IMG/VR virus record: IMGVR_UViG_3300020581_000025 | Location: 1 to 33,274 of that record | Length of the DNA: 33,274 nt | From: a virus | Direction: 5' to 3' (one strand) | Part shown: positions 1-33,274 of the stretch, piece by piece | Numbering within the stretch: the first letter of the stretch is position 1 | Layout: each line of letters starts with the position of its first letter | Notes under the pieces: generated by a model | Database searches by the model: none | The model's input: only the letters and a program-made list of their open reading frames with translations | What the model was told of the DNA's origin: nothing | Translations under genes and position numbers: made by a program

Positions 1-110
1 ACCGTTTGGTTGTTGTTGATCTTGAATTCCTTGATCGACTTGTACAAAGTCTGGTTTGAGGTTTTCTTGAGACCATCCCCGGGATGGTACAAGATAATGT
101 CTGTTCGCAT
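1..110 (-). CDS. Hypothetical protein, 3' end beyond window
   Basis: This is the N-terminal part (36 codons) of a minus-strand gene running off the left edge. Its ATG (110-108) follows a perfect AAGGAG ribosome-binding site at 120-115 with a 4-nt gap. The visible protein begins MRTDIILYHPGDGLKKTSNQ and is basic. I do not recognise it. An 8-bp-arm palindrome (72-88, ACCATCCC/GGGATGGT) lies within the coding sequence. It is the most distal visible gene of the left arm, and the gap to the next gene contains an inverted repeat (144-221). Confidence 0.7.
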   Translation of the reverse strand, partial: MRTDIILYHPGDGLKKTSNQTLYKSIKEFKINNNQT

Positions 111-143
111 AGTTCTCCTTTCAGATTAGGCCAAGGAACAGCC

Positions 144-221
144 CCGGCCTCGCAGATAAACCAACGCCTCCCCATATTCCGCTAGTAGTCAGGTTCATAG
201 AGCGTTATTCTGCGAAGCCGG
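144..221 (-). repeat. Inverted repeat in intergenic gap (13-bp arms)
   Basis: The arms 144-156 and 209-221 pair over 13 positions. The one position that is not Watson-Crick is a G-U pair in the minus-strand RNA. The 52-nt loop contains the start of an ORF of 25 codons (198-121, MNLTTSGIWGGVGLSARPGL...) with no ribosome-binding site, so I do not call it a gene. The repeat resembles in style those around the genes at 2445-3820. Confidence 0.5.
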
Positions 222-227
222 CGTTGT

Positions 228-371
228 TCACGCCACCGGCTCATCCCTCATCAACTCCGGATAAGCATAGAGTCTTTCGACCTTGTAGCTATTCCCATTC
301 CAAACGATCACCCTTGCATAGGCCCAACCACGATCGTCCTGCTCCATTGAAATCGTAACATCTTCATTCAC
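228..371 (-). CDS. Hypothetical 47-residue protein
   Basis: I chose the GTG at 371 because AGGAGG (383-378) sits 6 nt upstream. An upstream in-frame ATG at 479 has no ribosome-binding site and would place the dispersed repeat (388-409) inside the protein. The product (VNEDVTISMEQDDRGWAYAR...) is short and soluble-looking, with several aromatic residues. I do not recognise a family. It follows the 29-residue peptide gene at 413-502, and the dispersed 22-nt repeat fills the space between them. A GC-rich stem (220-223 with 231-234) straddles the stop codon. Confidence 0.65.
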   Translation of the reverse strand: MNEDVTISMEQDDRGWAYARVIVWNGNSYKVERLYAYPELMRDEPVA

Positions 372-387
372 GATTGGCCTCCTCTCT

Positions 388-409
388 CTAACCCCGTTGA
401 TTGGCGAGG
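388..409 (-). repeat. Dispersed repeat, copy 1
   Basis: The minus strand reads CCTCGC-CAAT-CAACGGGGTTAG. It starts 3 nt after the TAA of the 29-residue ORF and ends just before the AGGAGG ribosome-binding site of the gene at 228-371. CCTCG and CGGGG can form a 5-bp stem (one G-U pair) with an 8-nt loop. It has the same orientation as the gene it precedes. Confidence 0.85.
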
Positions 410-412
410 AAA

Positions 413-502
413 TTAGTGCTTCGCTCTCCCCCTTGCCCACATACACAGGCAAAACAAGCAAGCGCAAGCACTTGTGCAAAAACCCAGCATCAATGTTGGC
501 AT
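413..502 (-). CDS. Small Cys-rich hydrophobic peptide (29 aa)
   Basis: An ATG at 502 follows GGAGG (512-508) at a 5-nt spacing, one of the best ribosome-binding sites in the left arm. The product is MPTLMLGFCTSACACLFCLC followed by MWARGRAKH: a hydrophobic Cys-rich stretch (residues 1-21, five Cys) and a basic tail, as in small membrane peptides. No family is recognised. A 13-bp hairpin lies immediately upstream (513-541) and dispersed repeat copy 1 immediately downstream. The ribosome-binding site and placement favour a real gene, but its length limits certainty. Confidence 0.5.
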   Translation of the reverse strand: MPTLMLGFCTSACACLFCLCMWARGRAKH

Positions 503-512
503 ATTAGCCTCC

Positions 513-541
513 AAGTGATGGGGCCACTGGCCCCATCACTT
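513..541 (-). terminator. Strong intergenic hairpin, possible terminator or RNA processing site
   Basis: AAGTGATGGGGCC and its complement GGCCCCATCACTT form a perfect 13-bp stem around a 3-nt loop. It begins 5 nt after the stop of the gene at 547-798 and ends just before the ribosome-binding site of the next ORF. No U-run follows, so a classical rho-independent terminator is doubtful. An RNase-processed or 3'-protective stem is equally possible. Confidence 0.55.
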
Positions 542-546
542 CGAAA

Positions 547-798
547 CTAATTGGCAATACACCCACAAACAGTGCATCGCCAACCATCATCCTTCTTAAT
601 CTTCCCGCGTTCCACGCGAATGGCTCTGTTCATCAGCCGCATCCCTTTGCCATACTTCTCGTCCTGATAGGCCGCGCCATTGTTCCTGTTGAACCAAGGA
701 ACCTCAACCTTCGGCTTATCAGCAAAGGAAGTGCGGCCACACTGGATAACAATCAATCCAGCTACTACGCAATTGTGTGGCCGAACCTTTGCTTCCAT
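547..798 (-). CDS. Hypothetical protein with C-terminal CxxC motif
   Basis: This 83-residue protein starts at an ATG (798) with GAGAGGG upstream. The N-terminus (residues 9-20, NCVVAGLIVIQC) is mildly hydrophobic and the middle is basic. The C-terminus ends WRCTVCGCIAN, with Cys spacing reminiscent of half a zinc ribbon, although only one CxxC pair is present there. It lies between the 64-residue gene (816-1010) and a strong hairpin (513-541), so it may end a transcriptional segment. Function unknown. Confidence 0.65.
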   Translation of the reverse strand: MEAKVRPHNCVVAGLIVIQCGRTSFADKPKVEVPWFNRNNGAAYQDEKYGKGMRLMNRAIRVERGKIKKDDGWRCTVCGCIAN

Positions 799-815
799 GC
801 TACCCTCTCGATATA

Positions 816-1010
816 TCAGCCTTGACTCTGCACCAATGCCTCAACATCTTGGGACTCATCAAGGGAAATCGGAGCTTCAGCTCCAGGCGAAAGGCTCGAT
901 ACCTCTTGAGCCACTGCCTGCGTTGTTCCGTCAGGGCCATTGTCTGCCTGCTTTCTCGCCGCCAAGAGCGGCGTATTAGTTAGCGGTTGGTATTTGTTTG
1001 GGGTGCTCAC
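816..1010 (-). CDS. Hypothetical 64-residue acidic protein
   Basis: The GTG start at 1010 overlaps the TGA stop of the upstream gene (GTGA overlap), and AGGTGA precedes it. Such stop-start overlaps argue for translational coupling and a real gene. The product (MSTPNKYQPLTNTPLLAARK...) has a polar N-terminus and a disordered, acidic, Gln/Ser-rich C-terminus (…DESQDVEALVQSQG). No family is recognised. It is coupled to the two-helix membrane protein at 1007-1198, so the two may act together. Confidence 0.6.
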   Translation of the reverse strand: MSTPNKYQPLTNTPLLAARKQADNGPDGTTQAVAQEVSSLSPGAEAPISLDESQDVEALVQSQG

Positions 1011-1198
1011 ATTTCACCTGCTATTCCGAAAGCGACGGCAGTCATGATAAGGCACATGATCGTTCCCGCACAATATCCGAAAACATCTCCTGTGTTTGTT
1101 ATCAGACACCATATCGCTGTTTTACCCAACATACAAGCTGTAAAAGCAAGGAAACAGGCGATTGTGTAAACCGTGATCTTGGTATAATTCGTGCTCAA
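1007..1198 (-). CDS. Small two-helix membrane protein (holin-like topology)
   Basis: The 63-residue product has two hydrophobic segments, about residues 8-24 (ITVYTIACFLAFTACML) and 39-61, joined by a short loop. That topology fits a class II holin or another small phage membrane protein. The ATG overlaps the TGA of the upstream gene (ATGA), and its own stop overlaps the next gene's GTG, so it sits in a tightly coupled operon. A more convincing holin is encoded at 7404-7823, so a lysis role here is only a possibility. Confidence 0.7.
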   Translation of the reverse strand: MSTNYTKITVYTIACFLAFTACMLGKTAIWCLITNTGDVFGYCAGTIMCLIMTAVAFGIAGEM

Positions 1199-1959
1199 TG
1201 CTTCCTCGCTTTCTTGGGGTTCATGAGAACCTCATAGGAATGTAAACCAACCTTGCGAACAGGATATCCAGAGTGCCTGAATTGCATAGCCACAGATTCA
1301 TCCCGCCCAATTGGGTGCCACACATCCTTTTCTCTGGGTGGGGGCAGGCTGCGTTTCTTCTCCAGCTTCTTGGCTTCCATGATCGCTTGCATGGCCCTTA
1401 ATCGAGCCTTGCAATGATCCTCTTCAGCCAGCAAGAGATTGTCTACTCTCATGTAGAGGAGGCCATCAATATACGGCCCCTCATCCTGCTGGCCTAAGAT
1501 GTAGTTCTCCCTGTTGAGTGCTCGTGCGGCCTCAAAATATTCAATATCAGCCTCATAAGCATCCCGCGAGTATGGGCCTTCCCAAGGTGGGCGTTCTCTC
1601 TCGCCTAGCGGATTAACCACTTCATCCACATAGCTAAAGAACTTCCCATCCCTGAGCATGGGGCCAATTAAGGCCATGATTCTCGGATAAGCATCGGCGT
1701 ATTCTTCGAAATACCGCCGCCAATAGCTATTCGCTTGTCCCTTGTGGTTGGGCTTGGCCTGCGCCAAGCGTTGCATATCGTCATCCCGTGGCTTGTACTG
1801 AGCACCACGCAACCTATCAGGATCAATCTTCTTGCTTGATCCCTTGAGGCTCATGGACCGCTTGTACTCAAACTTGAGCCTTGGCACGGGCTTGAGCGGC
1901 TCCAATATGATGATTCGGGCCGCATCTTCTGGTCTGAGGCGCCAAAGTGGGAATTCCAT
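1195..1959 (-). CDS. Hypothetical 254-residue protein
   Basis: This is the largest gene of the left arm. It starts with ATG at 1959, just after the stop of the gene at 1961-2149, with GTGGGTG as a weak ribosome-binding site, and it overlaps the next gene by 4 nt. The protein is charged and soluble, with a basic N-terminal third (KRSMSLKGSSKK), an aromatic/acidic middle and a helical Lys/Glu stretch near residues 185-205 (ARLRAMQAIMEAKKLEKKRS). No catalytic motif is recognisable. Its coupling to small membrane and unknown genes suggests a host-interaction or regulatory role, but nothing in the sequence proves this. Confidence 0.75.
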   Translation of the reverse strand: MEFPLWRLRPEDAARIIILEPLKPVPRLKFEYKRSMSLKGSSKKIDPDRLRGAQYKPRDDDMQRLAQAKPNHKGQANSYWRRYFEEYADAYPRIMALIGPMLRDGKFFSYVDEVVNPLGERERPPWEGPYSRDAYEADIEYFEAARALNRENYILGQQDEGPYIDGLLYMRVDNLLLAEEDHCKARLRAMQAIMEAKKLEKKRSLPPPREKDVWHPIGRDESVAMQFRHSGYPVRKVGLHSYEVLMNPKKARKH

Positions 1960-1960
1960 G

Positions 1961-2149
1961 CTACACCCACGATGATGCTTTTAGGATGGCCGCGTTCAAC
2001 ATCGCATAGCCAACCAATTTCTCGGGACTCATGGTGGTTTGAGGGGCATTATAAGCTATCCCATGAGTAGGACGGCTCTGTTCAAACATATACCCCGTCA
2101 GGTTGAGGTAATACTTCAACTGGTAATACGCGCAACGTCGAATTTCCAT
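1961..2149 (-). CDS. Hypothetical 62-residue protein
   Basis: The ATG at 2149 has GGAG about 8 nt upstream (GGAGCGTGACAA). The product (MEIRRCAYYQLKYYLNLTGY...) is rich in Tyr and Ala, with a modestly hydrophobic C-terminal half. It ends 2 nt before the 254-residue gene, so the two are probably co-translated. It lies directly downstream of the structured non-coding block at 2177-2416, which may form its 5' leader. I do not recognise a family. Confidence 0.6.
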   Translation of the reverse strand: MEIRRCAYYQLKYYLNLTGYMFEQSRPTHGIAYNAPQTTMSPEKLVGYAMLNAAILKASSWV

Positions 2150-2176
2150 TTGTCACGCTCCGCTGCAACGGCATTT

Positions 2177-2416
2177 GCCGCGCATTACAGCCCCCAGGAG
2201 CGACGTTTGGCACCCAATCGGACCTTTGGGACCATTTGTCGCTTGGGGGGCTGTAAAACGCGGCCAGCAGCCATTTTGACCGCTGGTCAGGTACGGAGCG
2301 GGCCAAGTGGCAGCCAGAGCCAAACCTTGCTCTCTGGACAATTGTACCCCACTTGGCCCACCATTGACAACATCTCTTGCACTATCGCTCAAGGCGCAAC
2401 TAGACTAGCTTGCGCC
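2177..2416 (-). other. Structured non-coding block with three tandem hairpins
   Basis: About 295 nt lie between the genes at 1961-2149 and 2445-2669. I see three stems. The first pairs 2177-2204 with 2238-2264 in segments of 6, 11 and 6 bp, the core being TTACAGCCCCC with GGGGGCTGTAA. The second pairs 2300-2310 with 2349-2359 (GGGCCAAGTGG, 11 bp) around an inner CCAGAG/CTCTGG stem. The third pairs 2393-2399 with 2410-2416 (GGCGCAA, 7 bp). A TTG-started ORF (2392-2153) crosses the block but lacks a ribosome-binding site. A regulatory leader, a small RNA, or remnants of stem-flanked cassettes are possible. Confidence 0.6.
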
Positions 2417-2709
2417 CCCTTGCCCCAGCATCTATATCAGCTGGTTAGCCGATGTTCTCAGCAGTGGCAAAGTACCCGTCGGGATTACTTTCAGAGCGCT
2501 CAATCCCAATGTGCTCAGCCAGTGCATTCAACCAATCGGCCAGTTCCTGCCGGGTTGAAGTCTTATTGGCCTTGCTGTCAATGGCCGCTCCGTTCTGCTC
2601 AGTTGCCAGCTTGCCCTTAGCTCGCTTGGCGAAGTATGCTTCCCTTTCTTCTAAGGTTGCAATCCTCATGTCAACTGCTCCGTAGGCTAGTTGCCCCCTG
2701 AGCGATAGT
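2381..2709 (-). repeat. Inverted repeat pair 1 flanking the 74-residue gene
   Basis: Arm 2683-2709 pairs with arm 2381-2407. Of 27 positions, 24 are Watson-Crick, one is G-U in the minus-strand RNA and two are mismatched. The gene at 2445-2669, with its ribosome-binding site, lies in the loop. The 5' arm ends just before CTACGGAGC, the ribosome-binding region. The 3' arm overlaps a local 7-bp hairpin (2393-2416), so two mutually exclusive folds exist. Confidence 0.85.
2445..2669 (-). CDS. Hypothetical 74-residue protein (stem-flanked gene 1)
   Basis: I start at ATG 2669 because CGGAGC precedes it in the form TACGGAGCAGTTGACATG, closely matching the leaders at 3299 and 3019. The longer in-frame ORF would read through the repeat arms. 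The product (MRIATLEEREAYFAKRAKGK...) is charged and probably helical, with a Glu/Arg-rich N-terminus and an amphipathic segment near ELADWLNALAEHIGIERSES. No family is recognised. It lies inside inverted repeat pair 1 and is the last of four genes in the stem chain. Confidence 0.65.
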   Translation of the reverse strand: MRIATLEEREAYFAKRAKGKLATEQNGAAIDSKANKTSTRQELADWLNALAEHIGIERSESNPDGYFATAENIG

Positions 2710-3058
2710 CGCTGTGCTCTAGGCGAAACCAGTCTTAGCTTTCGCCTTGTTCTCAGTTCGGCTTGACGTACAGGCAATATACAGCCAGTTCAGTGTCCAT
2801 CAGCAATTGGACTTCACCGTATCGCCGCTGTCTCATCCAGTAGCCCTTGAGCCACTTCTTGAGATACCGTCCGGTTTCCCAATCCACGACGAACCGCTCC
2901 CATTCCTTGCAATCCCACTTACGCTCAGAAAGGACTTTCAGGATTTCCTCTTTGGCCCTGTCCAATGGGTTCAACGGCAGCTCTGCGACTCGTCCTTCAG
3001 CCTTAACCAGGTTTGCCATGATCTTGCTCCGTGCGCTGGTTGCGCCTAGAGCACAGCG
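2710..3058 (-). repeat. Inverted repeat pair 2 flanking the 88-residue gene
   Basis: Arm 3036-3058 pairs with arm 2710-2732 at 22 of 23 positions, the first 16 being uninterrupted (CGCTGTGCTCTAGGCG). The gene at 2753-3019 lies between them. The 3' arm also takes part in a perfect local 8-bp hairpin (2721-2728 with 2740-2747, AGGCGAAA/TTTCGCCT), an alternative fold. The arm abuts pair 1 with no spare base (2709/2710). Confidence 0.9.
2753..3019 (-). CDS. Hypothetical 88-residue basic protein (stem-flanked gene 2)
   Basis: ATG 3019 is preceded by CACGGAGCAAGATC, the same leader type as its neighbours, which favours this start over one at 3106. The protein (MANLVKAEGRVAELPLNPLD...) is compact, basic and rich in Trp and Tyr. 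It has a likely helix at RAKEEILKVLSERKWDCKEW and a basic aromatic stretch RYLKKWLKGYWMRQRRYG that could bind nucleic acid or another phage protein. No family is recognised. It lies inside inverted repeat pair 2. Confidence 0.7.
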   Translation of the reverse strand: MANLVKAEGRVAELPLNPLDRAKEEILKVLSERKWDCKEWERFVVDWETGRYLKKWLKGYWMRQRRYGEVQLLMDTELAVYCLYVKPN

Positions 3059-3059
3059 T

Positions 3060-3340
3060 CCGATGGCTCTGGGCAGCACCTTGCCTGCCCTTGGGCTACT
3101 GCCCAAACATTCCCCTATTCAGTGGCCTTAGCTCCCGGATAATCCCTGCCATCATCCCGCCCAGCAGGGCATTCTGGAATACCCTGATTGCCTGCTCCTT
3201 GGGATAGGCTAACGCTGGGAACTCTCTCAGGTATGACCTGCCAGTCGGCCCAGAGATTACTCGGTACAGCCCATACAACCTTGGTTTCCTGATAGCCATG
3301 TCAATTGCTCCGTGCGGTAGATACCGCCCAGAGCCATCGG
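3060..3340 (-). repeat. Inverted repeat pair 3 flanking the 67-residue gene
   Basis: Arms 3326-3340 and 3060-3074 are perfectly complementary over 15 bp (CCGATGGCTCTGGGC). The stem extends 6 more positions (3320-3325 with 3075-3080), where all three non-Watson-Crick positions are G-U in the minus-strand RNA, giving 21 pairs. The gene at 3096-3299 lies in the loop. A 6-bp palindrome (GCGGTA-GA-TACCGC, 3314-3327) overlaps the 5' arm. Confidence 0.85.
3096..3299 (-). CDS. Hypothetical 67-residue basic protein (stem-flanked gene 3)
   Basis: ATG 3299 follows CACGGAGCAATTGAC, nearly identical to the leaders of the two genes downstream. The product (MAIRKPRLYGLYRVISGPTG...) is strongly basic. It has Gly/Arg-rich turns and a hydrophobic stretch near the C-terminus (ALLGGMMAGIIREL). 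I do not recognise it. A 6-bp hairpin (TTGGGC-TACT-GCCCAA, 3091-3106) straddles its stop codon. It lies inside inverted repeat pair 3. Confidence 0.65.
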   Translation of the reverse strand: MAIRKPRLYGLYRVISGPTGRSYLREFPALAYPKEQAIRVFQNALLGGMMAGIIRELRPLNRGMFGQ

Positions 3341-3376
3341 TGCGAATGAGCATGGGCGATACTCTGCCCGGCCACC

Positions 3377-3820
3377 CTACTGCTTGGCCTTGAGTTGGTA
3401 CACTTCCATGAGGTCATCGACCCCCAGCTTGCCACCCTGCCTTGCCGCAAGCTGCTTGATGGTATTGTACTTCAGCGCCCCATCGTGGTCCCCTGCTGCC
3501 TTGAGCTTCGAGATGTGCCCATCCAACAGCGTGGTGTTCTCCGGCGTCAGAGGCATCAGTTCAATGCGGTCTGACTTGGTCACGGCCTGCTTCCGCTCTC
3601 CAAACTGTCCCTCATGTTCCATGATGAACAGCTTGGTTTCCTCGATCACTTCGGCCTTGGTCAGCCGATCGTACTGGTCAGGATAGAGCGAAACCGGGAA
3701 GCGACCCAATCCGTAAATCACCAGCGAACCCTTCTCTCCAATCCCAATGCTAATCTTCGGGTCAGAGGTCAATGCGATCGCTTCGACTCGTGGTGTGGTC
3801 TTTACAAATGTGCTAGACAT
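3377..3820 (-). CDS. Hypothetical 147-residue protein (stem-flanked gene 4)
   Basis: ATG 3820 is preceded by GGAG embedded in the palindrome ATGGAG-TAA-CTCCAT (3819-3833). An upstream ATG at 3853 has no ribosome-binding site. The N-terminal half looks like a beta-rich small domain (ISIGIGEKGSLVIYGLGRFP, followed by VSLYPDQYDRL). The C-terminal half is helical (NTTLLDGHISKLKAAGDHDG). No family is recognised. It is the first gene of the stem-flanked series and may be the promoter-proximal gene of the operon downstream of the operator-like cluster at 4040-4087. Confidence 0.75.
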   Translation of the reverse strand: MSSTFVKTTPRVEAIALTSDPKISIGIGEKGSLVIYGLGRFPVSLYPDQYDRLTKAEVIEETKLFIMEHEGQFGERKQAVTKSDRIELMPLTPENTTLLDGHISKLKAAGDHDGALKYNTIKQLAARQGGKLGVDDLMEVYQLKAKQ

Positions 3821-3833
3821 GGAGTTACTCCAT
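3819..3833 (-). promoter_or_regulatory. Palindrome hiding the ribosome-binding site of the 147-residue gene
   Basis: ATGGAG-N3-CTCCAT forms a 6-bp stem with a 3-nt loop. It contains both the GGAG ribosome-binding site and the first two bases of the start codon. In RNA this would limit ribosome access, so translation of the first gene in the stem chain may be structure-controlled. Confidence 0.5.
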
Positions 3834-3969
3834 TGCGTGTTCCCTCTGCTCATGCTACTGGGGAAGCATCGCCCATGCCCATTCGCTATTCAGTTGTCAA
3901 GTAATGCCAGTTGTCGCGGTACTCTGAAGCACCGGGCTGCCGGACGGTGCCGACGGCGCAGTCACTTTT

Positions 3970-4037
3970 GCAATCGGGCCGTCAAAATCGCAAGTGCCCG
4001 CCGAATCAGCCACTTGCGAGTTCGGCCATTCGATTGC
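3970..4037. other. Long two-part hairpin or cruciform
   Basis: GCAATCG + GGCCG (3970-3981) pairs with CGGCC + CGATTGC (4023-4037) with a 3-nt bulge, giving 12 bp. Inside it TCGCAAGTG (3988-3996) pairs with CACTTGCGA (4011-4019), a perfect 9 bp around a 14-nt loop. It lies between the operator-like dyads and the left-arm operon. It could be a leader RNA structure, a small RNA, or a DNA cruciform at a replication or regulatory site. Confidence 0.6.
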
Positions 4038-4039
4038 TC

Positions 4040-4087
4040 GTGTGTAAAATGTACACACCAAACTTACACACCGTGTAAATTCTACAC
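4040..4087. promoter_or_regulatory. Operator-like cluster of GTGTA/TACAC dyads
   Basis: Three dyads overlap in 48 bp: GTGTGTA-N5-TACACAC (4040-4058, 7-bp arms), TTACAC-N3-GTGTAA (4064-4078) and GTGTA-N5-TACAC (4073-4087). The two N5 dyads have centres 31 bp apart, about three helical turns, as expected for cooperative repressor binding. No promoter hexamers are convincing here. No candidate repressor is identified in the window. Confidence 0.6.
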
Positions 4088-4244
4088 GCCTGCCGCCGCC
4101 CGGCTACTGGCGCCCACGCGAGGCGAGGCCCAGGCTCGAGACCCGAGGCATAGACATGGCTAGGCGAGGTTTAAGCTATCGTCATCGGGGGTGGCCGAAA
4201 TGTATCATGGGACCCGCCGAATTACAGGAATTTAAAAATTCCAT

Positions 4245-4496
4245 CTATATTATAGACCCATTCTCCCCCGCCTCCCCGTAATCCCATGTTTCTAATGAGG
4301 TTTCGAGATTCTCCTCGGGGGCAGGTTTTAGGATGTTTTGGATGTCCGCGAGGGTGTTTCGGCGGGATTTGCGAGTTTTATACTCTTCTTGGGAGGCGGC
4401 GACGAATTTCTTGTATTCCGTCGGAAAGTAGTGTTTTACATAGGCGTGGCACTTTGAGGAGATTCGATTGTAAACTGCGGATTCTAGGTTTGTCAT
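4245..4496 (-). CDS. Hypothetical 83-residue protein, first gene left of the divergent region
   Basis: The protein (MTNLESAVYNRISSKCHAYV...) is charged. It has an N-terminal half rich in Tyr and Lys, a basic stretch (EEYKTRKSRRNTLADIQNIL) and an acidic C-terminus. The ribosome-binding site is weak, with GGAG about 12 nt from the ATG. It is transcribed away from the terminase genes and would be the first gene read leftward from the AT-rich divergent region, so an early regulatory role is conceivable. No helix-turn-helix or other family is recognised with confidence. Confidence 0.6.
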   Translation of the reverse strand: MTNLESAVYNRISSKCHAYVKHYFPTEYKKFVAASQEEYKTRKSRRNTLADIQNILKPAPEENLETSLETWDYGEAGENGSII

Positions 4497-4723
4497 ATTG
4501 ATTTAGACTCCGGAAATCTCTAATATAGGACAAGGAATTTCAATTATATTAAATTATGTCTCTCTAGGCCCCCCGGAACACAACGCCACAGAGATAAGAG
4601 AGAGAGATATTATAGATAGATATATATTAATACTAATAAAACCCTTTCTTTCTAAAAATAATTTTCCTCTTCCTGTCCGGAAAGAGGGAGTTTGGGAGTC
4701 TAAATTGGTGCAAGGCACTCTTT
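4497..4723. promoter_or_regulatory. AT-rich divergent intergenic region with boundary inverted repeat
   Basis: This 227-nt stretch separates leftward and rightward genes and should hold divergent promoters. ATTTAGACTCC (4501-4511) is perfectly repeated in inverse at 4695-4705, bracketing the region. Inside are TCTCTCT/AGAGAGA tracts (4558-4609), a TATAAT hexamer on the minus strand (4616-4611) with a weak TTATTA 17 nt upstream, and AT-rich runs (4610-4670). No ORF is supported. A replication origin is possible. Confidence 0.5.
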
Positions 4724-5185
4724 ATGAGCAAAGGCCCATGGAATCCGCTTTACTGCCCAGCTTGGTTCGTCCAAGCGGCAGAGGTCATGGTCCGCACACA
4801 ATGCAGTTTGAAGCAAGCCGCCTTGGAAATAGGGCATCCACTCGACCCGGATGAGGCAGACAAGGTTTCAAGGCGGCGAGACTTTCAGGAAATACTCAGG
4901 GTCGAGAAGAATAAATTTTACCAAGGGATCGCCAATGACCCGACTCGAACAAAATCGGTCATTGTTGGCCAAATGTGGTTCCTCGCTGATCGTCTGATTA
5001 GCGAAGGGGAGTTCGAAAAGGCCGCAGGTGTCCTGGACAAACTGGCAAAACTTGAAGGTTGGGCTGGGAACGAGGGCAACATAAACATTTTCTCTGGTTT
5101 GTCGGCCCGTGATATCCAAGAAGCCAAAGATCGATTAACGGGTTTCAAGAAAGAAAAAGTTAAAGAGGAGAGATTGGCCAATTGA
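4724..5185 (+). CDS. Terminase small subunit (probable)
   Basis: The 153-residue protein has an N-terminal region that could form a helix-turn-helix (AEVMVRTQCSLKQAALEIGH, residues 19-38) and a helical middle. Its C-terminus, INIFSGLSARDIQEAKDRLT, matches the style of small-terminase tails. It lies directly upstream of the large terminase, interrupted only by a homing endonuclease gene. Small terminases form a ring that selects phage DNA for packaging. The start ATG has a poor ribosome-binding site (GCAAGGCACTCTTT). Assignment rests on context and general sequence style rather than on a diagnostic residue. Confidence 0.7.
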   Translation: MSKGPWNPLYCPAWFVQAAEVMVRTQCSLKQAALEIGHPLDPDEADKVSRRRDFQEILRVEKNKFYQGIANDPTRTKSVIVGQMWFLADRLISEGEFEKAAGVLDKLAKLEGWAGNEGNINIFSGLSARDIQEAKDRLTGFKKEKVKEERLAN

Positions 5186-5586
5186 TTATCCCTGATTTAG
5201 AGTCATTGATTTATTTGGCTGGTTATTTCGATGGCGAAGGTTGTGTATCGGCTCACAAGACTAGGGCAATTACAGTAGTTGTGCAGACAGGAGACCCCGA
5301 AGTCATTGAAATGTTTCATTACTACTTTGGTGGGCATGTATACAACACCAAACGAACTTCGTATACCAAGCGAGCAATCAAACGCTGGGTTGTAGTCGGC
5401 AACGATGCACAACAGTTTTTGATTTACGTACTTCCTTGGTTGCGAGCGAAACGGGATGTGGCGCTTTGGGCGTTAGGTCCCACCTATCAAAAGTCGAATG
5501 CACCCCTATCAGAGGATGAAAAACGACTTCGTACAGGTGCTACCGCCCAAATCTCTGCTATCAATTCCCGGGTGACGCTTGCCTAA
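5182..5586 (+). CDS. LAGLIDADG homing endonuclease, free-standing
   Basis: Residues 10-20 read IYLAGYFDGEG, the LAGLIDADG helix with its catalytic acidic residue, followed by the beta-strand pattern of the family (CVSAHKTRAITVVVQTGDPE). At 134 residues with a single motif, it should act as a homodimer that cuts a specific DNA site. It starts at a TTG overlapping the small-terminase stop, with GAGGAG upstream. Its end overlaps the TTG start of the large terminase by 8 nt. Such enzymes spread by cutting genomes that lack them. No intron or intein boundary is visible. Confidence 0.85.
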   Translation: MIIPDLESLIYLAGYFDGEGCVSAHKTRAITVVVQTGDPEVIEMFHYYFGGHVYNTKRTSYTKRAIKRWVVVGNDAQQFLIYVLPWLRAKRDVALWALGPTYQKSNAPLSEDEKRLRTGATAQISAINSRVTLA

Positions 5587-7096
5587 GTCTGATTTCGCCC
5601 TAGAACAACTGAGACGCTTCGACAAAGAGGAGCAGCTAGCAATCATCGAAGCCCTCGACGACAAGCGGCGCAAAGAGAATTACGTCAAGTATTGGGAAGC
5701 CCAAGATCAGCAACGGGATCACTTCTCACAATTCACAAAGGAAATCAAGATATTTGGAATCTTAGGAGGCAACCGCTCAGGCAAGACTGAAGAAGGTTGC
5801 TTTATCGATGTTGCGTGGGCCCTTGGCAAAGAGTATTTCAAAGGAGAACCTGCCTGGGAATACGTCAAGGACCTGCCAATACCCGAGCCCCCAAACAACA
5901 TCTGGATAGTAGGCCTCGATTACGGACTCCTCAAGAACGTTATCTGGTCAGAAAAACTCCGACAAGGACGAGGCCATCCCCCTTTACTCCCCCGTGACCC
6001 GGATGTTGTTAAGCGCGTCGTTGACGGAGAATTTCAAGTGTACTTCGCCAACGGCTCAATTATCACTGGAAAGTCTGCTGACGCAGGACGAGACAAATTC
6101 CAAGGAGCAAGTGTTGATCTTGTACATATAGACGAGGAGTGTGAGGCAGATGTGTTTGACGAATGTTTTCAGAGGACTGCTGATTGTGGCGGCAAGTTAT
6201 TGCTTACTCTTACTCCCCTCACCGATGTTGCCAGCGGAGTTAAAACCCCCTGGGTTTTCAATCTCTATGAAGATGCGCAGAGGGGACAAAAGGATATCAA
6301 ATTTGTTAGCCTCAATGTACTTAAAAACCCCTATGTACCAGATGACGAGAAAACGAGGCTGATCGAGAAATGGAAGGGGAACTTTGAGGAAAGTGCGCGG
6401 CTCTTCGGGAATTTCATCCAGAGATCAGGATTGGTTTACCCCCTGTGGAAGCGATCAGTCCATGTCATCGAGCCCAAACCAATACCACGTCAGTGGCGAA
6501 GAATTGTTTCTATTGACCCAGCAGCAACTGGGACAACTGCCGCTGTCTGGGCTGCAATCGAACCTGGCACAGATGACATGTACCTTTACCGAGAATACTA
6601 TCAGTCCAACAAAATAGTCAGCGAGCACGCCAAGGACATCCTAGTCCAGAACGGCAGCGATCCAATCGACATCTGGCTCATCGATCCAAAGTGGGGAAGT
6701 CAACGTAATGCTGAGACACACAAAACTGGGCAGCAACTCTACCGGGAAAATGGGATTCCATGCCGCCTGGCGGACGTTGCATATGAGGACTACGGCCTTA
6801 ATGCAAGTCGCGAGTATATCTCTGCTACTCTTGATAGCACCTCCAGGCATCCAAAAGTTTATATCTTTAATAACCTTCCGAAATTCGTCTGGGAAATCGA
6901 GAGATATGTTTGGGACTACTTCGCCCGGGGCGATCAGAAAGGTCTATCTAAGGACAAACCCCTCAAGCGCAACGATCACCTGGTTAATGCCTGGCAGTAT
7001 TTGTGCTGCCTCAGACCCCGGGGTCGAAGAACAGGAGCAATCTTAAGAGATGAAGCGAGCCAAAGACAGCAAGCAAACCTCAATAGTTACACCTAG
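5579..7096 (+). CDS. terL: Terminase large subunit (packaging ATPase/nuclease)
   Basis: The 505-residue protein has the ATPase and nuclease domains of large terminases. The Walker A motif is GGNRSGKT (63-70), the Walker B is LVHIDEE (181-187), and LLLTLTP (207-213) is the likely coupling motif. The RNase H-like nuclease supplies acidic residues at D313 (VSIDPAATGTT), D369 (WLIDPKWGS) and D466 (KRNDHLVNAW). It would motor DNA through the portal and cut it. The TTG start lies inside the end of the homing endonuclease gene, so the endonuclease may have replaced the original leader. Its 3' end overlaps the next gene. Confidence 0.95.
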   Translation: MPKSDFALEQLRRFDKEEQLAIIEALDDKRRKENYVKYWEAQDQQRDHFSQFTKEIKIFGILGGNRSGKTEEGCFIDVAWALGKEYFKGEPAWEYVKDLPIPEPPNNIWIVGLDYGLLKNVIWSEKLRQGRGHPPLLPRDPDVVKRVVDGEFQVYFANGSIITGKSADAGRDKFQGASVDLVHIDEECEADVFDECFQRTADCGGKLLLTLTPLTDVASGVKTPWVFNLYEDAQRGQKDIKFVSLNVLKNPYVPDDEKTRLIEKWKGNFEESARLFGNFIQRSGLVYPLWKRSVHVIEPKPIPRQWRRIVSIDPAATGTTAAVWAAIEPGTDDMYLYREYYQSNKIVSEHAKDILVQNGSDPIDIWLIDPKWGSQRNAETHKTGQQLYRENGIPCRLADVAYEDYGLNASREYISATLDSTSRHPKVYIFNNLPKFVWEIERYVWDYFARGDQKGLSKDKPLKRNDHLVNAWQYLCCLRPRGRRTGAILRDEASQRQQANLNSYT

Positions 7097-7262
7097 TCAG
7101 ACAACAATACCGGTTCAGAGCTCCTGCCCTCATTGTGGCTATTGTCCGCATTGTGGGCGAGGCGGGTATCAGACTTATCCCTACACGCCATGGCAACAGC
7201 CGTATATTTGGTGTGGGAACACCACGACTTATTCCTCGCAATCAACGGGGTTAGGAGAGTAA
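7050..7262 (+). CDS. Small zinc-ribbon-like protein
   Basis: The 70-residue product overlaps the 3' end of the large terminase gene. It contains SCPHCGYCPHCGRGG (about residues 25-39), two CPHCG knuckles suited to bind one zinc ion, followed by a Tyr/Pro/Gln-rich tail (YQTYPYTPWQQPYIWC). The N-terminus is basic and polar. A purine-rich AAGAG precedes the ATG. The last codons overlap dispersed repeat copy 2 (7234-7254). Function unknown. Short CPHCG proteins occur in phage structural regions, but the role is not established. Confidence 0.6.
   Translation: MKRAKDSKQTSIVTPSQTTIPVQSSCPHCGYCPHCGRGGYQTYPYTPWQQPYIWCGNTTTYSSQSTGLGE
7234..7254 (+). repeat. Dispersed repeat, copy 2
   Basis: CCTCGC-AAT-CAACGGGGTTAG. 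It lies in the last codons of the CPHCG protein gene and ends 8 nt before the next ATG (7263), so its GTTAGGAGAG end merges with the ribosome-binding site. The orientation matches the downstream gene. Confidence 0.9.
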
Positions 7263-7403
7263 ATGCATTACGTCGTTACATTTGTAGTAGGAGCGGCAGT
7301 CGGAGGCTCGGTAATTGGTTACCTGGCTTACAACTATGGTAAGAAAGTCGCTGCGGCAGTCGTCGCAGTCAAGACCGCAGCTAGCACTGTTGCAAAGGCA
7401 TAA
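7263..7403 (+). CDS. Small single-pass membrane protein (46 aa)
   Basis: ATG 7263 follows AGGAG at a good spacing and sits one base past the preceding stop. The product (MHYVVTFVVGAAVGGSVIGY...) has one Gly-rich hydrophobic segment (residues 4-25) and an Ala/Val/Lys helical tail (KKVAAAVVAVKTAASTVAKA). It lies just before the holin, with the next TTG start touching its stop. A lysis accessory or virion membrane-active peptide is plausible. No family is recognised. Confidence 0.6.
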   Translation: MHYVVTFVVGAAVGGSVIGYLAYNYGKKVAAAVVAVKTAASTVAKA

Positions 7404-7823
7404 TTGGCCCTTGACCCAATCACCGCGATTCTTAACATCGGCAATACGATCATTGATCGTATTCTTCCGGACAAGACTGCGGCGGCTGCGGCCAAGGTTC
7501 AACTCGTCCAGGCAGAGCTTGCAGGCGAACTTCAAAGCGCACACGATCAGTTGGTCGTCGATTCCGTCGAGGCCGCCAGCAATAGCGTCTTCGTTGCAGG
7601 ATGGCGACCCTTCGTAGGTTGGTGTTGTGGAGCAGCTTTGGCCTGGTCCTACATTGTCCAGCCTTGCATTGTAGCGATCTGTGTTCTAAGCCATGTCAAC
7701 TTTGACGCGACGAAGTTGCCTCAACTCAATATGCCCGAGTTGATTGGTCTCTTGTCGACCATGCTTGGTATGGGTGCTCTGCGCAGCTTCGATAAAACCC
7801 AAGGAACCGGCAATGGCCAGTGA
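7404..7823 (+). CDS. Holin of the 3TM type
   Basis: The 139-residue protein matches the 3TM holin pattern. It has an amphipathic N-terminal region (DPITAILNIGNTIIDRILPD), the GWRPFVGW sequence leading into hydrophobic segments (about 66-97), and the C-terminal LLSTMLGMGALRSFDKTQG. Holins form lesions in the inner membrane that release or activate the endolysin. It starts at TTG 7404 immediately after the preceding stop and overlaps the next gene by 11 nt. No dedicated endolysin lies beside it. The nearest peptidoglycan-active candidate is at 26290-26658. Confidence 0.85.
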   Translation: MALDPITAILNIGNTIIDRILPDKTAAAAAKVQLVQAELAGELQSAHDQLVVDSVEAASNSVFVAGWRPFVGWCCGAALAWSYIVQPCIVAICVLSHVNFDATKLPQLNMPELIGLLSTMLGMGALRSFDKTQGTGNGQ

Positions 7824-8133
7824 CCCAATTGCTCCACTAACTCCAGATGAAGTCGCCTACGAGGAAGCTCAAACTGCCAAGGAAGGCGCAATTAGACGCG
7901 ATCTAGTGGCTGTCGACATCGCCGCCAACGTGGTTCTTCTTAAGGGGCAGGAAGATGAAACCATTTCCTCTCATGCCGCTCGAGCCGATGTCGAACACAA
8001 GACCTGGGGCAGATGGCTCAGCAAGTTCCTAGACTTCTTCCAGGCCGATCATGGAGCTAAGGCTCAAGCCGGGGACCTCGAACGAGCCCAAGCAGTGCAG
8101 TCTATTGAAACCAAATCCGGTGATCTACAGTGA
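7813..8133 (+). CDS. Hypothetical 106-residue protein coupled to holin
   Basis: The ATG at 7813 lies inside the end of the holin gene, with GGAA upstream. The protein (MASDPIAPLTPDEVAYEEAQ...) is acidic and mostly helical, with a coiled-coil-like middle and a C-terminal region containing WGRWLSKFLDFFQADHGAKA. No transmembrane segment is clear. Its tight coupling to the holin suggests a lysis or membrane-associated role, but no spanin signature (N-terminal anchor or lipobox) is present. It ends by overlapping the next GTG. Confidence 0.65.
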   Translation: MASDPIAPLTPDEVAYEEAQTAKEGAIRRDLVAVDIAANVVLLKGQEDETISSHAARADVEHKTWGRWLSKFLDFFQADHGAKAQAGDLERAQAVQSIETKSGDLQ

Positions 8134-8309
8134 ACGCCCAAACAATCATAGGCCGTGGCATCCAGGAAACCCGCTTCAACGACACCAGTTACTCCCACAC
8201 CGGAGTCCGAGACTTTAAAGAGGAACAACCAGAGATTTTAAAAATGGAGCCCAAAGCCCCATATTCGAGGCCGCGCACGAGAGCCTCTCAAAATAACTCG
8301 TACACATAG
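8130..8309 (+). CDS. Hypothetical 59-residue protein
   Basis: The GTG at 8130 overlaps the preceding TGA (GTGA), a coupling used repeatedly in this genome. The product (MNAQTIIGRGIQETRFNDTS...) is polar and basic, with a Pro/Arg-rich C-terminus (EPKAPYSRPRTRASQNNSYT) that looks disordered. No family is recognised. It ends 22 nt before the next gene, in which AAGGA serves as ribosome-binding site. Coupling is the main support. Confidence 0.5.
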   Translation: MNAQTIIGRGIQETRFNDTSYSHTGVRDFKEEQPEILKMEPKAPYSRPRTRASQNNSYT

Positions 8310-8331
8310 CACAAGCTGAAAGGAAACCTAA

Positions 8332-8718
8332 ATGGCAAATACAGCCAATGCAGTGTGGCAGGGCTCAGGCCCGGCTTTCACCAACCAAGTAGTCGCCTTT
8401 GGAGGCGCTGACTCGAAAGAAATGGCTTATCGTGGCCGCGCCACCTTCACAGGTGATGCTGCGACTGCGACTGTGACCATTAGTTTTATTGATGGTACTC
8501 AGACCCCGTTCTTCACGCAGGCCAATCCGCCTGTTGCTGTAGCTCCAACTACGGTCATCGCGACTGCTGGTTCAAATGGCTCTACTAATGCTGGCACTTG
8601 GTCTGCTACGGTGTTCATTGTGGGCGTAACCTCGATTACCACAACTGGCTTCGTCGTGACGGCGGCTGCAAACTTCGCTGCCACTAGCTACACGATCGAC
8701 TTCATCGTCATTCCGTAA
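8332..8718 (+). CDS. Probable small structural protein, beta-rich
   Basis: The 128-residue protein starts at an ATG after GAAAGGAAACC. Its sequence is dominated by Ala, Thr, Val and Gly with alternating beta-strand character (TATVTISFIDGTQTPFFTQA), typical of virion decoration or fibre-like proteins. No signal peptide or catalytic motif is present. It overlaps the next ATG by one base (TAATG). A minor virion protein is my inference from composition and position between lysis and fibre genes. Confidence 0.6.
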   Translation: MANTANAVWQGSGPAFTNQVVAFGGADSKEMAYRGRATFTGDAATATVTISFIDGTQTPFFTQANPPVAVAPTTVIATAGSNGSTNAGTWSATVFIVGVTSITTTGFVVTAAANFAATSYTIDFIVIP

Positions 8719-8984
8719 TGTCCAATGTAGTCAAACTCGGAACGGGAGGGCTAACCCCCTTCCGCTTCGCAAGAGGGAATCAAATGGAAACCGACTCGAA
8801 GAAATGCGGGGGTGGCCATTATATCTACGTTGCAGAAGTCGTTTACGTCCAAAAGGAAGGCAAATTGTTCGTAGTCAATGTCTGTCGCGCCTGTGGACAA
8901 GTTACCTTTCATGAACGACAACTTTCAACGCCTGGCACTCCAGCTCTCCTTCTAAAAGAAAAGGAAAAAGAAAATGAGCTTTAA
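8718..8984 (+). CDS. Small Cys-containing protein, possible zinc-binding
   Basis: The 88-residue product starts at an ATG overlapping the preceding TAA. Its middle holds KKCGGGHYIYVAEVVYVQKE and then VCRACGQVTFHERQ. The Cys, His and CxxC spacing suggests a small metal-binding fold with beta-strands, and the tail is Lys/Glu-rich (LLLKEKEKENEL). Several other short CxxC proteins occur in this genome. Function unknown. The last 11 nt overlap the next gene. Confidence 0.6.
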   Translation: MSNVVKLGTGGLTPFRFARGNQMETDSKKCGGGHYIYVAEVVYVQKEGKLFVVNVCRACGQVTFHERQLSTPGTPALLLKEKEKENEL

Positions 8985-9495
8985 CATGAGAGATGATAAC
9001 GGTCTATTCGGACCGTTAGCTGGTGTAGAAATCCCCAATGGCGCTGCGGCCCCTACGGTTGTGGCGCATCAACTTGTTGAACCAGTATCACTGGTTGGTG
9101 ATGCGGCCACTGTTATTGCCAGTCACCAATATACACTGTTTATCGCCCCGCCCAATCCTTCCCTTGCCAGTGGTCTTACACCATTGGGCGCTCAGTATAA
9201 AGTCCTTGGTGTAAGCATTTGGTATCATACTGCGGCGTCTAGTGCAGCCACAGTTGCTATTGAAATTTGCCCGGCTGGTACGGCAGATGGTTCTGGCAAT
9301 AACGTTCTATCTGCAACGAACTTCGCTCTTAACACTGTCTTAACAGCCAATACCCCGTCCAGTTTGGCCCTGAATTCCAACGTTGACAACCTGCTCATGG
9401 CCCCTAATAGCCGCCTCAATACAGTGTTTGGAGCTACAGCCACAACTGGCTTGGTTGATCTTTGTTTGGTTATTTATGTTGCGAGGACTGCTTAA
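8974..9495 (+). CDS. Probable virion structural protein (173 aa)
   Basis: The ATG at 8974 lies within the preceding gene, with AAGGAAAAAG as ribosome-binding site. The protein has a short leader (MSFNMRDDNGLFGPLAGVEI) and then a beta-sandwich-like sequence rich in Ala, Thr, Val and Asn (GVSIWYHTAASSAATVAIEI). This fits a phage decoration or collar protein. It lacks catalytic motifs. The stop overlaps the next gene's ATG. Confidence 0.6.
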   Translation: MSFNMRDDNGLFGPLAGVEIPNGAAAPTVVAHQLVEPVSLVGDAATVIASHQYTLFIAPPNPSLASGLTPLGAQYKVLGVSIWYHTAASSAATVAIEICPAGTADGSGNNVLSATNFALNTVLTANTPSSLALNSNVDNLLMAPNSRLNTVFGATATTGLVDLCLVIYVARTA

Positions 9496-9884
9496 TGGCT
9501 AGACCTTATGCTTTGCAGCCTGGCGATGTGGCTCCTGATCTGTCTGATTACAACTTCAGCAATGAAGCTGATCGCAGACAGCCAGAAGTCACAGTCGCCC
9601 GCTCCAACCCCATGCACTACCATGGGGAATATCCAGCAGCCGACCAAGCTCGTCCAGAGGGAGGTCGGTTGTGGAAGGTTGGGCAGGCCCAGCCAAACGA
9701 GTTCCTGTCCGCTCCTTTCCCGGTAATTGAAATGGACGGTGACAACAACGGCACTCCCGCTGAAGTCCACGAAGTGGACATCTACACTTATGGGGATGCT
9801 TATGACCCCACTGCTCCTGCTCGCGTTCGCGACGTAAGCAGCGAGTGGCACATGGACACGGACTTCGATGGAAAACGAAACTGA
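9495..9884 (+). CDS. Hypothetical 129-residue protein
   Basis: The ATG at 9495 overlaps the preceding TAA (TAATG). The protein (MARPYALQPGDVAPDLSDYN...) is polar, acidic and rich in Pro, Asp and Tyr. It has no membrane segment and looks partly disordered. The C-terminus contains EVDIYTYGDAYDPTAPARVR. Its 3' end overlaps the next gene by 17 nt. Location among small virion-region genes suggests a structural accessory, but I do not recognise a family. Confidence 0.6.
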   Translation: MARPYALQPGDVAPDLSDYNFSNEADRRQPEVTVARSNPMHYHGEYPAADQARPEGGRLWKVGQAQPNEFLSAPFPVIEMDGDNNGTPAEVHEVDIYTYGDAYDPTAPARVRDVSSEWHMDTDFDGKRN

Positions 9885-10017
9885 TCCCTACCAGGAGTCT
9901 GAGGAACAGGACTCTCGAAAGCTCCAGCAGGCTTATATGCTAGGACGCTATAAGCCTGAACAGGGCCGGGCAGACAAGCTTGCCGCCAACATTCCTGGTC
10001 ACAAAGGACAATACTAA
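9868..10017 (+). CDS. Hypothetical 49-residue polar protein
   Basis: ATG 9868 lies within the 3' end of the preceding gene and its TAA overlaps the next ATG (TAATG). The product (MENETDPYQESEEQDSRKLQ...) is acidic at the N-terminus and more basic after a central helix (QAYMLGRYKPEQGRADKLAA). No family is recognised. The nested start and the coupled stop argue for a real gene, and its length is in keeping with its neighbours. Confidence 0.5.
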   Translation: MENETDPYQESEEQDSRKLQQAYMLGRYKPEQGRADKLAANIPGHKGQY

Positions 10018-10241
10018 TGGCTTCATTTGAAGTTTCATACTCCTGGGCTTCTCCCACAGCAGTTCCGACCGAGGAAGAAACCCCGCATGTCCCGCCTCCT
10101 GTTCAAACAGCAGATGGCGAGGAATATCTCTGCGGCCACTCCGGCAACGCCCATCCTTATGCGAATGCTGGGCGGGATCAAGACCGGTCTCGACAGGATG
10201 AGATGATCGCAGCTCAAGGCTGTGCGAGGTATGTAAGTTGA
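10017..10241 (+). CDS. Hypothetical 74-residue protein
   Basis: It starts at an ATG overlapping the preceding stop. The product (MASFEVSYSWASPTAVPTEE...) is Pro/Glu/Thr-rich with one C-H cluster (EYLCGHSGNAHPYANAGRDQ) and no clear secondary structure. It ends by overlapping the TTG of the next gene. I see no recognisable family, and its role is unknown beyond its place in the run of small genes between lysis and fibre modules. Confidence 0.5.
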   Translation: MASFEVSYSWASPTAVPTEEETPHVPPPVQTADGEEYLCGHSGNAHPYANAGRDQDRSRQDEMIAAQGCARYVS

Positions 10242-10525
10242 ACTTCTCTGGTCTAGTTACTCCCAACTACGGTCAAATAGGCACGGAGAACCTCCCAGCT
10301 GGTAACGGCCCCGCCATTCCTTATGGCGGTTCGCCAACCGGCATGAGTGGCCCAATGATCAACACCCACTCCATGCAAGGCCCGATGAGTTCCGCTGTCG
10401 AGAACGTGGGCTATCATCCCTCTGTAGGCCGTGGCGATCGCCTAGCCTCAAACATCGTCGGCTCAACCGACTTCAACAACATGGCTTCCGGAGGCTATTC
10501 TGGCGGAGCTACTTCTAGGATGTAG
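10238..10525 (+). CDS. Hypothetical Gly/Ser/Met-rich protein (95 aa)
   Basis: A TTG start overlaps the preceding stop (TTGA). The protein is rich in Gly, Asn, Ser, Pro and Met (PYGGSPTGMSGPMINTHSMQ, MASGGYSGGATSRM) and is likely disordered. Low-complexity proteins of this kind can be virion linkers. No homologue is recognised. The start codon is uncertain: an internal ATG also exists but would remove about a third of the protein. Confidence 0.5.
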   Translation: MNFSGLVTPNYGQIGTENLPAGNGPAIPYGGSPTGMSGPMINTHSMQGPMSSAVENVGYHPSVGRGDRLASNIVGSTDFNNMASGGYSGGATSRM

Positions 10526-10528
10526 TCT

Positions 10529-10771
10529 ATGTATCCTGATTGGACTAGACTTATGGATTTCGCAAAAGAGGTGGAAGCAAGGCGTTCCCGACTTGAATCC
10601 AGTGGTCCAGCACTTTGTCAAGATCAGTCCGACCTTGGGCCTACTGGCCCTGGCCGGGATCAATCTTTTAGTAACGGCGGCTGCTTTCCTCTACCTGCCC
10701 CTCGTCTGGATGCTAGTAGGTGGCAAGCTGGCGCTTGCATCAATCCAACTCCGGAGCTTAATAGAAAATAA
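10529..10771 (+). CDS. ORF of uncertain status overlapping a membrane protein gene
   Basis: This frame starts with an ATG 4 nt after the previous stop and ends in a TAATG overlap with the next gene, as real genes here do. Only the first 22 residues (MYPDWTRLMDFAKEVEARRS...) look protein-like. The rest is Pro/Gly/Ser-rich with no structure. The +1 frame from about 10593 encodes a clear membrane protein, so the true product may join both frames by frameshift. Alternatively this ORF is only a leader that couples translation. Confidence 0.35.
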   Translation: MYPDWTRLMDFAKEVEARRSRLESSGPALCQDQSDLGPTGPGRDQSFSNGGCFPLPAPRLDASRWQAGACINPTPELNRK

Positions 10772-10781
10772 TGGCAAATGA
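10593..10781 (+). CDS. Small two-helix membrane protein, start uncertain
   Basis: The 62-residue frame (MNPVVQHFVKISPTLGLLAL...) has a strongly hydrophobic stretch from about residue 14 to 46 (LGLLALAGINLLVTAAAFLY then LPLVWMLVGGKLAL) and a polar tail (RSLIENNGK). TTG 10593 is the best start in frame but lacks a good ribosome-binding site. The frame stays open upstream, into the ORF at 10529. A +1 frameshift, a sequencing error or a weak independent start could explain this. It overlaps the next gene by 11 nt. Confidence 0.5.
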   Translation: MNPVVQHFVKISPTLGLLALAGINLLVTAAAFLYLPLVWMLVGGKLALASIQLRSLIENNGK

Positions 10782-11028
10782 ACCGGTCAATCCGTCCTAT
10801 GCAAATAACGTCGTAGCCTACCCAGGCAACGCCGACTCTAGCAATGTCGAGAGTGTAACAGGTGGAGGGTCTAGTTACTTTGGAACTCAACCTCCTGTAG
10901 TCACCTCCAACTCCCACCCAATTGCAATCCGCGCCGATCAGGCCCTCTGGGATGTAACCTCGGGCGCGTATGTATCAATCCAAAACACCACCGTCGGCAC
11001 GACCACGTGCCCGAAGAACGGACAGTAA
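10771..11028 (+). CDS. W-D motif small protein, member 1
   Basis: The 85-residue product is the first of a tandem family (10771-13095). Its C-terminal half, ADQALWDVTSGAYVSIQNTT, aligns by eye with WDTTAGVNVSPDNTNVG and WDTVAGVAVNVDKTTIG in later members. The N-terminal half is Asn/Ser/Val-rich. Beta-structured small virion proteins are the likeliest reading. It has no signal peptide. It begins in a TAATG overlap with the ORF at 10529, and a short gap separates it from the next member. Confidence 0.6.
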   Translation: MANEPVNPSYANNVVAYPGNADSSNVESVTGGGSSYFGTQPPVVTSNSHPIAIRADQALWDVTSGAYVSIQNTTVGTTTCPKNGQ

Positions 11029-11029
11029 C

Positions 11030-11290
11030 ATGTCAAACAGCATTCGAGTTCTCCCTACTGATGTAGCGATGTCGAGTTTCGGCCAATCTGGCACCTCGAC
11101 CACCCAGGTCCAAGGTATGATGGTTGGCGAGAAGTCCAAGACCGTCACCGACCAGGGCCCGTATTCTGCCAACCAGTCCGCGGCAGCCACCACAGATGTA
11201 GTCGGGGTTTGGGCAGACTACAGCACCTGGGATTACACAGTCTCCCAGGCCCTCGATGTCAATTCCACCAACTTCAAGGACCCGGTTTAG
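11030..11290 (+). CDS. W-D motif small protein, member 2
   Basis: ATG 11030 lies 1 nt past the preceding stop. The 86-residue product (MSNSIRVLPTDVAMSSFGQS...) ends with VWADYSTWDYTVSQALDVNS, a divergent form of the family motif: W-D followed by a beta-strand and Asn-Ser-Thr. This member is the least similar, so membership is inference. It shares size and gene order with the others. It has no membrane segment. Confidence 0.55.
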   Translation: MSNSIRVLPTDVAMSSFGQSGTSTTQVQGMMVGEKSKTVTDQGPYSANQSAAATTDVVGVWADYSTWDYTVSQALDVNSTNFKDPV

Positions 11291-11293
11291 CCC

Positions 11294-11554
11294 ATGAGTA
11301 ATCGCGCCAACTCCATTGATACCCAAGGTACCACCCAGACCCAAGCGGGAAACGTCACCCCGATCAACACCTGGGTCACAACCTTCCCTCGCCCTGCGGG
11401 TCAGACCATCACTGTCACCCGGGCCGTCCAGGGAGCCTCCGTCGGCGACAACGTCGAGCGCGACTCGGACGGGGGTTTCTGGGACACCACAGCGGGAGTC
11501 AATGTTTCTCCTGATAACACCAATGTCGGCATTAATGACATGCTGAGCAACTAA
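11294..11554 (+). CDS. W-D motif small protein, member 3
   Basis: The 86-residue product carries the clearest motif: VERDSDGGFWDTTAGVNVSP followed by DNTNVGI. Its N-terminal half is Thr/Gln-rich, with a central beta region (TWVTTFPRPAGQTITVTRAV). It shares the DGG-x-WD-T-x-AGV core with the gene at 11585. Dispersed repeat copy 3 begins 4 nt after its TAA. A virion surface or assembly role is plausible but unproven. Confidence 0.6.
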   Translation: MSNRANSIDTQGTTQTQAGNVTPINTWVTTFPRPAGQTITVTRAVQGASVGDNVERDSDGGFWDTTAGVNVSPDNTNVGINDMLSN

Positions 11555-11558
11555 ATCT

Positions 11559-11578
11559 CCTCGCATCAACGGGGTTAG
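11559..11578 (+). repeat. Dispersed repeat, copy 3
   Basis: CCTCGC-AT-CAACGGGGTTAG. It fills the gap between two paralogous genes, 4 nt after a TAA and 6 nt before the next ATG (11585). With the degenerate inverse copy at 12019-12038 it forms an 18-pair stem (17 Watson-Crick and one G-U) around the two genes between. Confidence 0.9.
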
Positions 11579-11584
11579 CATCCT

Positions 11585-11839
11585 ATGAGCCAACGATACA
11601 ATGTAGTCAACAATAGCGGCATTGAAACAATTTCAGGCGGCAACATGCCTACCAATGCCTACACCAACAACGACGCTTACATCTCTCGTGCAACCGGGAA
11701 TGGCAATACAGTTGTTTCACCCAAGGTCATCGCCAGCGGTAACATAGTTGAACAAGACGGCGATGGCGGTTGCTGGGACACTGTAGCCGGTGTAGCCGTC
11801 AATGTCGATAAAACCACTATCGGCACAATCAATCTCTAA
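11585..11839 (+). CDS. W-D motif small protein, member 4
   Basis: The 84-residue product has an Asn/Thr-rich N-terminal half and then VEQDGDGGCWDTVAGVAVNV followed by DKTTIGT, nearly the same motif as the gene at 11294. The two probably arose by duplication, and their N-terminal halves have diverged. Upstream lies only dispersed repeat copy 3 with its GGGG, because no standard AGGAG site is present. The repeat may therefore supply the translation signal. Confidence 0.6.
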   Translation: MSQRYNVVNNSGIETISGGNMPTNAYTNNDAYISRATGNGNTVVSPKVIASGNIVEQDGDGGCWDTVAGVAVNVDKTTIGTINL

Positions 11840-11860
11840 CCACAAGTTCGCCAGGGCTCG

Positions 11861-11980
11861 ATGGCGCGTTCCCCCTCTTTCGCGCCCAGCATCTTCGCCC
11901 TCCTCCTGCCTCGCGTTAAGGTGGCTAAGGCCCTGGCGGTAACTGTTGTACAATGCTGTACGTTGAAAGAAGTAATGTAA
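11861..11980 (+). CDS. Small basic hydrophobic peptide (39 aa)
   Basis: ATG 11861 has AGGG 4 nt upstream. The product (MARSPSFAPSIFALLLPRVK...) has a short hydrophobic stretch (SIFALLLP), a basic segment and a hydrophobic Cys-containing tail (AVTVVQCCTLKEVM). It resembles a small membrane-active peptide, but this is guesswork. It lies in the 205-nt gap between larger genes, and its stop precedes another ATG (11982) by one base. Confidence 0.4.
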   Translation: MARSPSFAPSIFALLLPRVKVAKALAVTVVQCCTLKEVM

Positions 11981-11981
11981 C

Positions 11982-12044
11982 ATGGCGTCAGAAATCACCA
12001 TCTCTTGGAACGCAAATGCAAATCCCGTTAATGCGAGGCGTTAA
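11982..12044 (+). CDS. Tiny ORF (20 aa), possible leader peptide
   Basis: MASEITISWNANANPVNARR, from an ATG 1 nt after the preceding TAA to a TAA that touches the TTG of the next gene. No ribosome-binding site is clear. Its last codons contain the degenerate inverse copy of the dispersed repeat (12019-12038). It may simply couple translation of the next gene. Confidence 0.3.
   Translation: MASEITISWNANANPVNARR
12019..12038 (-). repeat. Dispersed repeat, degenerate copy
   Basis: The minus strand reads CCTCGC-AT-TAACGGGATTTG, with three differences from copy 3. On the plus strand its GCGAGG end lies about 6 nt before the TTG start at 12045 and probably acts as its ribosome-binding site. It is the inverse partner of copy 3. 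Confidence 0.55.
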
Positions 12045-12332
12045 TTGGAGTTCATAGGAATTACGAGACTGGTCGATGGCAAAGAGGAAGACCTCTTTGT
12101 TGCCGCTTGCCCAGAACACAATTATTACTACAAGGGAACGCCGCCAATTACTCACGGATGTCGCGAGTGCTGGGCGGCGTATTACATTTCAGAGTGGTGC
12201 ATTGCAGGGTCGAAGCCGGAGGATGTTGACAGGTTGGAGGCAATGATACGCCATGCTGCCGAGGCAGACGACAAAGGGGAGTTCAAGTTCATTCCCGAGT
12301 TCGACTTCAAGGTTGAACATGAGGAAAACTAA
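12045..12332 (+). CDS. Hypothetical 95-residue acidic protein with Cys/His cluster
   Basis: A TTG directly follows the preceding TAA, with GCGAGG as ribosome-binding site. The protein contains AACPEHNYYYKGTPPITHGC and RECW (about residues 21-43), a C-H-H-C-C arrangement that might bind zinc, followed by a helical region and an acidic tail. No family is recognised. It ends in a TAATG overlap with the next Cys-rich protein, so the pair may act together. Confidence 0.6.
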   Translation: MEFIGITRLVDGKEEDLFVAACPEHNYYYKGTPPITHGCRECWAAYYISEWCIAGSKPEDVDRLEAMIRHAAEADDKGEFKFIPEFDFKVEHEEN

Positions 12333-12583
12333 TGCCCTCGATTATCTATATTTATCCGCCCCACTCGCCGACTCGAAGGCTCCCCAAGAGTGTCCAGATG
12401 AACACCATCGAACCGAGTCCTTGGGCTTGCAGGACATGTCGTCGACGAGCTGTCACCTATGCCGATGGGGCAGTTTGGTGCAATACTTGTGAGAAGAAAC
12501 TCCTTGATGCTGACAAGGTCGATGTCTCCCGAGGCGAACAACGCAACACCCCCACCCCCGCATGGGTCCCGATTAAAACATGA
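12332..12583 (+). CDS. Small zinc-ribbon-like protein (83 aa)
   Basis: The ATG overlaps the preceding TAA (TAATG). An internal ATG at 12398 is an alternative start just before the conserved part. The core PWACRTCRRRAVTYADGAVW followed by CNTC is a four-Cys zinc ribbon (two CxxC pairs 17 residues apart). Such ribbons bind zinc and often nucleic acid or protein partners. The C-terminus is basic and polar. It ends by overlapping the next gene's ATG (ATGA). Confidence 0.65.
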   Translation: MPSIIYIYPPHSPTRRLPKSVQMNTIEPSPWACRTCRRRAVTYADGAVWCNTCEKKLLDADKVDVSRGEQRNTPTPAWVPIKT

Positions 12584-13095
12584 GTTGCGGAAATCTAATT
12601 CTTCAAGACGGGAGTGGGGGTTTCTGGATCGTGACAGCTGGAGACGATGGCGGTCTGATCTTTACAACCGCTCCATTGATCCTGCCAAACTACGTCGCCC
12701 CGGTTCTCACGAGCCCGTCTTTCTATTGGCAGCTTTCTGTTAGTGGAGTGATTGGGTTTAGGCCCACATCCCCAGCTATCGCTGCGACGCAGGTCTCTCC
12801 TACTGCGGCTAGTTCTTCGTTTCTTTTAACCTCTGTTGATCTTCTTCGATTCACTTTAACTATCGATGACAACGGAGTACTTGCCACTACTTCGCAAGCG
12901 GGAGTTGGGACGCAGGCTGTCGCTCCCTATCCATCAAGCGTGTCAATGTCATTCTGGCCCCCTTTGGGATTAACCTCCAGCATCTCCGGCGCGACTCCTT
13001 TGACGGTGAGCGCCGATTTCAGTATCTGGTCCTGTACCCTGAATCAATTCATCAATGAAGACACAACTAACATCATCGTGGTGCTGGACGAATGA
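12580..13095 (+). CDS. Probable structural protein with family-like W motifs (171 aa)
   Basis: The N-terminus ILQDGSGGFWIVTAGDDGGL resembles the DGG-x-W-x-x-x-AG core of the upstream tandem family, and the C-terminus has DFSIWSCTLNQFINEDTTNI, another W-containing variant. The protein is longer than its relatives and beta-rich (Ser, Thr, Val), with no signal peptide. It may be a fused or enlarged member. Its stop overlaps the ATG of the first signal-peptide protein, tying this family to the fibre module. Confidence 0.6.
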   Translation: MSCGNLILQDGSGGFWIVTAGDDGGLIFTTAPLILPNYVAPVLTSPSFYWQLSVSGVIGFRPTSPAIAATQVSPTAASSSFLLTSVDLLRFTLTIDDNGVLATTSQAGVGTQAVAPYPSSVSMSFWPPLGLTSSISGATPLTVSADFSIWSCTLNQFINEDTTNIIVVLDE

Positions 13096-14747
13096 TTAAG
13101 AAGCTTTTAGCTATTGTATTAGGACTAGTCTCTTTTGGTTGGGGGCAATCAACCGTCCACACTGCCACTCGTGAAGGGAACAATCCGTTCTCGGGTAACA
13201 ACACGTTCAGCGGATTCAATCAGTTTACTATTGGGATCGAAGTTGGGCCAATTGCCTTCTCTGCACTTGGAGGTATATCTACCTCTACCACTCTGATCTA
13301 TCTGTCTGACGGAACCTTTGGTTCTAGTCCTTGTACAGGGGGAGGGACGGGCGCTCTTGCTATTCGAATTAATGGGGCATGGAATTGTAATGGAGGAAGC
13401 GGCGGTGGCGGAACACCTAGTGCACCTGTTTCTTCAGTTCAATTCAACAACGCTGGTGCATTCGGGGGAAGTTCTAATTTAACGTGGAATAGTTCGGGCA
13501 ACATTCTTAACCTAAATCAATCGACAGGCGGATTCCCGGTACAGATTGGTCAGATTGCAAGTGGAACAGATTGGAATAGCAATACCGGATATACCAGTAT
13601 GTTGCTCGGCTCTGCGACAACACGAGCGGCCCCTGGTCCTACCTACGGAGCAGTCGAGATACATTCTACTTGGGCTGGCGGTGGCGTTATGCTATGGGAA
13701 CATAATAATACCCCCTTTCTGTCGTCCGAACTCGCTTTTTTAAAAAGCGAGGGTACTCAATCATCTCCAGTTACCGTGGCCGGTGACTATCTTGGAGAGA
13801 TCACATTCAACGGGTTCGATGGGACGAACTATGCTGGATCGACAGGTACATTCCCGTATAACAGACCGGTGGCCATAGCTTCTCAGGCGGATGGAAACGT
13901 GGGAGCATGGACCACATCAAACCACGTAGCTAATATACAATTTATTGCCACTGTTTCCGGTATCACACCGACAGAAGTGTTCAGGATGGGGGTTAACACC
14001 AATAACGGGTCTGCATTACCACAAAATTTTTCAGACTTAAATATGTCAACTTTGTTCGGAACAGTGCTTGGGTTTTCACAGGGCAGCACTTATCCTCCGG
14101 ATACGGGCATCTCACGTCTTGCATCTGATTCGTTTGCATTTGGTAATGGAACTGCCGGAGATACCAGTGGCACGTTAAAATTGGCATCGGCGCAGTTTAT
14201 AAGCGGTGTAGCTGGCCTGGTGGCCATTGGACAAGGAACCGCGCCTTCCACTATCGCCAACACTGTTGGTCATACTGCCCCGACTGCTGTCACAGCCTAT
14301 AACATGATGGACGCGAGCGCAGCTGGAAATGGTGTCACTTTTTGGTCCAGTACAACCAATTCTCCTGGCTGCGTGGCTTCCGCTACTAATCTTTGCGCAA
14401 GTTTTGTTAATCCAATGTTGATCCCAACCGGATCGCCTACGATCGCCTCTGGATTTGGTACAGGAGCGGCTATTGTTCCCGCTTCGGGCGCGGCTTTTAC
14501 CGCCTTTCAAATCAACGTGGGAACAGGTGCATCTGCAAGCACCGGGTCAATTGGATTGCCAACCGCAGCTCATGGTTGGAATTGTTGGGCCAATGATCTT
14601 ACGACATTCACTTCCCTTATTTATACAACCCGGCAAACTGCCGATTCTACAACCTCCTCGACCATCGGGAACTATTCAAGCGGCTCTCCTTCTCCCGGGG
14701 CTTGGAATGCCAGCGACATCTTAGAAGTCAGTTGTTTTCCTAGGTAA
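13092..14747 (+). CDS. Signal-peptide fibre/appendage protein (551 aa)
   Basis: The N-terminus MIKKLLAIVLGLVSFGWGQS is a classic Sec signal peptide with likely cleavage after GWG. Next comes NNPFSGNNTFSGFNQFTIG (residues 31-49), a repeat style common in phage fibres. Long Gly/Ser/Thr/Asn beta-rich stretches follow. The last 60 residues (from HGWNCWANDLTT to LEVSCFPR) match the C-terminus of the next gene, suggesting a shared terminal domain. It starts in a 4-nt overlap with the previous gene. It is probably a receptor-binding appendage, but the secretion signal is unusual for a virion protein. Confidence 0.75.
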   Translation: MIKKLLAIVLGLVSFGWGQSTVHTATREGNNPFSGNNTFSGFNQFTIGIEVGPIAFSALGGISTSTTLIYLSDGTFGSSPCTGGGTGALAIRINGAWNCNGGSGGGGTPSAPVSSVQFNNAGAFGGSSNLTWNSSGNILNLNQSTGGFPVQIGQIASGTDWNSNTGYTSMLLGSATTRAAPGPTYGAVEIHSTWAGGGVMLWEHNNTPFLSSELAFLKSEGTQSSPVTVAGDYLGEITFNGFDGTNYAGSTGTFPYNRPVAIASQADGNVGAWTTSNHVANIQFIATVSGITPTEVFRMGVNTNNGSALPQNFSDLNMSTLFGTVLGFSQGSTYPPDTGISRLASDSFAFGNGTAGDTSGTLKLASAQFISGVAGLVAIGQGTAPSTIANTVGHTAPTAVTAYNMMDASAAGNGVTFWSSTTNSPGCVASATNLCASFVNPMLIPTGSPTIASGFGTGAAIVPASGAAFTAFQINVGTGASASTGSIGLPTAAHGWNCWANDLTTFTSLIYTTRQTADSTTSSTIGNYSSGSPSPGAWNASDILEVSCFPR

Positions 14748-14749
14748 TT

Positions 14750-15856
14750 ATGTTCAAACTTTTCAAATTTAGTTGGTTGCTTTTGCTGGCCGGGATGGCT
14801 TTTGGCCAGGGCCAGTTCTCTGGTGGAGGAGGCGGAGGCAGTGGCCCCACGACGGCTGCCGGAGTTGTAGCTCTGTTCACTGCTTGTTCAGGAACCCAAT
14901 ACCTCGGGGCCGATGGGGCTTGTCACAATGCCGCAGGCGCTCCTTCTCTGGATCAGGTAACTGGAGCTGCGGCTCAGGCTACTATTACTGAAACTGCTGC
15001 TCTGCATGAAATCACTTTTGCTGGTGTAGAGACAGCGGCTTTGACTGCACCTTATGTGATTCAAAACTCCAACTCCACAAACAACAATGCGTCGATCTCG
15101 TTGCTTGTCAATGCAGCTGGGACCGATACCACCCCCATTCCTTTGGTAGTGAACGGGCCAGTAAGTGCGACAAACTTTGAAATTGTCACAGGCGGCACGG
15201 TCACTAATGGGGTTCTTAGCGGGCAAACCGTTCAATTCACTGTTGCCGCAGCGGGTATTACTACAGTAGGAGCAGGTGCCGCAGGCGGGGCTGGGTTGAG
15301 GTTTAATGGAGACACCGCAGGTGCTGGTATTTACAATCCCGCTGGTGCAACCTACAGCTTAACCAACGGCACGAACGAGTTCTTCCGTTTCAACACCTCC
15401 GGAGCCAAGACCATCAGCGGTGGCGGTTATGGCATGACTGCCAGTTCCACCTCTAGCACAGGCGCTTACGACACCTGCATGGGACGCTCGGCTGCCGCAG
15501 TTGTTTCTTTTAACGGAGATTCTGGGTGCAGTGATACTACCGCAAGACTCAAAGCCGCCGGTTACATTTCTGTAGGAACCAAGTTCACGACCAACAACGG
15601 CTGTACTGATGGCACGAATGCCGGAGGTGCTACTGCTGGATACTTCGCAGTCGGCTCAACCTCTTGCACTGAAATCGTTACGATGGGCAACTCTGCTACA
15701 GCCCCCAATGGCTGGTCCTGTACCGTAGTAGATATCACCACCCTCGCTGACGTAACCAACCCTCATCAAACCTCCTCATCCACCACCACCGCAACTTTTG
15801 TCACCGGAACCGTCGTTTCTGGTGACAAGATTCAATTTTCTTGCATAGGATATTGA
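14750..15856 (+). CDS. Signal-peptide fibre/appendage protein (368 aa)
   Basis: The N-terminus MFKLFKFSWLLLLAGMAFGQ is a Sec signal peptide, followed by a Gly-rich linker (residues 21-31). The middle is Ala/Thr/Gly-rich beta structure, and LTNGTNEFFRFNTSGAKTIS resembles fibre repeats. The C-terminus (NGWSCTVVDITTLADVTNPH to DKIQFSCIGY) matches that of the preceding 551-residue protein in the GW-x-C start, D-x-TT core and final SC. A paired appendage set sharing a terminal receptor or trimerisation domain is my inference. It overlaps the next gene by one base (TGATG). Confidence 0.75.
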   Translation: MFKLFKFSWLLLLAGMAFGQGQFSGGGGGGSGPTTAAGVVALFTACSGTQYLGADGACHNAAGAPSLDQVTGAAAQATITETAALHEITFAGVETAALTAPYVIQNSNSTNNNASISLLVNAAGTDTTPIPLVVNGPVSATNFEIVTGGTVTNGVLSGQTVQFTVAAAGITTVGAGAAGGAGLRFNGDTAGAGIYNPAGATYSLTNGTNEFFRFNTSGAKTISGGGYGMTASSTSSTGAYDTCMGRSAAAVVSFNGDSGCSDTTARLKAAGYISVGTKFTTNNGCTDGTNAGGATAGYFAVGSTSCTEIVTMGNSATAPNGWSCTVVDITTLADVTNPHQTSSSTTTATFVTGTVVSGDKIQFSCIGY

Positions 15857-18096
15857 TGAAGAAGTTCCTTCTTTTGGCTTTCATGTTTCTAGGAGCTGGC
15901 CTCGCTCATGGCCAAGGCTGCAGCCCGCCTGCTTACAATTGCTTCAATAACACGACCAGTGCGGTAAACTATCCCAGCCCCCTGCCCAGTTGGGGCCTGA
16001 ATAACTGTGATCCCTTCGGAACCGCGACTATCTACACCATGGCCCAGTGCGGGAATCTGACAGGTGCAGGAACCACCGTATCGCCCTCAGACTTTGGCAC
16101 CACCCTTGTCCGCTGCACAGATGTCAACACTGACACCACCTATAACATTAGCAAGCCCCAAACTATCTGGCAAACCACCGATGACCCCAGTGTTAATCTC
16201 TGGAATACCGATGACACCGCCATGCTTCTTCTTGTCAACGGCGGCGGGGTGTTTGTTTTCTTGTGGGATGGGACATCGTGTCAGATTCTAACAGGGCCTG
16301 CGCCCACGTACACCCGAGTCCAGTTTCCCGCAGGAACTGTGTGGTCTCGCTCGGCTCGCGACCATATCTATACCTTAGACAACTCAACTGGTCCTGGCAT
16401 CTATTTGAAGGACAACCACCTTAACCTGACCCAAGGGTCTGGCGGGATCATCAGTTCCGCCCAGCTGTTCGATTACGCCGGGACAAATTGCCTGGCCAAT
16501 TCAAAGAATGGAACGGGTGCCGCTCCTGATACCTTTCCCCTGACAGAGTGGACAGGAACCCTGAGCAGCCAAGACGGCCAGTCCTTCGCTGTTCCTTTCT
16601 CCCTCCTCAAGGGTCAAGGTAGCGGTTACTTCTATACGATCTTCACCATTGGGCAGAACGGGTGTGATATCTGGAACACCCTGACAGGGGATGTGACCCA
16701 TACCGACGGCACTCCTGCTGTCACGACTGACCTCGGCAACATCCCCGACAATCAATATAACGGCCCCCTTTGTCCTGGCGGCAGTTGCGGTGGACAGGCT
16801 GATCGCTTCAAAATCCACGATGGCGTCATGGCCAATCCCACCAACGTTACTCTGTCGGCCACTCAATCTGGTGGCCTCCCCTATGGCACCTACACCGTAA
16901 GCAATTACTTCTGGCCCAAGGGGTCCAACAACGTCCAGCAATGTGGGATTGGTGCGCCTAATTGGAAGGCCAACAACACCTACAACGGAACCGGCGATCG
17001 CATTCTCCCGACAGGAACATTCGGTGCAACAAACACCGCAGGCTACATGTATCAGATCATCAACCATACAGGCGGGACAAGCGGAGCCGCCCCTCCTACT
17101 TGGAATCAAACTCCAGGTAGCGACACAGGCGACAACGGGTTGACTTGGCGCAACATCGGAATCGGTTCGACGATCAATGACTCCCACGGCAATCCTACTA
17201 CCTTCAATTGTGACGGGCACACTTGGAAAGGTTTCATAGGAACTGCCGCAGGAAAAAATTACACCTATCACTACTACACGCAACCCAATGCACCGCTTCT
17301 GCAATTAGGCCCCCAGAATCCACCGGGGACATTCATCACCTCCCCTGGCGACCAGCACTTCGGCAATACCAACGGTAACTCCACTGATACCAATTGGATT
17401 TGGGTTGCCAGCTCCAACGTAGGCACGAATGTTGACCTGGCACATGGAGTATTGCCAGGAGCCCTGTATGGAGAAGGCTTCTTCGTAGGCCCGCCTTATT
17501 GCTCTCCGGGGGTTCTCAATGGCAGTGGTTCGTGTTCTCCGAGCACCTTTGGGCAAGTCCGACGCGCCTTTCATGCCTTTAACACTGGCTGGTCCCCTTC
17601 CTTCGATACTCGATATGGCATGTCAGTAGTCTCCCAAACCGGGAACTATGCTATGATTCCCTCTGATATGTTTGGTCAAGTGGGCAGTCAAGCCGGTAAA
17701 GCCAAATGTAATATCGGCGGGCCGGACTGGGACAATCAAGACAGCGGGGCTGTTACTTGGCAGGTTGGACAAATAACCTTCCCGTATCTTAACCAGAATA
17801 ACCCCGCGAACAATCTCTATCAAGTAAAGAGTTGCTCCGGAGCCTGTGCAATCGGGACCACTCATCCTACTTGGCCACAAGGCAAAACAGTAGCCTCAAT
17901 CGGAACTTTCACTGACGGAACAATAACTTGGGAAGGCGTGCCCGATATTAATGATCCTTCGCAACTTGCTGAAGCCACCGCCGATTGCCGCTCTGATGTT
18001 CTCGTCGCGAAGCTCAATCGCTCCGCAGGAGGCTTCACTCAGAACACTGTCATCCAAGGCAATACCAAGATTCAAGGCAACGTAAAAATCAACTAG
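15856..18096 (+). CDS. Large secreted-type appendage protein (746 aa)
   Basis: I start at ATG 15856 (TGATG overlap), which gives the signal peptide MKKFLLLAFMFLGAGLAHGQ. The mature part is Cys- and aromatic-rich. Two related segments (about residues 377-435 and 632-693) share a pattern of Tyr-Gln, PTW and then GTFTDG- or GDNGL-TW (TWNQTPGSDTGDNGLTWRNI; VASIGTFTDGTITWEGVPD). Such modules occur in phage tail and carbohydrate-binding proteins. The end (TVIQGNTKIQGNVKIN) looks like a beta-helical stretch. No catalytic site is recognisable. It is probably a receptor-binding or glycan-interacting protein. Confidence 0.7.
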   Translation: MKKFLLLAFMFLGAGLAHGQGCSPPAYNCFNNTTSAVNYPSPLPSWGLNNCDPFGTATIYTMAQCGNLTGAGTTVSPSDFGTTLVRCTDVNTDTTYNISKPQTIWQTTDDPSVNLWNTDDTAMLLLVNGGGVFVFLWDGTSCQILTGPAPTYTRVQFPAGTVWSRSARDHIYTLDNSTGPGIYLKDNHLNLTQGSGGIISSAQLFDYAGTNCLANSKNGTGAAPDTFPLTEWTGTLSSQDGQSFAVPFSLLKGQGSGYFYTIFTIGQNGCDIWNTLTGDVTHTDGTPAVTTDLGNIPDNQYNGPLCPGGSCGGQADRFKIHDGVMANPTNVTLSATQSGGLPYGTYTVSNYFWPKGSNNVQQCGIGAPNWKANNTYNGTGDRILPTGTFGATNTAGYMYQIINHTGGTSGAAPPTWNQTPGSDTGDNGLTWRNIGIGSTINDSHGNPTTFNCDGHTWKGFIGTAAGKNYTYHYYTQPNAPLLQLGPQNPPGTFITSPGDQHFGNTNGNSTDTNWIWVASSNVGTNVDLAHGVLPGALYGEGFFVGPPYCSPGVLNGSGSCSPSTFGQVRRAFHAFNTGWSPSFDTRYGMSVVSQTGNYAMIPSDMFGQVGSQAGKAKCNIGGPDWDNQDSGAVTWQVGQITFPYLNQNNPANNLYQVKSCSGACAIGTTHPTWPQGKTVASIGTFTDGTITWEGVPDINDPSQLAEATADCRSDVLVAKLNRSAGGFTQNTVIQGNTKIQGNVKIN

Positions 18097-18104
18097 GAGA
18101 ATTC

Positions 18105-18485
18105 ATGAAATCAGTTCTATTCGCATTGGCACTTTTGATCGTAAGCTCACCATTATTTGGGCAGGCCATCACCATCGATGGCGCAACTCTTTTAGCTTCG
18201 TGTCCAGCTCCGGCAGCGAAGACCGTTGTCCAATGCAGCGTGGCCAATGACCCCGCCAATGCCGATGGCGTCTACGTCAGTGCCAACGGCGCAGCTTACT
18301 TCAAGGTAACAGCTGTAGTGGGAACAGGCGTCGCCTCATTCAACGGTCGAGCAGGCGCGGTGGTCTCAGTAGCGGGAGATTACAGCTACGCTGACCTCTC
18401 CGCCCCGCCCACAACAGTTGACTGCTCAACATGGTCTGTTGCCCAGAACGGCCACCTCACTGGAAGCGGGTGCGTGATTAAATGA
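18105..18485 (+). CDS. Signal-peptide fibre-type protein with FNGRAGAVV motif
   Basis: AGGAG precedes the ATG. The N-terminus MKSVLFALALLIVSSPLFGQ is a Sec signal peptide. Residues 77-87, ASFNGRAGAVV, followed by AGDYSYADL, match the FNGRTGAVV motif widespread in tail-fibre proteins, where it links a fibre shaft to other parts. The protein has four Cys. At 126 residues it may be a short fibre tip or connector. It overlaps the next gene by 4 nt (ATGA). Confidence 0.75.
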   Translation: MKSVLFALALLIVSSPLFGQAITIDGATLLASCPAPAAKTVVQCSVANDPANADGVYVSANGAAYFKVTAVVGTGVASFNGRAGAVVSVAGDYSYADLSAPPTTVDCSTWSVAQNGHLTGSGCVIK

Positions 18486-18910
18486 AGTTTCTCTGGACTT
18501 TGCTTTTCTTTGCGGCCTCATGCTTCGGGCAATCCCTCGGGGAGGGCGGGGTTAACGCCGCCCAACTCATCCCCGGAGTTGCTTATGACTTCGAACTCTG
18601 CTGCGGCGGCCCCGGTTCAGGCTTCGTAGGCAACGGCTTCGCTTACGACGACGGGATGTTTCATCTCTATTACAAAGGCACCGGCTGCCTCGAAGGTTGC
18701 TCCGTTAACGGCACCATCGACACTTGGTTCTACCCGCAATCTATAAGCAAATACTGCACTGTCCAGTCCGCCTTGCTCACTGTTAATCTCGACTCTTTTC
18801 GCTGGTATGGGAATGTTCCTGCTGAATACTCTCAAATCTTCTGCGTCGAGAACGGCAATCATTGGAGCGGACCCGGCGGTCTAGTGGTCCATCTTTCAAC
18901 CTCGGAGTAA
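18482..18910 (+). CDS. Signal-peptide Cys-rich protein (142 aa)
   Basis: MKFLWTLLFFAASCFGQSLG is a Sec signal peptide, the last of five in a row. The mature protein has eight Cys (FELCCGGPGSGFVGNGFAYD, GTGCLEGCSVNGT, KYCTVQ, IFCVENG), suggesting disulfide bonding outside the cytoplasm, and many aromatics. I recognise no family. Its position among the fibre genes and its coupling to the previous gene (ATGA) suggest it is made with them, as an appendage or as a periplasmic factor acting on the host. Confidence 0.65.
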   Translation: MKFLWTLLFFAASCFGQSLGEGGVNAAQLIPGVAYDFELCCGGPGSGFVGNGFAYDDGMFHLYYKGTGCLEGCSVNGTIDTWFYPQSISKYCTVQSALLTVNLDSFRWYGNVPAEYSQIFCVENGNHWSGPGGLVVHLSTSE

Positions 18911-18912
18911 CT

Positions 18913-19242
18913 ATGGCAATCTACACATCAATCTTTGTTCCCGTTGGAGGCGCGACCGCCAACACCACGACCGCTGATATCAGCGCCACTTTGGCCACAG
19001 TTACAGCATCGGCGGAAATCGTCCTGGGGCGGTATCAGATATTCGCAATCAACGCCAACGGGGACATTAACATTCGCTTCGGCAACGCCGGTATGCCTGC
19101 GGCAACCACGGCGGACTTCCGAATCCCCAACGGAGTTGTGGCGACCTATCAAGTCCCGCTTAACTGGGATCGGTTTCGAATCTTCAATCCCACAGGTGGC
19201 AACGTCACCTATTGGATTCAACCCTTAAGGCAGACAACCTAA
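18913..19242 (+). CDS. Probable small virion protein, beta-sandwich (109 aa)
   Basis: The ATG at 18913 follows the preceding stop by 2 nt, with the purine-rich CGGAG upstream. The product (MAIYTSIFVPVGGATANTTT...) contains beta strands (IVLGRYQIFAINANGDINIR) and ends YWIQPLRQTT. It lacks a signal peptide, unlike its left neighbours. Such proteins are often decoration or connector proteins. It overlaps the next ATG by one base. Confidence 0.6.
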   Translation: MAIYTSIFVPVGGATANTTTADISATLATVTASAEIVLGRYQIFAINANGDINIRFGNAGMPAATTADFRIPNGVVATYQVPLNWDRFRIFNPTGGNVTYWIQPLRQTT

Positions 19243-20303
19243 TGGCCTATCAATTCGCAGACGGCTTCGACAACTACGGCACCCCGCCATATTCAATGGG
19301 TGCAGGGTATCCATGGGACGCCCTTAACAACACCCCGCAGACCAATGCCGACGTGCGCTTCAATCCCCCAGGCGCGCTTCCAGGTGCCTCCCTGCAATGT
19401 GGTGTGTCCAATACCTACATCCGCAAGAACCTCACGTCCAACCAAGCTACAGTGATGATGGGGTTTGGATTCAAGACCACTTCCCTGCCTGGCTCCAATG
19501 TAAGCATCTGCGCTTGGTGGGACACTGGGACCCAGCAAGTAAGTCTCGTCCTCAACCCCAACGGGGCCTTGCAGTTCTATCGAGGGAATGCCGTTGGGAC
19601 TGCCATCGGTGCAATAACCCCCAACGCCACGATCGCTGCCAACACCTGGTATGGAATATCGATGTCCGTGACTGTTGATCCTTCAGCGGGGGCAGTGTCC
19701 TGTTTTATCAACGGCAATGCTGTAGCTGCCATCTCCAGCACCGGTCTTAACACCCGCGCCACCACTAACTCCTACTCCACGCAAGTCAGCATCGGAAGCG
19801 ACTCCGGGAACTCCGGCATGACGTTCCGATATGATGACTTCTTCTGCTTCGACAGCACGACGGGGTTCTTGAATGCCTTGCCTTCGGGTGATACCCGCAT
19901 CCTAACCAAGATGCCCTCTGGAGCCGGGACCTACTCAAATTGGACCCCGAACGGCCTTGGGTCAAATTTTCAGAACGCCGCTGTTCAGCCTCCAAGCACC
20001 TCAGATTACAATGCCAACAACGTCTCTACAACCAAAGACTCCTATGCCATGCAGAGCGCGGGTCTGGGCGTCAACCCGATCTTCGTAATGATCCGGGCGT
20101 CTCTGGAACGCGACGATGCAGGCCCTCATACGCCTAGCTTGTTCTTCAGAAGTGGCACAACGGACGGCGGGGCGGTTGTTACCCCAGCCTTGACTTCCTC
20201 CTATCTGTTCTATGACGCAGTCGTTCAGAATGACCCAGCTACCTCCTCAGCTTGGGGCTTCACTGGCGCGGACAGCACACAAATCGGAATCATTGAAGGT
20301 TAA
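19242..20303 (+). CDS. Concanavalin A/LamG-like structural protein (353 aa)
   Basis: The protein begins MAYQFADGFDNYGTPPYSMG and has a jelly-roll-like pattern: VMMGFGFKTTSLPGSNVSIC, LVLNPNGALQFYRGNAVGTA, ANTWYGISMSVTVDPSAGAV and MTFRYDDFFCFD. These are the strand and turn signatures of LamG/ConA-like phage structural proteins. The last third (about 240-353) is a second beta domain ending DSTQIGIIEG. It is likely a tail or capsid surface protein that may bind glycans. Its TAA touches the TTG of the next gene. Confidence 0.7.
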   Translation: MAYQFADGFDNYGTPPYSMGAGYPWDALNNTPQTNADVRFNPPGALPGASLQCGVSNTYIRKNLTSNQATVMMGFGFKTTSLPGSNVSICAWWDTGTQQVSLVLNPNGALQFYRGNAVGTAIGAITPNATIAANTWYGISMSVTVDPSAGAVSCFINGNAVAAISSTGLNTRATTNSYSTQVSIGSDSGNSGMTFRYDDFFCFDSTTGFLNALPSGDTRILTKMPSGAGTYSNWTPNGLGSNFQNAAVQPPSTSDYNANNVSTTKDSYAMQSAGLGVNPIFVMIRASLERDDAGPHTPSLFFRSGTTDGGAVVTPALTSSYLFYDAVVQNDPATSSAWGFTGADSTQIGIIEG

Positions 20304-20849
20304 TTGTCTACTAGGCTAAATCAAGAAGTCCTTGAAGTAGGCGTAACTAAACTAGCCTCCTCGGGAGGCAATGTACGCCTCAACCAAGAGGTATTGCAAA
20401 TAGCCGTAAAGAACCTAACGGCTACTGGGTCCGGCAAGGGCAACACCAGATTAAATCAAGCGGCACTGCTGCTCTTGACGCCTGTTAATCTGAATGCCCT
20501 TAAGATTCAATTAATTGGCGGGCCCTTTCAAGACGCCCTCGGCAATCCCCTCGCAAACGGCTACCTCATCATGCGTCTCCAGCATGATGCAGCCGCCCCC
20601 TTCAATGCCCAGATCGTCGGCAACATGGCAGTGAAGATTCCTCTCGATGCCAACGGCTATGTACAGGGGACATTCACGGGGGCACAGATATTCATCTGGC
20701 CCAACGATGTACTCGTGCCTGCGGGAGGAACTTATCTGATCTGGGCCTACGACGCGAACAACCGTCTAGCTTGGGACAACCCCCAGGTCCAGCAAGTCCT
20801 GTCAACTCCTAATCCCTACAACGTAAACAACTGGGTGCCCGGCCCATAA
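20304..20849 (+). CDS. Triple RLNQ-repeat structural protein (181 aa)
   Basis: The TTG directly follows the preceding TAA. The first 55 residues hold three copies of a short repeat centred on RLNQ (positions 4, 25 and 49; for example RLNQEVLEVGVTKLASSGGN), likely short beta hairpins or a spike segment. The rest is a compact beta domain (QLIGGPFQDALGNPLANGYL; GTYLIWAYDANNRLAWDNPQ) like those in phage tail accessory proteins. No catalytic motif is present. It ends the fibre module 11 nt before the portal gene. Confidence 0.7.
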   Translation: MSTRLNQEVLEVGVTKLASSGGNVRLNQEVLQIAVKNLTATGSGKGNTRLNQAALLLLTPVNLNALKIQLIGGPFQDALGNPLANGYLIMRLQHDAAAPFNAQIVGNMAVKIPLDANGYVQGTFTGAQIFIWPNDVLVPAGGTYLIWAYDANNRLAWDNPQVQQVLSTPNPYNVNNWVPGP

Positions 20850-20860
20850 CATAAGAGGCT

Positions 20861-22951
20861 ATGCAATATCAAACCCCATCAACCGCACCGTTCGTCAGCA
20901 CTTATGACGATCCGAACGCGGACATAACCAATAAGGTTGTATCGCACCTTCGAAGGATGCGGTACTTCAGGAAGCAATACGATCAGCGCCGGGCCTATTT
21001 TTATCGCCAGTATCTCGGGCAGCGTGACCAGCGTTTCTATCCGGATAATATCACGCCCAGGTCCAACACCTTTGTAACCTATCCGTTCTCCAATGTCGAG
21101 ACCATAGTCGCCCGAGTCCTCGACGCTTACTTCTCATATGAGGACTGGTTTGAATGCAAAGGGCGATCAGCTCAGGACGAGCCTGCTGCCGAGAAGATGC
21201 AGGTCGTCCTGCTCCGCCTCCTGAAGCGGGCCGAGTTTACCAAACACTTCGAGTCTCTCGTGCGGAACATCGCTATCTATGGCCACTCGGCCATGAAGGT
21301 GGATTGGGACTGGGATTATGATACAGTTACGTATTCGGAACCTATTCCGGCTATTGGCCCGGACGGTATGCCGATTGTCCAGCCCGCTATGGACCCTAGT
21401 ACCGGCCAGCCTGTTATGCAGCCTGTCATACTTGGGCACCGTCCTGCTCAGAAACAAGTCCCCCGAAATCGTCCTAGATTTCTTCCTATTGATGTATATG
21501 ATTTGTTGGTTGATCCTGATGGTGGCATTGTGGCTCACCTCACTGAACGCACTCTTGGCCAAATGATGCGGGAGCAGACCCAGAGCCTCCAGGCTGCCAT
21601 GCAAGACCCCTCAAAGCAGCCCCTCTATATCCCGGAGGCTTTCGACACCCTGGTTAAACGGGTATCACAGAATGTCCGGCCCCCAGACAATCCAATGGAC
21701 ACAGTCATTCGACTGGCGGAGCACTGGGATGAATATGCCCAGACCCAGTCCATCATAACCTACGGCGAGGACGCTGAGGCGATCTCCTGGAAGGACCTGC
21801 GCGCCAGCTACCGCGCAGCCGGATATTCGCCCTTCAAGCGCACCGTGTATGCAGGGGTTCCACTGCTGCTCTACAGCGGTCCGATCCCCTTCATGCATAA
21901 GAAGTGCCCGATAGTAATGACCAATTTCATTCGGCTGCCAAATGAAATCTTCGGGCTTGGCTCCATCGAGATCATCTCCGACCTGACCGAGGGCATGTGC
22001 AAGTTCGTGAACATGATCACGGACAACTGGAACCTCGGCATCAACCATCGCTATGCCTATGACACGAGCGCGGACATAGACCAGTCCGCCCTGAACTCCT
22101 TCAACACCCCGGGTGGTAAGGTCCCAGTCGCAGGCGACCCCTCCAAGGTCATCTTCCCGCTTCCCTTCTTCACTCCCTCGCCGGGCGACTACCAAATCCT
22201 GGAAGTCTACAAGATGCTCATCGAGAACACCTCGGGCGTCTCAGACTTCTACTCCAAGGGCGTTGGCTCGCCCACCAATAACAAAACCGCCACGGGCATT
22301 AGCTCCGTAATGAACGAGTCGGGCTTCCGCTTTAAGATGTTCGTTCGCAACCTCGAACTCGAAATCCTCCAGCCCACTCTGACCATGTGTGCCAGCATGG
22401 TGCAACAATACATCACTGACCCGATGGAGTTTCAAATCACCGGAGAAAACCCAGCTATCAAAAAATGGGTGGTTATGCAACCGGAGGAGTTGATTGGTAC
22501 GCTGGATTTTGATCTCGTTGCTGCGAACTATGCAAGCAATCGCGTCATCCGTCAACGCAATTTACTTGCACTATTTAATTTGGCTTCTCAATCACCGTTC
22601 CTTAATCAATACGAATCCCTCAAAGAACTCTTCAAGGCCTTCGAGGTCAGGAACGTAAACAAGCTGCTCTTTACGCCGCCCCAAGTTCAAGCCATGCAGA
22701 TGGCCGAGCAAAAGAAGAACATCGAAATGATGATGCTCGAAGCCATGATGGACACCGAGGGCAAGGCCCGCATCGCCCAGTCCAAGCCCCAGACCACCAC
22801 GGGCAAAGACGGTCGGCCTCGCAAGGCCCAGTTCGAAGGCAAGATTCCGGGCGCTGGCTTGATGTCCCATATCAAGGACTTCGCTCAAAACATGGGTGCC
22901 AATTCCCTGGGCCTAGAAGGCCTGGGGACCAACCCCAACTCAGATGACTAA
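20861..22951 (+). CDS. Portal protein
   Basis: The 696-residue protein opens with an N-terminal helical region (ADITNKVVSHLRRMRYFRKQ) and a portal-like segment (RSNTFVTYPFSNVETIVARV). It has long central domains (IYGHSAMKVDWDWDYDTVTY) and a helical C-terminus. The length, gene order before scaffold and capsid, and the general pattern fit the large portals of short-tailed phages. Portals form a dodecameric ring through which DNA enters and leaves and to which the terminase docks. AAGAGG precedes the ATG. The final stop overlaps the next gene. Confidence 0.9.
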   Translation: MQYQTPSTAPFVSTYDDPNADITNKVVSHLRRMRYFRKQYDQRRAYFYRQYLGQRDQRFYPDNITPRSNTFVTYPFSNVETIVARVLDAYFSYEDWFECKGRSAQDEPAAEKMQVVLLRLLKRAEFTKHFESLVRNIAIYGHSAMKVDWDWDYDTVTYSEPIPAIGPDGMPIVQPAMDPSTGQPVMQPVILGHRPAQKQVPRNRPRFLPIDVYDLLVDPDGGIVAHLTERTLGQMMREQTQSLQAAMQDPSKQPLYIPEAFDTLVKRVSQNVRPPDNPMDTVIRLAEHWDEYAQTQSIITYGEDAEAISWKDLRASYRAAGYSPFKRTVYAGVPLLLYSGPIPFMHKKCPIVMTNFIRLPNEIFGLGSIEIISDLTEGMCKFVNMITDNWNLGINHRYAYDTSADIDQSALNSFNTPGGKVPVAGDPSKVIFPLPFFTPSPGDYQILEVYKMLIENTSGVSDFYSKGVGSPTNNKTATGISSVMNESGFRFKMFVRNLELEILQPTLTMCASMVQQYITDPMEFQITGENPAIKKWVVMQPEELIGTLDFDLVAANYASNRVIRQRNLLALFNLASQSPFLNQYESLKELFKAFEVRNVNKLLFTPPQVQAMQMAEQKKNIEMMMLEAMMDTEGKARIAQSKPQTTTGKDGRPRKAQFEGKIPGAGLMSHIKDFAQNMGANSLGLEGLGTNPNSDD

Positions 22952-23213
22952 CAGGAGTATCGAGGCGGTCTCGAACAAGCGGTTTGCCGCGTGGCGACTT
23001 GGCCTCATAGGTTTGATCCTGATGGTGGGCTGCCATGCCAAGCAGCCCGTCAAGGTCTCAGTCCCGCCCCCTCCGGAGAACTTCTTCTGTGACCCGGACC
23101 ACCTGGATGGGAACTGGGAGCCGATGCCTTGCGGGATCATATACCTGGAATGTGATGACACTGACCCGATCTACCATCCGGAGTGGTGGGGCAGGTGTAC
23201 AAAGGTTATATAA
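22944..23213 (+). CDS. Small lipoprotein, possible outer-membrane spanin-like
   Basis: The 89-residue product overlaps the end of the portal gene (ATGACTAA). An N-terminal basic stretch is followed by LGLIGLILMVGCHAKQ, a lipobox-like motif with the lipidated Cys near residue 30, then VKVSVPPPPENFF. Short Pro-rich lipoproteins resemble the outer-membrane spanin (Rz1), which helps disrupt the outer membrane at lysis. No partner spanin is adjacent, and the C-terminus has three more Cys, so the spanin role is weak inference. A host-surface lipoprotein is an alternative. Confidence 0.6.
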   Translation: MTNRSIEAVSNKRFAAWRLGLIGLILMVGCHAKQPVKVSVPPPPENFFCDPDHLDGNWEPMPCGIIYLECDDTDPIYHPEWWGRCTKVI

Positions 23214-23214
23214 T

Positions 23215-23235
23215 CCTCGCTATCAACGGGGTTAG
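23215..23235 (+). repeat. Dispersed repeat, copy 4
   Basis: CCTCGC-TAT-CAACGGGGTTAG. It begins 1 nt after the TAA of the lipoprotein gene and is followed by AAAGAGGAGAA and the ATG at 23247. This is the cleanest promoter-like or leader-like placement: between stop and ribosome-binding site, in an otherwise empty 33-nt gap. Confidence 0.9.
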
Positions 23236-23246
23236 AAAGAGGAGAA

Positions 23247-23633
23247 ATGAGTTTATTCAAAGGGGAAACAGAGCACCACTATCATGTTCTGGAGATCGAC
23301 AAGTCCGCGAAGCTGCCAGAACTAAACGAAGACTTACGTAACGGGCTCAAAGCCCTTGCCATCAACCCTTACTTCCAGTATCTTATCCAACGCTTTCGTT
23401 TCAAGAAAGCCTCGATGCAGACCACCCTGGACGAGGGCTTCAAGCTCGACGACAAGCAACTCCGCTATTGCCAAGCAGGAATCTATTGGGCGGGCGAGAT
23501 CGAGCGGGACATCAAGATTTTAACGCAGGAACAGCCACAAACTCGCCCTGCGTCGGTTGACGAATTGGCAGCCTTTAAACAAGTTGCCAAGGCCATAACC
23601 CTCGTCGGCCAAGACGACACCCCACAAGGGTAA
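23247..23633 (+). CDS. Hypothetical 128-residue protein upstream of scaffold
   Basis: A strong GAGGAG ribosome-binding site and dispersed repeat copy 4 precede this gene. The product (MSLFKGETEHHYHVLEIDKS...) is charged and mostly helical (LNEDLRNGLKALAINPYFQY; KQVAKAITLVGQ), with no membrane segment or catalytic motif. Its place between portal and scaffold genes fits a head-assembly accessory protein, but I do not recognise the family. Its stop is followed by GGAG before the scaffold gene. Confidence 0.6.
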   Translation: MSLFKGETEHHYHVLEIDKSAKLPELNEDLRNGLKALAINPYFQYLIQRFRFKKASMQTTLDEGFKLDDKQLRYCQAGIYWAGEIERDIKILTQEQPQTRPASVDELAAFKQVAKAITLVGQDDTPQG

Positions 23634-23651
23634 TTCCCACAAGGAGCAATA

Positions 23652-24614
23652 ATGCCTCAAACACCAAACGGTGTGTCATCTGGATATAACAGCGGTCACG
23701 TTGATTTATCCGGAGCACCCGCAGCCGATCAAGACTGGGATAGTTTGTTCCCTAACCCAGAATTGCAAACCGCGTTGTCGCCACAAGCGACACAGCCTGG
23801 AACAAACCCTCAGCAGCAGCCACAAGCAAGTCAGCCCTTCCTGAAAGCAGGAGAGACTGTCTACAACACTGCCGAGGACGCGATCGAAGGCACGACCCAC
23901 AAGGATCAACTGATCGCAAACTATCGTAAGTTTCTAACTGACAACGGAATTGATCCAAACTCTTTGCAGCGGACGGCACAGCCGTCTACCCAGCCACAAG
24001 CTGAACCCGCAAAGAACTCCCAGTACAAGTATTATGGCAACCCTGAATTCTTCGATAAGGTCGCCGATGCTGCGCAGCGTCGCGATCGAGTGGAGTATGA
24101 GCGGCTCATGTCCACCCATACCCAGGAAGCAATCCAGGCTCAGCTCGATCCTTGGCGCGCAACCCTAGCCGAAACGAATCGCTTCCGAGCCATTCGTCAA
24201 GCAACCGCCGAGACGCCAGACTTCGGAAAGTTCATCGATGGCCCGGGCTACAAGAAGGTCCTCGATAGCTTCCCCTTGTACAAGGAGATGGTCCAGATAG
24301 GTGAGAATGACCCAGTAGCCGCCCAACGTCTACCCGAGGTTTACAAGTCCATGTACCTCATCTACCAGGGCATGAATCAAACCGCTCAGCCACAAACTAC
24401 GACAAGCAACACCCAAGTCACCCCGACTGTGCGACAACAGCCAACCCTTCAACCCTCATCCCTAACTCCGCCCCCGCCCTCTCACAGCACACAAGGCTGG
24501 CAAGATAACAGCTGGCGCGGAAACAAGCCCGTAACAAATGATGCGCGTAAACAGCTCATCCAAGACGGGGACAACAAGTTCAATGGAATGCGTTTCGAAG
24601 ATGTCGGTCTGTAA
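23652..24614 (+). CDS. Probable scaffolding protein
   Basis: The 320-residue protein lies immediately before the major capsid gene. The N- and C-terminal thirds are Gln/Pro/Thr-rich and disordered (ATQPGTNPQQQPQASQPFLK). The middle (about 110-240) is helical and charged (FFDKVADAAQRRDRVEYERL; YKSMYLIYQGMNQTAQ). That pattern and the gene order fit head scaffolds, which guide capsid assembly and then leave. AAGGAGCAATA precedes the ATG. No protease motif is seen. Scaffold identity rests on position and composition. Confidence 0.7.
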   Translation: MPQTPNGVSSGYNSGHVDLSGAPAADQDWDSLFPNPELQTALSPQATQPGTNPQQQPQASQPFLKAGETVYNTAEDAIEGTTHKDQLIANYRKFLTDNGIDPNSLQRTAQPSTQPQAEPAKNSQYKYYGNPEFFDKVADAAQRRDRVEYERLMSTHTQEAIQAQLDPWRATLAETNRFRAIRQATAETPDFGKFIDGPGYKKVLDSFPLYKEMVQIGENDPVAAQRLPEVYKSMYLIYQGMNQTAQPQTTTSNTQVTPTVRQQPTLQPSSLTPPPPSHSTQGWQDNSWRGNKPVTNDARKQLIQDGDNKFNGMRFEDVGL

Positions 24615-24646
24615 TCCACAGCGGGCCCAATCTCAAGGAGAATATA

Positions 24647-25663
24647 GTGAACTATCTTAAGCTATTTACGAACCTCGTGTTCGTCCTCTTCGGGTTTGGC
24701 CCAGACGTCGTAACCGTCACTCTTGGGACTGCTGGAAACGCGGGTTCAACTGCCGCCGAACTGATTACATACATGTCGGCGCGTCTGCTTGAAGTCGCTG
24801 AGTTCAACACCATCCTGGATCAATTCGGCGACAAGCACCCCTTGCCGTCGAACTCCTCGAAGACGATTCGGTTCGTCCGCGAAGAGAAACTCACGGTGGC
24901 CGCGACTCCCACGCAGTTAACTGAGGGCATCCCCCCGGATGCTGTGGGTCTTACCCTTAACCAAATCGAAGCTACGGTCGAGCAATATGGCTCGGTCGTG
25001 CGGTTGTCTGATCTCGCAGAGATCACAGCTCGTCACAACGTGATCGAGCGGACAATCTACGTCCTAGGTCTGCAAGCGGCAGAAACCTACGATCAGCTCA
25101 TCTTTAACGTGCTCAATGCCGCAACCAACACGTACTATCCTAACAACCGAGCCGGTGACACCAGCTTGCTCGGCTCTGACCTGGTCGGCTACCCCGACCT
25201 GGTTGAACTTGATGCGGCTCTCCAAGATCAAGGTGGACGACCCTTCGAAGGTGGCGAGTATGTTTTCGTCACTCCTCCGCAGGTCTACGCCGGGCTCCTG
25301 AAAGACCCGGACTTCAAGGCCAGCAACCAGTTCCGTGCGCCTGAGAAAATCTGGCGCGGTGAAGTGGGAATGCTTGGCGGGTTCAGAGTAATCCGCTCGA
25401 ACTCCCCGGCATTTGCTGCAACCTCGCAGGCTACTGCGGGCCAGTCCAGCAAGGTTTACACCTCGTTCGGAATTGCCCGGTTTGCATTTCAGATCAGCGA
25501 CTTGCAGAACCTGCGCGTCTATGTGGTTGCTCCAGGAGGTCAGCTCGACCCCTTGCAGCAATCGCGGAAGATCGGTTGGAAGTTCGCTTTCAAGTCGGTC
25601 ATCACGAACCAGAACTGGATTCGTCGTGTGCGTAGCTCGGGCGCTAACAGCGTCACGAACTAA
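24647..25663 (+). CDS. Major capsid protein, N4-gp56 family
   Basis: The 338-residue protein matches the N4-gp56 capsid family: HPLPSNSSKTIRFVREEKLT, LTEGIPPDAVGLTLNQIEAT, VEQYGSVVRLSDLAEITARH, LQAAETYDQLIFNVLNAATN and a C-terminal VITNQNWIRRVRS. It would form the icosahedral shell. GTG is the start, with AAGGAG 7 nt upstream. The first 20 residues (MNYLKLFTNLVFVLFGFGPD) are unusually hydrophobic for a capsid protein. A terminator-like hairpin follows at 25671. Confidence 0.9.
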   Translation: MNYLKLFTNLVFVLFGFGPDVVTVTLGTAGNAGSTAAELITYMSARLLEVAEFNTILDQFGDKHPLPSNSSKTIRFVREEKLTVAATPTQLTEGIPPDAVGLTLNQIEATVEQYGSVVRLSDLAEITARHNVIERTIYVLGLQAAETYDQLIFNVLNAATNTYYPNNRAGDTSLLGSDLVGYPDLVELDAALQDQGGRPFEGGEYVFVTPPQVYAGLLKDPDFKASNQFRAPEKIWRGEVGMLGGFRVIRSNSPAFAATSQATAGQSSKVYTSFGIARFAFQISDLQNLRVYVVAPGGQLDPLQQSRKIGWKFAFKSVITNQNWIRRVRSSGANSVTN

Positions 25664-25670
25664 CTAGGAT

Positions 25671-25688
25671 AGGGGGCTTCGGCCCCCT
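25671..25688 (+). terminator. GC-rich hairpin after major capsid gene
   Basis: AGGGGGC-TTCG-GCCCCCT gives a perfect 7-bp GC stem with a UUCG loop, 7 nt after the capsid gene stop. Only TTCC follows, so termination may be partial. Such structures often separate the highly expressed capsid message from downstream genes. Confidence 0.6.
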
Positions 25689-25706
25689 TCCAGAAAGGTT
25701 TACAAC

Positions 25707-25934
25707 ATGGGACATTCATTTGAACAGAGCGGTCCTGGCGACACCATTATCAATATGACTCGCCCGGACGGCCATGCTCAGTTGGATCAGAAATACGACA
25801 AGGGAATGCGCTCCCCGTGGCTCGGTCAGATCGGCCACCAGGACGCAGGCCTAGTCTCTCCCGAGACTTCTCCCCAGAGCGGCAGCGGCCATATGGATTC
25901 GGGCTACTCTGGTACAGGAGGCACGGGGGTCTAA
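25707..25934 (+). CDS. Hypothetical Gly/Ser-rich protein (75 aa)
   Basis: AGAAAGG precedes the ATG. The product (MGHSFEQSGPGDTIINMTRP...) is polar, with a C-terminus rich in Gly and Ser (SPQSGSGHMDSGYSGTGGTG) that is probably disordered. It lies just after the capsid hairpin and overlaps the next gene by one base (TAATG). A minor head protein is plausible. No family is recognised. Confidence 0.55.
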   Translation: MGHSFEQSGPGDTIINMTRPDGHAQLDQKYDKGMRSPWLGQIGHQDAGLVSPETSPQSGSGHMDSGYSGTGGTGV

Positions 25935-26293
25935 TGCCAGCTGAAACTAAAGTCGCCGAAAGGCCAACAACTGTCCAGGACTTCCTCAAGACTCCAAAGG
26001 ACACGTGGCAGTATGTCACGATCCCGGATGAGGATGTCACGGGCAAGGAACACCCCTCGATTTGGCTGAACAAAGTCGAGTTCTCCAAGGGCCAGACCTA
26101 TCAGGTTCCTGGAGTAATTGCTGATTACGTCAAGGGCCGTCTAAAAGCCTTCAACCGATCAGTAACTCGTTTGTTCAGTCCACAGGTAGACCGTGAAGCT
26201 CTCGGGCACGTAGCGATGGGAACCACAGCCCCATCTGCTCCGTCCGGGGATCGACCAGCCTTCGTGGATGCCACCAAGGTAATTACTCTGTGA
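25934..26293 (+). CDS. Hypothetical 119-residue head-region protein
   Basis: The ATG overlaps the preceding TAA. The product (MPAETKVAERPTTVQDFLKT...) contains YVTIPDEDVTGKEHPSIWLN and VEFSKGQTYQVPGVIADYVK, a short beta-rich core with a helical connector, and a Pro/Ala-rich tail. This looks like a head-completion or decoration protein by position, but the family is not recognised. Its stop overlaps the GTG of the L,D-transpeptidase-like gene. Confidence 0.6.
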   Translation: MPAETKVAERPTTVQDFLKTPKDTWQYVTIPDEDVTGKEHPSIWLNKVEFSKGQTYQVPGVIADYVKGRLKAFNRSVTRLFSPQVDREALGHVAMGTTAPSAPSGDRPAFVDATKVITL

Positions 26294-26658
26294 GTTGGAC
26301 CTGGAAAATCTCGTCCGGCACCCTGCTTAACCAGAACAACATCCCTGTTGCACATGGCTATGCAGGACATGGCGAAGGCCTGAACAACGCCGCCATGACA
26401 AACGTGCCGGACGTAGGTCCGCTTCCAACCGGAACCTATACGATCGGCCAACCTCGGGACGATCATCAAGTAGGGGTATTCGCGATGCCCCTGCTTCCTG
26501 ATCCTTCGAACGAGATGTTTGGCCGATCAGCCTTCTTTATTCATGGGGACAATCCCGGCCTCAATCATACAGCCAGCGATGGCTGCATAATCTTGGGTCA
26601 TCCTGTTCGGGAAGATATCTCCAACTCCGCTGATGATACTCTGATCGTCGAGGTCTAA
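26290..26658 (+). CDS. L,D-transpeptidase-like (DUF2778/YkuD-like) peptidoglycan enzyme
   Basis: The 122-residue protein has GPLPTGTYTI (43-52) and then FFIHGDNPGLNHTASDGCII (82-101). His85, Ser96, Gly98 and Cys99 give the H-x(n)-S-x-G-C catalytic signature of YkuD/Tlde1-type enzymes. These act on peptidoglycan peptides, as L,D-transpeptidases or, in some phage and toxin members, as peptidases that weaken the wall. Here it may help DNA entry or serve as the endolysin, as no other is evident nearby. It has no signal peptide. The GTG overlaps the previous stop. The stop (26656-26658) overlaps dispersed repeat copy 6. Confidence 0.8.
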   Translation: MSWTWKISSGTLLNQNNIPVAHGYAGHGEGLNNAAMTNVPDVGPLPTGTYTIGQPRDDHQVGVFAMPLLPDPSNEMFGRSAFFIHGDNPGLNHTASDGCIILGHPVREDISNSADDTLIVEV

Positions 26659-26674
26659 CCCCGTTGGAGCGAGG
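26655..26674 (-). repeat. Dispersed repeat, copy 6 (inverted)
   Basis: The minus strand reads CCTCGC-TC-CAACGGGGTTAG. On the plus strand its GCGAGG end serves as ribosome-binding site for the TTG at 26679. With copy 5 (27194-27214) it can form a 21-bp stem around the histidine phosphatase gene: 13 bp, an internal loop of 1 and 2 nt, then 8 bp. Confidence 0.9.
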
Positions 26675-26678
26675 AATA

Positions 26679-27248
26679 TTGCTTGTCCGCCACGGCAACA
26701 CGACCTATGACACCAAGGTCGACGCCCTGCTTGATCCTCCCTTGGATCGGGAAGGTATCGAGCGAGTCGAGAGGACCATCAAGTTCCTGGACCAGTCTCC
26801 TTATGACTTCAAGCGAATCATCTCTTCGCCGCTTCAGCGGGCCCTCCTGCTGGCGCAGATGGTCTCCCGGGGGCGCAAGCAAGTCACCACGAACAACGCC
26901 GCCTTGCCTTGGAACCTCGGGGACTTGATGGGCAAAGAGGGGGCCCTCGTTGGACCCAAGTTGGAATATCTCAAGAACTACCCGGACATCCGGGCCCCTC
27001 ATGGGGAGTCCTACCGGACCTTCTACAATCGCTGGTCGGAGTTCCTCCACCGGCTGATGACCTACTCGGAGGTCAAGGGTGAGACCCTGATGGTCACTAC
27101 CCACTCCCGGAACATCAACGCCTTGCAGAGCATCATAGGGGGGAATCCAGTGGGGGACGTGCAAGAGACAGCACCAGAGGCCAGTGTAACCTTCCTCGCC
27201 ACCAACGGGGTTAGCTGGGACTTCAACATCGTGTGGGACGGTCAATAG
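26679..27248 (+). CDS. Histidine phosphatase (phosphoglycerate mutase-like) family protein
   Basis: I start at TTG 26679, 4 nt after GAGG (26671-26674). An earlier TTG at 26664 lies within the inverted repeat and has no ribosome-binding site. The 189-residue protein begins MLVRHGNTTYD, with the catalytic RHG (4-6). RIISSPLQRALLLAQ supplies the phosphate-pocket arginines and VTTHSRNINAL the second catalytic His. The family removes phosphate from sugars, nucleotides or proteins. The substrate here cannot be told. It is unusual between a wall enzyme and tail adaptors. Two inverted copies of the dispersed repeat flank it, the downstream copy being inside its last codons. Confidence 0.8.
   Translation: MLVRHGNTTYDTKVDALLDPPLDREGIERVERTIKFLDQSPYDFKRIISSPLQRALLLAQMVSRGRKQVTTNNAALPWNLGDLMGKEGALVGPKLEYLKNYPDIRAPHGESYRTFYNRWSEFLHRLMTYSEVKGETLMVTTHSRNINALQSIIGGNPVGDVQETAPEASVTFLATNGVSWDFNIVWDGQ
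27194..27214 (+). repeat. Dispersed repeat, copy 5
   Basis: CCTCGC-CAC-CAACGGGGTTAG, in the 3' end of the phosphatase gene, coding LATNGVS. It lies 34 nt before the ATG of the first adaptor gene (27249) and is the inverse partner of copy 6. Confidence 0.9.
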
Positions 27249-27917
27249 ATGCAGGTTCAAGACATCGTAAACGCAGTCAGCATAGACACTCGGCAGGTCC
27301 TGACCGCCTCGGGCAATGACGCCAACGTGATCATGAGCTGGACGGACAGGGTTCACAAGGACCTCCTGCATAGTTCTCTGTACATTAATCAGAACCTGAA
27401 CATCACTTCGATCACCACGGCAGTGGCCACAAATGCCTATACGCTGACTCCGCCTTCCAGCATCCGCAGGATCGTAAGCGTTTACGACACCAATTTCAAT
27501 ATGAGTTTGACTCCCTCGGATGCTGACTTGGACCAACCTACTCCGACTCAGTCCCGTGTGAATGAAGAACAAGGGCGTTCATCAGGAACAGTAGCTTTCG
27601 CCTCCCCTTATCAAGCTTACAAGTTCGGTGGCATCCCAGAATACTTCCGTTTCATTGCCCCGACGACCTTCATCATCCGCCCTGCTCCCCCTGACTTTCC
27701 GTGGCTCTCGACCCTCAGCATCACCTACGAGCAATTGGTCTCTGATCTAGAGAACCTCACTGATACCTTGATCATTCCAGACGATGGCCTCGATGTTGTA
27801 GTGGCTGGCGTCAACTGGATGGCCTTCGCTTACATCGGTCGCCAGCAAGAAGCCATGTCCTGGTTCCAGCTCTATCAGCAGCTCAAGGGCGGCAACCGCA
27901 CCGGAGTTATTCGATAA
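27249..27917 (+). CDS. Head-tail adaptor-like protein (222 aa)
   Basis: The start matches that of the following gene: VQDIVNAVSIDTRQVL here and VQQIVNSAVTDIMNQIG there. Both end with related segments, VVVAGVNWMAFAYIGRQQEA here and VMIAGVNWLALKFLSRVPEA there. This suggests gene duplication. Gene order before the nozzle protein fits adaptors that sit under the portal. It starts immediately after the phosphatase stop and overlaps its neighbour (TAATG). No catalytic motif is seen. Confidence 0.65.
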   Translation: MQVQDIVNAVSIDTRQVLTASGNDANVIMSWTDRVHKDLLHSSLYINQNLNITSITTAVATNAYTLTPPSSIRRIVSVYDTNFNMSLTPSDADLDQPTPTQSRVNEEQGRSSGTVAFASPYQAYKFGGIPEYFRFIAPTTFIIRPAPPDFPWLSTLSITYEQLVSDLENLTDTLIIPDDGLDVVVAGVNWMAFAYIGRQQEAMSWFQLYQQLKGGNRTGVIR

Positions 27918-29056
27918 TGTCTACGACCGTCCAGCAAATAGTCAACTCCGCTGTAACAGATATCATGAACCAGATCGGGCAAAGCCATCCGATCCTACTC
28001 GACTATGCCAATCGAATCAGCATGGACATGCTTCGTTCCACGAAGTGGGACTTCCTCCTGTCTGATGTCGAGACCTTCATAACTCGCCAAGGCGTAACTG
28101 CCTATTGGATCGGAGCTACTGGTGGTGCCCCTCAAGGCACCTATGACACCGGGCTCAACCTTACGGATGTCAAGTGGATTCAACATGGGGCTGTTTACGA
28201 TCGGTCCAACTATCGGGAACTAGGTTCAGTCGCTGAGGCCCCTGTGTCCTCTGTCCTCGCTTACACTGACGGCACTTCTCGTCCAGGCCGCCCGGCAGTC
28301 TATCGCAACAACGTTGACACTCCATTCACCCTGAACATCTACCCGGCCCCTGACAATCAAAACACCCAAGCCCCGCAGCCCGAACCTCCCTTGGTCAACA
28401 TTGTAGCCGGAGGTTCTCTTCCCGCCCGCCTCTACAACCTAGTCACGACCTTTGTAGACGGCCTCGGAGGCGAGTCAACTGCCGCGGCCTACTCCTCGCC
28501 GCTCTACATCCCGGCGAACTTCCTGGCCGTGGTCCAGACCCCCACCACCTTGGTCCCTACAAATGACGCAGGCGTCCCTTATAACTTCTACAACGTTTAC
28601 GCTTCGCAGACATCTTTCCTGCCTCAGAACTCCACTTTACAATCAGCTGTCCCGATTGCTCTAGGCACCAACTGGATCGAGCCAACCAGCGGCCTGATAA
28701 CCGTCGGGGTCAATCCTCCTTCCCGAAATGCCGCTGCCACCTACAACGGTTACATCATCCAGTTCCGCTACTACAAGATCGAAACCCCCATTACCACCTT
28801 TACGCAAGTTATCCAGATTCCAGATCGCTACGCCGATGTAATGATTGCAGGCGTAAACTGGTTGGCCCTGAAGTTCCTTAGCCGCGTTCCCGAAGCCGCC
28901 GAGTGGCTTAGCACCTATCGCACCGGACTCGTTGCCATGGTTCGTGATCGCAATCAGATGAACCGGTTTGCCGATTACATCAGCCCTGATCCTGCCAGTC
29001 TGGGCGGGTTCCTCCCCACGATTGAAACCATCGACCTCAGTCTCTTGACTCCTTAA
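27917..29056 (+). CDS. Head-tail adaptor-like protein with insertion (379 aa)
   Basis: It shares its N-terminal helix and C-terminal helical region with the preceding 222-residue protein, but carries an extra domain of about 150 residues. The insert spans residues about 140-290 and includes LPARLYNLVTTFVDGLGGES and TLVPTNDAGVPYNFYNVYAS, a fibronectin-like beta pattern. This looks like an adaptor with an inserted Ig-like domain that could contact tail fibres or the host surface. It overlaps its neighbours by one base each. Adaptor function is inferred from order and similarity. Confidence 0.65.
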   Translation: MSTTVQQIVNSAVTDIMNQIGQSHPILLDYANRISMDMLRSTKWDFLLSDVETFITRQGVTAYWIGATGGAPQGTYDTGLNLTDVKWIQHGAVYDRSNYRELGSVAEAPVSSVLAYTDGTSRPGRPAVYRNNVDTPFTLNIYPAPDNQNTQAPQPEPPLVNIVAGGSLPARLYNLVTTFVDGLGGESTAAAYSSPLYIPANFLAVVQTPTTLVPTNDAGVPYNFYNVYASQTSFLPQNSTLQSAVPIALGTNWIEPTSGLITVGVNPPSRNAAATYNGYIIQFRYYKIETPITTFTQVIQIPDRYADVMIAGVNWLALKFLSRVPEAAEWLSTYRTGLVAMVRDRNQMNRFADYISPDPASLGGFLPTIETIDLSLLTP

Positions 29057-32000
29057 TGTCCTGGTACTCCACTCCAATCCAGCCGCTTGATCCGGTTGTT
29101 ATCAGTCAACAACCCAAGCCCCCCGTCCGCTACATGCGGGATAACTTCGCGGGCACTGGCCAGAACTCCTACATCAAACCCCCTGCCCAAGATCAATCCA
29201 TGTGGCAGTCCCTGCTCAATGTCATGCCCATTACGCAGGGGGTTTTAAACCAACGCTGGGGATATGTATCTTTCACTAATTCGTTCCAGACCCAGATACC
29301 AGTTATCTCAATCTCGTTCTTCTTTCATTTCTCTCCCGGTTCCCCGAACACCTTTGCAACCGTCAACGTAGCCTCGACTTCTGGGTTGTTCCCAAACGAA
29401 ACCATCGTCATTACGGGCAACAGCAATACTCCTTTCAATGGTACTTGGACCATCCTCCAGATTCTTAGCGGCACGCAATTCACGATTAACTTCTTTGCAA
29501 CGAAGTCTGAATTTGGCACTGGCGGTGTTATAAACATCACCTCCCCGATCACTGGAGTGAATCGCCTGTATGATTTCCAATCCGACTCACTTGACAAGCG
29601 AGTGATCATTGCCGCTGGTCTTGGAAACGTCGCAGGCTTTAACGAAGACGGTTCTGTTTACAATCCAAACATCTTTCCTCCAACCTCCACCACCGGCACC
29701 GTTCGCTCTATAACTTCCCGGAACTATCAATACTTCTGCGACGGATTCAATGCCCTGAATTCCTCGACTCATCTAACCGGAGACTCCTTGAAGTGGAATG
29801 GCGCTTCCTCAGGTGGTGTCTCGAACATTGGTATCCTTAGCACTGATGTCACTACGAACAACTCTGGTGGCGGAACTAGCGGCAATATCTTTGGACCGAA
29901 TACCGGAAGTAACGCTTCGGATGTCGCCGCTTCAACGCCCAATCCTTGGACCAACGTAAGCGGAGTCTTCACTAACAATCCTACAACCCCCGCAGTCGTC
30001 TCAATCTATGAGACGGTTAACAGTTTCATAAAACCCGATGGATGCTTTGGCTATTCAATCTCAAACATCCATACGGTGTCTGATGGAATATTAGCAACCG
30101 GGTTTAATTTCAATTCCATCAATGGACAGAGTATCGCAGGCGTTCAAGTAGCCTTAACGTATACTGCTACCGACACTTCCAACAATATCTATCGATCAAG
30201 CGCCAGCCTTATTTCGCAGATGGTTAAGAACAATGTAACCACCGGGAGCAGCACCAGCGGAGCTTTGATCTTAGACGGCGCGGTCCATACCTTAACTCTC
30301 GGCGGTCCCTCTTATCTATGGGGCACTTCTTTTGCCCCTGCGGACATAGTCAATCCGCAATTTGGATGCGAGTTCAATGCGGCAGGGGGCTTTGGAATTG
30401 TTCGTAATTGCAATGACGATGGATCAGGAACAGCTAGCGTAAAAGTCACAGTCTCCTATGTTACGATAACTGTGTTCATCGGAGGGAGCACTGGAACGTC
30501 GTCCAGTAGCGGCAACGGCGTGGGAATCCTTAGTGGAGTCGGGGGCGGAGCAATCAACCTGACCCTCGGGCGCATCTATTATCTGGTCCCCAACAACTCC
30601 AAGACCGGCCACTTCGGAGACTTGAGTTCTGCTTCTGGGAGTACCGGGGCAGCTACTAATGCTGAGTTCAACCTGATCCTTGCAACCTACAACGACCCGC
30701 AGGTAGATTACAAGTACGTCCTTGCTACTTCAGATGGGGGCGATCCCAGCATCCTCTACGAGGTCTCAGTTCTAGTTCCTGGGCTGACCATCTCCTCGTG
30801 GGCTATCAATGGTAGCAACCAGGTAACATTTACAGGGGTATTTACCGGCCCTCAATTCGCTGTCGGGTCCACGTTCACAGTCGGTGGTCTAACCCACGGC
30901 AGCTACATGAACAACTTCTTGTTCACTGTAACAGGAGGTTCAGGCACGACCATCATTGCCAACTTCACCCACACCACCGACTCTGCCACGGAGATCGGGA
31001 TCGCTTCACCCGCCTCAGCGGGCCCCGGGGGAACTACGATCGCAGGCTCGTTCGCCATCCCGAATGGCGTCACTTATGTTGTAGACAACACCCCTGATCC
31101 TGTGCTGGTCCTTGACCAGCCCCTCGTATTCACTGATACCTTCGGGGTTGAATATGGACTCACCCTTAATGACCCGCCCCCCGCTGGCAACTTGATGATC
31201 AAGCATCAAGGTCGGCTGTGGATGGCTGGAGTTCCGGGTGCTACGCACAGCGTGTTCTTCTCGAAGGCTGTCGCAGAGCTTACCCTCCCTAATGGCTTCA
31301 TCGCCGGGAAGTACGAAGAGGCTTGGCCCGGCAGTAATTACTTCGATGTCTCCGATGGAGCTGAGTCTGTTTCTGGCTTCCTGTCCGACGGCACCACTCT
31401 GTACTTCGGAACCCAGAACCACATCTATCGCCTGCTTGGCAACAGCCCAGCTACCTTTCAGGAACCCCAGATCATCCATCCTGCTGTCGGCCTCATCAAT
31501 CAAGAGGTCGCCAAGATCACCTTCCTGCAAGGCGCTCCTTCGGGAGCCATCTGGATGACCCCGGACTTCCGAGTAATGCAGAGCGACTTCAACACCTACG
31601 TGGACATCGGGACACCTGTTCAGGACATCCTGAACAGCCTTCAAGTCACGACCCAGTCCCTCGCTCACGCCGCCTTCGTAGCCGACGGGGAGTTTGAACT
31701 CTACATCCTCTCGGTTCCTTATCTCCAGTCCACCTATTGCGACACCATGCTGGTCTTCGACCTTCGCAACCGCCAATGGTACGTGTGGCAGATTGCGGGA
31801 GGCAGTGAGGCCCTGTTGTTCAACATCACCCAAGGCGGAGTTCCTCAGTGGCTGTTCCTCAATGGGGCTGGCAGCTCCTTGAATATCTTCAGCTCCGGGG
31901 CCACCTCTGACAATGGCACCGTAATCCCAGTTAGCGCCTCGACTACCTGGATGCATCTCGGTGAACCCACCCGTCGCAAACTTCTCAACGAGGTTCAAAT

Positions 32001-32244
32001 CTACGGCAACACCACCATGACGATGGATGTTTACGGGGCCAATAACCTAGCAGACTTCACCGCCCCTCGTCCAATCGCCTACAAGCGAACTCTCCGCGAG
32101 AGCCCCTTCGGAGTGTGGACCTTATACTTGACTGGAGATAAGTCCAAGCATCGCTATTACCAGTTCACCTTCCGGTCCAGCAACGGCCAAGTCCCCTTCC
32201 TGGGTTCCTACTCCGTCTCCGTTATCCCGATGGATGACATCTAA
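29056..32244 (+). CDS. Tail nozzle/hub protein, P22 gp10-like (1062 aa)
   Basis: The N-terminus, LLNVMPITQGVLNQRWGYVS, and repeated segments such as NRLYDFQSDSLDKRVIIAAG and LMIKHQGRLWMAGVPGATHS (about residue 714 onward) resemble the beta-propeller nozzles of podoviruses. Ig-like inserts of Gly/Ser/Thr/Asn (about 240-560) are interspersed. The C-terminal third (DGTTLYFGTQNHIYRLLGNS; HRYYQFTFRSSNGQVPFLGS) is typical of this family. It would close the tail and conduct DNA. It overlaps its neighbours by one base. P22 gp10-like identity is from sequence style. Confidence 0.75.
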   Translation: MSWYSTPIQPLDPVVISQQPKPPVRYMRDNFAGTGQNSYIKPPAQDQSMWQSLLNVMPITQGVLNQRWGYVSFTNSFQTQIPVISISFFFHFSPGSPNTFATVNVASTSGLFPNETIVITGNSNTPFNGTWTILQILSGTQFTINFFATKSEFGTGGVINITSPITGVNRLYDFQSDSLDKRVIIAAGLGNVAGFNEDGSVYNPNIFPPTSTTGTVRSITSRNYQYFCDGFNALNSSTHLTGDSLKWNGASSGGVSNIGILSTDVTTNNSGGGTSGNIFGPNTGSNASDVAASTPNPWTNVSGVFTNNPTTPAVVSIYETVNSFIKPDGCFGYSISNIHTVSDGILATGFNFNSINGQSIAGVQVALTYTATDTSNNIYRSSASLISQMVKNNVTTGSSTSGALILDGAVHTLTLGGPSYLWGTSFAPADIVNPQFGCEFNAAGGFGIVRNCNDDGSGTASVKVTVSYVTITVFIGGSTGTSSSSGNGVGILSGVGGGAINLTLGRIYYLVPNNSKTGHFGDLSSASGSTGAATNAEFNLILATYNDPQVDYKYVLATSDGGDPSILYEVSVLVPGLTISSWAINGSNQVTFTGVFTGPQFAVGSTFTVGGLTHGSYMNNFLFTVTGGSGTTIIANFTHTTDSATEIGIASPASAGPGGTTIAGSFAIPNGVTYVVDNTPDPVLVLDQPLVFTDTFGVEYGLTLNDPPPAGNLMIKHQGRLWMAGVPGATHSVFFSKAVAELTLPNGFIAGKYEEAWPGSNYFDVSDGAESVSGFLSDGTTLYFGTQNHIYRLLGNSPATFQEPQIIHPAVGLINQEVAKITFLQGAPSGAIWMTPDFRVMQSDFNTYVDIGTPVQDILNSLQVTTQSLAHAAFVADGEFELYILSVPYLQSTYCDTMLVFDLRNRQWYVWQIAGGSEALLFNITQGGVPQWLFLNGAGSSLNIFSSGATSDNGTVIPVSASTTWMHLGEPTRRKLLNEVQIYGNTTMTMDVYGANNLADFTAPRPIAYKRTLRESPFGVWTLYLTGDKSKHRYYQFTFRSSNGQVPFLGSYSVSVIPMDDI

Positions 32245-32774
32245 TGCCCAGAATAAACGCCATCACACTGGACCAGTTGAACCGGCAGTTCGAGAAGCTC
32301 GATATCATCTCTGCCCAGATCAACGATACCCAGCGTAAGCTTCAGGAGATCGGCCAGAGCGTTAGCATCAGCGACCCCATCCACGCGGTTCAGACCACGA
32401 ACAATCTGAACTTCGTTTGGAGCGGAGTGGCCCAGCAGATCACTTGGGTTCAAGGGTTTGTCAAGGACAAGAACTGGGCGGCCCAGACCGTGGCATCTCC
32501 AGCCATCAAGTCTTCCGCTAAGGGCCAGAAGCACTTGTTCACTATACCTGCCGGGACTTTGTCCCTCGTCCCCAGCACTTACTACTGGCTCGGCTGGGAC
32601 CCCGTCCATCAAAAGATGCTATCCACCTCCGACGTAAGTGTCCTGCATGGTAACTACAATGTCCATGTCCTGTGTCAAATCTACACCGGAACTGTCGGTC
32701 AATCCGGTACCGCCGGAGGCGGTGGCAGCACCGGGGGAGTCGATCTTTCTGGAGCGAGGTATAAAAACTTCTAA
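32244..32774 (+). CDS. Coiled-coil plus beta-domain virion protein (176 aa)
   Basis: The N-terminal 30 residues (ITLDQLNRQFEKLDIISAQI) form a likely coiled coil, suggesting a trimer. The rest is a beta-rich head (WSGVAQQITWVQGFVKDKNW; LSLVPSTYYWLGWDPVHQKM) and a Gly-rich tail ending DLSGARYKNF. This resembles short tail spikes or fibre-base proteins. It follows the nozzle gene with a TAATG overlap. Receptor binding is plausible but not shown. Confidence 0.65.
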   Translation: MPRINAITLDQLNRQFEKLDIISAQINDTQRKLQEIGQSVSISDPIHAVQTTNNLNFVWSGVAQQITWVQGFVKDKNWAAQTVASPAIKSSAKGQKHLFTIPAGTLSLVPSTYYWLGWDPVHQKMLSTSDVSVLHGNYNVHVLCQIYTGTVGQSGTAGGGGSTGGVDLSGARYKNF

Positions 32775-32986
32775 TGAACCAAGACGATTTCCAAGATCAT
32801 GTAATTGATGTCCTTGCCCGTCTCGACACCCACATGTCCGACCTCGTCGGCAATGGCCAACCAGGCCGCGTCCAGAAACTAGAAACCTCAGTTGAGGAAC
32901 TCAAGAAAGCTCGCTGGACCCTCGGAGGCATGATAATCGGGGTCAGTACATCTATCTCTACGATCATTCACTTTCTATTCAAATAA
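32774..32986 (+). CDS. XhlA-like small membrane-anchored coiled-coil protein
   Basis: The 70-residue product has an N-terminal acidic helix (DDFQDHVIDVLARLDTHMSD), a basic coiled-coil region (RVQKLETSVEELKKARWTLG) and one C-terminal transmembrane helix (MIIGVSTSISTIIHFLF). This topology is that of XhlA-type phage proteins, which sit on the inner face of the cytoplasmic membrane and assist lysis. The gene overlaps its upstream neighbour (TAATG). It is separated from the 3TM holin at 7404-7823, so the lysis genes are split. Confidence 0.7.
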   Translation: MNQDDFQDHVIDVLARLDTHMSDLVGNGQPGRVQKLETSVEELKKARWTLGGMIIGVSTSISTIIHFLFK

Positions 32987-32995
32987 GAGGAGACT

Positions 32996-33274
32996 ATGTT
33001 AGAAAAGATTAGACTCGCGACCCCCGAGGAGGTTGCGGAGATCGAACACAATTCCAACCTGACAGCAATGAGCAAGGTCCTAGTAATGGGGGACATGAAG
33101 GCCGTCTGGCGCGTGGCGCACGAGCTTGATCCGGTTCACTTCAATGGGGCACCCGGACAGAGGATGTACAAGTTTATCTGGGGCGTGGAGAACATCATGC
33201 GTGGGGCAGGAGTGACTGAATACTTCTTCCAAACTCCCGCTGATGACACCAATTATCATAAGGTCTTAGAAGAC
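32996..33274 (+). CDS. Hypothetical protein cut by the right edge, possibly GNAT-like
   Basis: ATG 32996 follows AAGAGGAG at a good spacing, and the frame runs open to the last base (93 codons). The product begins MLEKIRLATPEEVAEIEHNS and contains YKFIWGVENIMRGAGVTEYF. The opening and the G-x-E-N-x-x-R-G-x-G stretch resemble phage proteins with an acetyltransferase-like fold, but the essential acetyl-CoA loop cannot be confirmed from the part visible. Function and length are unknown. Confidence 0.7.
   Translation, partial: MLEKIRLATPEEVAEIEHNSNLTAMSKVLVMGDMKAVWRVAHELDPVHFNGAPGQRMYKFIWGVENIMRGAGVTEYFFQTPADDTNYHKVLED

What the first reader, a model, noticed from the sequence alone, without database searches (positions are those of the whole stretch)
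2381..3886. Chain of long inverted repeats, each enclosing one small gene
Seen directly: four consecutive minus-strand genes (2445-2669, 2753-3019, 3096-3299, 3377-3820) are each flanked by a different inverted repeat. The pairs are 2381-2407/2683-2709 (24 of 27 Watson-Crick plus one G-U), 2710-2732/3036-3058 (22 of 23), 3060-3080/3320-3340 (18 of 21 plus three G-U) and 3342-3363/3865-3886 (20 of 22 plus two G-U). Each junction holds the 3' arm of one stem and the 5' arm of the next, separated by 0-1 nt. Chance cannot explain arms of this length pairing one-to-one in order. The G-U pairs exist only in the minus-strand RNA, which suggests selection on transcript structure. Inference: each ORF is looped out as a unit, possibly for RNase III processing into monocistronic or end-protected messages, for coordinated translation control, or as a trace of modular gene acquisition. 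T7 early mRNAs are cut by RNase III at intergenic hairpins, but I know of no system in which each gene sits inside its own long-range stem.
Basis: partly seen in the sequence, partly recalled or inferred. Interest (0 to 1): 0.88.

Follow-up and report, generated by a model that had tools for sequence, protein, structure and literature searches.

The report
Phage genes in rRNA-style RNA stems
In this virus of bacteria four neighbouring small genes each sit inside their own long RNA stem, the row starts with a short sequence identical to one found at the front of bacterial ribosomal-RNA operons, and related viruses keep the pattern, so the virus appears to build and perhaps cut its messenger RNA the way bacteria handle ribosomal RNA.

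Summary
All four stems lie at the stated coordinates, are far beyond chance (p about 1e-6 each), and form with probability near 1 in the folded minus-strand transcript (z = -7.4). The chain recurs in two related uncultured phages (L027, L029) and in weaker form in L231. Arms diverge with compensation: 12 of 12 units pair best with their own partner. Mismatches favour G-U over A-C on the transcript strand, so the structure is selected as RNA.

(1) The first arm abuts CTTGACAACTGAATAG, the boxA of rrn operons, where boxA likewise precedes the 16S/23S leader-trailer helices. Other phage contigs (L178, L199, L364, L415, L400) also put a boxA-like element before, or inside, a long stem. (2) The inner half of nearly every arm can also fold into its own hairpin, next to the ribosome-binding site or after the stop codon. 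(3) Some stems of this kind enclose no gene.

Best reading: an mRNA operon built like an rRNA operon. BoxA recruits Nus factors, leader-trailer helices loop out each gene, RNase III probably cuts mid-helix, and the ends refold into protective hairpins. The helices are well supported; boxA function is likely; cleavage is inferred.

The parts
3886..3901 (-). boxA-like element CTTGACAACTGAATAG; its last G is the first base of the first 5' arm
   Evidence: Identical 10-mer core and near-identical 15-mer at the same place in L027 and L029, while the flank further upstream is unrelated. TCTTTGACAACTGAATAG is found upstream of 16S/23S rRNA genes. Not listed as a sigma-70-like promoter.
3864..3886 (-). 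5' (leader) arm of unit D; inner part can form a local hairpin (about 3860-3874)
3377..3820 (-). gene D, 147 aa; member of a widespread small phage protein family (EKGGLSVYGLGRFPVTLY motif) with no Pfam or PHROG match
3342..3364 (-). 3' (trailer) arm of unit D; local hairpin GGGCAGAGTATCGCCC at 3354-3369
3319..3340 (-). 5' arm of unit C; local hairpin 3314-3327 just before ACGGAGC
3096..3299 (-). gene C, 67 aa, no homologue found
3060..3081 (-). 3' arm of unit C; local hairpin 3071-3090
3036..3058 (-). 5' arm of unit B; local hairpin 3033-3045
2753..3019 (-). gene B, 88 aa, no homologue found
2710..2732 (-). 3' arm of unit B; local hairpin 2721-2747
2683..2709 (-). 5' arm of unit A; local hairpin 2684-2696
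2445..2669 (-). gene A, 74 aa; 40% identical homologue in L029, where it sits inside the arms that hold gene B here
2381..2407 (-). 3' arm of unit A; local hairpin 2392-2417
2300..2359 (-). gene-less stem (2300-2310/2349-2359) closing the chain; followed by GCTCCGT at 2293-2299
   Evidence: sequence read directly; same order in L027 and L029
2177..2264 (-). second gene-less stem (2177-2195/2246-2264) before gene 1961-2149

Best explanation
The leftward operon is organised like a bacterial rRNA operon. Its transcript starts with a boxA that should bind host NusB-S10 and the Nus complex on RNA polymerase. This would keep polymerase processive through short genes and structured spacers and, as proposed for rRNA, help the two distant strands of each helix meet. 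Each gene is then looped out by its own 22-27 bp leader-trailer helix, with an outer half of about 11 bp whose sequence is specific to the unit so that arms do not cross-pair. Host RNase III most likely cuts the helix near its middle, releasing monocistronic messages. The inner halves then refold into a hairpin just upstream of the ribosome-binding site and one just after the stop codon, protecting both ends. Shown here: the helices, their compensatory divergence, the boxA-like element and its rRNA counterpart, and the alternative hairpins. Inferred: Nus binding, RNase III cutting, end protection.
For: Stems real and far above chance. Same chain in L027 (3 units) and L029 (3 units), z = -8.6 and -6.6, stems at mean pair probability 0.8-0.95. 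Own-partner pairing best in 12 of 12 units (-40.7 against -20.3 kcal/mol on average), 0 of 100000 permutations. Between the D-gene stems of the window and L027 at least three pairs changed on both sides and stayed paired. In a second phage group the outer arms are constant, the inner arms vary but stay complementary, 0 of 100000 permutations. Sense-strand duplex more stable than antisense in 12 of 15 units of the first group and the boxA-found cases, p = 0.002; G-U 18 versus A-C 6 over 15 units. BoxA: conserved at the first arm while the flank further upstream diverged; the 18-mer lies upstream of 16S/23S genes in Nitrospira, Acidobacteriota, Poribacteria and others; boxA-like elements precede the stems in L178, L199, L231 and lie inside or next to the 5' arm in L415, L364, L400, against a background of 18/1431. 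Local hairpins form in all 12 3' arms and 11 of 12 5' arms; the conserved G.G mismatch of the long stem is what both hairpins need. Precedent: boxA and RNase III-cut leader-trailer helices of rRNA (PMC10250234).
Against: No transcript, cleavage or Nus data exist; the host is unknown and uncultured. The strand bias is not significant in the second group (8 of 13, p = 0.59). Some stems enclose no gene, so looping out an ORF is not their only role. The string TTGACAACTGAATAG can also be part of a promoter elsewhere (Streptococcus Fst modules, phage tRNA arrays). Most phages with a gene-D relative lack the stems. Relatives are few and some units share ancestry, so the permutation counts overstate independence.
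Confidence: 0.5

Rival explanations
1. The stems act as an RNA switch or 5'-3' clamp without cutting: each gene's leader can be either a local hairpin or paired to its own 3' end, which tunes translation or decay per gene.
For: Two mutually exclusive states are both conserved; mean energies are close (long stem -40.7 against about -34 for outer stem plus two hairpins).
Against: Neither state covers the ribosome-binding site, so the switch would have little to act on. Helix length of two turns and the mid-helix hairpin boundary fit RNase III better. Gene-less stems have nothing to regulate.
Confidence: 0.2
2. Antitermination and folding only: boxA plus helices keep Rho and RNases off a poorly translated, structured transcript; cutting is incidental or absent.
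For: BoxA is the most constant part and, for lambda and rRNA, is tied to antitermination (PMC10250234). Gene-less stems also occur.
Against: Does not explain one helix per gene with 0-1 nt between units, nor the end hairpins on both sides of each gene.
Confidence: 0.13
3. DNA-level cassette ends: the arms are recombination or exchange borders of small gene modules, and pairing is a by-product of inverted ends or of template-switch repair.
For: Same outer arms hold different genes or none in the second group. The arms of gene B here hold a relative of gene A in L029. Inverted repeats are templates for quasi-palindrome correction (general knowledge).
Against: Arms differ between units of one genome, unlike transposon ends. 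Sense-strand G-U bias and sense-strand boxA and RBS placement. No integrase or transposase seen beside the units; gaps of 0-1 nt leave no room for target duplications.
Confidence: 0.14
4. Terminators or chance: the repeats are unrelated hairpins or terminators that happen to pair.
For: One random viral ORF (L110) is flanked by terminator-like repeats.
Against: No U tracts, loops of 237-501 nt, one-to-one ordered pairing, conservation in relatives.
Confidence: 0.02

Closest known systems
Bacterial rRNA operon: boxA and 16S/23S leader-trailer helices cut by RNase III (PMC10250234)
   Same: boxA just before the 5' strand of a long-range helix that loops out one gene product; helices in series; helix length in the functional range (17 bp or more in E. 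coli, 27 bp for 23S); helices diverge with compensation.
   Different: Encloses protein-coding genes of a phage; a different helix for each gene; alternative end hairpins next to the ribosome-binding site and stop codon; RNase III cutting not shown.
Lambda-type nut sites (boxA/boxB with protein N)
   Same: A phage early transcript with a boxA.
   Different: No boxB-type hairpin adjoining boxA and no N-like protein identified here; the boxA is of rRNA type; the helices have no counterpart at nut sites.
T7 early mRNA RNase III sites
   Same: RNase III processing of a phage polycistronic mRNA (general knowledge; for the window only inferred).
   Different: T7 sites are local intergenic hairpins, not helices spanning whole genes.
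Start-associated sequences / ESAS of cluster K mycobacteriophages (PMC3203893)
   Same: Repeated RBS-adjacent elements with inverted repeats at small non-structural genes.
   Different: ESAS inverted repeats are both upstream of the gene, separated mostly by 4-13 bp; no 3' arm, no boxA reported in the passages read.
Streptococcal Fst toxin-antitoxin modules
   Same: Contain TTGACAACTGAATAG and an inverted repeat around a small module.
   Different: There the string is a promoter (-35 plus spacer, with a -10) and the repeat is a pair of convergent promoters.

Membership tests
rRNA-type boxA / leader-trailer operon | boxA sequence upstream of the leader strand | tested here: met
   CTTGACAACTGAATAG at 3901-3886; TCTTTGACAACTGAATAG upstream of 16S/23S in many bacteria
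rRNA-type boxA / leader-trailer operon | long-range complementary sequences flanking the gene, 17 bp or more | tested here: met
   four helices of 22-27 positions, pair probability near 1
rRNA-type boxA / leader-trailer operon | compensatory divergence of the helix | tested here: met
rRNA-type boxA / leader-trailer operon | RNase III cleavage of the helix | not testable with these tools
   needs RNA ends or in vitro cleavage
rRNA-type boxA / leader-trailer operon | enclosed product is rRNA | tested here: not met
   ORFs with ribosome-binding sites inside; no Rfam match in the window. So it is not an rRNA operon; it resembles one.
Lambda-type nut site | boxA next to a boxB hairpin, plus an N-like arginine-rich protein | tested here: inconclusive
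   no hairpin adjoins boxA within 60 nt upstream by reading; an N-like protein was not searched for systematically
T7-type RNase III intercistronic hairpin | local hairpin between genes | tested here: not met
   arms are separated by 237-501 nt containing a gene
Cluster K SAS/ESAS | both repeats upstream of the gene with mostly 4-13 bp spacer | tested here: not met
   repeats flank the gene; definition from PMC3203893
Streptococcal Fst module | TTGACA followed by a -10 box | tested here: not met
   no TATAAT-like hexamer at 16-18 nt after TTGACA in the window or, by eye, in L027 and L029
Transposon or insertion-sequence ends | the same terminal repeats at every copy, plus a transposase | tested here: not met
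   each unit has its own arms; none of the enclosed ORFs matches a known family

The most novel reading that the evidence does not exclude
Unrelated lineages of uncultured phages run strings of small genes as mimics of ribosomal-RNA operons: a host-type boxA hijacks the rRNA Nus complex, leader-trailer helices excise each gene as a separate message, and the helices serve as exchangeable sockets into which different small genes are plugged.
Probability: 0.4. Interest if true: 0.9.

Novelty: new variant of a known kind. Interest (0 to 1): 0.76.

Why it matters
Leader-trailer helices and rrn-type boxA are regarded as features of ribosomal RNA synthesis. If phages use the same pair of elements to produce and package individual mRNAs, it shows that this machinery can handle protein-coding RNA, gives a natural design for cutting an operon into separate, end-protected messages, and offers a marker (boxA plus ordered long-range stems) for finding such operons. 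It also makes an open question testable outside the ribosome: whether boxA-bound Nus factors help distant RNA strands pair.

Tried and rejected
Pattern scan for the leader motif GCTCCGTGGGN{1,3}AGTNNC was too loose: about 120 mostly random contigs, later used as a control set. A stricter form at the end found only L027 and L029. A first chain search with permissive scoring was swamped by GC-rich chance stems and was replaced by a stricter one and a gene-centred one. Relatives of the portal and terminase without the chain (L025, L026, L042 and others) show that the trait is patchy. Annotated phage records hold no DNA relative of the region and only a 58-residue weak match to gene D; no relative of the L415 region or of a joined query made from second-group arm sequences. 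Pfam, PHROGs and NCBIfam give no useful hit for the enclosed genes; Rfam gives none for the window. The Streptococcus loci L238 and L281, which also carry the boxA-like string and an inverted repeat, were rejected as relatives: they match prophage Fst toxin-antitoxin regions and the string is a promoter there. One script used a wrong slice for the window upstream alignment and was rerun correctly. Papers describing boxA-led, helix-enclosed phage mRNAs were looked for and not found in the open library; subscription papers are not covered.

Full report
WHAT IS THERE. The window is a fragment of an uncultured tailed phage (terminase, portal and major head protein on the plus strand); an IMG/VR contig is identical to it over 6927 bases. 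Four small minus-strand genes D (3377-3820), C (3096-3299), B (2753-3019) and A (2445-2669) are each enclosed by their own inverted repeat, exactly as reported. Pairing of the 100 nt before each gene with the 100 nt after it scores 53-55 where shuffles average 20-21 (p 2e-7 to 1e-6 per gene). In an effectively random set of viral contigs 1 of 1401 ORFs reaches 44, and that one carries terminator-like repeats. Folding the 1536-nt transcript puts all four stems in the minimum-energy structure with pair probabilities near 1; the energy is 7.4 standard deviations below dinucleotide shuffles.

RELATIVES. Two phages related through the terminase carry the same kind of chain in the same place: L027 with three units and L029 with three units, z = -8.6 and -6.6. 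A third relative, L231/L010, found through the portal gene, has at least one and probably two units. The arms are not the same: each unit has an outer half of about 11 bp of its own sequence and an inner half that is similar between units. In a matrix of 12 leader arms against 12 trailer arms, every arm pairs best with its own partner (-40.7 against -20.3 kcal/mol on average; 0 of 100000 permutations). For the D-gene stem, window against L027, three base pairs changed on both sides and stayed paired, for example G-C to C-G and A-U to G-C. Junctions and genes have been reshuffled: the outer arm CGCTGTGCTCT encloses gene B in the window but a relative of gene A in L029.

RNA OR DNA. Over 15 units, imperfect pairs are G-U 18 times and A-C 6 times on the sense strand. 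The sense duplex is more stable than the antisense duplex in 12 of 15 units of the window-type and boxA-found cases (p = 0.002), but only 8 of 13 in a second group (p = 0.59). So RNA-level selection is supported for the window group and not shown for the second.

A SECOND STATE. The long stem of many units has a G.G mismatch at one place. The reason becomes clear when each arm is folded alone: the inner half of the leader arm forms a hairpin immediately before the ribosome-binding site (for example GGGGAT-ACT-ATCCC), and the inner half of the trailer arm forms a hairpin after the stop codon (GGGC-AGAGTATC-GCCC, GGCGAAA..TTTCGCC, GGCGCAA..TTGCGCC, GGGGG..CCCCC). Hairpins form in 12 of 12 trailer arms and 11 of 12 leader arms, with changing but complementary stems. 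The mismatched Gs are the bases the two hairpins need. The hairpins begin or end at the border between outer and inner halves, about one helical turn from the outer end of the long stem. The two states exclude each other.

BOXA. In the window, L027 and L029 the first leader arm is immediately preceded by [C/T]TTGACAACTGAATA. The 10 core bases are identical in all three, while the flank further upstream is unrelated. The 18-mer TCTTTGACAACTGAATAG was searched in one genome per species: many hits lie in rRNA operons. A simple pattern places 31 of 123 before a 16S start and 10 before a 23S start, with 12 more cut by contig ends. Rfam confirms a 23S start within about 250 and 150 nt in a Terriglobia and another acidobacterial genome. 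This is the rrn boxA. In rRNA operons boxA stands just before the leader strand of the 16S and 23S leader-trailer helices, which are cut by RNase III, and boxA-bound Nus factors are proposed to promote formation of that helix (PMC10250234). No TATAAT-like box follows TTGACA at promoter distance in the window.

HOW WIDE. Phage loci found only through a gene-D relative, without use of boxA, also show a boxA-like element upstream of an enclosing stem: L178 (TGCTCTTTGACAATG), L199 (TGTTTGACAAT) and L231 (CTTGACAAC); the background is 18 of 1431 ORF starts. A boxA search of viral contigs added L415, where boxA is part of the leader arm, an 87-aa ORF is enclosed and the trailer is followed within about 10 nt by another boxA-like sequence; L364, where boxA is part of a 34-nt arm enclosing a 121-aa ORF; and L400, where a 28-nt arm pair overlapping the end of boxA encloses about 260 nt without a gene of the usual kind. 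In the group of L173/L178/L199 the outer arms GGGATTGCAT/TGCAATCCC are constant, the inner arms vary completely but remain complementary (0 of 100000 permutations), and the stem holds different small ORFs in some phages and no evident ORF in others. The element is therefore an RNA structure with a socket, not merely a gene wrapper. Gene-less stems also close the chain in the window (2300-2359, 2177-2264).

MECHANISM. Most likely the operon is made and processed like pre-rRNA. BoxA loads the Nus complex; leader-trailer helices form as the trailer is transcribed; RNase III cuts near the middle of the two-turn helix; the inner halves refold into end hairpins, leaving each gene as a separate message with a protected 5' end, an open ribosome-binding site and a protected 3' end. 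Helices and their conservation: shown. BoxA identity by sequence and position: shown; its function: likely (about 0.65). RNase III cutting: inferred (about 0.55). End protection: inferred (about 0.45). Rivals are a switch without cutting, an antitermination device without cutting, and DNA-level cassette borders.

KNOWN OR NEW. Every component is known from rRNA operons; I found no report of a protein-coding operon in which each gene has its own leader-trailer helix behind an rrn-type boxA (open-access library only). It fails membership in the rRNA operon family (products are proteins), in T7-type local hairpins, in cluster K ESAS, in Fst modules and in transposon ends, so it is filed as a new variant of the leader-trailer kind.

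LIMITS.

Noticed in passing
window 2293-2299 (minus strand GCTCCGT); L027 around 1177; L029 around 3967: GCTCCGT, the reverse complement of the conserved ribosome-binding site ACGGAGC, occurs exactly once on the minus strand of each searched operon region, right after the gene-less stem that closes the chain. It could be a cis or trans antisense to the ribosome-binding sites.
   Followed up: partly
L416-L431 (GGGATTGCAT...TGCAATCCCGCACGATTAA): A constant outer stem acts as a socket holding different small ORFs or none in related phages, about 100 nt downstream of a boxA-like GCTGTTTGA element.
   Followed up: partly
gene D 3377-3820 and about 40 relatives in L166-L226: Widespread 80-150 aa phage protein with the motif K[VI]SEKGGLSVYGLGRFPVTLYxEQWxKLL and no match in Pfam or PHROGs; function unknown.
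   Followed up: partly
L233, L246, L286 and other Firmicutes loci: A boxA-like TCTTTGACAACTGAATAG element lies about 150-200 nt upstream of an Rfam pemK RNA (RF02913) in several Firmicutes.
   Followed up: no
L289 874-980 (minus strand): The 18-mer stands directly upstream of a large tRNA array in a Bryobacterales contig.
   Followed up: no
window 4040-4090, L027 about 2690-2760: Repeated GTGTAAAATTTACACGGTGTG-like palindromes upstream of the operon; possible operator or promoter region.
   Followed up: no
L042 8627-8684 and 9209-9230; L027 about 2670-2690; L035 7711-7934: TTGAAAACAAAGGACTTA motif recurs in direct and inverted copies upstream of the leftward operon in several relatives.
   Followed up: no
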